Positions 1 through 49,261 of a stretch of 49,261 nt of DNA are shown here, in pieces. How positions within the stretch are numbered: the stretch's first letter is position 1; the number at the start of each line of letters is the position of its first letter. Position numbers and translations under genes: made by a program. The notes under the pieces were generated by a model. It searched no databases. It was not told the origin of the DNA and saw nothing but the letters and a program-made list of their open reading frames with translations. Where the stretch lies: assembly GCA_938010715.1 (NCBI GenBank), contig CALLVG010000040.1, positions 1 to 49,261 of the forward strand. Direction: 5' to 3'. Source of the DNA: an uncultured Saprospiraceae bacterium (GTDB lineage Bacteria; Bacteroidota; Bacteroidia; Chitinophagales; Saprospiraceae).

Positions 1-636
1 TTTTGATAAATAGTACATAGGGCCACCATATACCGTTCCATCTGGGCCTACATCTCTATATTTTACACCGAGTGTACATTCCGCAAATTTTGATGACATC
101 CCAAGTAAACCAGCTACAATCATCCAAAAAGTAGCTCCTGGACCACCAACAGCAATCGCAATCGCAACACCTGATATATTTCCTAAACCAACCGTACCAG
201 AAAGTGCTGCGGTAAGCGCCTGAAAATGACTCACTTCTCCTTCTTTTCCTTCTATTTTGATGGTATCCACAACGTCACCGTCGACCACATTTACCTTTAC
301 GTCTCCCAATGGCTCATCTGAATTTTCGATGTCATCATATTTCCCTCTTACGACATTTATGGCAAGACCAAATTTTCTAATATTTACAAATCCAAAGTAA
401 ACTGTAAAAATGGTAGCCGCACTTAAAAGTAAGATGATCACATAAGGCATAGAACTACCCGTATTAGCCATGTCTGTATAAACCCAAGGGTAGAATACAA
501 TATTGAAAATAAATGCTGTGGCAGGCGTTACTGCATCATTTATTATTTCATCCCATCCTTTTTCTGCTTCTTGAGCAAGTGCAAAAATTGGTGCTGATAA
601 TGAAATTAAAAATAAAAGGAGTTTCCTCTGATTCAT
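1..636 (-). CDS. Sodium:alanine symporter (AGCS family), N-terminal part
   Basis: The reverse strand from the ATG at 636 reads open to the window edge, giving the first 212 residues of a protein whose C-terminus lies outside. A signal-peptide-like start ([21 protein letters not shown]) is followed by a hydrophobic helix (about residues 63-83), a soluble acidic stretch, and then the family hallmark [18 protein letters not shown] with [17 protein letters not shown] and [11 protein letters not shown]. These match the sodium/alanine-glycine symporters (AlsT/DagA type), inner-membrane carriers that import alanine or glycine with Na+. Bacteroidota members often carry such an N-terminal leader and a charged insert before the conserved core. 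It is divergent from the sigma factor gene. The family call is firm; the substrate is inferred. Confidence 0.9.
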
Positions 637-867
637 ATCTGAGTTTTAAGTTTGAAAATTGGTCTTCGTTCAGCTCAAATGCGCCTACGAAGCCGTTAAG
701 GTATCCAAGAATTTCATTTTATTAAAAAATTGAAGGACTCTTTTTAACTTCATTTTTTTGAAAGTTTATAAAGGAACTTACATTTGAGCCAAATTTTAGT
801 ATTTCTTCGATACATTTATTAAAAGGAAAATTTCAAGAAATCTTACAATGGTTTTCATTGAAAAGGG

Positions 868-875
868 TAGTTTTG
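868..875 (+). promoter_or_regulatory. Bacteroidota-type -7 element for the sigma factor gene
   Basis: TAGTTTTG fits the Bacteroidota -7 consensus TAnnTTTG. It lies 36 bases before the TTG start at 912. No clear -33 TTG is seen at the usual distance, so this rests on the -7 match and its position. The 637-911 gap holds nothing else I recognise. Confidence 0.4.
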
Positions 876-911
876 GCCACTCTTTATTTTCATTTATAGC
901 AAAAAAAAAAC

Positions 912-1469
912 TTGACTAATCAGCCTAACAAGTCGGAGGAGATTCTGGAACTTTTTGCAAAAGATCCAGACAAAGGTATGGAAATGATGTTTCGTACTTA
1001 CTTTGGATTGGTTAGTTCAATTGTGTATAGGGTGCTAAATGACTCGGCGCTCGCCGAAGATATTTCTCAAGAAGTCTTCCTGAGTGTCTGGAAAAATAGA
1101 GAAACCATTAAAATAACCTCTTCTCTCAAATCATATCTCGCTACTGCTGCACGAAATAAAGCCCTAAATTACATCAGAGATAATAAAGTAAAGTTTGCTG
1201 GCGGTGATGAAATGCCCGAAGTACCTGATATGACGCCTGGTGTCGAAAAAGAAATTGCAGGCAAAGCGCTGAAAAAAAGAGTAACTCAATTAATAGACTT
1301 ATTACCCGAACGTTGTCGTCATACCTTCGTTTTGAGCCGTTTTGAAAATCTTACCTACAAACAGATTGCCGTCGAAATGGGCATTTCCGAAAAAACGGTT
1401 GAAAACCAAATATCTAAGGCACTTGCATTTTTAAGAACCGGTTTGGCTTCCTTTTTGGATGAAAAATAG
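912..1469 (+). CDS. ECF (RpoE/FecI-like) RNA polymerase sigma factor
   Basis: A 185-residue protein with the two domains of an extracytoplasmic-function sigma factor. Region 2 is near residues 25-90 (FRTYFGLVSSIVYRVL, then LAEDISQEVFLSVWKNR). Region 4 is near 118-172 (LLPERCRHTFVLSRFENLTY, then KQIAVEMGISEKTVENQISK, a helix-turn-helix). It would direct RNA polymerase to a small regulon. The start is taken as TTG at 912 because an in-frame stop lies at 897 and the first ATG (978) would cut into region 2. A FecR-type anti-sigma gene follows after 179 bases, so the pair is a cell-surface signalling module. The usual TonB receptor or SusC partner is not next to it. Confidence 0.92.
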   Translation: MTNQPNKSEEILELFAKDPDKGMEMMFRTYFGLVSSIVYRVLNDSALAEDISQEVFLSVWKNRETIKITSSLKSYLATAARNKALNYIRDNKVKFAGGDEMPEVPDMTPGVEKEIAGKALKKRVTQLIDLLPERCRHTFVLSRFENLTYKQIAVEMGISEKTVENQISKALAFLRTGLASFLDEK

Positions 1470-1648
1470 TCAGCTACCTGACCTTCGAACCCCCCATTTA
1501 TAGGTATGTCTTTCATCAGACGGTGTTTTTATTTCTACAGTTTTGAAACGGTGGGGGTACTTCCGAAATTTGGTGTCAAAGGAGTGGAAATAATAATTTC
1601 CATAGGAGTTTAAGCCAATTAATTTATTAAAAGCATAGCAAACAAACA

Positions 1649-2500
1649 TTGGAAAATTTAAATAAAAAAGTCTGGGATTTAAGTGAAAATTACGACAAGC
1701 AACTCAATCCAAATATTGATGCCGCTTGGAGTGAATTTGACCGAAGAAGAAAATCACTTACTGATACTAAAGTTGCAAAACGTAGCTTTTTGCTGCCACT
1801 TTCAATTGCAGCAGGTTTGGCCTTAGCCGTTGGGTTTTTCTTTTTGAATAGACCTACAGGTCAACAATTTCAAAACTTAGCTACTTCAGAAAATCAAATC
1901 GAAAATATTTCTTTATCGGATGGTTCTGAAATGTGGGTGAACGAAAACTCCTCCATTTCTTATTTTTCTTCAAAAGAAGATGAAAGGACTGTTTCACTTG
2001 AAGGAGAGGCATACTTTGAAGTTGCGCCAAATAAAGCTAAACCATTTACTGTGAAATCGGGTAAAGTGGAAATTAAAGTAGTTGGTACTGCTTTTAACGT
2101 AAGAGAAATAAAAGCATCTGGTGCAATAGAAGTCGAAGTGAAAAGCGGGATTGTAGAAGTTATTACTGGGGCTAAAAAAGTTCAATTGAAAAAAGGCGAA
2201 AGCGTAATAGTTGCTGCTGAAAAATTGACTAAAAAGGTAGGTAATAACATCGGTGGTTGGAGAACAAAAGAATTTATTTTCAACAAACAATCTGTCGCAG
2301 ATATTCTTGAAGAAATTCAGAGAGTATATGATGTAAAAGTTGTTTTTAGAAATAGAGATTTAGAAAAATGTACTTTCACTACCAATTTCCAAGATGAATC
2401 TATTGACAATATTTTGGAAGTCATCGCAACTGGTTTAGGGTGTGAATTGAAAAAAGTAAATGATACTTCTTTCGTTTTGAAAGGCGGAAGTTGTAGCTAA
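1649..2500 (+). CDS. FecR-family anti-sigma factor
   Basis: A 283-residue membrane protein. The N-terminal cytoplasmic part (1-48) would bind the sigma factor encoded just upstream. One transmembrane helix lies at about 49-67 (LPLSIAAGLALAVGFFFL). The periplasmic FecR domain follows (about 85-195: LSDGSEMWVNENSSISY, LEGEAYFEVAPNKAKPF, VVGTAFNVRE). A C-terminal DUF4974/secretin-like domain is at about 215-280 (FNKQSVADILEEIQRVYDV). The start is TTG at 1649: the in-frame stop at 1628 and the lack of any in-frame ATG before the FecR domain leave no other common start. In FecIR systems this protein relays a signal from an outer-membrane receptor, but no receptor gene follows. A terminator comes right after. 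Confidence 0.92.
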   Translation: MENLNKKVWDLSENYDKQLNPNIDAAWSEFDRRRKSLTDTKVAKRSFLLPLSIAAGLALAVGFFFLNRPTGQQFQNLATSENQIENISLSDGSEMWVNENSSISYFSSKEDERTVSLEGEAYFEVAPNKAKPFTVKSGKVEIKVVGTAFNVREIKASGAIEVEVKSGIVEVITGAKKVQLKKGESVIVAAEKLTKKVGNNIGGWRTKEFIFNKQSVADILEEIQRVYDVKVVFRNRDLEKCTFTTNFQDESIDNILEVIATGLGCELKKVNDTSFVLKGGSCS

Positions 2501-2525
2501 GAATATACACATATCCATAACAGGT

Positions 2526-2558
2526 GCCCTGATGGTCTTTGACTTTCAGGGCATTTTT
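2526..2558 (+). terminator. Rho-independent terminator after FecR
   Basis: GCCCTGA (2526-2532) pairs with TCAGGGC (2546-2552), followed by ATTTTTATT. It lies 25 bases after the FecR stop, so the sigma/FecR transcript ends here with no receptor gene included. Confidence 0.75.
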
Positions 2559-2646
2559 ATTGAGGTTTTAAGTTGAAAGTACGTAAAAATTAAGTAATGA
2601 TAAACGTATCAATATAACTTCAGTTTCAGCCGTGAACATTCAACCT

Positions 2647-3384
2647 TTATAGGCTAACCGTCAAAATTGCTAAACCCAACCCAATCAAAATTGCAAACAA
2701 TTTTTTGAAAGAAATCCGATGATGAGATTTTTCATCTGCTTCAAAAAGAATAGTAGTTGAAATGTGTAAAAATGTTCCAATCACCAATCCCATCAAGTTT
2801 TGAAGTTGAATCGGATTCAAGGAAAGATTGGAACCAACAAATGCTCCAAGCGGAGACATCATTCCAAATAAAATCAAACACAAGATAGTCGTCATTCTAT
2901 TAAAACCTGAAAGTAATAAAAGTAAACCCAAGGCAAAAGCCGCTGGTATTTTATGCAAAATAATTCCGTACAAAAGTGGTTTGTGATGATGGTCGTGCCC
3001 ACTATGATCGTGTAAATGATGAATCGCATCTAAAGGCATTCCTTCAATAAAAGCATGAACACAAAGCCCCAACATGATTGGTAAAATGAAAGTCTTAGAC
3101 ATCGAATGACTTGGATGGATATGACCGTGTTCCACGCCTTTTGAGAGCATTTCTAAAACTAATTGAAGCAAGAATCCACCCAATATCCAAAAGCCAATAG
3201 AAGTCCTTGGTGGGTTAAATGTTTCTGGCAAAAGATGCACCGCTGTAATACCTAAAAGATAGGCTCCACTAAAAGATAGGAACAATCCGAGATATTGTTT
3301 TGAGTTTTTGTGATCAACTTTGAGTGCAGCTAATCCACCAATTAGTACAGAAATAAAAAGTGTAAAAAAATCGAGAATGGTCAT
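2647..3384 (-). CDS. ZIP-family metal (zinc/iron) transporter
   Basis: A 245-residue membrane protein with about eight hydrophobic helices. Metal-binding signatures of the ZIP family are present: HLLPETF near residue 50, HAFIEGMPL near 110 and HKIPAAFALG near 143. A His-rich loop (AIHHLHDHSGHDHHHKP) sits between the two central helices, the usual place for a variable metal-binding loop. ZIP proteins bring Zn2+ or other divalent metals into the cytoplasm. The start codon overlaps the stop of the upstream PAP2 gene by four bases (ATGA), so the two are translationally coupled in one minus-strand operon. Metal specificity cannot be told from sequence alone. Confidence 0.88.
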   Translation of the reverse strand: MTILDFFTLFISVLIGGLAALKVDHKNSKQYLGLFLSFSGAYLLGITAVHLLPETFNPPRTSIGFWILGGFLLQLVLEMLSKGVEHGHIHPSHSMSKTFILPIMLGLCVHAFIEGMPLDAIHHLHDHSGHDHHHKPLLYGIILHKIPAAFALGLLLLLSGFNRMTTILCLILFGMMSPLGAFVGSNLSLNPIQLQNLMGLVIGTFLHISTTILFEADEKSHHRISFKKLFAILIGLGLAILTVSL

Positions 3385-3962
3385 GTATAATTCCTTCGTA
3401 AAATGGTATGAGGTAAAAATTTGGCTAATGTACTAAATACTATCCTAGCCAAGATGCTTCCCAAGATTCCTCCAAATAAGATGTCTAAAGGGAAATGCAC
3501 GCCAACGTAGATTTGTGAAAATGATATAGCAGCTGCCCAACTGATTAATGGCCATTTTATCCATCGAAATCGGCGACCAATTGCCAAAATAAGAAACACC
3601 GCAAGTGAAAAATGGTTGGCCGCATGAGAACTGGTAAAGCTATATCCGCCGCCACAGTGAACTCTTTCGACTACGGGGTAGAGTGGTTGCTCTACGTTAC
3701 ATGGACGTAACCTTTTTACATTTTTTTTGATAAGAGTACTACTTGTGAAATCTGCTAATCCAACAGTAATACACCCAACCAAAAAAATGATTAATCCATT
3801 TTTGGAAAAACGGGAAATAAGAAAATAGGCCAAGAATAGATAGAAAGGAATCCAAGTGATTTTTTCGCGTAGAATCGGGAGCAAAAAGTCAAAAACTGAA
3901 TTGGAAAGGGTAGCGTTAATAAAATGAAAGATTTCAAAATCCAGTTCAAGGATTTCCTGCAT
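3381..3962 (-). CDS. PAP2-superfamily membrane phosphatase
   Basis: A 193-residue protein with about five or six transmembrane helices and the three PAP2 signature blocks: KKNVKRLRP (KX6RP) near residue 80, TSSHAANHF (the SGH-type block) near 112, and SQIYVGVHFPLD near 150. In the last block Gln takes the place of the usual Arg of SR-X5-H-X3-D. The histidines and aspartate are kept, so activity is plausible. Family members remove phosphate from undecaprenyl pyrophosphate, phosphatidic acid or lipid A at the outer face of the inner membrane; which substrate applies here is unknown. The gene overlaps the ZIP gene by four bases. Confidence 0.88.
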   Translation of the reverse strand: MQEILELDFEIFHFINATLSNSVFDFLLPILREKITWIPFYLFLAYFLISRFSKNGLIIFLVGCITVGLADFTSSTLIKKNVKRLRPCNVEQPLYPVVERVHCGGGYSFTSSHAANHFSLAVFLILAIGRRFRWIKWPLISWAAAISFSQIYVGVHFPLDILFGGILGSILARIVFSTLAKFLPHTILRRNYT

Positions 3963-3991
3963 TTGAAAAGTTATTATTGAAAGAAATAAGA

Positions 3992-4645
3992 TTAGCTGGC
4001 TTTTACCAATCCATTATTTACGGCGAACAAAACCAACTCAGGTGTAGAATTGAGTTTTAGCTTCTTCATGATATTTTTGCGATGTGTATATACGGTATGA
4101 GGACTCAAACCCAATTCTTCTGCGATTTGTTTAGTGATTTTGCCAGATACGACTAGTTTGACAATCTGAATTTCTCTTTCAGAAAGTGGAATTCCTTTGC
4201 AGTCAGCATCATTTTTGCCAAACGATTTTTGCCAAATGAGTTTGATGATTTTTTTGCAAAAGTATTTTTCCTGATTTTCGATGGCAGCAATGCCTTCCAT
4301 GATTTCAAATTCATCACAAACCTTCGTGAGGAAGCAAGCAACTTCTTCGTTTTCCAAAACTTTATAAATTGCAGTTTTGTTAGTTTCAGCAGTAACGACA
4401 ATAAATTTAATTTCTGGATGAATTTCTTTTACAGCATCCAAAGTTTTATTGGAAAAGATACTTTCTTGGAAAGGATCGATGAAAAGTATATCAGGTTTTT
4501 TTTCTGCAACTAATTTTAGCAAATCAGCTTCATTGTCAACTTCATCCATCAAACGAACATTTGGTTGACGAACCAAAACGTGTTTGAGCCCAACCCTAAC
4601 AAGGAAATGAGCATCTGCGATAATTATGGAATTTAACTTTTGCAT
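3992..4645 (-). CDS. NarL/LuxR-family response regulator
   Basis: A 217-residue regulator. The receiver domain (about 1-125) has Asp57 as phosphoacceptor (LFIDPF) and Lys in FLTK near 106. The LuxR-type helix-turn-helix is at about 152-212 (LSEREIQIVKLVVSGKITKQ, LGLSPHTVYTHRKNIMKKL). The acidic pocket is incomplete: the usual Asp-Asp pair reads IADAH, so the second acid is Ala, which may weaken Mg2+ binding or phosphorylation. No histidine kinase is in the window. It has its own promoter and a gap of 29 bases before the PAP2 gene. Confidence 0.9.
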   Translation of the reverse strand: MQKLNSIIIADAHFLVRVGLKHVLVRQPNVRLMDEVDNEADLLKLVAEKKPDILFIDPFQESIFSNKTLDAVKEIHPEIKFIVVTAETNKTAIYKVLENEEVACFLTKVCDEFEIMEGIAAIENQEKYFCKKIIKLIWQKSFGKNDADCKGIPLSEREIQIVKLVVSGKITKQIAEELGLSPHTVYTHRKNIMKKLKLNSTPELVLFAVNNGLVKAS

Positions 4646-4663
4646 CAGTGATTATCTGTGGTG

Positions 4664-4671
4664 CAAAAATA
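4664..4671 (-). promoter_or_regulatory. -7 promoter element of the response regulator gene
   Basis: On the minus strand TATTTTTG followed by C matches TAnnTTTGC. It lies 18 bases upstream of the ATG at 4645, giving a leader of roughly a dozen bases. Confidence 0.55.
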
Positions 4672-4865
4672 GGTCGGAATCACTCAATTCCCAAACTATT
4701 TAGATTAAATTTAGATAAGGAATGGTTCAAAAGTAAATTTACATTCCTGAAGCCTCGCAGATGCGCTGTATCCCCTCCGTTTTTCGCCTTGCAGAAGAAA
4801 AAATAACCGTGCATAGAAACGCAATTGATTTCTGAACCATTACTATGGAACGCGGAATTAAGATA

Positions 4866-4902
4866 AAAGCCAGACATCAATACAGATATCTGGCTTTTTT
4901 TT
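4866..4902 (+). terminator. Orphan Rho-independent terminator
   Basis: AAAGCCAGA (4866-4874) pairs with TCTGGCTTT (4889-4897), and the T-run continues to 4902. It terminates plus-strand transcription, yet no plus-strand gene lies in the preceding 2.3 kb. A small RNA from about 4690-4900 is one explanation. The rest of the 4646-5240 gap contains R2 and R1 repeats and a stretch near 4740-4800 that resembles part of R3. Confidence 0.6.
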
Positions 4903-4961
4903 AGTTATTTCTATCAAAGAAATCGAGTAGTAGAAAGGGTAAAAAAAATAAATAGATAAAC

Positions 4962-5088
4962 TCGTTGAGTTCGTGATTTTTTGATTAGTCGAGACTCAGA
5001 AAAGGGAGTTTATAACGTGTAAATGACCCTTTTTTCGCAACGAAGAATAATTGAAAAACTACTACTCAAAAATGGCTACTTATTATTT
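4962..5088 (-). repeat. R2 intergenic repeat, copy 1
   Basis: About 120 bp that match, in reverse complement, the segment 18428-18548. Shared blocks include GTAGTTTTTCRATTATTC, TTCGTTGCGAAAAA and CTAATCAAAAAAT. It lies directly beside an R1 copy, as does the other full R2 copy. Confidence 0.7.
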
Positions 5089-5100
5089 TATCGATTGTTA

Positions 5101-5220
5101 AGAAACGCTCAAAAAATAAGTTCCCGATTTCAAAAAATTAGTGAAGGAAAAGTGATTGATAATGAGGTTTTTCGAGCTAATTTTTTGAATTGAAGAGGGA
5201 AGTTATTTTTTGAGTAATAC
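5101..5220 (+). repeat. R1 hairpin repeat, copy A
   Basis: About 120 bp with nested inverted arms. Outer arms CTCAAAAAATAAGTTCCC (5108-5125) and GGGAAGTTATTTTTTGAG (5197-5214) pair with one mismatch. Inner arms CAAAAAATTAG (5131-5141) and CTAATTTTTTG (5177-5187) are perfect. Nearly identical copies occur at 7926, 10458, 18618 and 26436. It carries no reading frame and looks like a MITE- or REP-type element. Confidence 0.85.
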
Positions 5221-5240
5221 TAAATAGACTTTATTAAAAT

Positions 5241-6170
5241 CTAATCATCAATTTCTAAACTCATTTCTTTTTTTGAATTTTTGATGGCCTCTTCTTTCTT
5301 TTCCCAATAGCGATAAAGACCAGCTACACTCATACCAGAAGGATTTGCTCCTTCATATTTTTTGAGTCCGGCATCTGAGACCTTACCCATCTTTAGCTGC
5401 TTAAGAACATATTCTTGAAATAATGGAACCACCTTCTTCTGACTTTTTCCAGCCTGATAGTATGGTTTTATCCAATTTGCCCAGTTTTTGACGCGGCCAC
5501 GAAGTTCTACCAAATGTAATTTGACATCTTTTACTTCTCCAAAATGAGTTAGGTATATGGCATCAAACCTTTTGTTCAATAGCATTCCGATAGATGCACT
5601 CCAATCTTCAACATTAATGTCTGGCGGAGGGCAGGGAGGTACAACAATACCTTTACCAATTTTGACACCACCTACATCCCCTGCAAAGAGTATTTTCTTG
5701 TATTCCCAAGCGACATGATGTGTGGCGTGGCCAGGAGTATGCAAAGCCCGGAATTTCGACTTGCCAATTTTAATTTTTTGGTCATGTTTGACACTAACCA
5801 CTTGTTTCGACGGAATTGGTTCCATGTCACCCCACAGGGTTTTCATTTCCTTACCGTAAATTCGTTTTGCTGAATTGTACAGTTTTTCAGGATCTTTGAG
5901 ATGTTTGGCACCTGACGGGTGAGCATAGATGGTTGCACCATTCTTTGCCAACGCCCATGCAGCACCAGCATGATCAAAGTGGACGTGAGTGACGAACACG
6001 TGTTTGATGTCTTCAATAGAGAAACCTGCTTTTTTTACGGCTTTTGAAAGATTCTCATAGGTTGAATGAGGACCCGTTTCAAAAAGTACTGGGCCATCCG
6101 TTGTTTCAAATAAAAAAGCTGCGATTGTTTCTTTTTGACCCAAAAATTTTAAATCTAAAACATGAATCAT
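5241..6170 (-). CDS. Metallo-beta-lactamase-fold hydrolase
   Basis: A 309-residue cytoplasmic protein without a signal peptide. The MBL-fold metal-binding motif HVHFDHAGAAW is near residue 62. Further ligand blocks are HTPGHATHHVAWEY near 144, AGDVGG near 163 and YLTHFGEV near 208. These are the two-metal site residues of the hydrolase (glyoxalase II-like) branch of the family. The C-terminal 80 residues are lysine-rich and helical. The substrate cannot be deduced. It stands alone on the minus strand between an R1 copy and a 347-base gap. Confidence 0.88.
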   Translation of the reverse strand: MIHVLDLKFLGQKETIAAFLFETTDGPVLFETGPHSTYENLSKAVKKAGFSIEDIKHVFVTHVHFDHAGAAWALAKNGATIYAHPSGAKHLKDPEKLYNSAKRIYGKEMKTLWGDMEPIPSKQVVSVKHDQKIKIGKSKFRALHTPGHATHHVAWEYKKILFAGDVGGVKIGKGIVVPPCPPPDINVEDWSASIGMLLNKRFDAIYLTHFGEVKDVKLHLVELRGRVKNWANWIKPYYQAGKSQKKVVPLFQEYVLKQLKMGKVSDAGLKKYEGANPSGMSVAGLYRYWEKKEEAIKNSKKEMSLEIDD

Positions 6171-6517
6171 TTTAATAGTTTGGATGTAAAAAATCGGTGA
6201 TTTTTTTTGTTATACCCGGCATACAGTAACGCTATGATGTTGATGCCACAAAATATTGTGGACTAAAGTAGCTAAATTATTAGCTATTTTTAGAAGCGAA
6301 ACTTGGTTTCGAGTGTTAATTTTTTTTATCAAATCTTTTTTGTAAAGCACTTTTATGATTTGATTGCACCTACTTCGATTAAGGTTTTTTTTGGTAAGAA
6401 ACATAGAACGGAGTTAAATTCTATAGTTTCCATCTGATTTTGGCTCAACGCAAAGAAAGAAAATTCATTAAGATTATACATGAAAATTTGAGAATAATTT
6501 AAAATACAGTTAAAAAA
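6171..6517. other. Gene-free stretch
   Basis: AT-rich spacer between the MBL gene and mqnB. A 64-codon minus-strand frame (6210-6404) is Lys/Asn-rich, matches no family I know and lacks a convincing start context. No tRNA, terminator or repeat copy is seen. Confidence 0.4.
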
Positions 6518-7180
6518 TCAAGAAATTAACCCCAAAGTGGCAACGTTTAGTTGTGAAATTGCCAAAGAAATATCCCAGTTTTTTTTGTTTCGGGGTTCGA
6601 CCAAATTGGAAATACTCCTTATTTGCATAAACTTTTTCTTCTCCAATAAACAGATATAGTTGAATGCTGCACCCTCCATTGTTTCGATTTCCGCTGTCGG
6701 ATATTTTTTGGTAATCCTGTCAATACTTTCTTGCCTTCCACTTGCGCGGTTTACAGTTATTCCAATCACTTTTTTCAAAAAATTAAAATCTGCCGTTGTG
6801 TTTTTGAGCCAACCATCATTAAAAGGAAATTGATTTTTATCGCAGAAACCCATATCGAAGACTGATGTGAAATCTCCATTTTTTTCTTCAACACCAACGT
6901 CTGCAAATTTGTCAATTGCGACTTCAACAACAGAACCAATTAAATTTTTTGAATTAAATGTCCCTGCAATACCTGCTTGGATGACCAAATCAAAATCTTC
7001 ATTTGAAAATTTCTTTAGTAAATTATACATCACTTGTGGCACACCAACGCCAGTTATTAAAATCTGGATAGAATTTTCATTAAAAATAAATTCTGACTCC
7101 TTTCTTAAAGCATTTTTTTTTAAGAAATCTAAAGTTGGTGCAATCTCAAATTCGGTAGCGGCTACAATCAAAAATTTCAT
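6518..7180 (-). CDS. mqnB: Futalosine hydrolase
   Basis: A 220-residue nucleoside phosphorylase/hydrolase-fold protein. It has the ITGVGVPQVMYNL and DLVIQAGIAGTF blocks typical of nucleosidases, and the C-terminal block ETMEGAAFNYICL followed by QIRSISNLVEPRNKKNW that marks MqnB. MqnB releases hypoxanthine from futalosine (or adenine from 6-amino-6-deoxyfutalosine), a step of the futalosine route to menaquinone, in the cytoplasm. This fits menaquinone as the electron donor of the Act respiratory chain elsewhere in the window. The gene starts eight bases after the stop of a small lipoprotein gene and is probably co-transcribed with it. The main alternative is an MTA/SAH nucleosidase, less likely given the C-terminal motif. 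Confidence 0.85.
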   Translation of the reverse strand: MKFLIVAATEFEIAPTLDFLKKNALRKESEFIFNENSIQILITGVGVPQVMYNLLKKFSNEDFDLVIQAGIAGTFNSKNLIGSVVEVAIDKFADVGVEEKNGDFTSVFDMGFCDKNQFPFNDGWLKNTTADFNFLKKVIGITVNRASGRQESIDRITKKYPTAEIETMEGAAFNYICLLEKKKFMQIRSISNLVEPRNKKNWDISLAISQLNVATLGLIS

Positions 7181-7188
7181 AAATAAAA

Positions 7189-7695
7189 CTACTGTTGTGT
7201 TGAAGGATAAAGATTTTCAGATAATTCGACTAATAGAATCGCATTATTGCCAGAGTCAATTTTGTCGATTTTTACAAAAAAACCTTTTTCCACTTCGATA
7301 GGCAATCCAAACTTAAAAAGACTGGCATTTGAACTTATTACAGATGCCCACATTCCCATAGATACGGTTTGTTCGGAAAGGCTGCTTAGATAGATAAATT
7401 GTTCTGAGACTAACAAAAACCAATTGGGTTGGCCTTCGCTTGGTCGTTCAATTGTAAATTGGAATTCTTGCTTGATATCGTTGCAACCAGACTGTTTTAG
7501 TTGGAGTTGCATGCCATTTTCGAATGTCGCGACCTCAGTTGATTCTTGCCCTTTTGCTTCAAAGCTGTGGCCAGTAACTGATTTTATTTCTTTAGAAAAA
7601 ACTGGAGTAGGAGCGCCGTATTTACATTTTTCAGAATCTGCATTGTTGCACGAAAGCAAAAGAAATAATAGGGAAAAAGAAAGGAGTTGTCTCAA
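7189..7695 (-). CDS. Small lipoprotein of unknown function
   Basis: A 168-residue protein starting with a lipoprotein signal peptide (MRQLLSFSLLFLLLSC), so Cys15 would be lipidated. The start codon is TTG at 7695; no in-frame ATG lies upstream. The mature part is a small soluble domain with two further cysteines (KCKYGAP, SGCNDIK) and no motif I recognise. It ends eight bases before mqnB. A role in menaquinone synthesis is not implied, as the protein would be in the periplasm or outer membrane. Confidence 0.7.
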   Translation of the reverse strand: MRQLLSFSLLFLLLSCNNADSEKCKYGAPTPVFSKEIKSVTGHSFEAKGQESTEVATFENGMQLQLKQSGCNDIKQEFQFTIERPSEGQPNWFLLVSEQFIYLSSLSEQTVSMGMWASVISSNASLFKFGLPIEVEKGFFVKIDKIDSGNNAILLVELSENLYPSTQQ

Positions 7696-7857
7696 AATTA
7701 TTTTTTTAAAGGTTTGGCCAATATGTGAATTTTGCGAGGATAGCTGGTTTCTTTAATAGGTAATAAAGTCTTTATTTTGAAATGGGTTGTACAGCAATCA
7801 ACGTTTATCTTCTCGATAATTGAAACAAAAATTTAAGTATCGGCGGCGGCGGATTGT

Positions 7858-7922
7858 TCAAATTTTTAACAAAAAGTATCGGAAAAATAAATCTTTGAAT
7901 TAGAATAAAGTCTATTGCATTT
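7858..7922 (+). repeat. R7 repeat segment next to R1
   Basis: A stretch with TTTTTAACAAAAAGTATCGG and, at its end, AGAATAAAGTCTATTGCA. The same two blocks occur together at 48790-48868. The AATAAAGTCTATT tail also recurs near 8208 and 26420 and, inverted, near 5223, in three of these cases beside an R1 copy. It is probably part of, or often paired with, R1. Confidence 0.5.
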
Positions 7923-7925
7923 AAG

Positions 7926-8045
7926 TGATTACTCAAAAAATAACTTTCCTCTTCAATTCAAAAAATTAGCTCGAAAAACCTCATTATCAGTCACTTTCCC
8001 TTCACTAATTTTTTGAAATCGGGAACTTATTTTTTGAGCGTTCCT
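7926..8045 (-). repeat. R1 hairpin repeat, copy B
   Basis: Reverse-orientation copy of the element at 5101-5220 with a few substitutions (for example CTTTCC for CTTCCC in one arm). The 7696-8431 gap otherwise holds AT-rich sequence with no gene. Confidence 0.85.
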
Positions 8046-8431
8046 AAATTATTTTTTCAACTTTACTTAAAGACTAAGTTTGACAAAAAAAAGAAATGTG
8101 TTACCAGTGCAAATCGTCATTGGATTAATATTGAAATTATCAGTTTGTGAGTTGAAAATAATAAAGGTAGTAAAAAACGGATTCTTGATGAAAGTAAATC
8201 AATATTAGAATAAAGTCTATTGCTCAAAAAGGGATCCTGATAATAATCTATTTTGAAAAATACTGAAACTTGTATTTGTTTTTAGAGTTTATCAGTAGTT
8301 GTTCTTAGACATCAAGGGATTTGTCTGAGAACCTTACAAATTAAGCATAGCGCCTATTTTACGAAAAAAGAAACGCATTAAAATTTTTCTTCTCTGTAAA
8401 TTTTTCGACCTTCGTGAATCTTAAATTACGC

Positions 8432-9439
8432 ATGGAAAATATAGCTGAACTCAAGAAATTCTTATCTACTCCGAGGTATATTTCAATTATATCTCACCGA
8501 AACCCAGATGGTGATGCCATTGGGTCTTCTTTAGGGTTGTACCATTTTTTAAACAAATTTGGTCATTCGGTTCGGGTGATGTTTCCGTCGGAATATCCTT
8601 CTGGTTTTGAATGGATGCCTGATGCCCAAAAGATTTTGATTTATGATATTGAACCAGAGGATGTAAAAGCAACTTTGGAGCGTTCCGACGCAGTTTTCTG
8701 TTTGGATTTCAACGCATTGGATAGAGTTGACAAATCGGGCGAGATAATTCATGGGTTAGATACTGTAAAAGTGCTGATTGATCATCATATCGACCCTGAG
8801 CCTTTTGCTGATTATCAATTGTCCGACACCACTGCGAGTTCGACTTGTGAGTTGATTTACAGATTTATTTGCCAATATGAGGAGAAAGAGCTTTTGGATG
8901 AACCTATCGCTTCATGTCTCTATACTGGAATTGTGACAGATACCGGTTCATTTAGATTTAGCACTTCTCCAAGGCTTTTTAAAGTTGTAGCAGACTTGAT
9001 AGAATTGGGAGTTGATGATTATACAATTCAAGACAAAATATTCAATACACTTTCTGAAAAACAACTGAGGCTTTTGGGCCACTGTTTGGCTCGTAGAATG
9101 GAAATTTTACCAGAATTTCAAGCAGGAATAATCACTTTGAATAAAAGAGATTATGAAAATTATGATATACAAAGAGGTGATACTGAAGGAATTGTAAATT
9201 ATTTGCTGAAAATAAAAAATGTAAAAGTTGCTGCATTTATCACCGAGCAACCTACGATTGTAAAAATCTCTCTTCGTTCGAAAGGCGACTTCTCTGTTCA
9301 AGAAATTGCGAGTAAACACTTTAAAGGTGGCGGTCATCGAAATGCTTCAGGAGGTTATTCATTTAAGAGTTTAGGATGGGTGGTGAATCGACTCAAAGAA
9401 GTACTTCCCGAATACAAGGAACAATTGTTGCAAATGTAG
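8432..9439 (+). CDS. nrnA: DHH-family phosphoesterase (NrnA-type nanoRNase / pAp phosphatase)
   Basis: A 335-residue cytoplasmic protein from the ATG at 8432. A GTG at 8414 would add six residues, but MENIAELKKFL is the usual NrnA N-terminus. DHH-domain metal motifs are SHRNPDGDAIGSSLG, FCLDFNALDRV and LIDHHIDP. A further motif is VTDTGSFRFSTS. The DHHA1 domain ends with FKGGGHRNASGGYS, the nucleotide-binding glycine motif. NrnA degrades 2-5 nt RNA oligomers and can hydrolyse pAp. It is followed after three bases by the first FKBP lipoprotein gene, suggesting a shared transcript. Confidence 0.9.
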   Translation: MENIAELKKFLSTPRYISIISHRNPDGDAIGSSLGLYHFLNKFGHSVRVMFPSEYPSGFEWMPDAQKILIYDIEPEDVKATLERSDAVFCLDFNALDRVDKSGEIIHGLDTVKVLIDHHIDPEPFADYQLSDTTASSTCELIYRFICQYEEKELLDEPIASCLYTGIVTDTGSFRFSTSPRLFKVVADLIELGVDDYTIQDKIFNTLSEKQLRLLGHCLARRMEILPEFQAGIITLNKRDYENYDIQRGDTEGIVNYLLKIKNVKVAAFITEQPTIVKISLRSKGDFSVQEIASKHFKGGGHRNASGGYSFKSLGWVVNRLKEVLPEYKEQLLQM

Positions 9440-9442
9440 AAT

Positions 9443-10459
9443 TTGAAGATTCTAAAATCTTTTTACATGAGAATTCTCCTCCCTTTAATTATGAGTTTGA
9501 CCTTTGTTTTCTTTTTAGGATGTAAAGGCAACGAATCAATGCCTGATACAGTGGTTGAAAAGCCATTTGCTCCAACTCATGATGGACATCTAATAAAATA
9601 TCACAGAGACGTTCCAGGAATAAATACCCAAATTGGTGATTTAGTGTTTTATCATATTCGCCATCGCAATGGGAATACAGTGACATTTTCGTCAAGAAAA
9701 ACAATGAGTGGGCCGTTTAAGTATTTGGTTCAATCATTGAATCCAGGAACAAAAATTCCCCCAATCGTAATTGGTCTATTACAAATGAGTCCAGGAGATA
9801 GTATCACCCTTCGAGTTGACTTGACCGATGCCAAATTCACAGAACCCGGATACGAAAACGCCAAATTCAAGGATTTAGACATCTCCCTTATTAGAATTGA
9901 AAAAAATGTGGATCCAATTGCTTTTAATGCCAGGCAAAGGGTAGTAGAACCAAAAGAGTTTAACCAAGAAATTGATTACAATTCTTCCACAGATGAAATC
10001 ACAGAAAGTAAAACTCAATATAGTGCAGACGAGCTTTGGCAGAGCGTGATGGACAAAAAACTAAAGGAATTACTTTATGAATTGGGAAATAAATATCGAA
10101 CTGGTGAATTGAGTAATTCGTTACTAAGATTACCTTCTGGCCTACAGTATATGGTGATTGAACCTGGTACAAATAAGAAGTTTGGCTTTAGTAAAAATGT
10201 TTGGCTAAAATATTATGGTAGTAATATAGAAGGACGACCTTTTGAAAAAAAATATCAAAAAAATAAGGTAGAAAAGATTGAAATTGGAAAAGGGCAGATT
10301 GTACCTGGATTAGAAGAAGGAATAAAACAATTGAACGAAGGGGGAAGTGGCATATTTTTTATTCCTTCTGATTTGGCGTTTGGTTCAAAAGGAACATATC
10401 GAGTTAAACCAAACGCGCCTTTTGTAGTGTACTATGCTAAGGTTGAAAGGTTCTTTTAG
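9443..10459 (+). CDS. FKBP-type peptidyl-prolyl isomerase-like lipoprotein (first of three)
   Basis: A 338-residue protein with a lipobox (FFLGC, Cys27). The start is given as TTG at 9443 (MKILKSFYMRILLPL). An ATG at 9467 gives an equally good signal peptide and may be the true start. An N-terminal domain (about 45-155) resembles a degenerate FKBP fold (TQIGDLVFYHIRH, LLQMSPGDSITLRV). The C-terminal FKBP domain (about 235-338) has WLKYYGSNIEGRPFEKKY, IVPGLEEGIKQL and IPSDLAFGSKG. The usual FD(S) and PGW residues of the active site are replaced (PFEKK, PGL), so it may act as a chaperone or binding protein rather than an isomerase. Confidence 0.83.
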   Translation: MKILKSFYMRILLPLIMSLTFVFFLGCKGNESMPDTVVEKPFAPTHDGHLIKYHRDVPGINTQIGDLVFYHIRHRNGNTVTFSSRKTMSGPFKYLVQSLNPGTKIPPIVIGLLQMSPGDSITLRVDLTDAKFTEPGYENAKFKDLDISLIRIEKNVDPIAFNARQRVVEPKEFNQEIDYNSSTDEITESKTQYSADELWQSVMDKKLKELLYELGNKYRTGELSNSLLRLPSGLQYMVIEPGTNKKFGFSKNVWLKYYGSNIEGRPFEKKYQKNKVEKIEIGKGQIVPGLEEGIKQLNEGGSGIFFIPSDLAFGSKGTYRVKPNAPFVVYYAKVERFF

Positions 10460-10578
10460 AAACGCTCAAAAAATAAGTTCCCGATTTCAAAAAATTAGTG
10501 AAGGAAAAGTAATTGATAATGAGGTTTTTCGAGCTAATTTTTTGAATTGAAGAGGGAAGTTATTTTTTGAGTAATACT
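10458..10578 (+). repeat. R1 hairpin repeat, copy C
   Basis: The element begins at the stop codon (10457-10459) of the first FKBP gene and fills most of the gap before the second. It is near-identical to copy A in the same orientation. The placement suggests it could act as a transcript-end hairpin for the upstream gene. Confidence 0.85.
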
Positions 10579-10651
10579 TAATATTATTTTTACGCGATAG
10601 CAAAGATTGCCGATTTAGAAAAAAGACTTATAATAACTAATTATATATCCC

Positions 10652-11518
10652 ATGAATGATTTAAAAAAACTGATTTTATTGGTTTTATCTGTTGGAGTTT
10701 TTTCTTGTTCTGACCCGACACCACCAGCCAAACCTACAATTCCACAAACCACAACGACACCACCTTCAAAAGTTACCCCACAACCCTTGCCAGTCACAGC
10801 ACCAGAAATAGGGAAAGTAACAATGCCAGATGGAACGGTCAGTAACCCAAAGCCAACTAACCAGCCTGCGCCAACTCCTCAACCTTCAACGCAAATTGCA
10901 AATGCCACCCCCACAAAAGGGAAGATTAATCCAATGACTGGAAAAATCGAATCTAATCCAGAATTTGATGAAGAGTCTGCTAATATTGCTACACAACTTG
11001 AAAGCATGGGGCAGGTAAACGTTGGAGGAGTCAAAATGATAAAACCGCCAAGTAATCCAAATATTCCTAAACTAAGTGATGCTCAGAAAGAGACCCTTTA
11101 CAACGATAAAGTAAAACAACAAATGGCTTTCGTATTGAAAATTGTTTCTCAGCAATATCGCTCAGGGAAACTCTCGCAAAGGTTAACCAAAACCCCTTCG
11201 GGTTTGGAATATCTCACTGTGACTGAGGGTAAAGGCAGACTTGCAATTGATAATAGTTTTGTTGCTTTCAAATCAATGGGAGCTACTTTGGATGGAGAAG
11301 TTTTTGAATCCAATTTTGAAAAAGATAGAGCGTTTCGAGTAAAATTGGGTACTAATAACTTGATTCCTGGATTGGAGGAAGCGGTAAAAACAATGAGAGC
11401 TGGCGAACAAGCAATATTTTTCATTCCACCCGCATTGGCATTCGGAAACAGAGGTAGAATTGGAGTTCCGCCAAATGCAATGGTTGTTTATTCTCTGAAT
11501 TTGGAAAGCGTGAATTAG
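10652..11518 (+). CDS. FKBP-type peptidyl-prolyl isomerase-like lipoprotein (second of three)
   Basis: A 288-residue lipoprotein: signal peptide MNDLKKLILLVLSVGVFSC with Cys19 as the lipidated residue. A long Pro/Thr-rich linker (about 22-110) would hold the domain away from the membrane. The FKBP domain is at about 185-288 (GATLDGEVFESNFEKD, LIPGLEEAVKTMRAGEQ, IPPALAFGNRGRIGVPPNA). Some active-site residues are replaced (PGL for PGW). It would act in the periplasm or at the outer membrane on proline bonds or as a folding helper. It shares domain layout with its two neighbours, pointing to local duplication. Confidence 0.85.
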   Translation: MNDLKKLILLVLSVGVFSCSDPTPPAKPTIPQTTTTPPSKVTPQPLPVTAPEIGKVTMPDGTVSNPKPTNQPAPTPQPSTQIANATPTKGKINPMTGKIESNPEFDEESANIATQLESMGQVNVGGVKMIKPPSNPNIPKLSDAQKETLYNDKVKQQMAFVLKIVSQQYRSGKLSQRLTKTPSGLEYLTVTEGKGRLAIDNSFVAFKSMGATLDGEVFESNFEKDRAFRVKLGTNNLIPGLEEAVKTMRAGEQAIFFIPPALAFGNRGRIGVPPNAMVVYSLNLESVN

Positions 11519-11569
11519 AAAATTTCATTCATTAAAAACCGATTGACAAAATTTCAAACTATTTCGATA

Positions 11570-12127
11570 ATGAATTATTTACAAATATCTCTTTATACTC
11601 TTTTGGTTCTTCTAACTTTAAGTTGTGGCGGGTTGACTCCTGAAGAAAAAGCAGCAGGTAAATCTGAAAAGGCTGATATAAAAAAAGCAGACGAAATGGT
11701 GAAATCTGTTTCTGCTGTACAGCAAGTTTCGAATTCAATGATTCCTGTTTTAAAAGAGTATAATGATGGTACCTTTAATAAAAGTGCCACAAAAATCAAT
11801 AACGGAATAACTATCAGAACGATAAAAGATGGAGAGGGAAATCGCCCACAATTTGGTGACAATGTTTTTGTCCACTACTATGGCGTTTTGCCAGATGGCT
11901 ATAAATTTGACTCTACTTTTGATAGAATGAAGCCTTTTACTTTCAAATTAGGTTCACAAGATGTGATTCCAGGTTGGAATGACGCTATCTCAAGAATGCG
12001 AACAGGAGGGAGCTACGTGGTAGTCGTGCCTCCAACTTTGGCATACGGTCTCAATGGAAGGCCACAAAACGGAATTCCTGCCAATACAGACCTTATTTTT
12101 TATATCGCACTTTTAGGATTTCAATAA
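11570..12127 (+). CDS. FKBP-type peptidyl-prolyl cis-trans isomerase lipoprotein (third of three)
   Basis: A 185-residue protein from the ATG at 11570. A TTG at 11543 would add nine residues before the same signal peptide. The lipobox is LTLSC (Cys19). The C-terminal FKBP domain (about 85-185) keeps the catalytic pattern: VHYYGVLPDGYKFDSTFDR, VIPGWNDAISRMRTGG, PPTLAYGLNG and IPANTDLIFYI. Unlike the two upstream paralogues it has FDS, VIPGW and AYG, so it is the most likely active isomerase of the three. A strong terminator follows before prfB. Confidence 0.88.
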   Translation: MNYLQISLYTLLVLLTLSCGGLTPEEKAAGKSEKADIKKADEMVKSVSAVQQVSNSMIPVLKEYNDGTFNKSATKINNGITIRTIKDGEGNRPQFGDNVFVHYYGVLPDGYKFDSTFDRMKPFTFKLGSQDVIPGWNDAISRMRTGGSYVVVVPPTLAYGLNGRPQNGIPANTDLIFYIALLGFQ

Positions 12128-12181
12128 AAACGGAACTTTCTATATAAAAAACACTTTATTAAGAAAGAAGAAATATATTTG

Positions 12182-12213
12182 CCGCTGCTGTTAATTAGCA
12201 GCGGTATTTTTTT
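12182..12213 (+). terminator. Rho-independent terminator after the FKBP genes
   Basis: CCGCTGCT (12182-12189) pairs with AGCAGCGG (12197-12204) around a seven-base loop, followed by TATTTTTTT. It separates the nrnA/FKBP group from prfB. Confidence 0.85.
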
Positions 12214-12260
12214 GTAAAAAATGACCCTAAACTCGCCAGTGGGTCAATAATCAAAAACTT

Positions 12261-13362
12261 ATGACTATAGAGGAACTTAAAAACCTGCAAGACAGGACGG
12301 CGTTGATACGGAGGTATCTTTGACGTCGATAACCGTAAATTCAAAATTGAAGATTTAGAGCAAAAAAGCTTAGCACCTGATTTTTGGAGTGACTCCAAAG
12401 CGGCTCAGATCGTAATGAAAGAAACCAAAACCCACAAAAATTGGGTAAAGGAATATGAACAAGTCGCAGAGCAGGTGGAAGATTTGGAAATTTTATTCGA
12501 ATTCTGGAAAGAAGGAGAAGGAACAGAGGAAGAGGTAAATGCAAAATTTGCTAAAACCTTATCAGCTGTCGAAGATGTCGAATTCCGATCCACGCTCAAT
12601 GCTGAGGAAGATGAACTCAGTGCAATTTTGCAAATCAACGCTGGTGCAGGAGGTACAGAAGCATGCGATTGGGCAGGAATGCTTTATCGTATGTATCGAA
12701 TGTGGGCCGAAAAAAAGGGATATAAACTTAAACTAATCAATCAGCAAGATGGAGATGCGGCTGGTGTCAGGTCTGTCGAAATAGCAATTGATGGTGATTT
12801 TGTTTATGGTCATTTGAAAGGTGAAAACGGTGTCCACCGTTTGGTGCGAGTGAGTCCATTTAATGCCCAGGGAAAACGCATGACTTCATTTGCTTCCGTT
12901 TTTGTACATCCTCAAATTGATGATAGTATCGAAATTGAAATCAATCCAGCAGATTTGCGTTGGGATGTTTTTAGAGCGAGTGGGGCAGGTGGTCAGCACG
13001 TAAATAGAACTGAATCAGCTGTCCGGGTGACCCATGGGCCATCTGGAATTGCGGTAGAATGTCAAGCTGAACGTTCGCAACATTTGAATCGAGAAACAGC
13101 TCTAAAAGGCTTGAAATCAAGGCTTTACGCCCGTGCTTTAGAAGAAAAAAGAGCGGAAAAGCAAAAGGTCGAAGATGGTAAAATGAAGAACGAGTGGGGG
13201 AGTCAAATAAGAAGTTATGTATTGGATGACCGTTGGGTAAAAGACCTTCGTACGGGTTATAAAGTTCATAATCCAGACAAGGTACTCGATGGTGATTTGG
13301 ATGAATTTCTGAAATCTTACTTGATGAATGGTGCAGTGGAGAAAGGCGAGAACAGCAACTAA
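12261..13362 (+). CDS. prfB: Peptide chain release factor 2, with programmed +1 frameshift
   Basis: The gene starts at the ATG at 12261, reads 20 codons (MTIEELKNLQDRTALIRRYL) to an in-frame TGA at 12321-12323, and continues in the +1 frame from GAC at 12322 to the stop at 13360-13362, giving about 366 residues, the normal RF2 length. The slippage site is textbook: GGAGG as internal Shine-Dalgarno, then TAT CTT TGA C. RF2 hallmarks are the tripeptide SPF in RVSPFNAQGKRM and the peptidyl-tRNA hydrolysis motif GAGGQHVNRTESAVRV. RF2 ends translation at UGA and UAA, and low RF2 favours the frameshift, so the gene is autoregulated. An annotation made without the shift would start at 12415 and lose the N-terminus. 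Confidence 0.96.
12311..12324 (+). promoter_or_regulatory. RF2 programmed +1 frameshift site
   Basis: GGAGG lies directly before TATCTTTGAC. The CTT codon slips by one base over the TGA at 12321, the arrangement known from prfB in many bacteria. Confidence 0.93.
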
Positions 13363-13448
13363 TTTAAGGATAAGGTTTTACACCAAATGCCTTGACTGAT
13401 CGAGGCCGAAGCCAACATTGAGTAAAGCACATTTGCAAGTGATTTAAT

Positions 13449-13509
13449 TCAGGTCAAAGTGAAAAATTTCTTTTCTCTATACTTGAATAAATTTTCCATT
13501 TTGACCTGA
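13449..13509. repeat. R5 inverted repeat downstream of prfB
   Basis: Arm 13449-13469 (TCAGGTCAAAGTGAAAAATT, then T) pairs imperfectly with 13489-13509 around a 19-base loop, and CCACAGAATTTTTTT follows. It could end the prfB transcript. A related half-element with TTCTGTGGTCAGGTC occurs at 20675-20707. Confidence 0.6.
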
Positions 13510-13554
13510 CCACAGAATTTTTTTAAGAGCGATTATTTATAGATTTTAGCAAGA

Positions 13555-13588
13555 AAATAAAAAATCGCCTGTCGGAAAGACAGGCGAT
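13555..13588 (-). terminator. Rho-independent terminator of the beta-helix gene
   Basis: ATCGCCTGTC (13564-13573) pairs perfectly with GACAGGCGAT (13579-13588). On the minus strand the hairpin is followed by a T-rich tail (13555-13564 read in reverse). It lies about 40 bases after the minus-strand stop at 13628. Confidence 0.85.
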
Positions 13589-13627
13589 GTTGAAATTTAA
13601 TTACTAAACTATTCAAGAAACAATTTC

Positions 13628-14641
13628 TTATAAAGAAGTCCCTTTAGACTTCATTAATTCTTGTATCGATTCATTGAGATTATTCTTTTGTTGTACATAA
13701 AATTCCTTTCCGTCTTTTGAATGGTTATTATCAAAAGAACATGATTTGCTGAAAAACTTGTTCGTATTTTCTTCTTCCGAAGAAAGGAATCCAGCAGCTC
13801 CATAATCTGAAATATTACTGATGAATTTACAGTGTGTAAAAATTTCTTTATTCATAGTAGCATTTGAACCAAAGTAAGCGCCACCAAATTTAGAATGATT
13901 GTTTACGAAAGTACAATATTCGAAATGTGAACTTGTTTTTCCGTTTTGAGCATTATCCATCACGGCGCCTCCTGCATTCTCTGATTTATTTTTTAGAAAA
14001 ACGCAATTGACTACATTAACAGCAGCAATACCACCATCACTAAAACTAAAGATTGCGCCACCTTCTGCTGCATTATTTTCGTAAATCAAACAATTTCTGA
14101 TAGACGGAACTGATTTTTCACCTGCTTCGGTAGCAATATTGTAGATGCCCGCTCCAGATCTGGAAGCATGACCATCACCTCCTTCTTTGTTGTCTGCTAA
14201 TCCTCCGTGGATAGTAAATCCATCAAGTAAAGTTTCATCAGATACATTTTCAAATAATACAATAGTTTGGCTATTATCAAAAATTTTGTCAGAACCTATT
14301 TGGCCGCTCAACATCGTGGTGTTTCTTTTAGGATTTCTGTTGCGAGTGGAACTCTCGTGGCCAGCGAAGCCGCCATAAACTTTCACACCGCTAGGTATTT
14401 TGAAGGACGTTGCTCTATCCGCCTTTGTACAATGTTTACATAATGAAGGAAAATAAGTACCACTTGCAACCCAGATTTCTGTTCCAGATGTGGCCACCTT
14501 TAAGGCGCTACTTAGGCTACCAGTCGCTGTATCCCAACTTTCTCCATTTCCTTTTCCATCTGTTTTTACGTAGATAGTTTGAGCTGTTGAAAATATTGAA
14601 AACGCTAATAGAGAAATGGTGATTAATAAAAACTGCTTCAT
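13628..14641 (-). CDS. Secreted right-handed beta-helix repeat protein
   Basis: A 337-residue protein with a signal peptide (MKQFLLITISLLAFSIFSTAQ). It opens with IYVKTDGKGNGESWDTATGS and then GTEIWVASGTYFPS, the entry motif of the pectate-lyase-like parallel beta-helix proteins common in Bacteroidota. Repeated short strands follow, with alternating blocks such as LLDGFTIHGGLADN, IRNCLIYENNAAEGGAIF, VNCVFLKNKSENAGGAV and FEYCTFVNNHSKFGGAYF, about 35 residues apart. No catalytic residues or C-terminal sorting domain are seen. It is probably an exported surface or extracellular protein; ligand unknown. Monocistronic, with its own terminator. Confidence 0.82.
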   Translation of the reverse strand: MKQFLLITISLLAFSIFSTAQTIYVKTDGKGNGESWDTATGSLSSALKVATSGTEIWVASGTYFPSLCKHCTKADRATSFKIPSGVKVYGGFAGHESSTRNRNPKRNTTMLSGQIGSDKIFDNSQTIVLFENVSDETLLDGFTIHGGLADNKEGGDGHASRSGAGIYNIATEAGEKSVPSIRNCLIYENNAAEGGAIFSFSDGGIAAVNVVNCVFLKNKSENAGGAVMDNAQNGKTSSHFEYCTFVNNHSKFGGAYFGSNATMNKEIFTHCKFISNISDYGAAGFLSSEEENTNKFFSKSCSFDNNHSKDGKEFYVQQKNNLNESIQELMKSKGTSL

Positions 14642-15089
14642 TTGTGACTGATAGTTTTGGTGAAAAGCGATAGGAGGGAATTAAATCTTTTCAAGATAAA
14701 GACTATTGTAGAACAAAATTATAGAAATATGAACTTAGAAGCTATTGTAGGAAGTTTGTATAAGTCACATAATGTTATAGCAAAATTTGATTATTTTGTG
14801 ACAGGATTACTGTTTCAGTAATAGTGATTTTTAGGTTAATGTACACTTAAATTAAGTTTTTATGTGACGTTTTTTCGGGTGATTTTTCCCCAGTATTTTC
14901 GTTGAATTTTTGTTTTTTATAAAAAAAATACCCATTTGTTTTAGAATCTTTTAAGGAGTTAAACAAAATTTTCTGAATACAAATATTAACGCCTCTCTGA
15001 GGTTTGAAACTTTCATTTTACAAAAATAGAAATAGATATTTACGCAACTTTAATAACTTTGGATTTTTCTAAATCAAAATAAACGAAAA
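14642..15089. other. Gene-free divergent promoter region
   Basis: AT-rich spacer between the beta-helix gene (minus) and a small membrane protein gene (plus). It contains one half of the R4 outer arm (ATTAACGCCTCTCTGAGG at about 14985-15002) and an isolated AAAGACTATTGTAGA block like the R7 tail. Nothing else is recognised. Confidence 0.4.
15054..15061 (+). promoter_or_regulatory. -7 promoter element of the 67-residue gene
   Basis: TAACTTTG matches TAnnTTTG and lies 28 bases before the ATG at 15090. Confidence 0.45.
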
Positions 15090-15293
15090 ATGGGAAGAGT
15101 TTTAATTAATGTAGCTTTAGGTCTTTATTGTTTTTGGAATGCCTATCGTTTTGCATCTATCAGCCCGATGCCTGCACAAGGATCATTATTTGGTTTTGCA
15201 ATCCCAGGAATGGCTTATCTCGCATTTTGGGGACTCTTCGGAGTTTGGTGTTTGTACGGCGCTTATCAAGGAAGACACGCGTTGAAACAATAA
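15090..15293 (+). CDS. Small two-helix membrane protein, unknown function
   Basis: A 67-residue protein with two hydrophobic segments (about residues 4-24 and 34-58, the second FAIPGMAYLAFWGLFGVWCL). It has an ATG start, a matching -7 element upstream and a strong terminator 24 bases after the stop, so it is probably a real single-gene transcript. I do not recognise the family. Confidence 0.65.
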   Translation: MGRVLINVALGLYCFWNAYRFASISPMPAQGSLFGFAIPGMAYLAFWGLFGVWCLYGAYQGRHALKQ

Positions 15294-15316
15294 TCATAGA
15301 GTGGTCAAAAACTAAA

Positions 15317-15347
15317 AAAGGCAAAGACGCGAAGCGTCTTTGCCTTT
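15317..15347. terminator. Strong bidirectional hairpin terminator
   Basis: A perfect 14-bp stem AAAGGCAAAGACGC / GCGTCTTTGCCTTT with a GAA loop, followed by ATATTTTTG on the plus strand and with an A-rich stretch on the left. It ends the 67-residue gene. Confidence 0.88.
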
Positions 15348-15361
15348 ATATTTTTGTTGCT

Positions 15362-15425
15362 TTAGGAACGATGAACTCCCTTTTCCACGTCTCGATTAAT
15401 CAAAAAATTAAGGACTACTTATTTT
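15362..15425 (+). repeat. R2 repeat, partial copy
   Basis: AACTCCCTTTTCCACGTCTC followed by TAATCAAAAAATTA matches the 3' half of the R2 copy at 18428-18548. It lies in the 3' spacer between the small membrane protein gene and yceI. Confidence 0.55.
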
Positions 15426-15447
15426 TTTCACCGTTCCTTAACGTTTT

Positions 15448-16020
15448 TTACATCGTTACTAAAGAAACATTCAAGTCAAATTCGTCATAGATAGTCTTAT
15501 CAGCCAATCCGTCAAAAATACTTCCTGAACCATAATTTACATTGAAGTCAGTACGGTCGATTGTAATTTTTGCAGTAGCTTTTCCATCTACCACGTTTGC
15601 TCTAAATTTGATTTCTTTAGTCGTCTCTTTAATAGTTAAGTTTCCAACTACTTTGTAATCATTGTCAGCGTAAGCAACTGCTTTTGTAATTTCAAACTTT
15701 GCAGTGGTGTGTTCTGCTGTATTAAAAAAATCAGGTGAAGCCAAATGACCTATTAATTTTTCAGCACCTTGGCCAGATGCCAAGTCTGTACAAACCAAAG
15801 AAGTCATATCAATTGAGAAACTACCCCCAACCAATGTACCGTGGTCTAATTTCAAAACGCCTTCCTTTACTTTTACCGTCCCTTCGTGTGAACCAGTTAC
15901 TTTGTATCCTTTCCAAGTAATTGTACTTGCTTTGGTATCAACAGCTTTGGTTGTTACGTGTACTGGGTTTGTAAAAGCAAAAATTGCTAATGCTGATAAT
16001 GCAATGAATAAATTTTTCAT
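15448..16020 (-). CDS. YceI-family periplasmic protein
   Basis: A 190-residue protein from the ATG at 16020. The frame is open 19 codons further upstream, but MKNLFIALSALAIFAFTNPV is a clear signal peptide. The YceI lipocalin-like fold shows as VDTKASTITWKGYKVTGSHE, VGGSFSIDMTSLVCTDL, HLASPDFFNTAEHTTAKFEI and ITIDRTDFNVNYGSG. YceI proteins bind isoprenoid-type lipids in a beta-barrel and are often induced by stress. In Bacteroidota they commonly lie near MarR regulators, as here. The YceI promoter region contains a piece of R1 (TTATTTTTGAGTAATAC near 16047-16063). Confidence 0.92.
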   Translation of the reverse strand: MKNLFIALSALAIFAFTNPVHVTTKAVDTKASTITWKGYKVTGSHEGTVKVKEGVLKLDHGTLVGGSFSIDMTSLVCTDLASGQGAEKLIGHLASPDFFNTAEHTTAKFEITKAVAYADNDYKVVGNLTIKETTKEIKFRANVVDGKATAKITIDRTDFNVNYGSGSIFDGLADKTIYDEFDLNVSLVTM

Positions 16021-16096
16021 GTTCGATTGATTTTTAAATGATTGATTTATTTTTGAGTAATACTTAAACGAACACAAAATAATTTAGTGTCCGTTT

Positions 16097-16339
16097 TTAA
16101 AGACTTTTATGAGCGCCATCACAGAAACCTGGATTCTTGGTTTGTTTACAGGTGCATAAATGAACTGTTTTTGATTCTTCTGCTACGAAAACTAAAGGTG
16201 AATATTCGCCTGCAGGTTTGTGTTTTCCGTCGCAAAAGGGTTGATTAGTTGATTCTCCACATGTACACCAAGCATATCTTTTACCCTTTTCCAATTCTAC
16301 TTTAATAGGAGAAGTTCCGGCAATTTTTGGACTTTTCAT
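16097..16339 (-). CDS. Double CDGSH iron-sulfur domain protein
   Basis: An 80-residue protein with two CDGSH-type [2Fe-2S] motifs: CTCGESTNQPFCDGKH (about residues 25-40) and CTCKQTKNPGFCDGAH (about 62-77). Each provides the three Cys and one His ligands of a mitoNEET-like cluster. There is no signal peptide, so it is cytoplasmic. Such proteins sense or transfer redox state or clusters. It lies between yceI and marR, and an operator-like site shared with the marR promoter lies 80 bases upstream of its ATG. Confidence 0.92.
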   Translation of the reverse strand: MKSPKIAGTSPIKVELEKGKRYAWCTCGESTNQPFCDGKHKPAGEYSPLVFVAEESKTVHLCTCKQTKNPGFCDGAHKSL

Positions 16340-16418
16340 AATATTTATTTGTTTAAAAAATTTAGAATGAGAACAAAATCTACATAATAAATTTCTTAAT
16401 CAAATGTTTTTACAATAA

Positions 16419-16430
16419 ATGTAGGTACAT
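16419..16430 (-). promoter_or_regulatory. Candidate MarR operator upstream of the CDGSH gene
   Basis: ATGTAGGTACAT, a near-palindrome flanked by CTAT, closely resembles the site in the marR promoter (16954-16965). On the minus strand both read TAGATGTA followed by TACATTT. Confidence 0.5.
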
Positions 16431-16489
16431 CTATTAGTTTAAAAAAAGTCCAAATAAAAATAGTGTTTCAAATCCAAGAAGCGAACGTT

Positions 16490-16942
16490 TTAACCTCTTA
16501 AAGAATCCAATAATCTGTTCAATTCCTTTGCCTCGTTTTTACTAATTTTTGAAAAAATAGATTCCGTCATTTTTTCAATTTCATGTGATGCTTCTTCCGT
16601 CAGTTTCAAACCCAAATCAGTAATTAGAATTTCTACCTTCCTTCTATCCGAAGGACAAATAGACCGCTCTACTAACTTCTTATCGAGCAATTTATCCACT
16701 AATCTCGAAGCATTTGAAGACCGATCCAGCATTTTGGCAGTCAACTCCTTTACGCTTTGGGTCTTTGGGTAACTTCCTCTCAAAATCCTTAATATATTGA
16801 ATTGTTGATTAGAAATTCCAAAAGGTTTTAAGGTCTGACCAATACTCGAAGTCAACCACGAAACCGTAAACATCAAATTGATGCTTACCTTTTGATATTC
16901 GCTTTTGAATTGCGCCTGCTTAATGGCCTCTTCGATTTTCAT
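16490..16942 (-). CDS. MarR-family transcriptional regulator
   Basis: A 150-residue regulator from the ATG at 16942 (MKIEEAIKQAQF). The frame is open further upstream, but a promoter -7 element and operator lie there, so the longer form is unlikely. The winged helix-turn-helix is at about 50-115 (ISNQQFNILRILRGSYP, then KMLDRSSNASRLVDKLLDKKLVE and RKVEILITDLG). Dimerising helices flank it on both sides. MarR proteins repress their own gene and neighbours and respond to phenolics or oxidants. A 12-bp palindrome overlaps its promoter and a similar one precedes the CDGSH gene, so these two are the likely targets. Confidence 0.9.
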   Translation of the reverse strand: MKIEEAIKQAQFKSEYQKVSINLMFTVSWLTSSIGQTLKPFGISNQQFNILRILRGSYPKTQSVKELTAKMLDRSSNASRLVDKLLDKKLVERSICPSDRRKVEILITDLGLKLTEEASHEIEKMTESIFSKISKNEAKELNRLLDSLRG

Positions 16943-16946
16943 AGTG

Positions 16947-16965
16947 CAAATGTATGTATATACAT
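16947..16965 (-). promoter_or_regulatory. marR promoter -7 element with overlapping palindromic operator
   Basis: On the minus strand TACATTTG (16954-16947) followed by C matches TAnnTTTGC. The perfect palindrome ATGTATATACAT (16954-16965) abuts it on the upstream side, where a bound repressor would block RNA polymerase. The start codon is only five bases downstream, so the mRNA may be nearly leaderless. Confidence 0.6.
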
Positions 16966-17172
16966 CTAATGTTGAAACATTTAAATCAATGTTTTTAATT
17001 TTATTAACTTTTTGCTGAGCAAAAGGAGAGTTGTCTAAGAACCAAATAGTTAAAGGACATGTCGCCGTAAGTGGCGATAGAACAAATTGGAAATTTGGTA
17101 AACAACTTACCTTGATTTGGAAAATACATAAAATGAATTGACCTACTTTCATTATTTGAAGTGAATAATAAA

Positions 17173-17180
17173 TAACTTTG
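17173..17180 (+). promoter_or_regulatory. -7 promoter element of the trans-sulfuration gene
   Basis: TAACTTTG matches TAnnTTTG and lies 22 bases before the ATG at 17203. A TTTG lies 14 bases further upstream, a little closer than usual. Confidence 0.5.
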
Positions 17181-17202
17181 GGAATCTAAATGTAAATGAT
17201 TC

Positions 17203-18396
17203 ATGAAAGAACATAAGTTCGCTACAAAAGCGATTCATGCAGGCGTTCATCCCGACCCTGCTACAGGTGCAGTGATGACTCCGATCTATCAAACTTCGAC
17301 TTACGCTCAGGTCGAACCAGGGGTTCATAAGGGGTATGAATATGCGCGTACTAAAAACCCAACTCGGTCGGTCTTGGAAGCAAATTTAGCTGCTTTGGAA
17401 AATGGTTATGATGCAATTTGTTTTGGTAGTGGCATGGCAGCAATGGATGCAGTTTTGAGATTGTTTAATCCTGGAGATGAAGTCATATTGAGCAATGATT
17501 TATACGGAGGTTCTTATCGTTTGATGACCAGAGTATATGAGCGGTATGGATTGAAAGGGGTCTTTGTGGATATGCGCGATTCTAAAAAAGTTGAAGCCGC
17601 AATTACAAAAAATACAAAGTTGCTTTGGATTGAAACACCTACCAATCCGATGTTGCAATTGGTTGATATTCAGGTAGTTACTAAAATAGCTAAGGCACAT
17701 AATATTTTGTCGTGTGTTGACAACACTTTTGCTTCTCCCTATTTGCAACAACCAATTGAATTAGGTGCAGATCTCGTTTCGCACTCAGCGACGAAGTATT
17801 TGGGAGGCCACTCAGATGTGATTTTGGGAGCAGTGGTAGTCAAAACAAAAGAGTTTTCTGAGCGATTGCATTTTATTCAAAATGCAGTTGGGGCAATTCC
17901 TGGGCCACATGATTGTTTTTTGGTTTTGAGAGGCATCAAGACATTACATGTTCGTCAAAAAAGGGCTTGCAAAAACGCAAAAAAAATTGCCAAATTTTTG
18001 GTCGCTCATCCAAAAGTTAAAAACGTTTATTACCCAGGTTTGAAAACGCATCCTCAATACGAATTGGCAAAACGACAAATGAGATATGCTGGGGCAATGG
18101 TTTCTTTTGACATGGTTGGGGACAAATACGAAGATGCAAAAGTTGTTTTGAGTAATACGCATTTATTCACCTTAGCGGAGTCGTTGGGTGGGGTAGAATC
18201 CTTGATTGGACATCCTGCTTCTATGACGCATGGTTCCATCCCTAAAGAAGAAAGATTGAAAATTGGATTGACAGATTCGTTGATTCGATTAAGTGTTGGA
18301 ATTGAGGATGTTGTAGATTTGATTCGTGATTTGGAGGTTGCCTTGAAGGCTGTTAAGATTAAAGTTGAAACGGAGGTACAAAATTCTAACCCCTGA
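17203..18396 (+). CDS. Cystathionine gamma-synthase / gamma-lyase (Cys/Met PLP enzyme)
   Basis: A 397-residue fold-type I PLP enzyme. It begins FATKAIHAGVHPDPATGAV and has YEYARTKNPTR, the CFGSGMAAMDAVL PLP-phosphate block, VDNTFASPYLQQP and the PLP lysine in SHSATKYLGGHSDV (about residue 201). SLGGVESLIGHPASMTH near 332 is the classic C-terminal signature. It would act in the cytoplasm in trans-sulfuration, either making cystathionine from an activated homoserine and cysteine (MetB) or cleaving cystathionine. Sequence alone does not separate these. It stands alone with its own promoter. Confidence 0.92.
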   Translation: MKEHKFATKAIHAGVHPDPATGAVMTPIYQTSTYAQVEPGVHKGYEYARTKNPTRSVLEANLAALENGYDAICFGSGMAAMDAVLRLFNPGDEVILSNDLYGGSYRLMTRVYERYGLKGVFVDMRDSKKVEAAITKNTKLLWIETPTNPMLQLVDIQVVTKIAKAHNILSCVDNTFASPYLQQPIELGADLVSHSATKYLGGHSDVILGAVVVKTKEFSERLHFIQNAVGAIPGPHDCFLVLRGIKTLHVRQKRACKNAKKIAKFLVAHPKVKNVYYPGLKTHPQYELAKRQMRYAGAMVSFDMVGDKYEDAKVVLSNTHLFTLAESLGGVESLIGHPASMTHGSIPKEERLKIGLTDSLIRLSVGIEDVVDLIRDLEVALKAVKIKVETEVQNSNP

Positions 18397-18427
18397 TTAT
18401 TCAACTTTGTTACAATTTATTCTTTAC

Positions 18428-18548
18428 ATGTTCCTAAGTAGTCATTTTTGAGTGGTAGTTTTTCGATTATTCTTCGTTGCGAAAAAGCTCATTTATACTC
18501 GATAAACTCCCTTTCCTACGCCTCTACTAATCAAAAAATTACTAACTC
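18428..18548 (+). repeat. R2 intergenic repeat, copy 2
   Basis: Inverted match to 4962-5088, with GTAGTTTTTCGATTATTC, TTCGTTGCGAAAAA and CTAATCAAAAAAT in the same order. It is followed by an R1 copy, the same pairing as at 4962-5220. Confidence 0.7.
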
Positions 18549-18617
18549 AAGAAAGTTAGTAAAGTTGGAAAAATAACTCACTTCAATTTCGAAGCATTAT
18601 TCTTACAACTTTACATA

Positions 18618-18738
18618 GTATTACTCAAAAAATAACTTCCCTCTTCAATTCAAAAAATTAGCTCGAAAAACCTCATTATCAATCAATTTTCCTTCACTAA
18701 TTTTTTGAAATCGGGAACTTATTTTTTGAGCGTTCCTT
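18618..18738 (-). repeat. R1 hairpin repeat, copy D
   Basis: Reverse-orientation copy of the 5101-5220 element, ending in TTTTTTGAGCGTTCC. A further half-arm (CTTATTTTTTGAGC) follows at 18743-18756, just before the alpha/beta hydrolase start. R2 and R1 fill the 18397-18774 gap. Confidence 0.85.
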
Positions 18739-18774
18739 AACTACTTATTTTTTGAGCATTTTTAAATTCCCAAT

Positions 18775-19794
18775 ATGATTTTTAAAATTATAACTCGAAC
18801 GCTATTACTCATTATTTTATCCATCATCGGATATTGGTATTATCCATTGGCAGATACAGGGCCGTTGACTCTGGAATATCCAACGATTGCAGAAAGTGGA
18901 GCAGCTTTGGAAGCGGCCATCGCTGAAAGAGAAAGCAAAATTGAAAATTTAAAACCAAATAATGAAGCACGTTTTGTATGGGCAGATTCTACGAAAAGGA
19001 AAACGCCATATTCAATCGTTTATCTACACGGATTCAGTGCCAGCGAACACGAGGGATATCCAGTCCATGAAACTATTGCTAAAAAATATGGGATGAATAT
19101 GTTCCTCTCTCGGCTTTCACACCATGGAACAGAAGGTGTAGAAAGTTTTGATGGAATGACCGCTGATGGATTAGCTGATTCGGCAATGGAAGCCATCGCT
19201 ATTGGAAAGCAGATAGGGGAAAAAGTCATACTCATGGGAACTTCTACTGGTGGTACCGTTGGGTTGATGGCACAAGCATTTGACCCATCGCTTCACGCTG
19301 CGATTTACTATTCGCCAAACATTAGAATCTATGATCCGAATTCGGCTTTGATGCGCAAACCATTTGGCGTCCAATTGGCAAAATACATTACTGGAAAAGA
19401 ACATTATCGGATGAGTAAAGCAGATTTGTTGAAAGATTATTGGACATACGAATACCGTTTTGAAGCGCTCCCTGTTCTGATGGAATTATTGGATGAAACA
19501 ATGACGGAAGAAACTTTTCAAAAAGTAAAACAGCCAACTTTGGTTTTGGCATATTATAAAAATGAAGAAGAACAAGACAAGGTAGTTTCAGTTAAAGCGA
19601 TCGATGAAATGGTCTCACAACTTGGAGTTCCTGCCGATAAAATAGTTTATAAAAAACTCGCTACTGTTGGCAATCACGTGATGACTTGCGATATCCAATC
19701 GTCTGATATTGGAGTAGTTGTTGAAGAAACAAGCGATTTTATTGAAAATGTATTAGGAATCTCAAGTGTTGAAAATAAGTTGTCGTTAGAATAG
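18775..19794 (+). CDS. Membrane-anchored alpha/beta hydrolase
   Basis: A 339-residue protein with one N-terminal hydrophobic segment (about 8-23) and an alpha/beta-hydrolase domain. The oxyanion block is YLHGFSASEHEGYPVHE near 82. The nucleophile elbow is MGTSTGGTVGLM near 154, with Ser157. The late Asp is probably in the region after PTLVLAYYKNEEEQDKVV, and the catalytic His in VGNHVMTCDI near 302. It resembles lysophospholipase/carboxylesterase-type enzymes; substrate unknown. It is probably anchored in the inner membrane facing the periplasm. The promoter region consists of R1-derived sequence. Confidence 0.87.
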   Translation: MIFKIITRTLLLIILSIIGYWYYPLADTGPLTLEYPTIAESGAALEAAIAERESKIENLKPNNEARFVWADSTKRKTPYSIVYLHGFSASEHEGYPVHETIAKKYGMNMFLSRLSHHGTEGVESFDGMTADGLADSAMEAIAIGKQIGEKVILMGTSTGGTVGLMAQAFDPSLHAAIYYSPNIRIYDPNSALMRKPFGVQLAKYITGKEHYRMSKADLLKDYWTYEYRFEALPVLMELLDETMTEETFQKVKQPTLVLAYYKNEEEQDKVVSVKAIDEMVSQLGVPADKIVYKKLATVGNHVMTCDIQSSDIGVVVEETSDFIENVLGISSVENKLSLE

Positions 19795-19992
19795 CTTTTG
19801 GGAAGTATTTTGTGATTCAAAAATTAAAACGAATCCAAAATATCTGTATCAAATTGGGTTTAATTTCGTTTCAAATGAGGATAGATTGAGTTGATTTTAT
19901 GATTTATGTCTCCAATTAAACAATTTGAGAATCATAAGCACAATCAAAAGTTAATTAAATATTATCGGTCAACAATTATCCCCTCAAGGACT

Positions 19993-20000
19993 TAGTTTTG
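19993..20000 (+). promoter_or_regulatory. -7 promoter element of the thioredoxin-fold gene
   Basis: TAGTTTTG matches TAnnTTTG and lies 53 bases before the TTG start at 20054. Confidence 0.4.
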
Positions 20001-20053
20001 TGGTTTAATTATTGAAATAACAAGTTTAAATACTTCACTAAAAATAAAATGTT

Positions 20054-20551
20054 TTGAAAAAATTATTATTCCCGCTTTTCTTTTTGGCTATAGGCCTAAT
20101 CCAATTGAATGCTCAAAATGAAGTTTACGAAGCAGAGAACGAAGGTTGGATGGTTCTGTTAGAAGAAGCATATAATGAATCCAAAAAAACAGGAAAGCCA
20201 ATTATGGCGAATTTTACCGGTTCAGATTGGTGTGGTTGGTGTGTAAGATTAACCAAATCTGTTTTTTCAAAAGATGAATTTAAGACTTGGGCAGATGATA
20301 AGGTTGTCCTTTTAGAATTAGATTTTCCACGTAGAAAATCACTTCCTGAAAAATTAAAAGTTCAAAATCAAAGTCTTCAGCAAGCATTCCAAGTTAGAGG
20401 TTTTCCTTCTGTTTGGGTTTTTGATATGGATCGAGATGCAGAAGGCAAATACAATGTTTCTGCGCATGGCAAAACTGGATACGCACCTACGGTTGGTGAA
20501 TTTACGGGAGCGATTGAGCAGATGTTGGCACAGAGGGCGGAGAAGAAATAG
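20054..20551 (+). CDS. Exported thioredoxin-fold protein
   Basis: A 165-residue protein with a signal peptide (MKKLLFPLFFLAIGLIQLNAQ). The thioredoxin-like domain has the redox motif SDWCGWC near residue 60 and the cis-proline block VRGFPSVWVFD near 120. It resembles the DsbD-gamma/thioredoxin_7 group, which reduces or isomerises disulfides in the periplasm. The start is TTG at 20054: a nearby ATG (20049) is in another frame and meets TGA at once. A strong terminator follows the gene. Confidence 0.9.
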   Translation: MKKLLFPLFFLAIGLIQLNAQNEVYEAENEGWMVLLEEAYNESKKTGKPIMANFTGSDWCGWCVRLTKSVFSKDEFKTWADDKVVLLELDFPRRKSLPEKLKVQNQSLQQAFQVRGFPSVWVFDMDRDAEGKYNVSAHGKTGYAPTVGEFTGAIEQMLAQRAEKK

Positions 20552-20611
20552 TATTTATTAGTTCAACTTTACTAAAATTAAGTAAAACAAATTCAGTTTT
20601 ACTTCACAGTT

Positions 20612-20650
20612 AAAAAAATGGCTGAATTCATTGAATTCAACCATTTTTTT
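20612..20650. terminator. Hairpin terminator after the thioredoxin-fold gene
   Basis: AAAAAAATGG (20612-20621) pairs with CCATTTTTTT (20641-20650), with an inner GAATTC/GAATTC stem and a three-base loop. The A- and T-runs make it usable on both strands. Confidence 0.85.
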
Positions 20651-20734
20651 AACTATTTTTTTTCGTTCTTAGACAAATTCTGTGGTCAGGTCGGAGTGAA
20701 AATTTTGGTTCTGTGTTGAAATCAAGTGGGTGCA

Positions 20735-20945
20735 TTCAATTGAGCCTCAGAGCGGCGGTAATATTTTTAGCAATAAAAATTTGTAAATTCATTTTAAGTA
20801 CCAGCGGTGCGATCATATAATCGCATCGCTGGTGCTTAGAGAAATTGGAACCTCACTAATATTTCTATAAATATTAACGCCTATCTGAGACTCGCTAAAT
20901 CAATTCATTTAAAATTGGTTTACCCACTTCTTTCAACATAGAGCC
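20735..20945 (+). repeat. R4 structured repeat, copy 1
   Basis: About 205 bp matching 48580-48790. Outer arms GCCTCAGAGCGGCGGTAAT and ATTAACGCCTATCTGAG face each other. A central hairpin ACCAGCGGTGCGAT / ATCGCATCGCTGGT has one G-T wobble. Then follows a conserved tail ending in ACATAGAGCC. An R5-like half-element precedes it at 20675-20707. No reading frame. Confidence 0.85.
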
Positions 20946-20951
20946 AAAATA

Positions 20952-20990
20952 AAAGACCCCGAATCGCATGAGCCATTCGGGGTCTTTTTT
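20952..20990. terminator. Bidirectional Rho-independent terminator
   Basis: A perfect 13-bp stem AAAGACCCCGAAT / ATTCGGGGTCTTT with a ten-base loop and T-tails on both strands. It closes the minus-strand CPMC/DUF420/SCO-like group. Confidence 0.88.
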
Positions 20991-21007
20991 TATATTTTTT
21001 GAAAAAT

Positions 21008-21292
21008 CTATTCTTTATTGATAGATTCCATTTCTGCATAAAACTCTTCGTCTTCCGCTGATTTTCTGTTACGATACCAGTAAAAACCAATACTACCAAC
21101 CAAAATGTAAGGCATCACTAACATATAAAGGATACCTGCATTCAAACCTTTGCCAGCCGAGCCTCCTGCTTTCAAGTTTGATTCCGCTGACATTTTACAC
21201 ATAGGGCATTGTGCCTGAACAGTCGTTGGTACAACCATCTGTGCAGCCATCAAAAGCGATAATGTGAAAAGGATATATTTTAATTTCTTCAT
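21008..21292 (-). CDS. Small CPMC-motif membrane protein beside oxidase assembly genes
   Basis: A 94-residue protein from the ATG at 21292. The frame extends to 21319, but that codon lies inside the -7 element. A signal peptide (MKKLKYILFTLSLLMAAQMV) is followed by QCPMCKMSAESN, a possible metal or thiol site in the periplasm, and one helix (AGILYMLVMPYILVGSIGFY) before a charged cytoplasmic tail. Similar small proteins are commonly found next to DUF420 and cytochrome oxidase genes in Bacteroidota; the role is unproven. Copper handling during oxidase assembly is an inference from CPMC plus Met and context. Confidence 0.7.
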   Translation of the reverse strand: MKKLKYILFTLSLLMAAQMVVPTTVQAQCPMCKMSAESNLKAGGSAGKGLNAGILYMLVMPYILVGSIGFYWYRNRKSAEDEEFYAEMESINKE

Positions 21293-21316
21293 TATTATTG
21301 GATTAAAATTGATGTG

Positions 21317-21324
21317 CAAAGATA
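21317..21324 (-). promoter_or_regulatory. -7 promoter element of the CPMC gene
   Basis: TATCTTTG followed by C on the minus strand is a perfect TAnnTTTGC. It lies 24 bases upstream of the ATG at 21292 and rules out the longer start. Confidence 0.6.
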
Positions 21325-21351
21325 AGGGATATTTAGTAAAACCGAAAAAAC

Positions 21352-21391
21352 AACCTTTCGATTTGAAGCTGTTCTTTTTCCATTATACTTC
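21352..21391. repeat. R3 fragment overlapping the end of the DUF420 gene
   Basis: From about ACCTTTCGATTTGAAGCTG through CATTATACTTC this is identical to the left part of the R3 copy at 26262. It contains the DUF420 stop codon (21383-21385) and its last two codons, so the repeat has become the end of a gene. Confidence 0.75.
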
Positions 21392-21922
21392 GTAACAAGG
21401 TCGTAGCATCAAGTAAATTATCGGCCCAGTGATCGCTACATAAAACCAAAACGGCCAAACCCATTTAGCCAATTTTCTGTGTTTTTCAATTTGCCCCGTA
21501 TAAGCCTTTGTAAACGTAAATAATATAAATGGCAAAATCACTCCCGCCAAAATGATATGTGTTATCAACAAAAAGAAATACACGTATCGAATATTTCCTT
21601 CCATGCAGTATTTTGTTTCTGGTGTAGTAAAGTGATACAACACATAGCCAGCTAAAAATAAAATTGACAAACCAAATGCGACATAAATACTTTTACGATG
21701 TGCCTCTATATTTTTCTTTTTAATAAAGTATAAAGCCGCAGCTAAAGCTACTGCACACAGTGCATTTAAAGTAGAATAAATAGGAGGCAAAAAACTAAAA
21801 TCAATTCCCCAGTCTGGTTTATTTTCTCCTCTCATCAATACCACCAAAGCAATCACTACAATTGAGACTACAATTGAAGCGATATTCATTTTCTTTTCTA
21901 ATGCTTTATTCTCTTCCATCAT
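21383..21922 (-). CDS. DUF420 membrane protein (cytochrome oxidase assembly-type)
   Basis: A 179-residue protein with about five transmembrane helices (for example IASIVVSIVVIALVVLM, YSTLNALCAVALAAALYFI and VYFFLLITHIILAGVILPF). Its conserved histidines (EAHRKSIY, LYHFTTPETKY, LITHIIL) fit the DUF420/CtaM-like family, small integral proteins encoded with heme-copper oxidases and needed for their maturation in some bacteria. It begins two bases after the SCO-like gene stop, so they share a transcript. Its C-terminus (RPCYEV) is partly encoded by an R3 repeat fragment. Confidence 0.88.
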   Translation of the reverse strand: MMEENKALEKKMNIASIVVSIVVIALVVLMRGENKPDWGIDFSFLPPIYSTLNALCAVALAAALYFIKKKNIEAHRKSIYVAFGLSILFLAGYVLYHFTTPETKYCMEGNIRYVYFFLLITHIILAGVILPFILFTFTKAYTGQIEKHRKLAKWVWPFWFYVAITGPIIYLMLRPCYEV

Positions 21923-21924
21923 AT

Positions 21925-22524
21925 CTAAATTTCTTTATCTCTTTTTAGATCAATTTTTTTGCGTTTTGCAACTGGCAAAACCATCGCTGACTGAACCACC
22001 AATTTTTCAAAATCATCTAATGAATAATAATTTCTAATTTGTCCTTTGTAGTCTATTAATGACCAATAAGGTGTACTCAATTCAGATTGTACACCACAAT
22101 TATTAATAGACTCGTTGGACTGATGCGCAATCCAAACATGCTCCATTTGATTGCTTTCTGCAAAGTCTCCTCCCCCATTCTCATTAGAAATAATTCTAAT
22201 TACTTTAAAATCTTTTCTATCGCCAAATTGATCCACTATCATTGCTACTTGGCGATTCATTGTATCAATCAACGGAGAAGATTCTCCACTCGAAATACCC
22301 ACCAAAATCGTTTTGCTGACCAACGAATCCATTTGCTCTTTGGTGATACCAACAATATTTGATTGAGCAAAATCACCTTTCGGAAGCATGTCTTTAATAT
22401 GTCCGATTCTGTAATCTGCTCCCTTTTTGAGGTAATACCATGAGCCTGCCGGCAAAATAAAAAGAACCAAAAGCAGAAAAGCGGATACTAAAACGAAACG
22501 ACTTTTTGAAGGTTTATTTTCCAT
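21925..22524 (-). CDS. SCO1-like membrane-anchored protein lacking the copper motif
   Basis: A 199-residue protein from the ATG at 22524. The frame continues to 22560, but the -7 element lies there. One N-terminal helix (FVLVSAFLLLVLFILPAGSW) is followed by a periplasmic domain that looks thioredoxin-like (KTILVGISSGESSPLIDTMN, FKVIRIISNENG, YWSLIDYKGQIRNYYS). Position next to DUF420 suggests a SCO1/SenC relative, which delivers copper to CuA. However, the CxxxCP copper motif is absent and only one Cys (INNCGVQ) is present, so copper transfer by the known mechanism is unlikely. The family call is by context and faint similarity. Confidence 0.6.
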   Translation of the reverse strand: MENKPSKSRFVLVSAFLLLVLFILPAGSWYYLKKGADYRIGHIKDMLPKGDFAQSNIVGITKEQMDSLVSKTILVGISSGESSPLIDTMNRQVAMIVDQFGDRKDFKVIRIISNENGGGDFAESNQMEHVWIAHQSNESINNCGVQSELSTPYWSLIDYKGQIRNYYSLDDFEKLVVQSAMVLPVAKRKKIDLKRDKEI

Positions 22525-22541
22525 GTTGAAATTTAAGCGTG

Positions 22542-22549
22542 CAAAGTTA
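22542..22549 (-). promoter_or_regulatory. -7 promoter element of the SCO-like/DUF420 operon
   Basis: TAACTTTG followed by C on the minus strand, 17 bases upstream of the ATG at 22524, is a perfect TAnnTTTGC. Confidence 0.6.
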
Positions 22550-22605
22550 CTAATGTTCATCCTTTACTTACGAAGTTGTTTAAAAAAACTCATTGATTGG
22601 CTGCA

Positions 22606-23085
22606 AGCGGCAAATTTCATCCTGAATTGCGTTGAAAATCCTAATCAATGGTAGGCATCGACTGTTGTTTTTGCCTTATTCAGAATATTTTTTTTCGCTT
22701 TCGCGAAATCATTAATTCTTAGACGACTTCTACTTTCAGAACAGTCCTTTTTTAGAGTAGTTCATTTTTTTTGTTTAAAAATCAGAGAATAAAATGAGCT
22801 TTTAGGAGGTCGATTTTTCCTCAAGATGAAAATTAAATTTTATAAATCAACTTGAACCATAGCATAAAAACCACATAGTACTACTCAAAAAATAACACCT
22901 TTTCCATCAAAAGGTGTACGGAACTGCAAAAATCATTGGCTCTATGTTGGATTGAATGGGTAGTGAATCAAATTTCAAAGAAATTTGCTCGTGTTCTTCA
23001 ATGCTTTTCAATTGACCTGAATTACGTTAAAAATCCTCGTCGATACTAAAATATCGCCTGTGGTTTTTGCCTTAGGAATGGTTCA
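22606..23085. repeat. Decayed R1, R3 and R4 fragments
   Basis: The 22525-23162 gap has no gene. It holds R3-like pieces (TGAATTGCGTTGAAAATCCT at 22622 and a similar piece at 23031, each followed by GTTTTTGCC), an R1 arm (CTACTCAAAAAATAAC at 22880) and an inverted R4 tail (GGCTCTATGTTGGATTGAAT at 22939). The two R3-like pieces are followed by TTTCGCGAAATCAT. Confidence 0.5.
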
Positions 23086-23162
23086 AAATAAAATTTTCTC
23101 ACTTTCGCGAAATCATGAATGCTTAAACAACTTCATAGATGTTGTTTGAGAAAGTAAAAAAC

Positions 23163-25469
23163 TCACCCCTTAAACTTCCAATTCACTCTTATCCGAAAAT
23201 TCCTTCCCTGTTCATCTGCGAAATACCGCAAGCGATTGAGGTAGTCTCGGTATTGGGTATTGAGCAGATTATCAACCACTAAAGCGAAGTCAAGACTGGA
23301 GTGTTCAAGCGGAATGGTTATACCAATTTTTGAGTTTATTAAAGTATAACCGTCGGGAGTAGGAAGGAAATCTTGTCCTTCTTCTAATCGATTTTGACGA
23401 GCAACCATTTTTCCCGAAAGGGCGAAAAAAGGATTTTTGAAACGGTCGGTTGATTTGAAATTGTATTGCCAAGCGGAAGAAAAATTATCCGCTGGCATAT
23501 AAATCAAAGGCAAATCATCTGTTCGATTTTGACCTCTTACCATTGCATATTTGTTGACGATTTTCAAGCGTTGAGTAGGTTCGTATGTCACCTGAAAATC
23601 AAGTCCAGCAATCGTCGCATCGGCTTGCTGATAAGCAAAAACGGGGAAAGCACCCCGAATAGTCAACCGCGTTCCCTGCGGTTGAAGGTAGATAAAATTA
23701 CTTACGCTTTGGGCATAACCTAGCGCTTGTGCAAACAATTTCTTTTTGTAAAACCAATCAACAGTGGCAACTAATTTCAATGATTTCTCTGGGTTCAAAT
23801 CTCGGTTACCTTCCTCTATTCCACTTACGCCTTGGTGCAAACCGTTGCTGTACAATTCATTCACTTCAGGAGCACGAAGCATGTAGCCAAGGTTTGTTCC
23901 AATTTTAAACGCTTTAGAAAATTTGTATTTCAAACCAGAAGACAAACCGAAGTTGTGAAATTGATGATCCAAATTTTCAATCACTCTTGGGGTCGTATTT
24001 GAGATTGCATCAACATCATAAATTTTCAAATCATAACGCCCGCCTACTTCCCAAAAGCGCTTTTTATTTTCCTTTTGCAAAATCAGAAATGCAGATGGAT
24101 TGTAGGTCAAAAAATTGGGAATCAAAGGTAAAATACCCGTTCCTGGCAAATTAGCATTGTCCACCAAATTGAATTGCAAACCTGTTTTCAACAAATAATC
24201 ATTATTGAAATTTTGATTATAAACTGCCTCTAAAAAATGTTGAAATTGATTGAGATTCAATGCTGGGGTTTCAGAGCGGCCACTTCGGCGCACATCAAAT
24301 TCTTTACGATTATTGAGTTGTCCACCATATTTAAAATTCAAAACCTTTTCATCCGAAAGGAAATATTTAGATTCTAATTTCAATAAATGATGCTGTACTT
24401 TCTGATTCGGCGCATTGATTTGATAAGAAAAAGTATCTGTTGTAAAAAAAGGTTGCTCTTGCAGAAATGCACTTTCCAAATCCGTTGTGTTGCCAATATG
24501 CGAACCACGAAGGACACCAATTTCTGTATTAAAAATGCTATAGTAAAACTTGTTGTGCCAACGCTGAGAAAATTCTTTTTCGAGTTGTAGCGCAAAGTTT
24601 GCTTCTTTATTTCCAGTATTCGTCAAAAAATAACTGGGCGTGTGCGCATCTCCTTTTTGCTTAACTGTCCCTGTCATTCGCCATGCTAAGTACTTGGCGT
24701 TTTGTTCCAATTTTGCATTTAAAGTATGCCCTCTGCCGTTGGTCTGAAAACCATAATTGACCTGTCCTTGCAGGTGAGGATCATTTTCAAAGTCACCAGA
24801 TTCTACCAAAATTACACTGCCCAATGAGTTGCCACCATAAGCCAATGCACTTGCGCCTTTCACTACCGACAAGTGGTCTGCCGCAAATGGATCTATCTCT
24901 GGCGCATGGTCGTTTCCCCATTGCTGGCCAGCCTGTGTGATGCCATTATTGAGTATCGCTACTCGATTTCCAAAAAGTCCATGTACGACTGGTTTCGAAA
25001 TACCAGAACCATTTTTCAGTACACTAACCCCCGTTATCTTTTCGAGAATATCCGACAGATTTTTGTCTCCATCCTTAACAATATCAGCTTGCGAAATAGT
25101 CGAACTCGCTTGTGCGGAGTTATCGTCTTTACTGCCATGCACAACCACTTCATCCAATAGCTCGGTGTGGTGATGTAGTTTTATATCAATGATCGTATCT
25201 CTTTTGAGATTCACATATATCATTTCTGGTTCACAACCAACATGGGAGATTTCGAGGTGATAATCACCAGCACAAAGGTTCTCAACCTTAAAAAGACCGT
25301 TGTCATCAGAAACCGCACCGCGCTCCACTTCATCTACATAAACGACCGTGAAAGGCAAGGCAATACCTGAACCCTTATCGAGAATTTTCCCGATAAGGGT
25401 CAGGTTGCAATCTTGAGCAAATAGCCCATTCACAACAAAAATTGATATGAAAAGGATAAAAACTCTCAC
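23163..25469 (-). CDS. TonB-dependent outer-membrane receptor, probable metal uptake type
   Basis: A 768-residue receptor with a signal peptide (MRVFILFISIFVVNGLFAQ) and a carboxypeptidase-regulatory-like domain (about 25-105: LTLIGKILDKGSGIALPFTV). The plug domain follows (about 115-225) with GISKPVVHGLFGNRVAILNN and QAGQQWGNDHAPEIDPF, then a 22-strand-type barrel ending in FRIRVNWKFKG. The plug sequence is of the ZnuD-like type (compare 'KPVVHGL.GNRV'), known for zinc uptake, so zinc or copper import is likely. The start is GTG at 25469, sharing its G with the TAG stop of the acidic lipoprotein gene. It lies between the oxidase operon and the oxidase assembly genes. Confidence 0.9.
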   Translation of the reverse strand: MRVFILFISIFVVNGLFAQDCNLTLIGKILDKGSGIALPFTVVYVDEVERGAVSDDNGLFKVENLCAGDYHLEISHVGCEPEMIYVNLKRDTIIDIKLHHHTELLDEVVVHGSKDDNSAQASSTISQADIVKDGDKNLSDILEKITGVSVLKNGSGISKPVVHGLFGNRVAILNNGITQAGQQWGNDHAPEIDPFAADHLSVVKGASALAYGGNSLGSVILVESGDFENDPHLQGQVNYGFQTNGRGHTLNAKLEQNAKYLAWRMTGTVKQKGDAHTPSYFLTNTGNKEANFALQLEKEFSQRWHNKFYYSIFNTEIGVLRGSHIGNTTDLESAFLQEQPFFTTDTFSYQINAPNQKVQHHLLKLESKYFLSDEKVLNFKYGGQLNNRKEFDVRRSGRSETPALNLNQFQHFLEAVYNQNFNNDYLLKTGLQFNLVDNANLPGTGILPLIPNFLTYNPSAFLILQKENKKRFWEVGGRYDLKIYDVDAISNTTPRVIENLDHQFHNFGLSSGLKYKFSKAFKIGTNLGYMLRAPEVNELYSNGLHQGVSGIEEGNRDLNPEKSLKLVATVDWFYKKKLFAQALGYAQSVSNFIYLQPQGTRLTIRGAFPVFAYQQADATIAGLDFQVTYEPTQRLKIVNKYAMVRGQNRTDDLPLIYMPADNFSSAWQYNFKSTDRFKNPFFALSGKMVARQNRLEEGQDFLPTPDGYTLINSKIGITIPLEHSSLDFALVVDNLLNTQYRDYLNRLRYFADEQGRNFRIRVNWKFKG

Positions 25470-26029
25470 TATTCGATTGTCACTGGAAATGCTACTTCAA
25501 TATCAGTTTCACCTCCTGCATTGGTGATGTCTCCTTCCGAAACACCTACTCCATCTTTGTTTGGCTCGTGTCTTAACGTAATCGTCAAAGTACCACTACC
25601 TGCAGCTTGCGTAACAAGCGATGTAGCCAAGCCAAGTGGATTTCCATCACCATCTGTATCATTGTATGAAACAGTCAAATCTGCTCCAGAAACCGCGAAA
25701 AACATTTGATGCTCGTCATCCTCTTCGGCTACCTCTTCAGCTATATCCTCAGCTGGCGACTCTGATTCATTCAGTAAAGAGATGGAACCTGTATAGGTCG
25801 TATTCGAAGCTAAATTTTCAGTTGTTATCGTAGGCGCATCACCTCCGTCACCATCAATATCTGTGAATCTGAATTCAACTGGCGAGCCTCCGTCCGTCGG
25901 AGTCAAGGTATAAATTAGTGTGGTGATTAATTCTACAGGTTCTTCAATCACTGGCTCATCTTTATTACAAGATGCTAAAATGAATAGACCAAAAAGTAAA
26001 ACGATATAATAATTTGAGAATAATTTCAT
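25469..26029 (-). CDS. Acidic lipoprotein partner of the TonB receptor
   Basis: A 186-residue lipoprotein (lipobox ILASC, Cys21). The mature part is very acidic, with VELITTLIYTLTPTDGGSPV, FRFTDIDGDGGDAPTI, EEVAEEDDEHQMFFAV and LTVSYNDTDGDGNPLGLAT. Proteins of this pattern, sometimes labelled 'type 1 periplasmic binding fold', are encoded beside such receptors in many Bacteroidota. The Asp/Glu/His-rich stretches suggest metal capture at the cell surface, an inference. The stop codon overlaps the receptor start by one base, so the two are tightly co-translated. Confidence 0.82.
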   Translation of the reverse strand: MKLFSNYYIVLLFGLFILASCNKDEPVIEEPVELITTLIYTLTPTDGGSPVEFRFTDIDGDGGDAPTITTENLASNTTYTGSISLLNESESPAEDIAEEVAEEDDEHQMFFAVSGADLTVSYNDTDGDGNPLGLATSLVTQAAGSGTLTITLRHEPNKDGVGVSEGDITNAGGETDIEVAFPVTIE

Positions 26030-26261
26030 GATTGTTTTTTTTTAAAAAAGTTAAAGGTTAAAAGTTGGAAGTTCTAAATAATAATCATCCAACTTTCAAC
26101 GGAAATAAATTTACCATTAGACTATATTCAAAAAATAAGACAGATCTGAGTACAGGACAAAATATAGGTTTACTAAACTTCGCTTTCGCTAAATGCTCTG
26201 ATTTCAATAATTCTATTCGCGAGTTTTTTGAAAATTAAGTTTAGTAAGTAAAGCTAAAAAA

Positions 26262-26395
26262 ATAACCTTTCGATTTGAAGCTGTTCTTTTTCCATTATAC
26301 TTCCCCGATTAAAATCGGGACACGCGTTAAAAAATAGAACCGTCCGCCGTGGCGGATGCTTAGATTTTTTGCCTCAATTAGCAAAAAAATAAGCA
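26262..26395 (+). repeat. R3 repeat, copy 1
   Basis: Starts AACCTTTCGATTTGAAGCTG, has a CCCGATTAAAATCGGG hairpin, then ACGCGTTAAAA and a variable insert with TTTTTGCCTC. Related copies are at 26606 and 48942. Confidence 0.7.
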
Positions 26396-26435
26396 CTCGT
26401 TGCTCTACAAACTATTTCAGAATAAAGTCTATTTA

Positions 26436-26556
26436 GTATTACTCAAAAAATAACTTCCCTCTTCAATTCAAAAAATTAGCTCGAAAAACCTCATTATCAA
26501 TCACTTTTCCTTCACTAATTATTTGAAATCGGGAACTTATTTTTTGAGTGTTCCTT
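26436..26556 (-). repeat. R1 hairpin repeat, copy E
   Basis: Reverse-orientation copy of the 5101-5220 element, preceded by AGAATAAAGTCTATTTAG as copy A is followed by its complement. One inner-arm base differs (TAATTATTTG). Confidence 0.85.
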
Positions 26557-26605
26557 AAACACTTGTATTCCTAAAATTGAAATACCCCTACTTAGTAAAG
26601 TTGAA

Positions 26606-26812
26606 AAAATAACATTCCGTTTTGAAGCCGTTCTTTTCCTATTATACTTCCCCGATTAAAATCGGGAAACGCGTTAAAAAGCCTTTGGTGATCTGGAATC
26701 AAGCAAACCCAGAATGCTAAGGCGTTGTCTGCGTTTTTTGCCTCGTCTGATAGAAAAATAACTCCCTTCAATTTCGAAACTTTACTATTTCAACTTTACT
26801 TATTTTAATATT
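26606..26812 (+). repeat. R3 repeat, copy 2
   Basis: Shares CCCGATTAAAATCGGG, CGCGTTAAAA, ATGCTAAGGCGTTGTCTGCG and TTTTTGCCTCG with 48942-49118, and the 3' tail TTTCAACTTTACTTA. Together with R3 copy 1 and R1 copy E it fills the 26030-26820 gap. Confidence 0.7.
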
Positions 26813-26820
26813 TCTAAATA

Positions 26821-27180
26821 TTAAATCATGAAACTATTTGGCGGACCGCGAAGGAAGGTAACCATCACCTCTTTCGAAAAAGCGATATGGTTAAAATTAA
26901 AAACCTGATTTCTTTCTATATCAGGAATGGCAATTTGAAGGACATTCAAACCTGTCTCTTCAAGTGGAGAGAAGTTAAAATTACAGACGAAACAAGGATC
27001 TACAGAGAGATTGTCTTGATGGAAATGTTTTTCATTTCCTTGTGCCTGACATTTGATTTTATCATCATGATTATGACCAATCAGGTGATGTAACTCATTG
27101 ACAAACAGCGAATTGCACAACACAACTACAAGTAGTAGAGCTGTAAAAGGGCGATATGTCTGGTGCTGAGTATTGGTCAT
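26821..27180 (-). CDS. His/Cys-rich small exported protein upstream of the TonB receptor
   Basis: A 119-residue protein with an N-terminal hydrophobic segment (FTALLLVVVLCNSLFV) and then potential metal ligands: ELHHLIGHNHDD, CQAQGNEKHFHQ and DPCFVCNFNF. It ends with TFLRGPPNSFMI. Small proteins with a CxxC and a terminal RGPP are commonly found near metal-type TonB receptors in Bacteroidota. A metal-binding or sensing role in the periplasm is inferred. It is separated from the lipoprotein/receptor pair by 790 bases of repeats, so co-transcription is uncertain. A palindrome lies just before its start. Confidence 0.7.
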   Translation of the reverse strand: MTNTQHQTYRPFTALLLVVVLCNSLFVNELHHLIGHNHDDKIKCQAQGNEKHFHQDNLSVDPCFVCNFNFSPLEETGLNVLQIAIPDIERNQVFNFNHIAFSKEVMVTFLRGPPNSFMI

Positions 27181-27188
27181 ATTATTTA

Positions 27189-27204
27189 CAGAACATTCGT
27201 TCTG
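27189..27204 (-). promoter_or_regulatory. Palindrome before the His/Cys-rich gene
   Basis: CAGAACATTCGTTCTG is a perfect 6-4-6 inverted repeat nine bases upstream of the ATG at 27180. It could be an operator for a metal-responsive regulator, but I know no matching consensus. Confidence 0.35.
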
Positions 27205-27669
27205 AATTGTGAATATAGGTTATATTATTTAATCGACATTGATAGAAATGTTTAGGAACGATAAAAAAATAAGTAGTCATTTTTGAGTGTTAGTTTTCAT
27301 CCTTCCTTATTATTTTTTTGTCAACTCGTGACGATAACGCAAATCTGATATTGCCTGTTGTGTCAAACTATAGAACTACCCGCTGGTCCAAGTGTTCAAG
27401 AACCGATGGATTCAGTTTTCAACTGGATTCAATATCTGTCCGTCTCCGACCGAGACCTAAAAGACTAAGGTACAAACTTAAACTTAGTTTTAAAGAACGT
27501 TTTCGCCTGCTTTGGGTCTTAACTCAAGTGCCAAAAGGCGTCTGAAAACGCAACTCATAATACTATTCAGTTACAAATTTCAATCCGCCGACTTTGACTG
27601 ACTGAATGGAGCGTCAAATTTTAAATTTTCAAATCCGGATAACTCCATTTATGTCAAACTATTAGATCA
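27205..27669. other. Gene-free stretch of unclear origin
   Basis: It begins with an R2 end fragment (AATAAGTAGTCATTTTTGAG near 27268). The rest is less AT-rich than other spacers. It has a 75-codon plus-strand frame (27318-27545) that matches nothing I know, and TGTCAAACTAT occurs twice (near 27360 and 27652) bounding the stretch. It may be a decayed gene or mobile-element remnant. Confidence 0.3.
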
Positions 27670-27703
27670 AAACAGGGGCAAGAATCACCCCTTGCCCCTG
27701 TTT
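27670..27703. terminator. Terminator at the end of the respiratory operon
   Basis: AAACAGGGGCAAG (27670-27682) pairs perfectly with CTTGCCCCTGTTT (27691-27703). It lies 20 bases after the subunit IV stop on the minus strand. Confidence 0.85.
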
Positions 27704-27723
27704 AATATTATTCAAATCAGCCA

Positions 27724-28152
27724 TCAAAACTTATCAATGACCTTTGTGTCTTTGGCATTGAAGCTCTCTTTTTTGGGAGCCATTTGCTCAAATTTACCAT
27801 TGTCCATGTTATCAACTTTATCGTTGCGTTCTTTCCAGCTATTACCCTCTTGAAAGAAAGCGATTACTGCCCAAATCAATAGACCAGTCGGCAACAAAAC
27901 AGACATTGCCATCCCCTTTGCTTCATAACGCATGTGCATGAACTCATAAATAATGAAGTATGCTTTATAAATTGATAATACAGCGATAATAAAAGCTGTC
28001 GAATAACCAACGATGTAGTTATCTTCCCAACCAGCAATAATGTGCCCTTTTCCCAAGAGAGAAAAGAATACTTCAATCAAAGTAACTGCCGCCAAGAGCC
28101 ACATCCCTTTATAAACCAATTTTATCGACTCTTCGTATGAATGACTACTCAT
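27724..28152 (-). CDS. ctaF: Cytochrome c oxidase subunit IV family protein
   Basis: A 142-residue protein with three helices (YKGMWLLAAVTLIEVFFSLL, YSTAFIIAVLSIYKAYFII, AMSVLLPTGLLIWAVIAFF), the usual pattern of the bacterial COX4 (CtaF-type) subunit. FIIYEFMHMRYEAKGM is typical. A charged cytoplasmic tail of about 40 residues follows. It is the last gene of the minus-strand Act/Cta operon and stabilises the oxidase core in related enzymes. Confidence 0.9.
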   Translation of the reverse strand: MSSHSYEESIKLVYKGMWLLAAVTLIEVFFSLLGKGHIIAGWEDNYIVGYSTAFIIAVLSIYKAYFIIYEFMHMRYEAKGMAMSVLLPTGLLIWAVIAFFQEGNSWKERNDKVDNMDNGKFEQMAPKKESFNAKDTKVIDKF

Positions 28153-28209
28153 AATTTATTTTATTTTGTTCCCATGAAAAAAACACTCCATGGATTAAAA
28201 CTTATTTTT

Positions 28210-29169
28210 TTACAATAAATAGAATACTAAGAAAACGAATACCCAAACCAAATCGACAAAGTGCCAGTAAAGGCCAATTTTTTCAACCATTTCGTATCCA
28301 TTCTTTCTTTTTTCGTAAACACCGCTCATCACGTTGAGCATGATGATTATCAAAAATACTACTCCAGAGAAAACGTGGAATCCGTGGAAACCAGTGATAA
28401 AGAAGAAAAGCCCTCCAAATGCTCTTGGACCGCGTGACTCAGACATTACTTTACCAGCGTTTTCACCCTCTGTTACCTTATACTTTTTGAGTACAAATCC
28501 GCCATTATCAACTGAATAACCAGCATAATCACCTGGGGTTGTCTCGTAATGAGGCCCTTCGTGACCATCACCGTGATGTGCACCACCTGCGGCCATGTGT
28601 AACAAATAGCCTTGGCCTGGTTTGAAAACATCTGTCGATTCAGTACCGTCTGCATTTAGATAAACACCTTTTTCCGTGTGAGTACCGAATGGATTGTCGG
28701 TCATTGTCATATTCTCGGTCCAAATTAGGTTAGACCATTCCCATGCTTGACATCCAAGAAATCCAGCTCCACCAATAATCGTCAAAAACATCCAAAATGC
28801 TACTCCGTCCTTATTTTCTCTATGACCTTCCTGTACCGCACGGACCATTGTCACAGAACTCAAGATCAATAAAAACGACATGAAGGTTACGAAAATTAAA
28901 GGTAAAGGAACATCGTGTCCTAATCCTAAGTTATTGAAGGGAGCTGTACTAAAAACTGAATCTGGAACAGGCCAAGATGGAGACATTACTCTCAGAGTAC
29001 CATACGCAATCAGAAAACCTGCAAAAGTAAATGCATCAGAAACTAAGAAGTACCACATCATCAATTTACCATAACTCGCTCTCCACGGTTCATTACCACC
29101 ATTCCAATCGGTTGTTTCGTTGTGGTGGCCGTCATGATCAACTGAATGGTCTAAAGTATCGGTTGCCAT
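28210..29169 (-). CDS. ctaE: Cytochrome c oxidase subunit III, with large insertion
   Basis: A 319-residue subunit III. Helices are at about 34-57, 88-110, 124-142, 250-280 and 300-318. YWHFVDLVWVFVF at the C-terminus and FGGLFFFITGFHGFHVF are family signatures. Between helices 3 and 4 an insertion of about 100 residues (151-247) is Gly/His-rich (YLLHMAAGGAHHGDGHEG). The N-terminus is also His-rich (DHSVDHDGHHNETTDW). The protein is therefore longer than typical five-helix subunits (about 200 residues). A second, shorter subunit III gene lies upstream. Confidence 0.92.
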   Translation of the reverse strand: MATDTLDHSVDHDGHHNETTDWNGGNEPWRASYGKLMMWYFLVSDAFTFAGFLIAYGTLRVMSPSWPVPDSVFSTAPFNNLGLGHDVPLPLIFVTFMSFLLILSSVTMVRAVQEGHRENKDGVAFWMFLTIIGGAGFLGCQAWEWSNLIWTENMTMTDNPFGTHTEKGVYLNADGTESTDVFKPGQGYLLHMAAGGAHHGDGHEGPHYETTPGDYAGYSVDNGGFVLKKYKVTEGENAGKVMSESRGPRAFGGLFFFITGFHGFHVFSGVVFLIIIMLNVMSGVYEKRKNGYEMVEKIGLYWHFVDLVWVFVFLVFYLL

Positions 29170-29280
29170 ATGTTTTTTATATTAAGTTTGTTTAAATATC
29201 TTGTTGAAGGTTCTATGTTCCAAGTTGAGAATCAAAAGGCGTTTGTTAGACTTATAATTTTCAAAACAGAACTCTTTACC

Positions 29281-29853
29281 TTATTGAAAAATCATGAAGC
29301 ATAAAAGGTATATCCAAAGGATATCTACAAAATGCCAATAAATCAATGTTAATTGAAAACGGGTTTTTCGCTTATCCGTTACTTTGAATTTTAAACCAAA
29401 AGCGTGAACCAATGCCATTATCAATGTTGCAATTCCGCCCAATACGTGCGCTGCATGTAATCCTGAAATCGCATAGACAAATGAACCAGATGGATTTCCA
29501 TCCAAAAAGACGCCCATGGCGTTCAAGTCCATCCATCCCATATATTGAGTTACTAAAAATAGTACTCCTAAAATGCTCCCAATTATCAAAAGCAACTTGT
29601 ACATTTTCTCATTTCCGTTTTTGAAAGAAATGTATGAGAAGTGTAAAACGATGCTACTTGCCACCATCACAGCTGCACTTATAAAGAAGATGGTTGGCAT
29701 AGAAAATTCTAACCAGTTTCCAGCGGCATGTCTTACCACATACGCACTGGTCAATGATGCGAACATCATCAAGATACTCGCACATCCTGCCAAAAGTGCG
29801 AATATCCACGGGTGAATTTTATTTCTTCTATTATTTGAAACGGTCAAGTCCAT
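29281..29853 (-). CDS. Second heme-copper oxidase subunit III
   Basis: A 190-residue five-helix subunit III: HPWIFALLAGCASILMMFAS, FFISAAVMVASSIVLHFSYI, LLIIGSILGVLFLVTQYMGW, YAISGLHAAHVLGGIATLIM and the end YWHFVDILWIYLLCFMIFQ. It is a paralogue of the longer subunit III downstream; paired subunit III genes are common in Bacteroidota caa3-type operons. It starts four bases after the ctaB stop. Confidence 0.9.
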   Translation of the reverse strand: MDLTVSNNRRNKIHPWIFALLAGCASILMMFASLTSAYVVRHAAGNWLEFSMPTIFFISAAVMVASSIVLHFSYISFKNGNEKMYKLLLIIGSILGVLFLVTQYMGWMDLNAMGVFLDGNPSGSFVYAISGLHAAHVLGGIATLIMALVHAFGLKFKVTDKRKTRFQLTLIYWHFVDILWIYLLCFMIFQ

Positions 29854-29857
29854 ATTT

Positions 29858-30757
29858 TTAGAATAAAAACTTTTCGATTGTCAAAACAAATAAAACGATT
29901 GGCATATAAGCAAAAGAGAAAAACATCAGCTTTTTTGCTGCTGCGTCTGTATTTTCTTTATAAAGATTCCATCCATAAACGGCATAAACCAAACTCGTGA
30001 TTGCAATCGCTAAAACAGAAAGCAAACTTGCATCTCCATTCCACCAAAAAAGAAAAGGAACAAAGACTAACAGTAATGCATAAATAAATGAATGCAAACC
30101 TGTTTTCTCATCACGTTGTCCATTCACACCAGGGAGAAATCTGAAACCTGCCTTTTTATAATCTTCAAATCCTAAAAAACCAATTGCCCAAAAATGTGGG
30201 AATTGCCAAAAGAACTGAATTGTAAATAAAGCTAAAGCAAACGCCGTGATTTCACCTTGCACAGCCACTGCTCCAATTAAGATTGGCAATGCTCCAGGTA
30301 ATGCTCCCACGGGTATCGCTAAGGATGAAACTCTTTTCATTGGCGTGTAAACAAAAGCATAACTTACCAATGATAACATGCCCAAAAAAGAAGCCCAAAC
30401 ATTGAAAAATGCCAAAAGGCAGATACCTCCCAAAGTCATAAAACCAGCAATCATTACTGCAGTTGAGGTCGTCATTCTTCCAGTTGCTAAAGGGCGGTTT
30501 TGGGTGCGCTTCATCATTCTATCATATTCTTTCTCAAGAACCTGATTGAGTGCATTTGCTGCGCCAGTCACCATCATGCCGCCTAAAGTAAGAACCGCTA
30601 ATCCGATCCAATCTACTTTACCAGGAGAAGCCAAAATGAAAGCCATCATGGAGGTAAAAACCACCGTCATGGATAATCTCCATTTTGTCAACTGTTTGAA
30701 ATCCTCAATCATCCGGCTGACCGGATTCAAAGAACTTATTGCCTTCGTATTCGCCAC
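29858..30757 (-). CDS. ctaB: Protoheme IX farnesyltransferase (heme O synthase)
   Basis: A 299-residue UbiA-type prenyltransferase with about nine helices. The first Asp-rich motif is NALNQVLEKEYDRMMKRTQN followed by RPLATGRM (about residues 66-95). The second block is GFEDYKKAGFRFLPGVNGQRD (about 195-215). It adds the farnesyl group to heme b to give heme O for the oxidase, in the inner membrane. The given start is GTG at 30757; an ATG at 30712 (MIEDFKQLTKW) would also fit the family. An intercistronic hairpin separates it from ctaD. Confidence 0.93.
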   Translation of the reverse strand: MANTKAISSLNPVSRMIEDFKQLTKWRLSMTVVFTSMMAFILASPGKVDWIGLAVLTLGGMMVTGAANALNQVLEKEYDRMMKRTQNRPLATGRMTTSTAVMIAGFMTLGGICLLAFFNVWASFLGMLSLVSYAFVYTPMKRVSSLAIPVGALPGALPILIGAVAVQGEITAFALALFTIQFFWQFPHFWAIGFLGFEDYKKAGFRFLPGVNGQRDEKTGLHSFIYALLLVFVPFLFWWNGDASLLSVLAIAITSLVYAVYGWNLYKENTDAAAKKLMFFSFAYMPIVLFVLTIEKFLF

Positions 30758-30784
30758 TCTGTTCTATTAATTAAAATTAAAATT

Positions 30785-30840
30785 GAAAATTAAAATGAGA
30801 AACATTTGCCCAAAACAATTGGCTTCTCATTTTAATTTTC
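30785..30840. other. Intercistronic hairpin between ctaD and ctaB
   Basis: GAAAATTAAAATGAGAA (30785-30801) pairs perfectly over 17 bp with 30824-30840, and the loop can pair further (GCC/GGC). No T-run as in a classic terminator; it may slow polymerase or stabilise mRNA ends. Confidence 0.55.
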
Positions 30841-30850
30841 ATTTCACTAT

Positions 30851-32725
30851 CTAATGTTCACCTTCTCCACCGTCGTACTCGCCTTCTTCAAGCGGAACAA
30901 TCTGTGGAACAAACTCTCTTCCGTCTTTTCCATAATCATAGGCCCATCGCTGTACGGTTGGAATTTTTCCAGGCCAGTTACCGTGACCGGCAATGATTGG
31001 TGTAGTCCATTCCAATGTAGTTGCACCGTATGGGTTACGAGTCGTTTGTTTTCTTCCTTTCCAAATACTGTAGAAGAAATTAACTACAAATAACAATTGA
31101 ACAAAGAATGTAATAATTGCTGCTATCGTAATAAACTCACTCACATCACCAAAGTGACGGAATGTTTCGAATCCTTCTCTGCTGTAATATCTACGAGGAA
31201 CTCCAGCTAATCCTATATAGTGCATTGGCCAGAAAATCATGTATGCCCCAACAATTGTTCCCCAGAAATGAATTTTTCCAATCGTTTCATTCATAAAACG
31301 ACCAAACATCTTTGGAAACCAGTGATACACCCCTGCAAACATTCCAAAGAATGCCGCAATACCCATCACAATGTGGAAGTGAGCAACTCCGAAGTAAGTA
31401 TCGTGCATTTGGATATCAATCGCTGAGTTACCAAGGAAAATCCCTGTCAAACCACCTGAGATAAATAAACTAATAAATCCAACCGCAAATAACATCGCAG
31501 AGTTGAATCGAATATTACCTCTATAAAGCGTCGTAATCCAGTTAAATACTTTCACAGCAGATGGCACCGCGATAATCAATGTAAATACTACAAAGAAATT
31601 TGAAATAAATGGATTCACTCCTGACATAAACATGTGGTGTGCCCATACGATGAATGAAAGGAATCCAATTGCCATAATCGAGTAAACCATCGCTTTGTAT
31701 CCAAAGATAGGTTTACGTGCATGTACTGAAAGTACTTCCGATACCAGCCCCATCGCAGGCAAAATGATAATATATACCTCAGGGTGCCCCAAGAACCAGA
31801 ACAAGTGCTGGTATAAAATAGGACTACCCCCAACATTTTCTAATGCTTGCCCTCCAATGTAAATTTCACTAAGGAAGAAACTTGTTCCCATTTCTCTATC
31901 CATTGTCAATAATAAGAAACCTGAGAAAAGTACTGGGAAAGAAAGAATTCCTAAAATAGCGGTTACAAAGAACGCCCAAATTGTCAATGGCATTCTCCAC
32001 AAAGTCATTCCTTTTGTTCTAAGGTTCAATACTGTTGTTACGTAATTGATACCTCCTAAAAGAACTGATACTACAAAGAAAACTAAACTCATTACCCAAA
32101 GCGTCATACCTGCTCCTGACCCTGACGATGCCTGTGGCAACGCACTCAGCGGTGGGTAAGCCGTCCATCCTCCAGAGAATGGTCCAGTACTAAGGAATAA
32201 AGAGTAAAACATTACAACACTCGCCAAAAAGAAGAACCAGTATGATAACATGTTTAACATTGGCGATGCCATATCTCTGGCTCCGACTTGCAACGGAATG
32301 AGTAGATTACTAAAAGTTCCACTCAGCCCTGCCGTCAATACGAAGAAAACGATAATCGTACCGTGCATGGTCACCAAAGCATAGTAAAACTCTGGTGCTA
32401 AAGTTCCCATTCCGGTATCTGCATTGATTTGGATCCACTTACCCAAAAGCGGCTTTAACCATGCCATACTTTCATGTGGAAAACCTAATTGAAGTCGGAA
32501 AATGATTGACATTCCTGCTCCAATAATTGCCCAAAAGATACCCGTAATCAAAAACTGACGAGCAATGATTTTGTGGTCTTGGCTGAAAACATAAGTTGTC
32601 AAGAAGTTTGACTTATACTTATCCTCATCATGGTGATCATGAAAGTGATCATCAAATCCGTACTTTTCAATGAGTTGGTCAACTTCATTGATTTCACCCG
32701 GTACTGTTTTCACTGTTGTAGCCAT
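30851..32725 (-). CDS. ctaD: Cytochrome c oxidase subunit I
   Basis: A 624-residue core subunit with 12 or more helices. Ligand motifs for low-spin heme, CuB and high-spin heme are seen: MHGTIIVFFVL near 118, WFLGHPEVYIIILPAMG near 305 (with the cross-linked His-Tyr pair and the A1-type Glu), WAHHMFMSG near 360 and HDTYFGVAHFHIVMG near 442. It reduces O2 and pumps protons in the inner membrane. The N-terminus has a short His-rich stretch (DDHFHDHHDEDK). It follows the subunit II gene after 64 bases. Confidence 0.96.
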   Translation of the reverse strand: MATTVKTVPGEINEVDQLIEKYGFDDHFHDHHDEDKYKSNFLTTYVFSQDHKIIARQFLITGIFWAIIGAGMSIIFRLQLGFPHESMAWLKPLLGKWIQINADTGMGTLAPEFYYALVTMHGTIIVFFVLTAGLSGTFSNLLIPLQVGARDMASPMLNMLSYWFFFLASVVMFYSLFLSTGPFSGGWTAYPPLSALPQASSGSGAGMTLWVMSLVFFVVSVLLGGINYVTTVLNLRTKGMTLWRMPLTIWAFFVTAILGILSFPVLFSGFLLLTMDREMGTSFFLSEIYIGGQALENVGGSPILYQHLFWFLGHPEVYIIILPAMGLVSEVLSVHARKPIFGYKAMVYSIMAIGFLSFIVWAHHMFMSGVNPFISNFFVVFTLIIAVPSAVKVFNWITTLYRGNIRFNSAMLFAVGFISLFISGGLTGIFLGNSAIDIQMHDTYFGVAHFHIVMGIAAFFGMFAGVYHWFPKMFGRFMNETIGKIHFWGTIVGAYMIFWPMHYIGLAGVPRRYYSREGFETFRHFGDVSEFITIAAIITFFVQLLFVVNFFYSIWKGRKQTTRNPYGATTLEWTTPIIAGHGNWPGKIPTVQRWAYDYGKDGREFVPQIVPLEEGEYDGGEGEH

Positions 32726-32789
32726 AAGTAATATTTTTATAATTTATAAAGCTTATTAAAAAGCTAATGTCTTTTGTTTAGTGCTAAAT

Positions 32790-34361
32790 TTATTGAACCG
32801 CTGGTGCTGCTGCAGCCTCCGTTGTAGCAGCTTTCTCTGTTTCAACTCCTCCCAATATTTGAAGCTCTGTTCTGCGGTTGTTTTTACGACCTTCCGCAGT
32901 GTCATTGGTATCAATTGGTCGATTTGGACCATACCCTACAGCGGTTAGGTTTTCACTTGAAACTCCTTTTCCAACCAAAAAGTTGTAAACTGCCTCTGCC
33001 CTGCTCTGTGATAATGTCATGTTTGATTTCAACTCACCTTGACTATCTGTGTGACCTGCCAATTCCAACTTTACAGAAGGATTCTTTTTCATAAAGTCAA
33101 CGACATTGTTTAACTCATATTTAGAAATATCTTCTAATGTTGAGCCGCCTGAAACAAAGTTGACATAATCTAACCTTATTATTTTATCAGCAGGGTTCGT
33201 TTCAGCCATCGCTGTTGCGACCTTTTCATCAAATTCTGATTTTCTCATACCAATCAATGCGTTTTGCATTTCTTCTGAAAGTGATGAAAATTCAGCAGTG
33301 TAAGGATCATCTGTTGTTCCTTTTATTGTTCCTTCGTAATAAGAAGTTTGTTTTTTCAACCAAGCGTTATACTCATCTTCTTCAACAATTTTCACGATCC
33401 TTTTCATGGAGTAGTGACCGCTTCCGCACAATTCAGCACAAGCCAACTCATATTCGAATGTTTCCCAAAGTTTTGGGCCATCAGGGTCGTTCTTGTCGGA
33501 TGGTTGTTGATATTCTGGCGTCTCTTTCAATTTAGCTCTGTATTCCTCTGTTGTTAAAACAGGCGTGAATACAAAGTGTGTTGGAATCCCAGGTACTGCA
33601 TCCATTTTCACACGAAAGTGTGGTAAATCAAAATTGTGTAATACATCACGTGAAGTGATACGAACTCTTACTTTTTTACCTTTCGGTAAAACAATTTCTA
33701 GAGGATGTGTATCATCCAAATTTTTGACATCCGTCCAATCTTGCCCCATTGGGTTAGATGAATTGATGTTTGTGTAATACTTTGAGCCCAATTTCCCATC
33801 TGGGCCAGGATAGCGTATCAACCATGCGAATTGCATACCAGTCGCCTCGATCTCTATATAATCTTCTCCTGGTTCTACGTCTGCCATTACTTCATTCCAT
33901 GCATCTAATCCACCCATTACTAAGAAGGTCATTACGACTGCTGGAATTGCAGTCCAAATAATTTCCAATTTTGTATCGTGTGCTTGGAAGTAAACTTTTC
34001 TCCCTGGTTTTCCGCTGTATTTCCACGCAAAATAGAAGAGTAAAATGTGCGTAAGAACGAAAACAATTCCAGTAATAATCAACGTGACATTGAAAATATT
34101 ATCCAATGCATATCCGTGAGCAGAAGCAGAATCATGAGGTCCATAACCCAACATCCAATTTCGGAAATAAAACGCAGACCATGACGTCAGAATAAAAAAG
34201 AAGAAACCAAAAACTAACCAAAGACGGCCATTGGCCTTGTTGCTCTTGATTTGTGTCTTTTCTTCACCATTGATTTTTGAGGACAACTCGGTTACTTTAC
34301 CGATTTGAACAATTACAACCGTTGCAAGAAATAAGCACAAAAAGATGATCAAACCTGTCAT
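32790..34361 (-). CDS. ctaC: Cytochrome c oxidase subunit II fused to an OmpA peptidoglycan-binding domain
   Basis: A 523-residue protein. Four N-terminal helices (about 3-20, 47-66, 88-113, 133-150), two more than normal, precede the periplasmic cupredoxin domain. All CuA ligands are present: His242 in VLHNFDLP, and C308-x-E-x-C312-x3-H316-x2-M319 in CAELCGSGHYSMK. From about 395 to 505 a complete OmpA_C domain follows: LDYVNFVSGGSTLEDIS, LAGHTDSQGELKSNM with the Asp, LSQSRAEAVYNFL with the Arg that bind diaminopimelate in OmpA, and GRKNNRRTEL. An Ala/Glu tail ends it. The frame is continuous. Both domains are periplasmic, so the fusion is topologically sensible and may tether the oxidase to the cell wall. 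Confidence 0.94.
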   Translation of the reverse strand: MTGLIIFLCLFLATVVIVQIGKVTELSSKINGEEKTQIKSNKANGRLWLVFGFFFFILTSWSAFYFRNWMLGYGPHDSASAHGYALDNIFNVTLIITGIVFVLTHILLFYFAWKYSGKPGRKVYFQAHDTKLEIIWTAIPAVVMTFLVMGGLDAWNEVMADVEPGEDYIEIEATGMQFAWLIRYPGPDGKLGSKYYTNINSSNPMGQDWTDVKNLDDTHPLEIVLPKGKKVRVRITSRDVLHNFDLPHFRVKMDAVPGIPTHFVFTPVLTTEEYRAKLKETPEYQQPSDKNDPDGPKLWETFEYELACAELCGSGHYSMKRIVKIVEEDEYNAWLKKQTSYYEGTIKGTTDDPYTAEFSSLSEEMQNALIGMRKSEFDEKVATAMAETNPADKIIRLDYVNFVSGGSTLEDISKYELNNVVDFMKKNPSVKLELAGHTDSQGELKSNMTLSQSRAEAVYNFLVGKGVSSENLTAVGYGPNRPIDTNDTAEGRKNNRRTELQILGGVETEKAATTEAAAAPAVQ

Positions 34362-34442
34362 ATCAATTAAAAATTAAAGGTCGATTTTTTAAATATTTTT
34401 TAAACAATCGGGTAAAAGTCCCGATGCTAATGATTTTTAATT

Positions 34443-35756
34443 TTAAGTATGGTGCGTTACACTCTCCATCATGTAAGGGTCGTTTACTGGTTGTAATTTC
34501 GCGCTCGCCAAACGAGAGAAAAACACAAATAAAAACAATCCTAAAAAACCTAAGAAAGTGCCTAACTCCAAGAACCCAGGCATTGTAAATCCAGAAACAA
34601 ACTCTGTAGCATGCTCTACTGCATGTCCACCGTGGTCTGCTGCGTGTCCATGGCCTTCATGTCCGTGGTCTGCATGTGCTGCATGCTCTTTGGCGGTTTT
34701 AAGGATACCCGGCTTCAACATCAAAAACATATCAATCCAATGACCAAAAATCAAAATGACGGATACGAAAATTAAAGTACCATATTTTCTCTTGGTGTCA
34801 TTTCTCATTAACACAAAAAATGGTACTAAAAAGTTGATAATTAGGTTCGCATAAAAAAGAACAGGAAAACTATCTAATCGTTCACGGAAATAGATGGTTT
34901 CCTCCCCTACGTTTCCGTACCAAATCAACATATACTGACTGAACCAACAATATGTCCAGAATACACTGAAACCAAACATATATTTACCTAAATCATGAAG
35001 GTGTTCTTTGGTTACATTTTCCAACATTCCCTTCTTTTTCAAGTAGATGATTGTCAAAATGGTGAATGCACAGAAGCATACAAACCATCCTGCCATATTG
35101 TACCAAGCAAACAAAGTACTGTACCAATGTGCATCAACTGACATGATAAATAACCAAACCATTGCTGGAATCGTAAAGCCAGCTATTGGTAAAAAACCAG
35201 CTGACCAAATTCTCATTTTCTGATGAAACGAGTGATCCAGTGCACCTCCGTTTTTATCTTCTGCGATAGAAAGATTTCTAATCATACGAGCGAATATGTA
35301 CCATACACCGACTGCTCCTGCTCCCAAAAAGGTAAAAACACCTTTATTTAGAAATGCTGATTTTCCAACTAAAATCTCATCATAGTTTGGACTTTCAGGA
35401 TCCAATGTGGATAAATCTGCCCAGTGGTACAAATGGTGCGCATGCGCCCACAAGCCTCCTGCTACGACTAAAAGCAAAATAAAACCAGTTAGCAAGAACA
35501 AGGAGTAAGCTTCAAAAAGCCTTTTGATAGTCGCGAACCAACCAGCCCATGCACTAATGAATGCGGTTAATGCAAACAATGCCATAGCGGAAATCCCAGT
35601 AAAGAAGACTGAGTTATGAAGAATATTTGACCAAAAACGTACGTGATCTGGTTGTGAGTCCATGACGAAAGTCAGTGCTAAACAAATAACGCCAACGACC
35701 ATGAATCCAATTGTCATCGTTTTTAATCTGCCATCAAATGAGAAAGTATTATCCAT
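34443..35756 (-). CDS. actF: Alternative complex III subunit ActF (NrfD-like quinone-binding subunit 2)
   Basis: A 437-residue membrane protein with about ten helices, including LKTMTIGFMVVGVICLALTF, FAWYNMAGWFVCFCAFTILT and NLIINFLVPFFVLMRNDTKR. It belongs to the NrfD/PsrC fold and is the second quinol-site subunit type of the alternative complex III. Near the C-terminus a His-rich periplasmic or cytoplasmic loop (about 350-386: HAAHADHGHEGHGHAADHGG) precedes the last helix. It lies between actE and ctaC in the operon. Confidence 0.93.
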   Translation of the reverse strand: MDNTFSFDGRLKTMTIGFMVVGVICLALTFVMDSQPDHVRFWSNILHNSVFFTGISAMALFALTAFISAWAGWFATIKRLFEAYSLFLLTGFILLLVVAGGLWAHAHHLYHWADLSTLDPESPNYDEILVGKSAFLNKGVFTFLGAGAVGVWYIFARMIRNLSIAEDKNGGALDHSFHQKMRIWSAGFLPIAGFTIPAMVWLFIMSVDAHWYSTLFAWYNMAGWFVCFCAFTILTIIYLKKKGMLENVTKEHLHDLGKYMFGFSVFWTYCWFSQYMLIWYGNVGEETIYFRERLDSFPVLFYANLIINFLVPFFVLMRNDTKRKYGTLIFVSVILIFGHWIDMFLMLKPGILKTAKEHAAHADHGHEGHGHAADHGGHAVEHATEFVSGFTMPGFLELGTFLGFLGLFLFVFFSRLASAKLQPVNDPYMMESVTHHT

Positions 35757-35797
35757 CGTAATGTAGAATATTTTTTTCTGTTGCTAATGATTTTAAA

Positions 35798-36730
35798 TTA
35801 GTGACTGTGGTCATCTTTGTGGCCATCGTCTCCGTGGTGATGCTCTTCTGTTCCACCCTCGTGTCCATGGTCACTTTCATGTCCTGCATCGTGGCTATGT
35901 CCATCATCGTGAGAATGATCTCCACCCGAATGATGTGCTCCACCATGTGCTTCATGTGTAACGACTTCTGTTACCTTAGGCGCTACGCTGCCACCAACTT
36001 TTGCACCTGCACCAAATGTATTTTCAAGATTGTTATAAGCCAATCCTTTTTCTTTTGCTTGCAAAGAGCGGATGTAATGAATTACATTCCATCTTTCTTC
36101 ATAGCTCAATTTGTCTGCGTATCCTCCCATCACATTTTTACCGTGCATGATAGCGTGGTAATACCTTCCATTCGTTGCATTGACATGTTCATCCAATAGG
36201 AAGTTTGCAGGAGCTGCTGGATACACTTGATTAGGATTTTTTTCATCAACTAACCAGCCGTTTCCATCAATCTTTTCGCCGTGACAAATTGCACAATTGA
36301 TATTGTATAATAACTCCCCAGACTCTAAACCTGCAGCAGTAATCGGAACTGGGTTGCTAATAATTTCAGCCATCGCACGTGTTCTCTCTTCTTCGGTATC
36401 TGCATAATAATATGGTACACTTCCACTTTCTGGAATTTTAATACCATATCCATTTTTGTGATTTGAGGTAGAACCTGCACTTCCACGAGGAACGGTTCCT
36501 TTTACAGGGAGACGTGCTTTTTCTAATGATTCACGTGTTCTGACACTTGTTTCATCAAAAGTATTCATCCAATAGCCACTTCTTACGTTTGCTTCATAAG
36601 CGACCGAGTGTGCCATATCAGGAACAAACTCGCTTCCTGTTTGATTACCATCTGCTGTTTGACATGCTCCCAAAGAAAGCATAGCAAAAGCTGCGATGAT
36701 AACCCAAATTTTTATATCAAATATTTTCAT
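35798..36730 (-). CDS. actE: Alternative complex III subunit ActE (monoheme cytochrome c lipoprotein)
   Basis: A 310-residue lipoprotein (lipobox SLGAC, Cys23). A single heme c motif CAICH at about 146-150 (NINCAICHGEKIDGNGW) and a likely axial Met in GKNVMGGYADKL near 195 mark the cytochrome domain. It accepts electrons from ActA and passes them on to the oxidase. The last 55 residues form a His/Asp/Gly-rich tail (HSGGDHSHDDGHSHDAGH and further) with about 17 His, unusual for this subunit and possibly metal-binding. Confidence 0.94.
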   Translation of the reverse strand: MKIFDIKIWVIIAAFAMLSLGACQTADGNQTGSEFVPDMAHSVAYEANVRSGYWMNTFDETSVRTRESLEKARLPVKGTVPRGSAGSTSNHKNGYGIKIPESGSVPYYYADTEEERTRAMAEIISNPVPITAAGLESGELLYNINCAICHGEKIDGNGWLVDEKNPNQVYPAAPANFLLDEHVNATNGRYYHAIMHGKNVMGGYADKLSYEERWNVIHYIRSLQAKEKGLAYNNLENTFGAGAKVGGSVAPKVTEVVTHEAHGGAHHSGGDHSHDDGHSHDAGHESDHGHEGGTEEHHHGDDGHKDDHSH

Positions 36731-36779
36731 TCTAAAATGATTAGATTTTTTCTGTTCAGAAAATTGTTGACCACCTCAA

Positions 36780-37316
36780 TTATTTAGAGAGTGTCTTGGC
36801 ATTAACCTCAAACGGTCTTGTTGAATTTAAAAAAGACTTTAAATCACTCACTTCTCCGTCACTTTTTCCATTTGTTGAAAAAGCCAAACAAAACTTATCA
36901 TCCGTGATACGATCATCTAAGGTCTCGTTGTTAACTCCAGGCCCTAAACCACAAACTGTATAAAAAGAAACCACCATCCCAATCGCACAGAACAATACGG
37001 TCAACTCAAAAGTAATTGGAATAAATGCAGGTACGGACCAGTATGGTTTACCACCAAAAATGATAGGCCAGTCTCTTGTAAAAATCCAACTCATCGACAA
37101 AAATGCAGTCAAAGTTCCCAATGCACCGAAAATGAATCCTACGATGTGCAAACGAGATTCTTCAAACTCCATAATTGGATCCAATCCGTGACCTGGAAAA
37201 GGAGTAAAAACATCCATGATATCTAAGTGCTTCGCTTTTGCTGCTTTGATAGCTGCAAACAACTCTGTCTCATCGTTGTATAAAGCGTAAAGAACTTCTT
37301 TTTTTCCTGATGCCAT
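36780..37316 (-). CDS. actD: Alternative complex III subunit ActD (DUF3341)
   Basis: A 178-residue protein. A soluble N-terminal part (EVLYALYNDETELFAAIKAA) is followed by two helices (LHIVGFIFGALGTLTAFLSM and FIPITFELTVLFCAIGMVVS). This is the DUF3341 pattern of ActD, a structural membrane subunit of the complex. FTPFPGHGLDPIMEF is a conserved block. It lies 50 bases downstream of actE's... neighbour actC and upstream of actE. Confidence 0.93.
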   Translation of the reverse strand: MASGKKEVLYALYNDETELFAAIKAAKAKHLDIMDVFTPFPGHGLDPIMEFEESRLHIVGFIFGALGTLTAFLSMSWIFTRDWPIIFGGKPYWSVPAFIPITFELTVLFCAIGMVVSFYTVCGLGPGVNNETLDDRITDDKFCLAFSTNGKSDGEVSDLKSFLNSTRPFEVNAKTLSK

Positions 37317-37372
37317 TTTTATAAAATTCTAATTAGTTGTCTAAATTAATTTCGAAATTCAACGATCGGCTT

Positions 37373-39298
37373 TTATTTACCTCCGTCTAATTCGTCTTGC
37401 CACTTTTTCAACTCATCCCATTTGCCAGCGGCAGCTAAACCTGCTTGCTTTGGCCAAGTACCAGGTACTTTTGATGCAAATCGAGGACCCGCTGCTACCA
37501 AAATTTCTTTGATAGAAGCAACGTCTGTTTCTGAAAGTTTAGCAAAAGTTTTGATTCCTGCTGCTTTCAACAATTCCTCAATCTTAGGGCCAATTCCTTC
37601 TACTTTTTTCAAATCATCTTCTAAACTTCCTGTAGAACCAGTCGAAGTTGAACCTGTATTTGAAACTGCTCCTGTTGCGCCGATAATGGCAGCACCAGAT
37701 GCAGTAGGTGTATCTAAATCCAATTTTGATGAAGTATCTTTAGAACCAGTTGTACCTTTAGAAGTTATGGTTGTTTTGGTTGAAGATGTTGCGGTTGAAC
37801 TTGAACTCAATGGCGTAATTCCACTTGAACCAGAAGTTCTGCCTCCTGTTTCAACTTTCTTTGGTGCATCATGTCCGTGGTCATGTCCACCGTGACCATC
37901 GTGCCCATCAGGACCGTGATGATGAACAGCGTTTTCACCAACGTATTGGTCTCCACCTGTTTTCAAAATATGCTTAATCTCTGCAACTGCAACAACGGGT
38001 GCTACTCTACAGAAAATCAAATACAAGGTTCCAAATAGTCCCATTGAACCAGCGAAGATTCCGATTTCAACCCAACTTGGTGCGTAGTATGACCAACTTG
38101 AAGGCAAGTAATCACGCGCTAATGTCGTTGCAATAATCACGTAACGCTCGAACCACATACCGATGTTGATAAAGATTGACATCAAGAATGTAACCCAAAG
38201 GTTTCTTCTCATTTTCTTCCACCAGAAAATCTGTGGAGAAACTAAGTTACAGAACATCATCCCGAAGTATGACCACCAATAAGGACCAGCTGCTCTGTTT
38301 AAGAATGCAAATTGCTCATATACATATCCAGAATACCAAGCGATGAACAACTCCGTCAGATAAGCTGACCCCACCAAAGTACCTGTCAAAAGGATTACTT
38401 TATTCATTGACTCGATGTGTGCCAATGTGATGTAGTCCTGCAAATTCAAAATCTTTCTGGTTATCAACATCAAGGTCTGAACCATCGCAAAACCGGAGAA
38501 AATCGCTCCTGCTACGAAGTAAGGAGGAAAAATCGTCGTATGCCATCCAGGAATAACTGAAGTGGCGAAATCAAATGATACGATCGTGTGTACAGAAAGT
38601 ACCAAAGGTGTAGCAATACCTGCCAAAATCAAGGAAAGCGATTCCCAACGTTGCCAGTGCTTTGCACTACCTGTCCAACCAAATGAAAGTGCGTTATATA
38701 CTTTTCTTCTCAATCCAGTTGCTCTATCTCTTACTGTTGCAAAATCAGGAACCAAACCAGTGTACCAGAATAATAATGATACGGTGAAGTAAGTTGAGAT
38801 TGCAAAAATATCCCAGAGCAAAGGTGAGTTAAAGTTCACCCATAATGGTCCTCTTGTATTTGGATAAGGGAACATGAAGAAGTCGAACCAAGGACGACCT
38901 GTGTGTGTCGCAGGGAAAATACCCGCACACATTACAGCGAAAATCGTCATCGCCTCTGCTGCACGGTTTACTCCCGTACGCCATTTTTGACGGAACAACA
39001 GAAGAATCGCCGAAATCAATGTGCCGGCGTGACCAATTCCAATCCACCATACAAAGTTGGTGATATCATATCCCCAACCGATAGTACGATTCAAATTCCA
39101 TGCACCGATTCCATGCCAAAATGTCCATACTAAGCTGAATGCCATAACACTCAAAAGTGCGACACAACAGATCAAAGCAATCACCCATGAAGTTGGTGGC
39201 GTCTTTTCAGTTGGCCCTATCAGATCTTCAGTAATCTGGTGATAGGTTTTATGTCCGGTAATTAATGGTTCCCTAATTGTTGATACAGGAGCACTCAT
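37373..39298 (-). CDS. actC: Alternative complex III subunit ActC with helix-hairpin-helix tail
   Basis: A 641-residue protein. Residues 1-450 are the NrfD-like ten-helix quinol-binding subunit (GIGHAGTLISAILLLFRQKW, PATHTGRPWFDFFMFPYP, MWFERYVIIATTLARDYLPS). After the last helix comes a His-rich stretch (458-478: HHHGPDGHDGHGGHDHGHD), then a Ser/Thr/Gly low-complexity linker (about 488-557), then a C-terminal domain (559-641) with LKKVEGIGPKIEELLKAAGI and a closing GKWDELKKWQDELDGG. This last part is a helix-hairpin-helix-type domain also seen fused to unrelated proteins in Bacteroidota. The tail is not needed for the known function, so its role is open. Confidence 0.94.
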   Translation of the reverse strand: MSAPVSTIREPLITGHKTYHQITEDLIGPTEKTPPTSWVIALICCVALLSVMAFSLVWTFWHGIGAWNLNRTIGWGYDITNFVWWIGIGHAGTLISAILLLFRQKWRTGVNRAAEAMTIFAVMCAGIFPATHTGRPWFDFFMFPYPNTRGPLWVNFNSPLLWDIFAISTYFTVSLLFWYTGLVPDFATVRDRATGLRRKVYNALSFGWTGSAKHWQRWESLSLILAGIATPLVLSVHTIVSFDFATSVIPGWHTTIFPPYFVAGAIFSGFAMVQTLMLITRKILNLQDYITLAHIESMNKVILLTGTLVGSAYLTELFIAWYSGYVYEQFAFLNRAAGPYWWSYFGMMFCNLVSPQIFWWKKMRRNLWVTFLMSIFINIGMWFERYVIIATTLARDYLPSSWSYYAPSWVEIGIFAGSMGLFGTLYLIFCRVAPVVAVAEIKHILKTGGDQYVGENAVHHHGPDGHDGHGGHDHGHDAPKKVETGGRTSGSSGITPLSSSSTATSSTKTTITSKGTTGSKDTSSKLDLDTPTASGAAIIGATGAVSNTGSTSTGSTGSLEDDLKKVEGIGPKIEELLKAAGIKTFAKLSETDVASIKEILVAAGPRFASKVPGTWPKQAGLAAAGKWDELKKWQDELDGGK

Positions 39299-39347
39299 AT
39301 ATTAAAAGTTCTATTATTTCTTAAATAAAATGATTGTGATAAATGAA

Positions 39348-42300
39348 TTAGACGAGGTCTTCGTCTCTATTCACAATCTTAGCAGTATAAGTTACAGAAG
39401 AACGAACATCCACCTCTTCCAATAAGATGTAGTTCAATGGATTCTGTAATTTCTTATCTAATTCTCCGCCTTTATTATTCGTATCACCGAAAGTAATCGC
39501 GCCAGTTGGGCAAGCTGTTTGACAAGCTGTTCTCACATCTTCGTCCATCAACTTGCGACCTTCTTTTTTCGCGGTAAGCTTACCTTCTTGTAATCTTTGA
39601 ACACAGAATGAACATTTTTCCATCACCCCACGTGAACGAACCGTTACGTCTGGGTTCAAGACCATTCTGGTTAAGTTATCAGTCATGTAGTATGCGTTGT
39701 CTGTTCCTCCATCTCTGTGGTGGTTCAAATCCACCTCATTTGATGCAAACAAATCAGCTGCAGTGTAATCCATCCAGTTAAAACGACGTACTTTGAAAGG
39801 ACAGTTATTTGCACAATACCGCGTTCCGATACATCTGTTATAAGCCATTTGGTTCAACCCTTCGCTGCTGTGATTGGTTGCAGATACTGGACAAACATTC
39901 TCACAAGGAGCATTATCACAGTGCTGACACATCAATGGTTGATATACAACATTTGGATTTTCAAAATCACCAAAGAAGTAACGGTCGATTCTCAACCAAG
40001 TCATTTCGTGGTGTCTGAAAACTTCGTGTTTTCCTACAATCGGAACATTATTTTCTGACATACAAGCTACCGTACATGCTGAACAACCTGTACAGGCATT
40101 CAAATCAACATGCATTCCCCAGTGATGACCTTGGTCATACACATCTTCTTTATATTGCTCGTATGGATAAAGTGTTTGTTGATTTAAATGCTCGTGATGC
40201 GCGCGCTCATGGTGCAAATCATCTGCAAAAGTTGATAAATCTTTCAAATTTGCTTGACGCAAAACAGTACGTTTGGTCAAACCACCTTGGAAACCTTCAC
40301 CAACTGTCATCAATGTTTTTTCATCTACATTGATTTCTTCACCAGAAGCAGGATCTACATCCGTCACTCCCATTGTGTGGTGATATTGAACACAGGCAAA
40401 CTCTTTATCAACCGCTCCCTTAGCAATTGAATCTAAAGTTGCATAATAAACGGTATTACCGTTTTTATCTGTTCCTAACCAAGGGTTAACATTTGTTCCA
40501 ACTTCAATTCCAGCTGGGCCAGCAACATTTCTACCATATCCCATTGCTAATGAATAAGTATCTGCTGCTAAACCAAATTGTCTAACACATGTGATACTTG
40601 CTCCTGAGCCTTTCACGGAGATATCCGCTTTATCTGCTTCACCGTAGATTTCTGAATTATTTAAATCTAAATCATTGGTTACTTCGTTTCCTCCATCCCA
40701 ACTTACTGGTACTGCTAAGTAGTTACCCCAAACGCATCTTGTAATCGGATCTGGTAACTCTTGTAACCATGGGTTGTTGGCATATTGCCCAGCGCCCATA
40801 TTTACAGTTTCAAAGAAAGCAATTTCTTTTCCGCTTTTCGGCTTGTTGATATTTGCCATTGCTGCTGATGCACTTCCAGCGAAAGCAGGTGCAGAGGCAG
40901 GAATATCCATTTGATAAACACCGTCATGCAACATCTTATCCCAGAATGAACGGAAAGACAAGAAAGAAGATTGATTCGCAAATAATCCGCTTTCCCAAGT
41001 GCTTCTTAAGAAATCATAAGCAGCAGTATCTTTATCTTTTACAGGAGCTCCTGCCCAACTCAACAATGAAACCTCTGCTTGACGGGTGTTAAACAAAGGA
41101 GCAATCGTTGGTTGAATTAAACTATAGTGTCCACGTTTTGGATTAGCGTCTCCCCAACTTTCCAAGTAATGGTTGGTTGGTGCGATGTAGTTACAAAGTG
41201 CGCCTGTTTCGTTCATTGTTTGACCGCAGTAAACTTTCGTTTTCACTTTGGCCATTCCAGCAGTAAACTTATCGGTGTTTGGAATATCGAAAGCAGGATT
41301 AGCGCCGTCCATTACGATTACTGTTCCAACACTTCCACTATTCATTTCAGCGATTAATTGCTGAATTTCTTTATCTGTTCCTTGTCTTTGCAAAGAAGCA
41401 TTTCCGAAATCGAGTGTATTTCCGTAGTTCCCTAAAAGACTATTGATGGCATTTACTAAAATCTGCTCACCAACATTATTAGAACCACTTACGACCAAAC
41501 TCTTTCCAGCATTTGCTTTTAGTTTAGAAGCTACTTTTGTTATTGCTGCTTTTGCTTTTGCATTGATTGAAGGTGCAGAAACACCACCACCTAAAGCTTG
41601 TAATAAAGTAGCAATTGCTGCTCCTTGCTCAGATGGTTTGATTAAAATTCTATTATCTGAATTAGAACCGGTCAAAGACATGTGTGACTCCACTTGTACG
41701 TGGTGAGACATCTTTGCGTTCTTTGTTGTGCTGACTTTTCTATTTTTTGCGTATTGATTAGCATATTCGATTGGAGAAATCCAAGTTCCTAAGAAATCAG
41801 CTCCAAAACTTACGATTACATTCGCTTTATCAAAGTGATAATCTGGAATCACTTTATCACCAAATGACTGCTCATTCGCTTCCAAAATCGCTGAAGAAGA
41901 GATTGGGTCATAGGTCACCACTTTAGTTCCAGGGTGCTTTGCCGCAAATGCTTGTATCGCTTTTTTGGTCATTGGACTCATTACCGTATTTGTGACAATT
42001 CTCACATTACCAGTAATTAGCCTTGCCATTGCTGCATCCAATTCTTCCCAAGTTGATTTTATCTTAACTCCGCCTTCAACTTTACTTGGACCTTGAATTC
42101 TATTTTTATCATAAAGACTTAAAACACTCGCTTGCGCTCTTGCACTTGTTCCTCCATTGGTCATTTTGGAACTCGTGTTCCCTTCAATCTTGATGGGTCT
42201 TCCTTCACGGGTTTTTACCAAAATAGGACAGTAATCACCACCTTGAACAAAACTGGAAGCATAGTAAGTAGCGACACCAGGTACGATTGAATCGGGCTTT

Positions 42301-42551
42301 ATTACGTAAGGAATTGCCTTTTTTACTGGAATATCACAACCTGCAGCAACCGTTGCTGCACCTAATCCAAATCCAAGATATTTCAAGAAGTCACGACGAT
42401 TGGCAGATACACCAGAATCAGCCAAATCAGCAGTCATTTCTGCAACTGATGACTTTTCTTCAAACTCTTGTGATGCCAATTTTCGAAACTCTGGGTGGTT
42501 GTTTAATTCTGCGGTTCCTACCCAGACTTTATTTTGCTTATGGTCTTTCAT
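39348..42551 (-). CDS. actB: Alternative complex III subunit ActB (molybdopterin-like/iron-sulfur protein)
   Basis: A 1067-residue protein. The twin-arginine-like signal is at 51-72 (NRRDFLKYLGFGLGAATVAA, Arg52-Arg53). A molybdopterin oxidoreductase-like domain (about 75-740) follows, in the known complexes without cofactor. A ferredoxin-like domain (about 780-1000) has CTGCSACTVACMSENNVP, CQHCDNAPCENVCP, CIGTRYCANNCPFKVRRF and CSFCVQRL...CQTACPTGAI. In the third motif Thr replaces one Cys, which fits three [4Fe-4S] and one [3Fe-4S] cluster. It carries electrons between quinol site and hemes on the periplasmic side. A dyad hairpin precedes it in the operon. Confidence 0.95.
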   Translation of the reverse strand: MKDHKQNKVWVGTAELNNHPEFRKLASQEFEEKSSVAEMTADLADSGVSANRRDFLKYLGFGLGAATVAAGCDIPVKKAIPYVIKPDSIVPGVATYYASSFVQGGDYCPILVKTREGRPIKIEGNTSSKMTNGGTSARAQASVLSLYDKNRIQGPSKVEGGVKIKSTWEELDAAMARLITGNVRIVTNTVMSPMTKKAIQAFAAKHPGTKVVTYDPISSSAILEANEQSFGDKVIPDYHFDKANVIVSFGADFLGTWISPIEYANQYAKNRKVSTTKNAKMSHHVQVESHMSLTGSNSDNRILIKPSEQGAAIATLLQALGGGVSAPSINAKAKAAITKVASKLKANAGKSLVVSGSNNVGEQILVNAINSLLGNYGNTLDFGNASLQRQGTDKEIQQLIAEMNSGSVGTVIVMDGANPAFDIPNTDKFTAGMAKVKTKVYCGQTMNETGALCNYIAPTNHYLESWGDANPKRGHYSLIQPTIAPLFNTRQAEVSLLSWAGAPVKDKDTAAYDFLRSTWESGLFANQSSFLSFRSFWDKMLHDGVYQMDIPASAPAFAGSASAAMANINKPKSGKEIAFFETVNMGAGQYANNPWLQELPDPITRCVWGNYLAVPVSWDGGNEVTNDLDLNNSEIYGEADKADISVKGSGASITCVRQFGLAADTYSLAMGYGRNVAGPAGIEVGTNVNPWLGTDKNGNTVYYATLDSIAKGAVDKEFACVQYHHTMGVTDVDPASGEEINVDEKTLMTVGEGFQGGLTKRTVLRQANLKDLSTFADDLHHERAHHEHLNQQTLYPYEQYKEDVYDQGHHWGMHVDLNACTGCSACTVACMSENNVPIVGKHEVFRHHEMTWLRIDRYFFGDFENPNVVYQPLMCQHCDNAPCENVCPVSATNHSSEGLNQMAYNRCIGTRYCANNCPFKVRRFNWMDYTAADLFASNEVDLNHHRDGGTDNAYYMTDNLTRMVLNPDVTVRSRGVMEKCSFCVQRLQEGKLTAKKEGRKLMDEDVRTACQTACPTGAITFGDTNNKGGELDKKLQNPLNYILLEEVDVRSSVTYTAKIVNRDEDLV

Positions 42552-42611
42552 ATAGTATATATGATTATGAATTTTTCTTTTTCAATAAAATAAGTGAATG
42601 AGCGAATTTGG

Positions 42612-42648
42612 GAATGAGTGAATATTTTATTACAAAATTCACTCATTC
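42612..42648. other. Intercistronic hairpin between actA and actB
   Basis: GAATGAGTGAAT (42612-42623) pairs perfectly with ATTCACTCATTC (42637-42648). It has no T-run, so is not a classic terminator; a role in mRNA processing is possible. Confidence 0.5.
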
Positions 42649-42665
42649 TCATTCACCCATTTACT

Positions 42666-44105
42666 TTAATAGTGACACTTCTGACATCCCAAACCTCCAA
42701 TATCCTCTACGGTCACTTTATCACGAGAGCCTTCTTTGATTTCTTTGTGGTATTTCTCGTAATAGTTATCGTAATAATCATTGTCAGCGAACTGAACTTC
42801 TGTTTTTCTATGGCAATTGATACACCATCCCATTGAGAGTGGCGTGTGTTGCTGAACAATTTCCATTTCCTCCACTTTACCGTGACATTGTTGACATTCA
42901 ACTTTACCAACTGTTACGTGCTGTGCGTGGTTAAAATAAACGTGGTCAGGTAAATTGTGGATTCTTACCCACTCAATCGGACCCGCTACACTTTCATCAT
43001 TAGGACCAGTTAAAGAAGAAACAATTCCATTCCACTGTTCTGCAACAACTTCTTCAACATTACCTTTTGCTTCACTCTTTACGTGCGTATCAGCAATCCA
43101 TTTTGAGAAAATCTTTTCGATTTCATCATTGGACATATTTTCGTAACCGTCTATATATTTGTCTGTGGAAGGATCGTAACCGATTGAAGCATAAATTTTA
43201 GAAATCTCAGCTGTTCCATATTTAGAACCCACCTTCACTGCCTTGTGACAATTCATGCAAGTGTTTGCCGCAGGAATCACGGAGTGTTTACTTCTTCTTG
43301 CACCATCATGACAATATTGACAGTCAATCTGCTGCATTCCAGCATGTGTTTTGTGTGAAAACTTAATTGGTTGTTCAGGAGCATAATTGTGTTGACGACC
43401 TAAGTTAATCGCCTTATTCACAGTGTAATATCCACCAAAAACGATACCTGCAAAAATCAAGAAACCCATGACTCCTCCTCCTGTCAATATGTCCACCATG
43501 CTCTTCTTCCGAGCGCTTCCAGGGTTTTCTTTGTTTTTACTGATATAATCTAACTGAGAGATGAACCGTGCTAAAATCAAGGCCAATAGTCCTAAAACTA
43601 ATGCTAATCCCATATAAAGCCATGTGTAATCCGTTTCGGCTGCAACACCTGCAGTTGCACCAGCGGTATCGCCGCCTATCTTTGGAACACAGCTACCATC
43701 TGCCATACAATTGATGTAAGCAAAAACGTGTTCAATCTCTTCGTTGGAAAGTCCCACGTTGTTCATCACATTTGGCTTCCATTCGTTCCAAAGCTCAACT
43801 GCACGTGGATGACCTGCATTCACCATTGCTTGCGAATTGCGAATCCATGAGTATAAATCTTCTCTTGGATAGTCCGCCCATCTTTCTTCAAAACCACCCA
43901 ATGCAGGGCCAGTCATGTCATCCTTCATGTTTTTATTGTGACAACTCGCACAATTGTTTTTGAAGAGACCTTTTCCAATTTTATCATCGCCACCCTGAGC
44001 AGAAAGAGAGATGGCAAAAAATGTGAGCGCAAAGAGTAGCGTGATGCGGCTCAGATATTCTTTTAACACCAGCGATTTAGGTGTACGATTCCCGATTAAT
44101 TTCAT
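42666..44105 (-). CDS. actA: Alternative complex III subunit ActA (multiheme cytochrome c)
   Basis: A 479-residue protein from the ATG at 44105. The open frame reaches 44129, but that codon is inside the -7 element. A signal segment (ITLLFALTFFAISLSAQ) is followed by an N-terminal cytochrome c domain (CASCH, TGPALGG, ending near residue 145), two membrane segments (TWLYMGLALVLGLLALILA and VMGFLIFAGIVFGGYYTV) and a pentaheme domain with CQYCH, CMNCH, CQQCH, CINCH and CQKCH. That gives six CxxCH motifs, one more than the pentaheme ActA described from Rhodothermus. It takes electrons from ActB. It is the first gene of the 12-gene operon. Confidence 0.94.
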   Translation of the reverse strand: MKLIGNRTPKSLVLKEYLSRITLLFALTFFAISLSAQGGDDKIGKGLFKNNCASCHNKNMKDDMTGPALGGFEERWADYPREDLYSWIRNSQAMVNAGHPRAVELWNEWKPNVMNNVGLSNEEIEHVFAYINCMADGSCVPKIGGDTAGATAGVAAETDYTWLYMGLALVLGLLALILARFISQLDYISKNKENPGSARKKSMVDILTGGGVMGFLIFAGIVFGGYYTVNKAINLGRQHNYAPEQPIKFSHKTHAGMQQIDCQYCHDGARRSKHSVIPAANTCMNCHKAVKVGSKYGTAEISKIYASIGYDPSTDKYIDGYENMSNDEIEKIFSKWIADTHVKSEAKGNVEEVVAEQWNGIVSSLTGPNDESVAGPIEWVRIHNLPDHVYFNHAQHVTVGKVECQQCHGKVEEMEIVQQHTPLSMGWCINCHRKTEVQFADNDYYDNYYEKYHKEIKEGSRDKVTVEDIGGLGCQKCHY

Positions 44106-44126
44106 ACGGATTTGCAAATTTTGGCG

Positions 44127-44134
44127 CAAAGATA
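44127..44134 (-). promoter_or_regulatory. Respiratory operon promoter, -7 element
   Basis: TATCTTTG followed by C on the minus strand is a perfect TAnnTTTGC, 21 bases upstream of the actA ATG at 44105. It is the only good promoter match in front of the operon. Confidence 0.65.
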
Positions 44135-44403
44135 ACCGAGAGATAGATTTATAAAAAGGTTTTATCCATAGAGAATCTTATTTAGATTGACTCTAAATTA
44201 ATTAAGAGATTTTTAACAAATATATCTATCCTGCAAAAATATATTTTCTTTTAAATTGAGCGTTTACACCCTTTGTAAAATACTGATTATCAATACATTA
44301 AAAAACATAGTGTATTATTTTCTCGATATTAAAAATTGATTAATTTATAAAAAATACTAAATCAATTTTTCTAAAAAATTACTAACATTTTATCAAAAAC
44401 CTA

Positions 44404-44432
44404 TTTGTAAGGTCATAATATTAGTAATTTTA
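44404..44432 (+). promoter_or_regulatory. aroA promoter, -33/-7 pair
   Basis: TTTG (44404-44407), 17 bases, then TAATTTTA (44425-44432) fits the Bacteroidota TTTG-N17-TAnnTTTG layout with one mismatch. It places transcription start after the upstream ATG at 44432, supporting the ATG at 44477. The rest of the 44106-44403 gap is AT-rich with nothing recognised. Confidence 0.5.
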
Positions 44433-44476
44433 TGGGCTTCTCCCTCCAAAACCACCTAAACACCCAACAAGCACTG

Positions 44477-45706
44477 ATGCAAAAAATCCGAGTTGTCAAG
44501 AGAATCAAAAAGGTTGAAGGAACGGTCCAATTGGATGGTTCAAAAAGTCTAAGCAACAGAGCGTTAATGCTCCGAGCGCTAAGTAAATCTAACTTTAAAA
44601 TCGAAAATCTTTCTACCTCGAAGGATACTCAAACCTTAGTCAAACTCCTCCTACAAGAAGGCGATATTTACGATGCTGGCCATGCTGGAACGACCTTCCG
44701 GTTTATGACCGCTTTTTTGGCTTTCAAAGAAGGTGTTCAAACTTTGACGGGTTCGGAAAGAATGAAGCAACGTCCCATCGGAGAATTGGTCAATGCCCTA
44801 AATTCAATTGGAGCCAATATCGAATACCTCGAAAACGAAGGTTTTCCACCGCTAAAAATCGGCACCCCGAACGATGAAATTTCAGCCAGTGTAAACATTG
44901 ATGGAAGTATAAGTAGTCAATATATTTCAGCCTTAATAATGATAGCTCCTACCCTCCCGCTTGGACTCGAAATCAGGATAAACGAAAAGCTGGTTTCGAG
45001 ACCTTATACTGACATGACTTTAAGGATGCTAAATGCTTTTGGTGGAGGGAGCAACTTTCAAGAAAACGTTATACTCATTCCACCACAAACCATTAATAAT
45101 CAAGGACTTACAATAGAGAGTGATTGGTCGGCAGCTTCTTACTATTATGCTATTTTAGCTTTATCTGATGGCGGTAAAATTTTATTAAAAGGACTCCAAA
45201 AGGATAGCTGGCAAGGGGATTCTATTTTGGCAGAAATGATGGAAATTTTCGGTATTCAAACACAGTTTATGGATGAGGGCATTTTCATAAAAAGGACAGG
45301 TGCGCCGCCCCGTAAATTTGAAACTGATTTGGAGGATTGCCCCGATCTTGCACAAACGATTGCAGTGATTTGTGCTGGACTTGGAATTGAAGCTTATTTT
45401 ACTGGTCTTTCTACTTTAAAAATAAAGGAAACCAATAGAATCGCAGCACTTCAAAACGAATTAGGAAAAATTGGGGTGAAATTTGAGGAAGTCGGAACAG
45501 ACCGATATAGACTTTCTGGCAAGGCAATTTTTGAGGAAACACCTACTTTTTCTACTTATCAAGATCATCGTATGGCGATGGCTTTTGCGCCACTTGGACT
45601 TTTGCATCCGATATATATTGAGGAACCAAATGTAGTGGTCAAATCTTATGGTAACTATTGGAAGGACTTGGAGGTATTGGGGTTTGAGATTGAAGAAGTG
45701 GATTGA
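44477..45706 (+). CDS. aroA: 3-phosphoshikimate 1-carboxyvinyltransferase (EPSP synthase)
   Basis: A 409-residue enzyme from the ATG at 44477 (MQKIRVVKRIKKVEGTVQLD). A start at 44432 would add 15 residues, but a promoter -7 element covers that codon. EPSP synthase motifs are LDGSKSLSNRALMLRAL, AGHAGTTFRFMTAFLA, SERMKQRPIGELVNAL, EDCPDLAQTIAVICAG, IKETNRIAALQNELGKIG and TYQDHRMAMAFAPLGL. It joins shikimate-3-phosphate and PEP in aromatic amino acid synthesis, in the cytoplasm. The divergent neighbour is the respiratory operon. Confidence 0.95.
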   Translation: MQKIRVVKRIKKVEGTVQLDGSKSLSNRALMLRALSKSNFKIENLSTSKDTQTLVKLLLQEGDIYDAGHAGTTFRFMTAFLAFKEGVQTLTGSERMKQRPIGELVNALNSIGANIEYLENEGFPPLKIGTPNDEISASVNIDGSISSQYISALIMIAPTLPLGLEIRINEKLVSRPYTDMTLRMLNAFGGGSNFQENVILIPPQTINNQGLTIESDWSAASYYYAILALSDGGKILLKGLQKDSWQGDSILAEMMEIFGIQTQFMDEGIFIKRTGAPPRKFETDLEDCPDLAQTIAVICAGLGIEAYFTGLSTLKIKETNRIAALQNELGKIGVKFEEVGTDRYRLSGKAIFEETPTFSTYQDHRMAMAFAPLGLLHPIYIEEPNVVVKSYGNYWKDLEVLGFEIEEVD

Positions 45707-45751
45707 GTCGAAGCCCTTGCTTGGATCGACTTTGCTTAAGCGACTTAGAGG

Positions 45752-45795
45752 AACGCGGATGACGCGGATAAACGCGGGTTTACGCGGATTTTTTC
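45752..45795 (+). repeat. Short tandem array of CGCGGAT units
   Basis: Four CGCGGRT-type units spaced about 10 bp apart follow aroA and end in GGATTTTTTC. The T-run could help end transcription, though there is no strong stem. The 45707-46011 gap otherwise shows a weaker echo (ATTCGCAGATTC near 45960). Confidence 0.5.
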
Positions 45796-46011
45796 TTGCG
45801 AAAAAAAGGTTATTTAGTCAATTCTCAATTAATTAATAGCTCCGATTTAGTCATTAAAATTCTCTATTTGTGGAAACGTAGATGCCATGACTAATCTTCA
45901 TTCTGACTAAAATTACTGAGAGTGACTTCGTAAAATTCGAAGAACAGAAATGAATGCAGATATTCGCAGATTCCTCCTCTTTTCGACTAAAAACAGTTTA
46001 CTGCCAACTGC

Positions 46012-48357
46012 TTACGCCATCACTACCAACGGAAATGGATAAACAACGCCCAATTTTGAATACAAACGAATAATATTGTCTCGCTGATGTGGGTAAAATC
46101 GCAGACCTTCCAATTCTAAAAGTTTGTTTTGAGATTGATACCAGTCCACTGGCAAATCAAACTTATCGACCAATTCCAAAAATCGAATCACATGTGGCAA
46201 GAAGTCATGATTGTCTCTTAATTGATGAATTTGATTTGAAAGGAATTCATCTAATTCCGCGAGTAACACATTTTTATTTGGAAATGCTTTACTTGGTCGT
46301 TTTTCTAATTCTAAAAACTGAACGACATCGGTAATCTGAGTTTGCTCCGAAGCTAATAGTTTTGAAAACTTTTTATAAAAAATCAATGATTGGATCATCG
46401 TAGCAAATTCATCAGATTTACCGCTTATCTTTTGATTGAATTTATTGAGGTTTTCTAAATTCTGAACCATTTTTGATTCTTCTTCTGAGCCCATTTTTTT
46501 AAAGAAAGTTTGAGTTACTTCTTCAAAAGCATCAGTAGCGGTATATGTCTTTGGGGCCGAGATGCCCGCTCTCAGCTCTTCTGCCAATAGTTCGAAAGTG
46601 GCTTTAGTTGCTCCTTTCAGTTCTTTTACTTCTTCAATGTCAGATAAAGGAAGTACACGCCCCTTTATGTTTTCTAACTTTTCTAACCAAAAATGAAATC
46701 TATAATTGGTTGTTTTTAAAGTCTGTGTTGTTTTCAATCGAATAAAACCTGTCCATAAACGATTTTGACCTTCCTCCACCAATGCCATATTTTCCAACTC
46801 ATAATCATGCGCGAAAAATGTGCCCGACGGCTCTTTGGAAGGAATGGCTTGCATCAAAATATTCCAAGTAATCATCTCTTCTGTCATCCGTTTTGGAATG
46901 ACTGTTTTTTCAAAAATAACTTTGGTATTTTCGTGAATATTACTTGGCGTTGATTCTAATTTTTTCAAAAAACCTTTTTCAAAATCCTTGTTAGAAAAAT
47001 AAGAAGCGTAGTGCATCGCCTTATCTGCATATTGCAAAATTTGAATCGTTTCGATACCCGATACTTCATTGAAAAACCAACCACAACTGGTGTACATAAA
47101 CATGCACAACTTTTGCATTTCGAGCAGTTGAAGTACTTTAGTTTTTTCAGCCTCTGAAAGTGGCTTCGATTGATTTCTTTCTAAAAACGAATCAATATTT
47201 GAACGATGAAGCAAGACTTCGATAAAGTTATTTCTTGCCTCCCATACATTTTTTAACAGTGGACTTCCTTCTTTTTCAAAAAGAGTGGTCAACTCCTCTC
47301 GTAACCAATCAAAGGAAGCTCTGAGTGGCGCACGCCACTGCTGATTCCATCCTGCTTGACCACCTGTGTGACAGCCACAATCTGAACGCCAACGCTCTAC
47401 TCCATGCGCACAACTCCAACTACTGTTTTCGTGAATTTGCGCTTCCCAAGTTGATGGAAATTTCTCTAAAAATGAACCATAGTTCGTCAATTCCACATCA
47501 CTTTTAGCGCCTAAATACTCAATAGCATAGGCCATGGCCATTTCTCCAAATTTATGGTGATGCCCATAAGATTCTCCATCAGTAGCGATGTGAATCAGTT
47601 GATTTTTGGCATCAATTGGTTGCAATAAACGGTCTGCGAAAACCTGTCCGCTATTTAGCAATTTATTGAAGGCAACGTCTTTCGCTGTATTTCCATCATA
47701 GAAAAACAAATCTATCGTTTTGCCAGAAGGCAAGTTGCATTTATAAGCTCGACGGGTGTCAATTGAGTGATAATCTTTGCTTTGCCATTTCGCCTCAGCG
47801 GTTGGCCGAACGGCTTTCACCTGATTGGGGGAAAGCACTGTAAATTTTACGCCTTGCGCTGCTAAAATTTCGAGTGTCGGTGTATCTGCCGCCGTTTCTG
47901 CCAACCAAATTCCTTCTGCTTTTCTGCCAAAACGCGATTCAAAATCACGTAAGCCCCAAATGATTTGGGTTTCGTTATCACGCCCGTTTGCCAATGGCTG
48001 AATAATGTGATTGTAAACTTGTGCCAACGCATTTCCGTGGCCTCTTTCTGCAACACTTTTCTTATCTGCAGCAATAATTTTATGATAGGTATCTGAATCA
48101 AACTTTTCTAACCAAGACAACAGGGTCGGCCCAAAATTGAAGCTGATATGTTCATAATTATTAGAAATTCGTTTGATTAATTTCTGCGAATCAAGGACAC
48201 GTGCATTGGCATTAGAACGATAACATTCTATGTTTATTCGCTCATTCCAGTCGTGATATGGAACACCTGCACTTGGTTGCAATTCAATCTCTTCCGTCCA
48301 AGCGTTTTCGCGTGGTGGCTGGTAAAAATGTCCATGAATACAGATATATTTTTTCAT
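46012..48357 (-). CDS. Glycoside hydrolase family 57 / DUF3536 protein
   Basis: A 781-residue cytoplasmic protein. It begins with the GH57 entry motif YICIHGHFYQPPRENAWTEE, then SFNFGPTLLSWLEKF. The nucleophile-type block GIWLAETAADTPTLEILAAQ is near residue 150 and ATDGESYGHHHKFGEMAMAY near 265 carries the likely acid Asp. SSWSCAHGVERWRSDCGCH near 330 matches the group in which GH57 is joined to DUF3536, which fills the C-terminal 400 residues. GH57 enzymes act on alpha-glucans such as glycogen or starch; the exact reaction in this subgroup is not known. It has its own promoter. Confidence 0.9.
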   Translation of the reverse strand: MKKYICIHGHFYQPPRENAWTEEIELQPSAGVPYHDWNERINIECYRSNANARVLDSQKLIKRISNNYEHISFNFGPTLLSWLEKFDSDTYHKIIAADKKSVAERGHGNALAQVYNHIIQPLANGRDNETQIIWGLRDFESRFGRKAEGIWLAETAADTPTLEILAAQGVKFTVLSPNQVKAVRPTAEAKWQSKDYHSIDTRRAYKCNLPSGKTIDLFFYDGNTAKDVAFNKLLNSGQVFADRLLQPIDAKNQLIHIATDGESYGHHHKFGEMAMAYAIEYLGAKSDVELTNYGSFLEKFPSTWEAQIHENSSWSCAHGVERWRSDCGCHTGGQAGWNQQWRAPLRASFDWLREELTTLFEKEGSPLLKNVWEARNNFIEVLLHRSNIDSFLERNQSKPLSEAEKTKVLQLLEMQKLCMFMYTSCGWFFNEVSGIETIQILQYADKAMHYASYFSNKDFEKGFLKKLESTPSNIHENTKVIFEKTVIPKRMTEEMITWNILMQAIPSKEPSGTFFAHDYELENMALVEEGQNRLWTGFIRLKTTQTLKTTNYRFHFWLEKLENIKGRVLPLSDIEEVKELKGATKATFELLAEELRAGISAPKTYTATDAFEEVTQTFFKKMGSEEESKMVQNLENLNKFNQKISGKSDEFATMIQSLIFYKKFSKLLASEQTQITDVVQFLELEKRPSKAFPNKNVLLAELDEFLSNQIHQLRDNHDFLPHVIRFLELVDKFDLPVDWYQSQNKLLELEGLRFYPHQRDNIIRLYSKLGVVYPFPLVVMA

Positions 48358-48426
48358 CGTTTATTTTCGATTAGCAGTATGCATAGTATTTACAGATAAA
48401 ATCTATACATGTTCCATTCAAGAACG

Positions 48427-48434
48427 CAAATTTA
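48427..48434 (-). promoter_or_regulatory. -7 promoter element of the GH57 gene
   Basis: TAAATTTG followed by C on the minus strand is a perfect TAnnTTTGC, 69 bases upstream of the ATG at 48357. Confidence 0.55.
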
Positions 48435-48579
48435 CAGTATTTTAGAATCAAAAACGTAGGAAAAACTCGTCAGATGCTCTTCTTGATTTTTTTGTTAAAA
48501 TTTTGAATTTATAACCCGCCCTTTTCTCTTTGCCTCAAATCAGTAGATTGGAGATTATCTAGCAACAATCTGTTCAATT

Positions 48580-48790
48580 ATTTAAGCCTCAGAGAGGCGG
48601 TAATGTTTTTAGCAACAAAAATTTGTAAATGCATTTTAATGCACCAGCGGTGCGATGATATGATCGCACCGCTGGTGCTTAGAGAAATTGGAGCCTCACT
48701 AATATTTCTATAAATATTAACGCCTCTCTGAGGCTCACTAAATCAATTCATTTAAAATTGGTTTACCCACTTCATTTGACATAGAGCCCT
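48580..48790 (+). repeat. R4 structured repeat, copy 2
   Basis: Match to 20735-20945. Outer arms GCCTCAGAGAGGCGGTAAT and ATTAACGCCTCTCTGAGGC are near-perfect complements. The central hairpin GCACCAGCGGTGCGAT (48641-48656) pairs perfectly with 48663-48678 across a six-base loop. The tail ends ACATAGAGCC. No reading frame. Confidence 0.88.
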
Positions 48791-48868
48791 ATTTTTTAAC
48801 GAAAAGTAGCGGAAAAAAAATATTTTAATTGCGTGCAAATTATTTTAGAATAAAGACTATTACATCGC
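48790..48868 (+). repeat. R7 repeat segment, copy 2
   Basis: TTTTTAACGAAAAGTAGCGG and TTAGAATAAAGACTATTACA in the same order as at 7858-7922. It follows the R4 copy directly. Confidence 0.5.
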
Positions 48869-48908
48869 CAAAAAAAAGAGGCAGAAAGCTAAGTTGCTCT
48901 CTACCTCT
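48868..48908 (-). terminator. Terminator-like hairpin for a minus-strand transcript
   Basis: AAGAGGCAGAAAGC pairs with GCTCTCTACCTCTT with two mismatches, and the minus strand continues into eight Ts. It probably ends the transcript of the partial gene at the right edge, although an R3 copy lies between. Confidence 0.55.
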
Positions 48909-48941
48909 TGGTCTTTAAAGATTTTAGTTGTTTTAGTAAAA

Positions 48942-49118
48942 AAAAATAACTTTTCGATTTGAAGCTGTTCTTTTTCCATTATACTTCCCCGATTAAAATC
49001 GGGACACGCGTTAAAAATCCTCGCCAATGCTAAGGCATTGTCTGCGGTTTTTGCCTCGTCCAATGAAAAAACAACTCAATTCAATTTCAAAACTTTATTA
49101 TTTCAACTTTACTTAGGT
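48942..49118 (+). repeat. R3 repeat, copy 3
   Basis: Begins AACTTTTCGATTTGAAGCTG, has the CCCGATTAAAATCGGG hairpin, ACGCGTTAAAAATCCTCG, ATGCTAAGGCATTGTCTGCG and the tail TTTCAACTTTACTTA. It is the fullest form of R3 in the window. A 67-codon minus frame across it is not a gene. Confidence 0.75.
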
Positions 49119-49133
49119 ACAATAAAATAATTT

Positions 49134-49261
49134 TTATGGTCTATTTTTTTTGACTTTGGAAGCCATGATGGTTCCATTATCATTCTTATTCGCTACTCCG
49201 TTGTTCGGTCTTTTCTTTATTTGGCCATTTTTAGCCATTTGCATTTCTGCCAATTCGCATG
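49134..49261 (-). CDS. C-terminal end of an unidentified gene
   Basis: The minus strand is open from the window edge to a TAA at 49134-49136 and encodes a Lys/Asn-rich tail (ELAEMQMAKNGQIKKRPNNG ... ASKVKKNRP). The other two minus frames hit stops at once. The composition looks like a disordered basic C-terminus. Too little is visible to name a family, and it may not be coding. Confidence 0.4.
   Translation of the reverse strand, partial: CELAEMQMAKNGQIKKRPNNGVANKNDNGTIMASKVKKNRP

Follow-up and report, generated by a model that had tools for sequence, protein, structure and literature searches.

An OmpA-type domain carried by either COX2 or ActE in act–aa3 operons of one order of Bacteroidota: a probable wall mooring for a respiratory supercomplex

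Results

A COX2–OmpA fusion in an act–aa3 operon

In one order of Bacteroidota, an OmpA peptidoglycan-binding-type domain is borne by one or the other of two redox proteins of the same respiratory operon, oxidase subunit II (COX2) or the cytochrome ActE, and these sequences suggest that the domain probably serves as a peptidoglycan-binding mooring through which the ACIII-aa3 supercomplex would bind the wall and be tethered to it. The window, that is, the whole stretch of DNA analysed here, comprises 49,261 nt of an uncultured Saprospiraceae bacterium (GCA_938010715.1, contig CALLVG010000040.1, positions 1–49,261, forward strand). Its COX2–OmpA fusion gene (32790..34361, minus strand, as are all features of the window given below) is a single ATG-started frame of 523 aa with 0 internal stops.

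Three Pfam domains are matched in the fusion protein, all above their gathering cut-offs: COX2_TM (PF02790) at residues 76–148 (4.6e-9; 33918..34136), COX2 (PF00116) at residues 171–259 (6.2e-11) and OmpA (PF00691, positions 2–98 of 98) at residues 402–496 (1.2e-19; 32874..33158), while TIGR02866 CoxB scores 126 bits, under its curated 147.7. The periplasmic CuA domain spans residues 169–326 (33384..33857), with model strands from residue 169, and includes His242 and the ligand motif C308-x-E-x-C312-x3-H316-x2-M319 (33405..33440). An alignment of 31 sequences shows no variation at H242, C308, E310, C312, H316, or M319, and the CxExCxxxHxxM motif is present in 81 of 82 fused frames, a count in which a genome may appear more than once; the L163 (G230) protein reads CNKLCGSGHYNM at this site, with Lys for the usual Glu (CNKLC). 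The OmpA domain retains the pocket residues D439 (33045–33047), the Asp of GHTD, and R454 (33000–33002), the Arg of LSQSRA. The sequence-only reading of this DNA, which had described an uninterrupted frame joining a full CuA subunit to a complete OmpA domain, is thus borne out, with the ligands of CuA and the Asp and Arg of the pocket at the places that it gave and its OmpA range of 32847–33179 corresponding to residues 395–505.

Two N-terminal hydrophobic helices (residues 2–65; 34167..34358) are indicated by hydropathy peaks at 3–21 and 47–65 and by helices 2–31 and 33–65 of the AlphaFold2 model. They had been singled out as extra; however, they are ordinary for this COX2 subfamily and do not belong to the fusion, since unfused relatives have them as well, and matches from the order and the class mostly start at query residues 1–11, with a few at 36–53.

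That an assembly or binning artefact has joined two genes, as one might suspect in a draft of 314 contigs that is 76.6% complete, is practically impossible: the same fused frame is present at 90% identity in G004 and at 51–69% in other relatives, in separately titled records. This recurrence rules out the artefact.

The gene lies in a cluster of the order actA-B-C-D-E-F, COX2, COX1, CtaB-like, two COX3-like genes, and COX4, in which act is joined to the aa3 genes. Upstream are ActA, a multihaem cytochrome c (42666..44129), an ActB-like subunit with visible Cys clusters (39348..42551), ActC of the NrfD family (37373..39298), an ActD-like subunit (36780..37316), ActE, a monohaem cytochrome c that has a His-rich tail and is free of an OmpA domain (35798..36730), and an ActF-like membrane subunit of ACIII that has no Pfam match (34443..35756). 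ActB, ActD, and ActF are presumed identities, named by place and by the usual gene order of act operons. Downstream are COX1, oxidase subunit I (PF00115; 30851..32725), a CtaB-like UbiA-family prenyltransferase (PF01040; 29858..30757), the first (29281..29853) and second (28210..29169) copies of a COX3-like subunit (PF00510), and the COX4_pro subunit IV (PF03626; 27724..28152).

Additionally, we observed that ActC carries a C-terminal HHH_5-like stretch that matches slightly under the cut-off (26.4 vs 27 bits), as does the L108 ActC. ActC frames of at least 560 aa occur in 8 of the 64 regions with ActC from family f1 (by our inference Saprospiraceae, the window's family), making this a second variable tail of the operon. 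His-rich runs, possibly metal-binding, are found in ActE, ActF, and ActC of the window; that of ActE forms the end of the protein, where the OmpA domain sits in other genomes.

Predicted structure and linker of the fusion protein

The AlphaFold2 model, computed from 31 sequences, has a mean pLDDT of 75 and a pTM of 0.63. The pLDDT is 80–93 per block in the OmpA part, 89–90 in a linker helix at residues 363–386, and 51–76 in the membrane part, and the model is poor around the CuA site (pLDDT <50 at 239–256 and 310–317). Foldseek aligns the OmpA part to Capnocytophaga OmpA (5wtp_B) with a TMt of 0.82 and an rmsd of 1.1 Å over 104 columns, and, separately, finds many oxidase subunit II structures that match the model.

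The linker from the CuA domain to the OmpA domain covers residues 327–400 (33162..33383), with the predicted helix at 33204–33275. The COX2 profile match and the start of the OmpA domain are 36–40 residues apart in 35 of 46 fusions (range 26–66), and the equivalent distance in 12 ActE fusions is 5–237. The presence of a linker allows the reading that the protein is a precursor, cleaved between its two periplasmic domains to release a separate periplasmic wall-binding protein; nothing further in favour of such cleavage was found, while the ordered helix predicted within the linker and the narrow spacing among homologues argue against it, and we judge it very improbable.

Distribution of the fusion among relatives

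A scan of GTDB genomes yielded 35 named loci, which are titled Saprospiraceae/Saprospirales, genera including Phaeodactylibacter, Haliscomenobacter, Lewinella, and Flavilitoribacter, Chitinophagales, Bacteroidia, or nothing more precise than Bacteroidota, with one Flavobacteriales; the OmpA domain lies inside the COX2 frame in 18 of them. Metagenome bins make up most of the records. A second set, partly overlapping these loci, contained 152 regions from other genomes, one per genome (69 from f1, 43 from other families of the order, and 40 from the class outside the order), and here 46 carry OmpA on COX2; the regions were chosen non-randomly, one draw favouring short COX2 frames and another long ones, so that these proportions are not prevalences. 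The f1 regions carry the domain on COX2 in 41 cases, on ActE in 8, and on neither in 20. For the other families of the order the counts are five on COX2 (f4 twice, f8, f18, and f19), four on ActE (f2 twice, f12 twice), and 34 on neither.

Runs of N affect two of these assignments. L156 (f12), counted as neither, has such a run parting ActE from OmpA and is probably an ActE fusion, and in the ActE fusion of L139 (f2) the run lies inside ActE at the place expected for the haem motif. In L136 (G063), the reading frames of COX2, ActF, ActC, and ActA are each broken into several pieces and that of ActD is short, through sequencing error or decay.

In the class outside the order, OmpA was found on an Act or Cox protein in 0 of 40 regions, including 0 of the 25 that have ActB together with complete ActE and COX2; L185 and L210 do have an OmpA ORF close by, but as a gene of its own. 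In a phylum-wide draw, 31 of 118 genomes gave matches at E 1e-30, and in just three of these does the match span the OmpA domain; all three belong to f1, and the genome of the window is among them.

COX2 and ActE as alternative carriers

The two fusions were not met together. Among 105 operons of the order in which both genes are complete, the window counted, 43 carry the domain on COX2, 12 on ActE, 50 on neither (L156 included), and 0 on both. Fisher's test gives p = 0.0011 for this exclusion when kinship is ignored and genomes are treated as independent; with only 4–6 independent ActE lineages, the chance of never meeting a COX2 fusion is 0.12–0.04. Carriage of the domain by ActE and by COX2 is thus likely, though not proven, to be mutually exclusive. 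ActE and COX2 are also the only operon proteins on which the domain was seen. Early in the sequence of 10 of the 12 ActE fusions there is a lipobox-like Cys, as found with a loose pattern.

An operon tree was built with FastTree from COX1, ActC, and ActB (138 rows), with L156 coded as ActE. It requires 27 changes for the three states, 6 for the ActE state, and 22 for the COX2 state, and the starred branches by themselves make 6 of the ActE changes and 14 of the COX2 changes unavoidable.

Origins of the OmpA domains

When the OmpA domain of the window was searched in the 12 ActE–OmpA genomes, the ActE-borne domain was the top match in 9, among 10–34 matches per genome; it was not the top match in G053, G025, and G185, and in 4 of the 9 top cases the margin was <4 bits. 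This pattern fits a single OmpA module that may have moved between carriers, though this would not be the whole story.

The COX2-borne domains of f8, f18, and f19 are 69–75% identical to a DUF937-TM-OmpA protein of the f1 genome L122, which is encoded beside an act operon (L122:18008–19243, minus strand). They are 73–78% identical to one another, whereas their COX2 parts are just 44–55% alike. A protein of the DUF937-TM-OmpA kind therefore likely gave its domain to COX2 in these three families, and a single origin of the COX2-borne domains was rejected on these grounds. Unfused members of the same families (G208, G140, and G179) gave no match to the DUF937-type OmpA at E 1e-30. With G174 as the query, the other two COX2 copies are 71–72% identical and the paralogue of its own genome 70%, near-equal values that do not distinguish parallel capture from lateral transfer.

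The f4 domains form a long branch of their own, read AHTDSDG, and are probably a third source. By these comparisons, two grafts of different OmpA domains onto COX2 are the minimum, and three are probable. No direction of swaps can be read from the tree of the OmpA domains themselves, which is based on 115 columns, leaves 29 of its 60 inner branches open, and has a bootstrap that did not settle.

Constraint, decay, and loss

The Asp/Arg pair is kept in all 47 COX2-borne and all 13 ActE-borne domains detected by the profile, and the three other OmpA ORFs all have it too; this 60/60 conservation is the weaker as evidence because the pair is common across the OmpA family and decayed domains escape the profile. 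By the Nei-Gojobori method, dN/dS of the OmpA part is 0.026 for the window vs L075 and 0.089 for L005 vs L010, at high dS values of 1.8 and 1.3, respectively, and dS is saturated in 3 of 5 fused pairs.

Decay was observed in a Haliscomenobacter-like clade, whose COX2 tail aligns to the fused set with an HHalign probability of 97.6 (E 3.6e-12, 27% identity). The GHTD Asp is missing in 6 of 6 rows from five genomes (L018, L022, L024, L027, L029, and L105, of which L027 and L105 count as one genome because their contigs have the same length, 41526), and dN/dS is 0.15–0.31, two of the three values coming from few changes. These decayed tails close with a hydrophobic stretch such as LLGAGLSL. Loss of the pocket in close relatives, which the sequence-only reading had named as a refutation of its proposal, thus occurs in this one clade of six rows; in the domains detected elsewhere both residues persist throughout. 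Loss of the whole domain is frequent among relatives, and the COX2 parts of the fused L005 and the unfused L016 are still 91% identical. Given the loss of the pocket in one clade and the many relatives without the domain, the tether, if real, is dispensable.

COX2 tails of another kind, about 110–150 residues long and apparently helical or linker-like, are found in an f1 clade (L112, L117, L118, and L120). Those of L112, L118, and L120 have no Pfam OmpA match and no further Pfam domain above cut-off; the tails of L117 and L119, both missed by the OmpA profile, were judged by eye.

Because loss is so frequent, the main rival explanation is that of a passenger domain, according to which abundant OmpA domains were grafted onto periplasmic C-termini, brought little benefit, and were lost again. 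Such a supply exists, since the 12 ActE–OmpA genomes hold 10–34 OmpA matches each and the window's genome 20, of which 18 are above cut-off; the 27 state changes of the operon tree, the raised dN/dS of the decayed clade, and the 50 of 105 complete operons that have neither fusion point the same way. However, a passenger accords poorly with the pocket residues kept in every detected domain (with the reservation made above on decayed ones), with the low dN/dS where it was estimable, with the confinement of the domain to ActE and COX2 among operon proteins, and with the narrow linker length in COX2. On balance we regard a passenger as unlikely.

Discussion

A proposed wall mooring

As a rule for these two families, the COX2 C-terminus faces the periplasm and OmpA_C domains bind diaminopimelate. 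In the mechanism that we favour, COX2 would be embedded in the inner membrane, its CuA domain and C-terminus projecting into the periplasm, a placement taken from knowledge of the family; the linker, with its predicted helix, would hold the OmpA domain off the membrane, and D439 and R454 would grip the diaminopimelate of the wall. In the A. baumannii OmpA, Asp271 and Arg286 bind diaminopimelate, as stated in excerpts of PMC5974059, and D439/R454 are their equivalents by motif. The anchor would be carried by COX2 in some lineages and by ActE in others, and either partner could bear it since ACIII and the oxidase would function as a single unit. The benefit would most likely be that respiratory complexes are fixed or clustered in place, or that the spacing from membrane to wall is set.

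The domain might instead bind a non-wall partner, such as an outer-membrane or periplasmic protein, or serve in assembly or dimerisation of the supercomplex. An alternative carrier is equally compatible with an assembly role and with a tether, and the OmpA C-like protein PA0833 is reported to be a dimer in solution (PMC5974059, excerpts); yet the same excerpts report that PA0833 binds peptidoglycan too, and a purely protein-binding role would not need the diaminopimelate-binding Asp/Arg pair that all 60 detected domains retain. We therefore consider a non-wall partner quite unlikely and retain the wall mooring as the preferred reading.

The earlier suggestion that the oxidase, and perhaps the whole supercomplex, is tethered to the wall stands in part: the kept pocket, the recurrence of the fusion, and the use of ActE as an alternative carrier speak for it, while the Asp lost in one clade and the many bare relatives speak against it. 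More tentatively, and at somewhat less than even confidence, one may go further and propose that in this order an interchangeable OmpA module anchors ACIII-aa3 to the wall via either redox subunit, that the wall fixes the site of respiration and maybe couples it to envelope growth, and that the growth benefit of ActE elsewhere is partly structural.

Respiratory complexes are usually viewed as freely diffusing in the inner membrane. If the mooring is real, the repeated joining of the domain to either partner would be evidence from nature that both complexes function as a unit and that keeping this unit in place pays off. It would also help, by comparison, to explain what ActE does.

Comparison with known systems

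Among the closest known systems is the ACIII-cytochrome aa3 supercomplex of F. johnsoniae (PDB 6BTM; PMC8552683), which resembles the window in that act lies beside the aa3 genes and ACIII feeds the oxidase, and which also has a monohaem, lipid-anchored ActE. There, ACIII was isolated together with aa3, and ActE is dispensable for electron transfer, yet beneficial for growth (PMC8552683, excerpts). Physical association of ACIII with an oxidase is reported in these excerpts for F. johnsoniae and R. marinus. The excerpts of PMC8552683 mention no OmpA domain on ActE or COX2, and their 11 occurrences of "OmpA", spread over six passages, concern a promoter, so that they were rejected as a prior description. 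In searches of open-licence PMC papers, neither a COX2–OmpA nor an ActE–OmpA fusion was found.

The caa3-type oxidases (PDB 2yev) also bear an extra domain on COX2. Their added domain, however, is a haem carrier, whereas the window protein contains no CxxCH, which rules out a cytochrome c fusion. Among 13 long COX2 frames from outside the order (L179–L191, 476–610 aa), none has OmpA and 11 have one CxxCH. A C-terminal caa3-like domain was rejected for the two that were checked, L185 and L187, in which the CxxCH is found close to the start of the protein, at residues 62 and 58. In L190 and L191, which have no CxxCH, the extra length is on the N-terminal side.

MotB belongs to an inner-membrane machine that is held by the wall. 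The OmpA_C, Pal, and MotB domains (5wtp; 3td3, A. baumannii Omp38) share the fold and the Asp/Arg pair with the window protein, whose carrier differs from theirs in being a redox-active subunit of a terminal oxidase. By analogy, the anatomy of the window protein would fit a wall tether of the MotB/Pal type.

The nearest precedent that we saw is the PsaB subunit of photosystem I in PDB 7f4v (chain aB, 872 aa; presumably from Gloeobacter violaceus), which has an OmpA-like match at residues 772–864. In both cases a core subunit of a membrane complex that converts energy ends in an OmpA-like domain, but PsaB belongs to a photosynthetic reaction centre. The excerpts of the open-licence PMC papers found describe no wall-binding tail on PsaB, and the precedent consists of the PDB match. 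Together, COX2 with an added domain, as in caa3, the widespread occurrence of OmpA domains, and the OmpA-like tail of PsaB were already known, and what is new here is an OmpA domain that appears to rove between COX2 and ActE of one operon.
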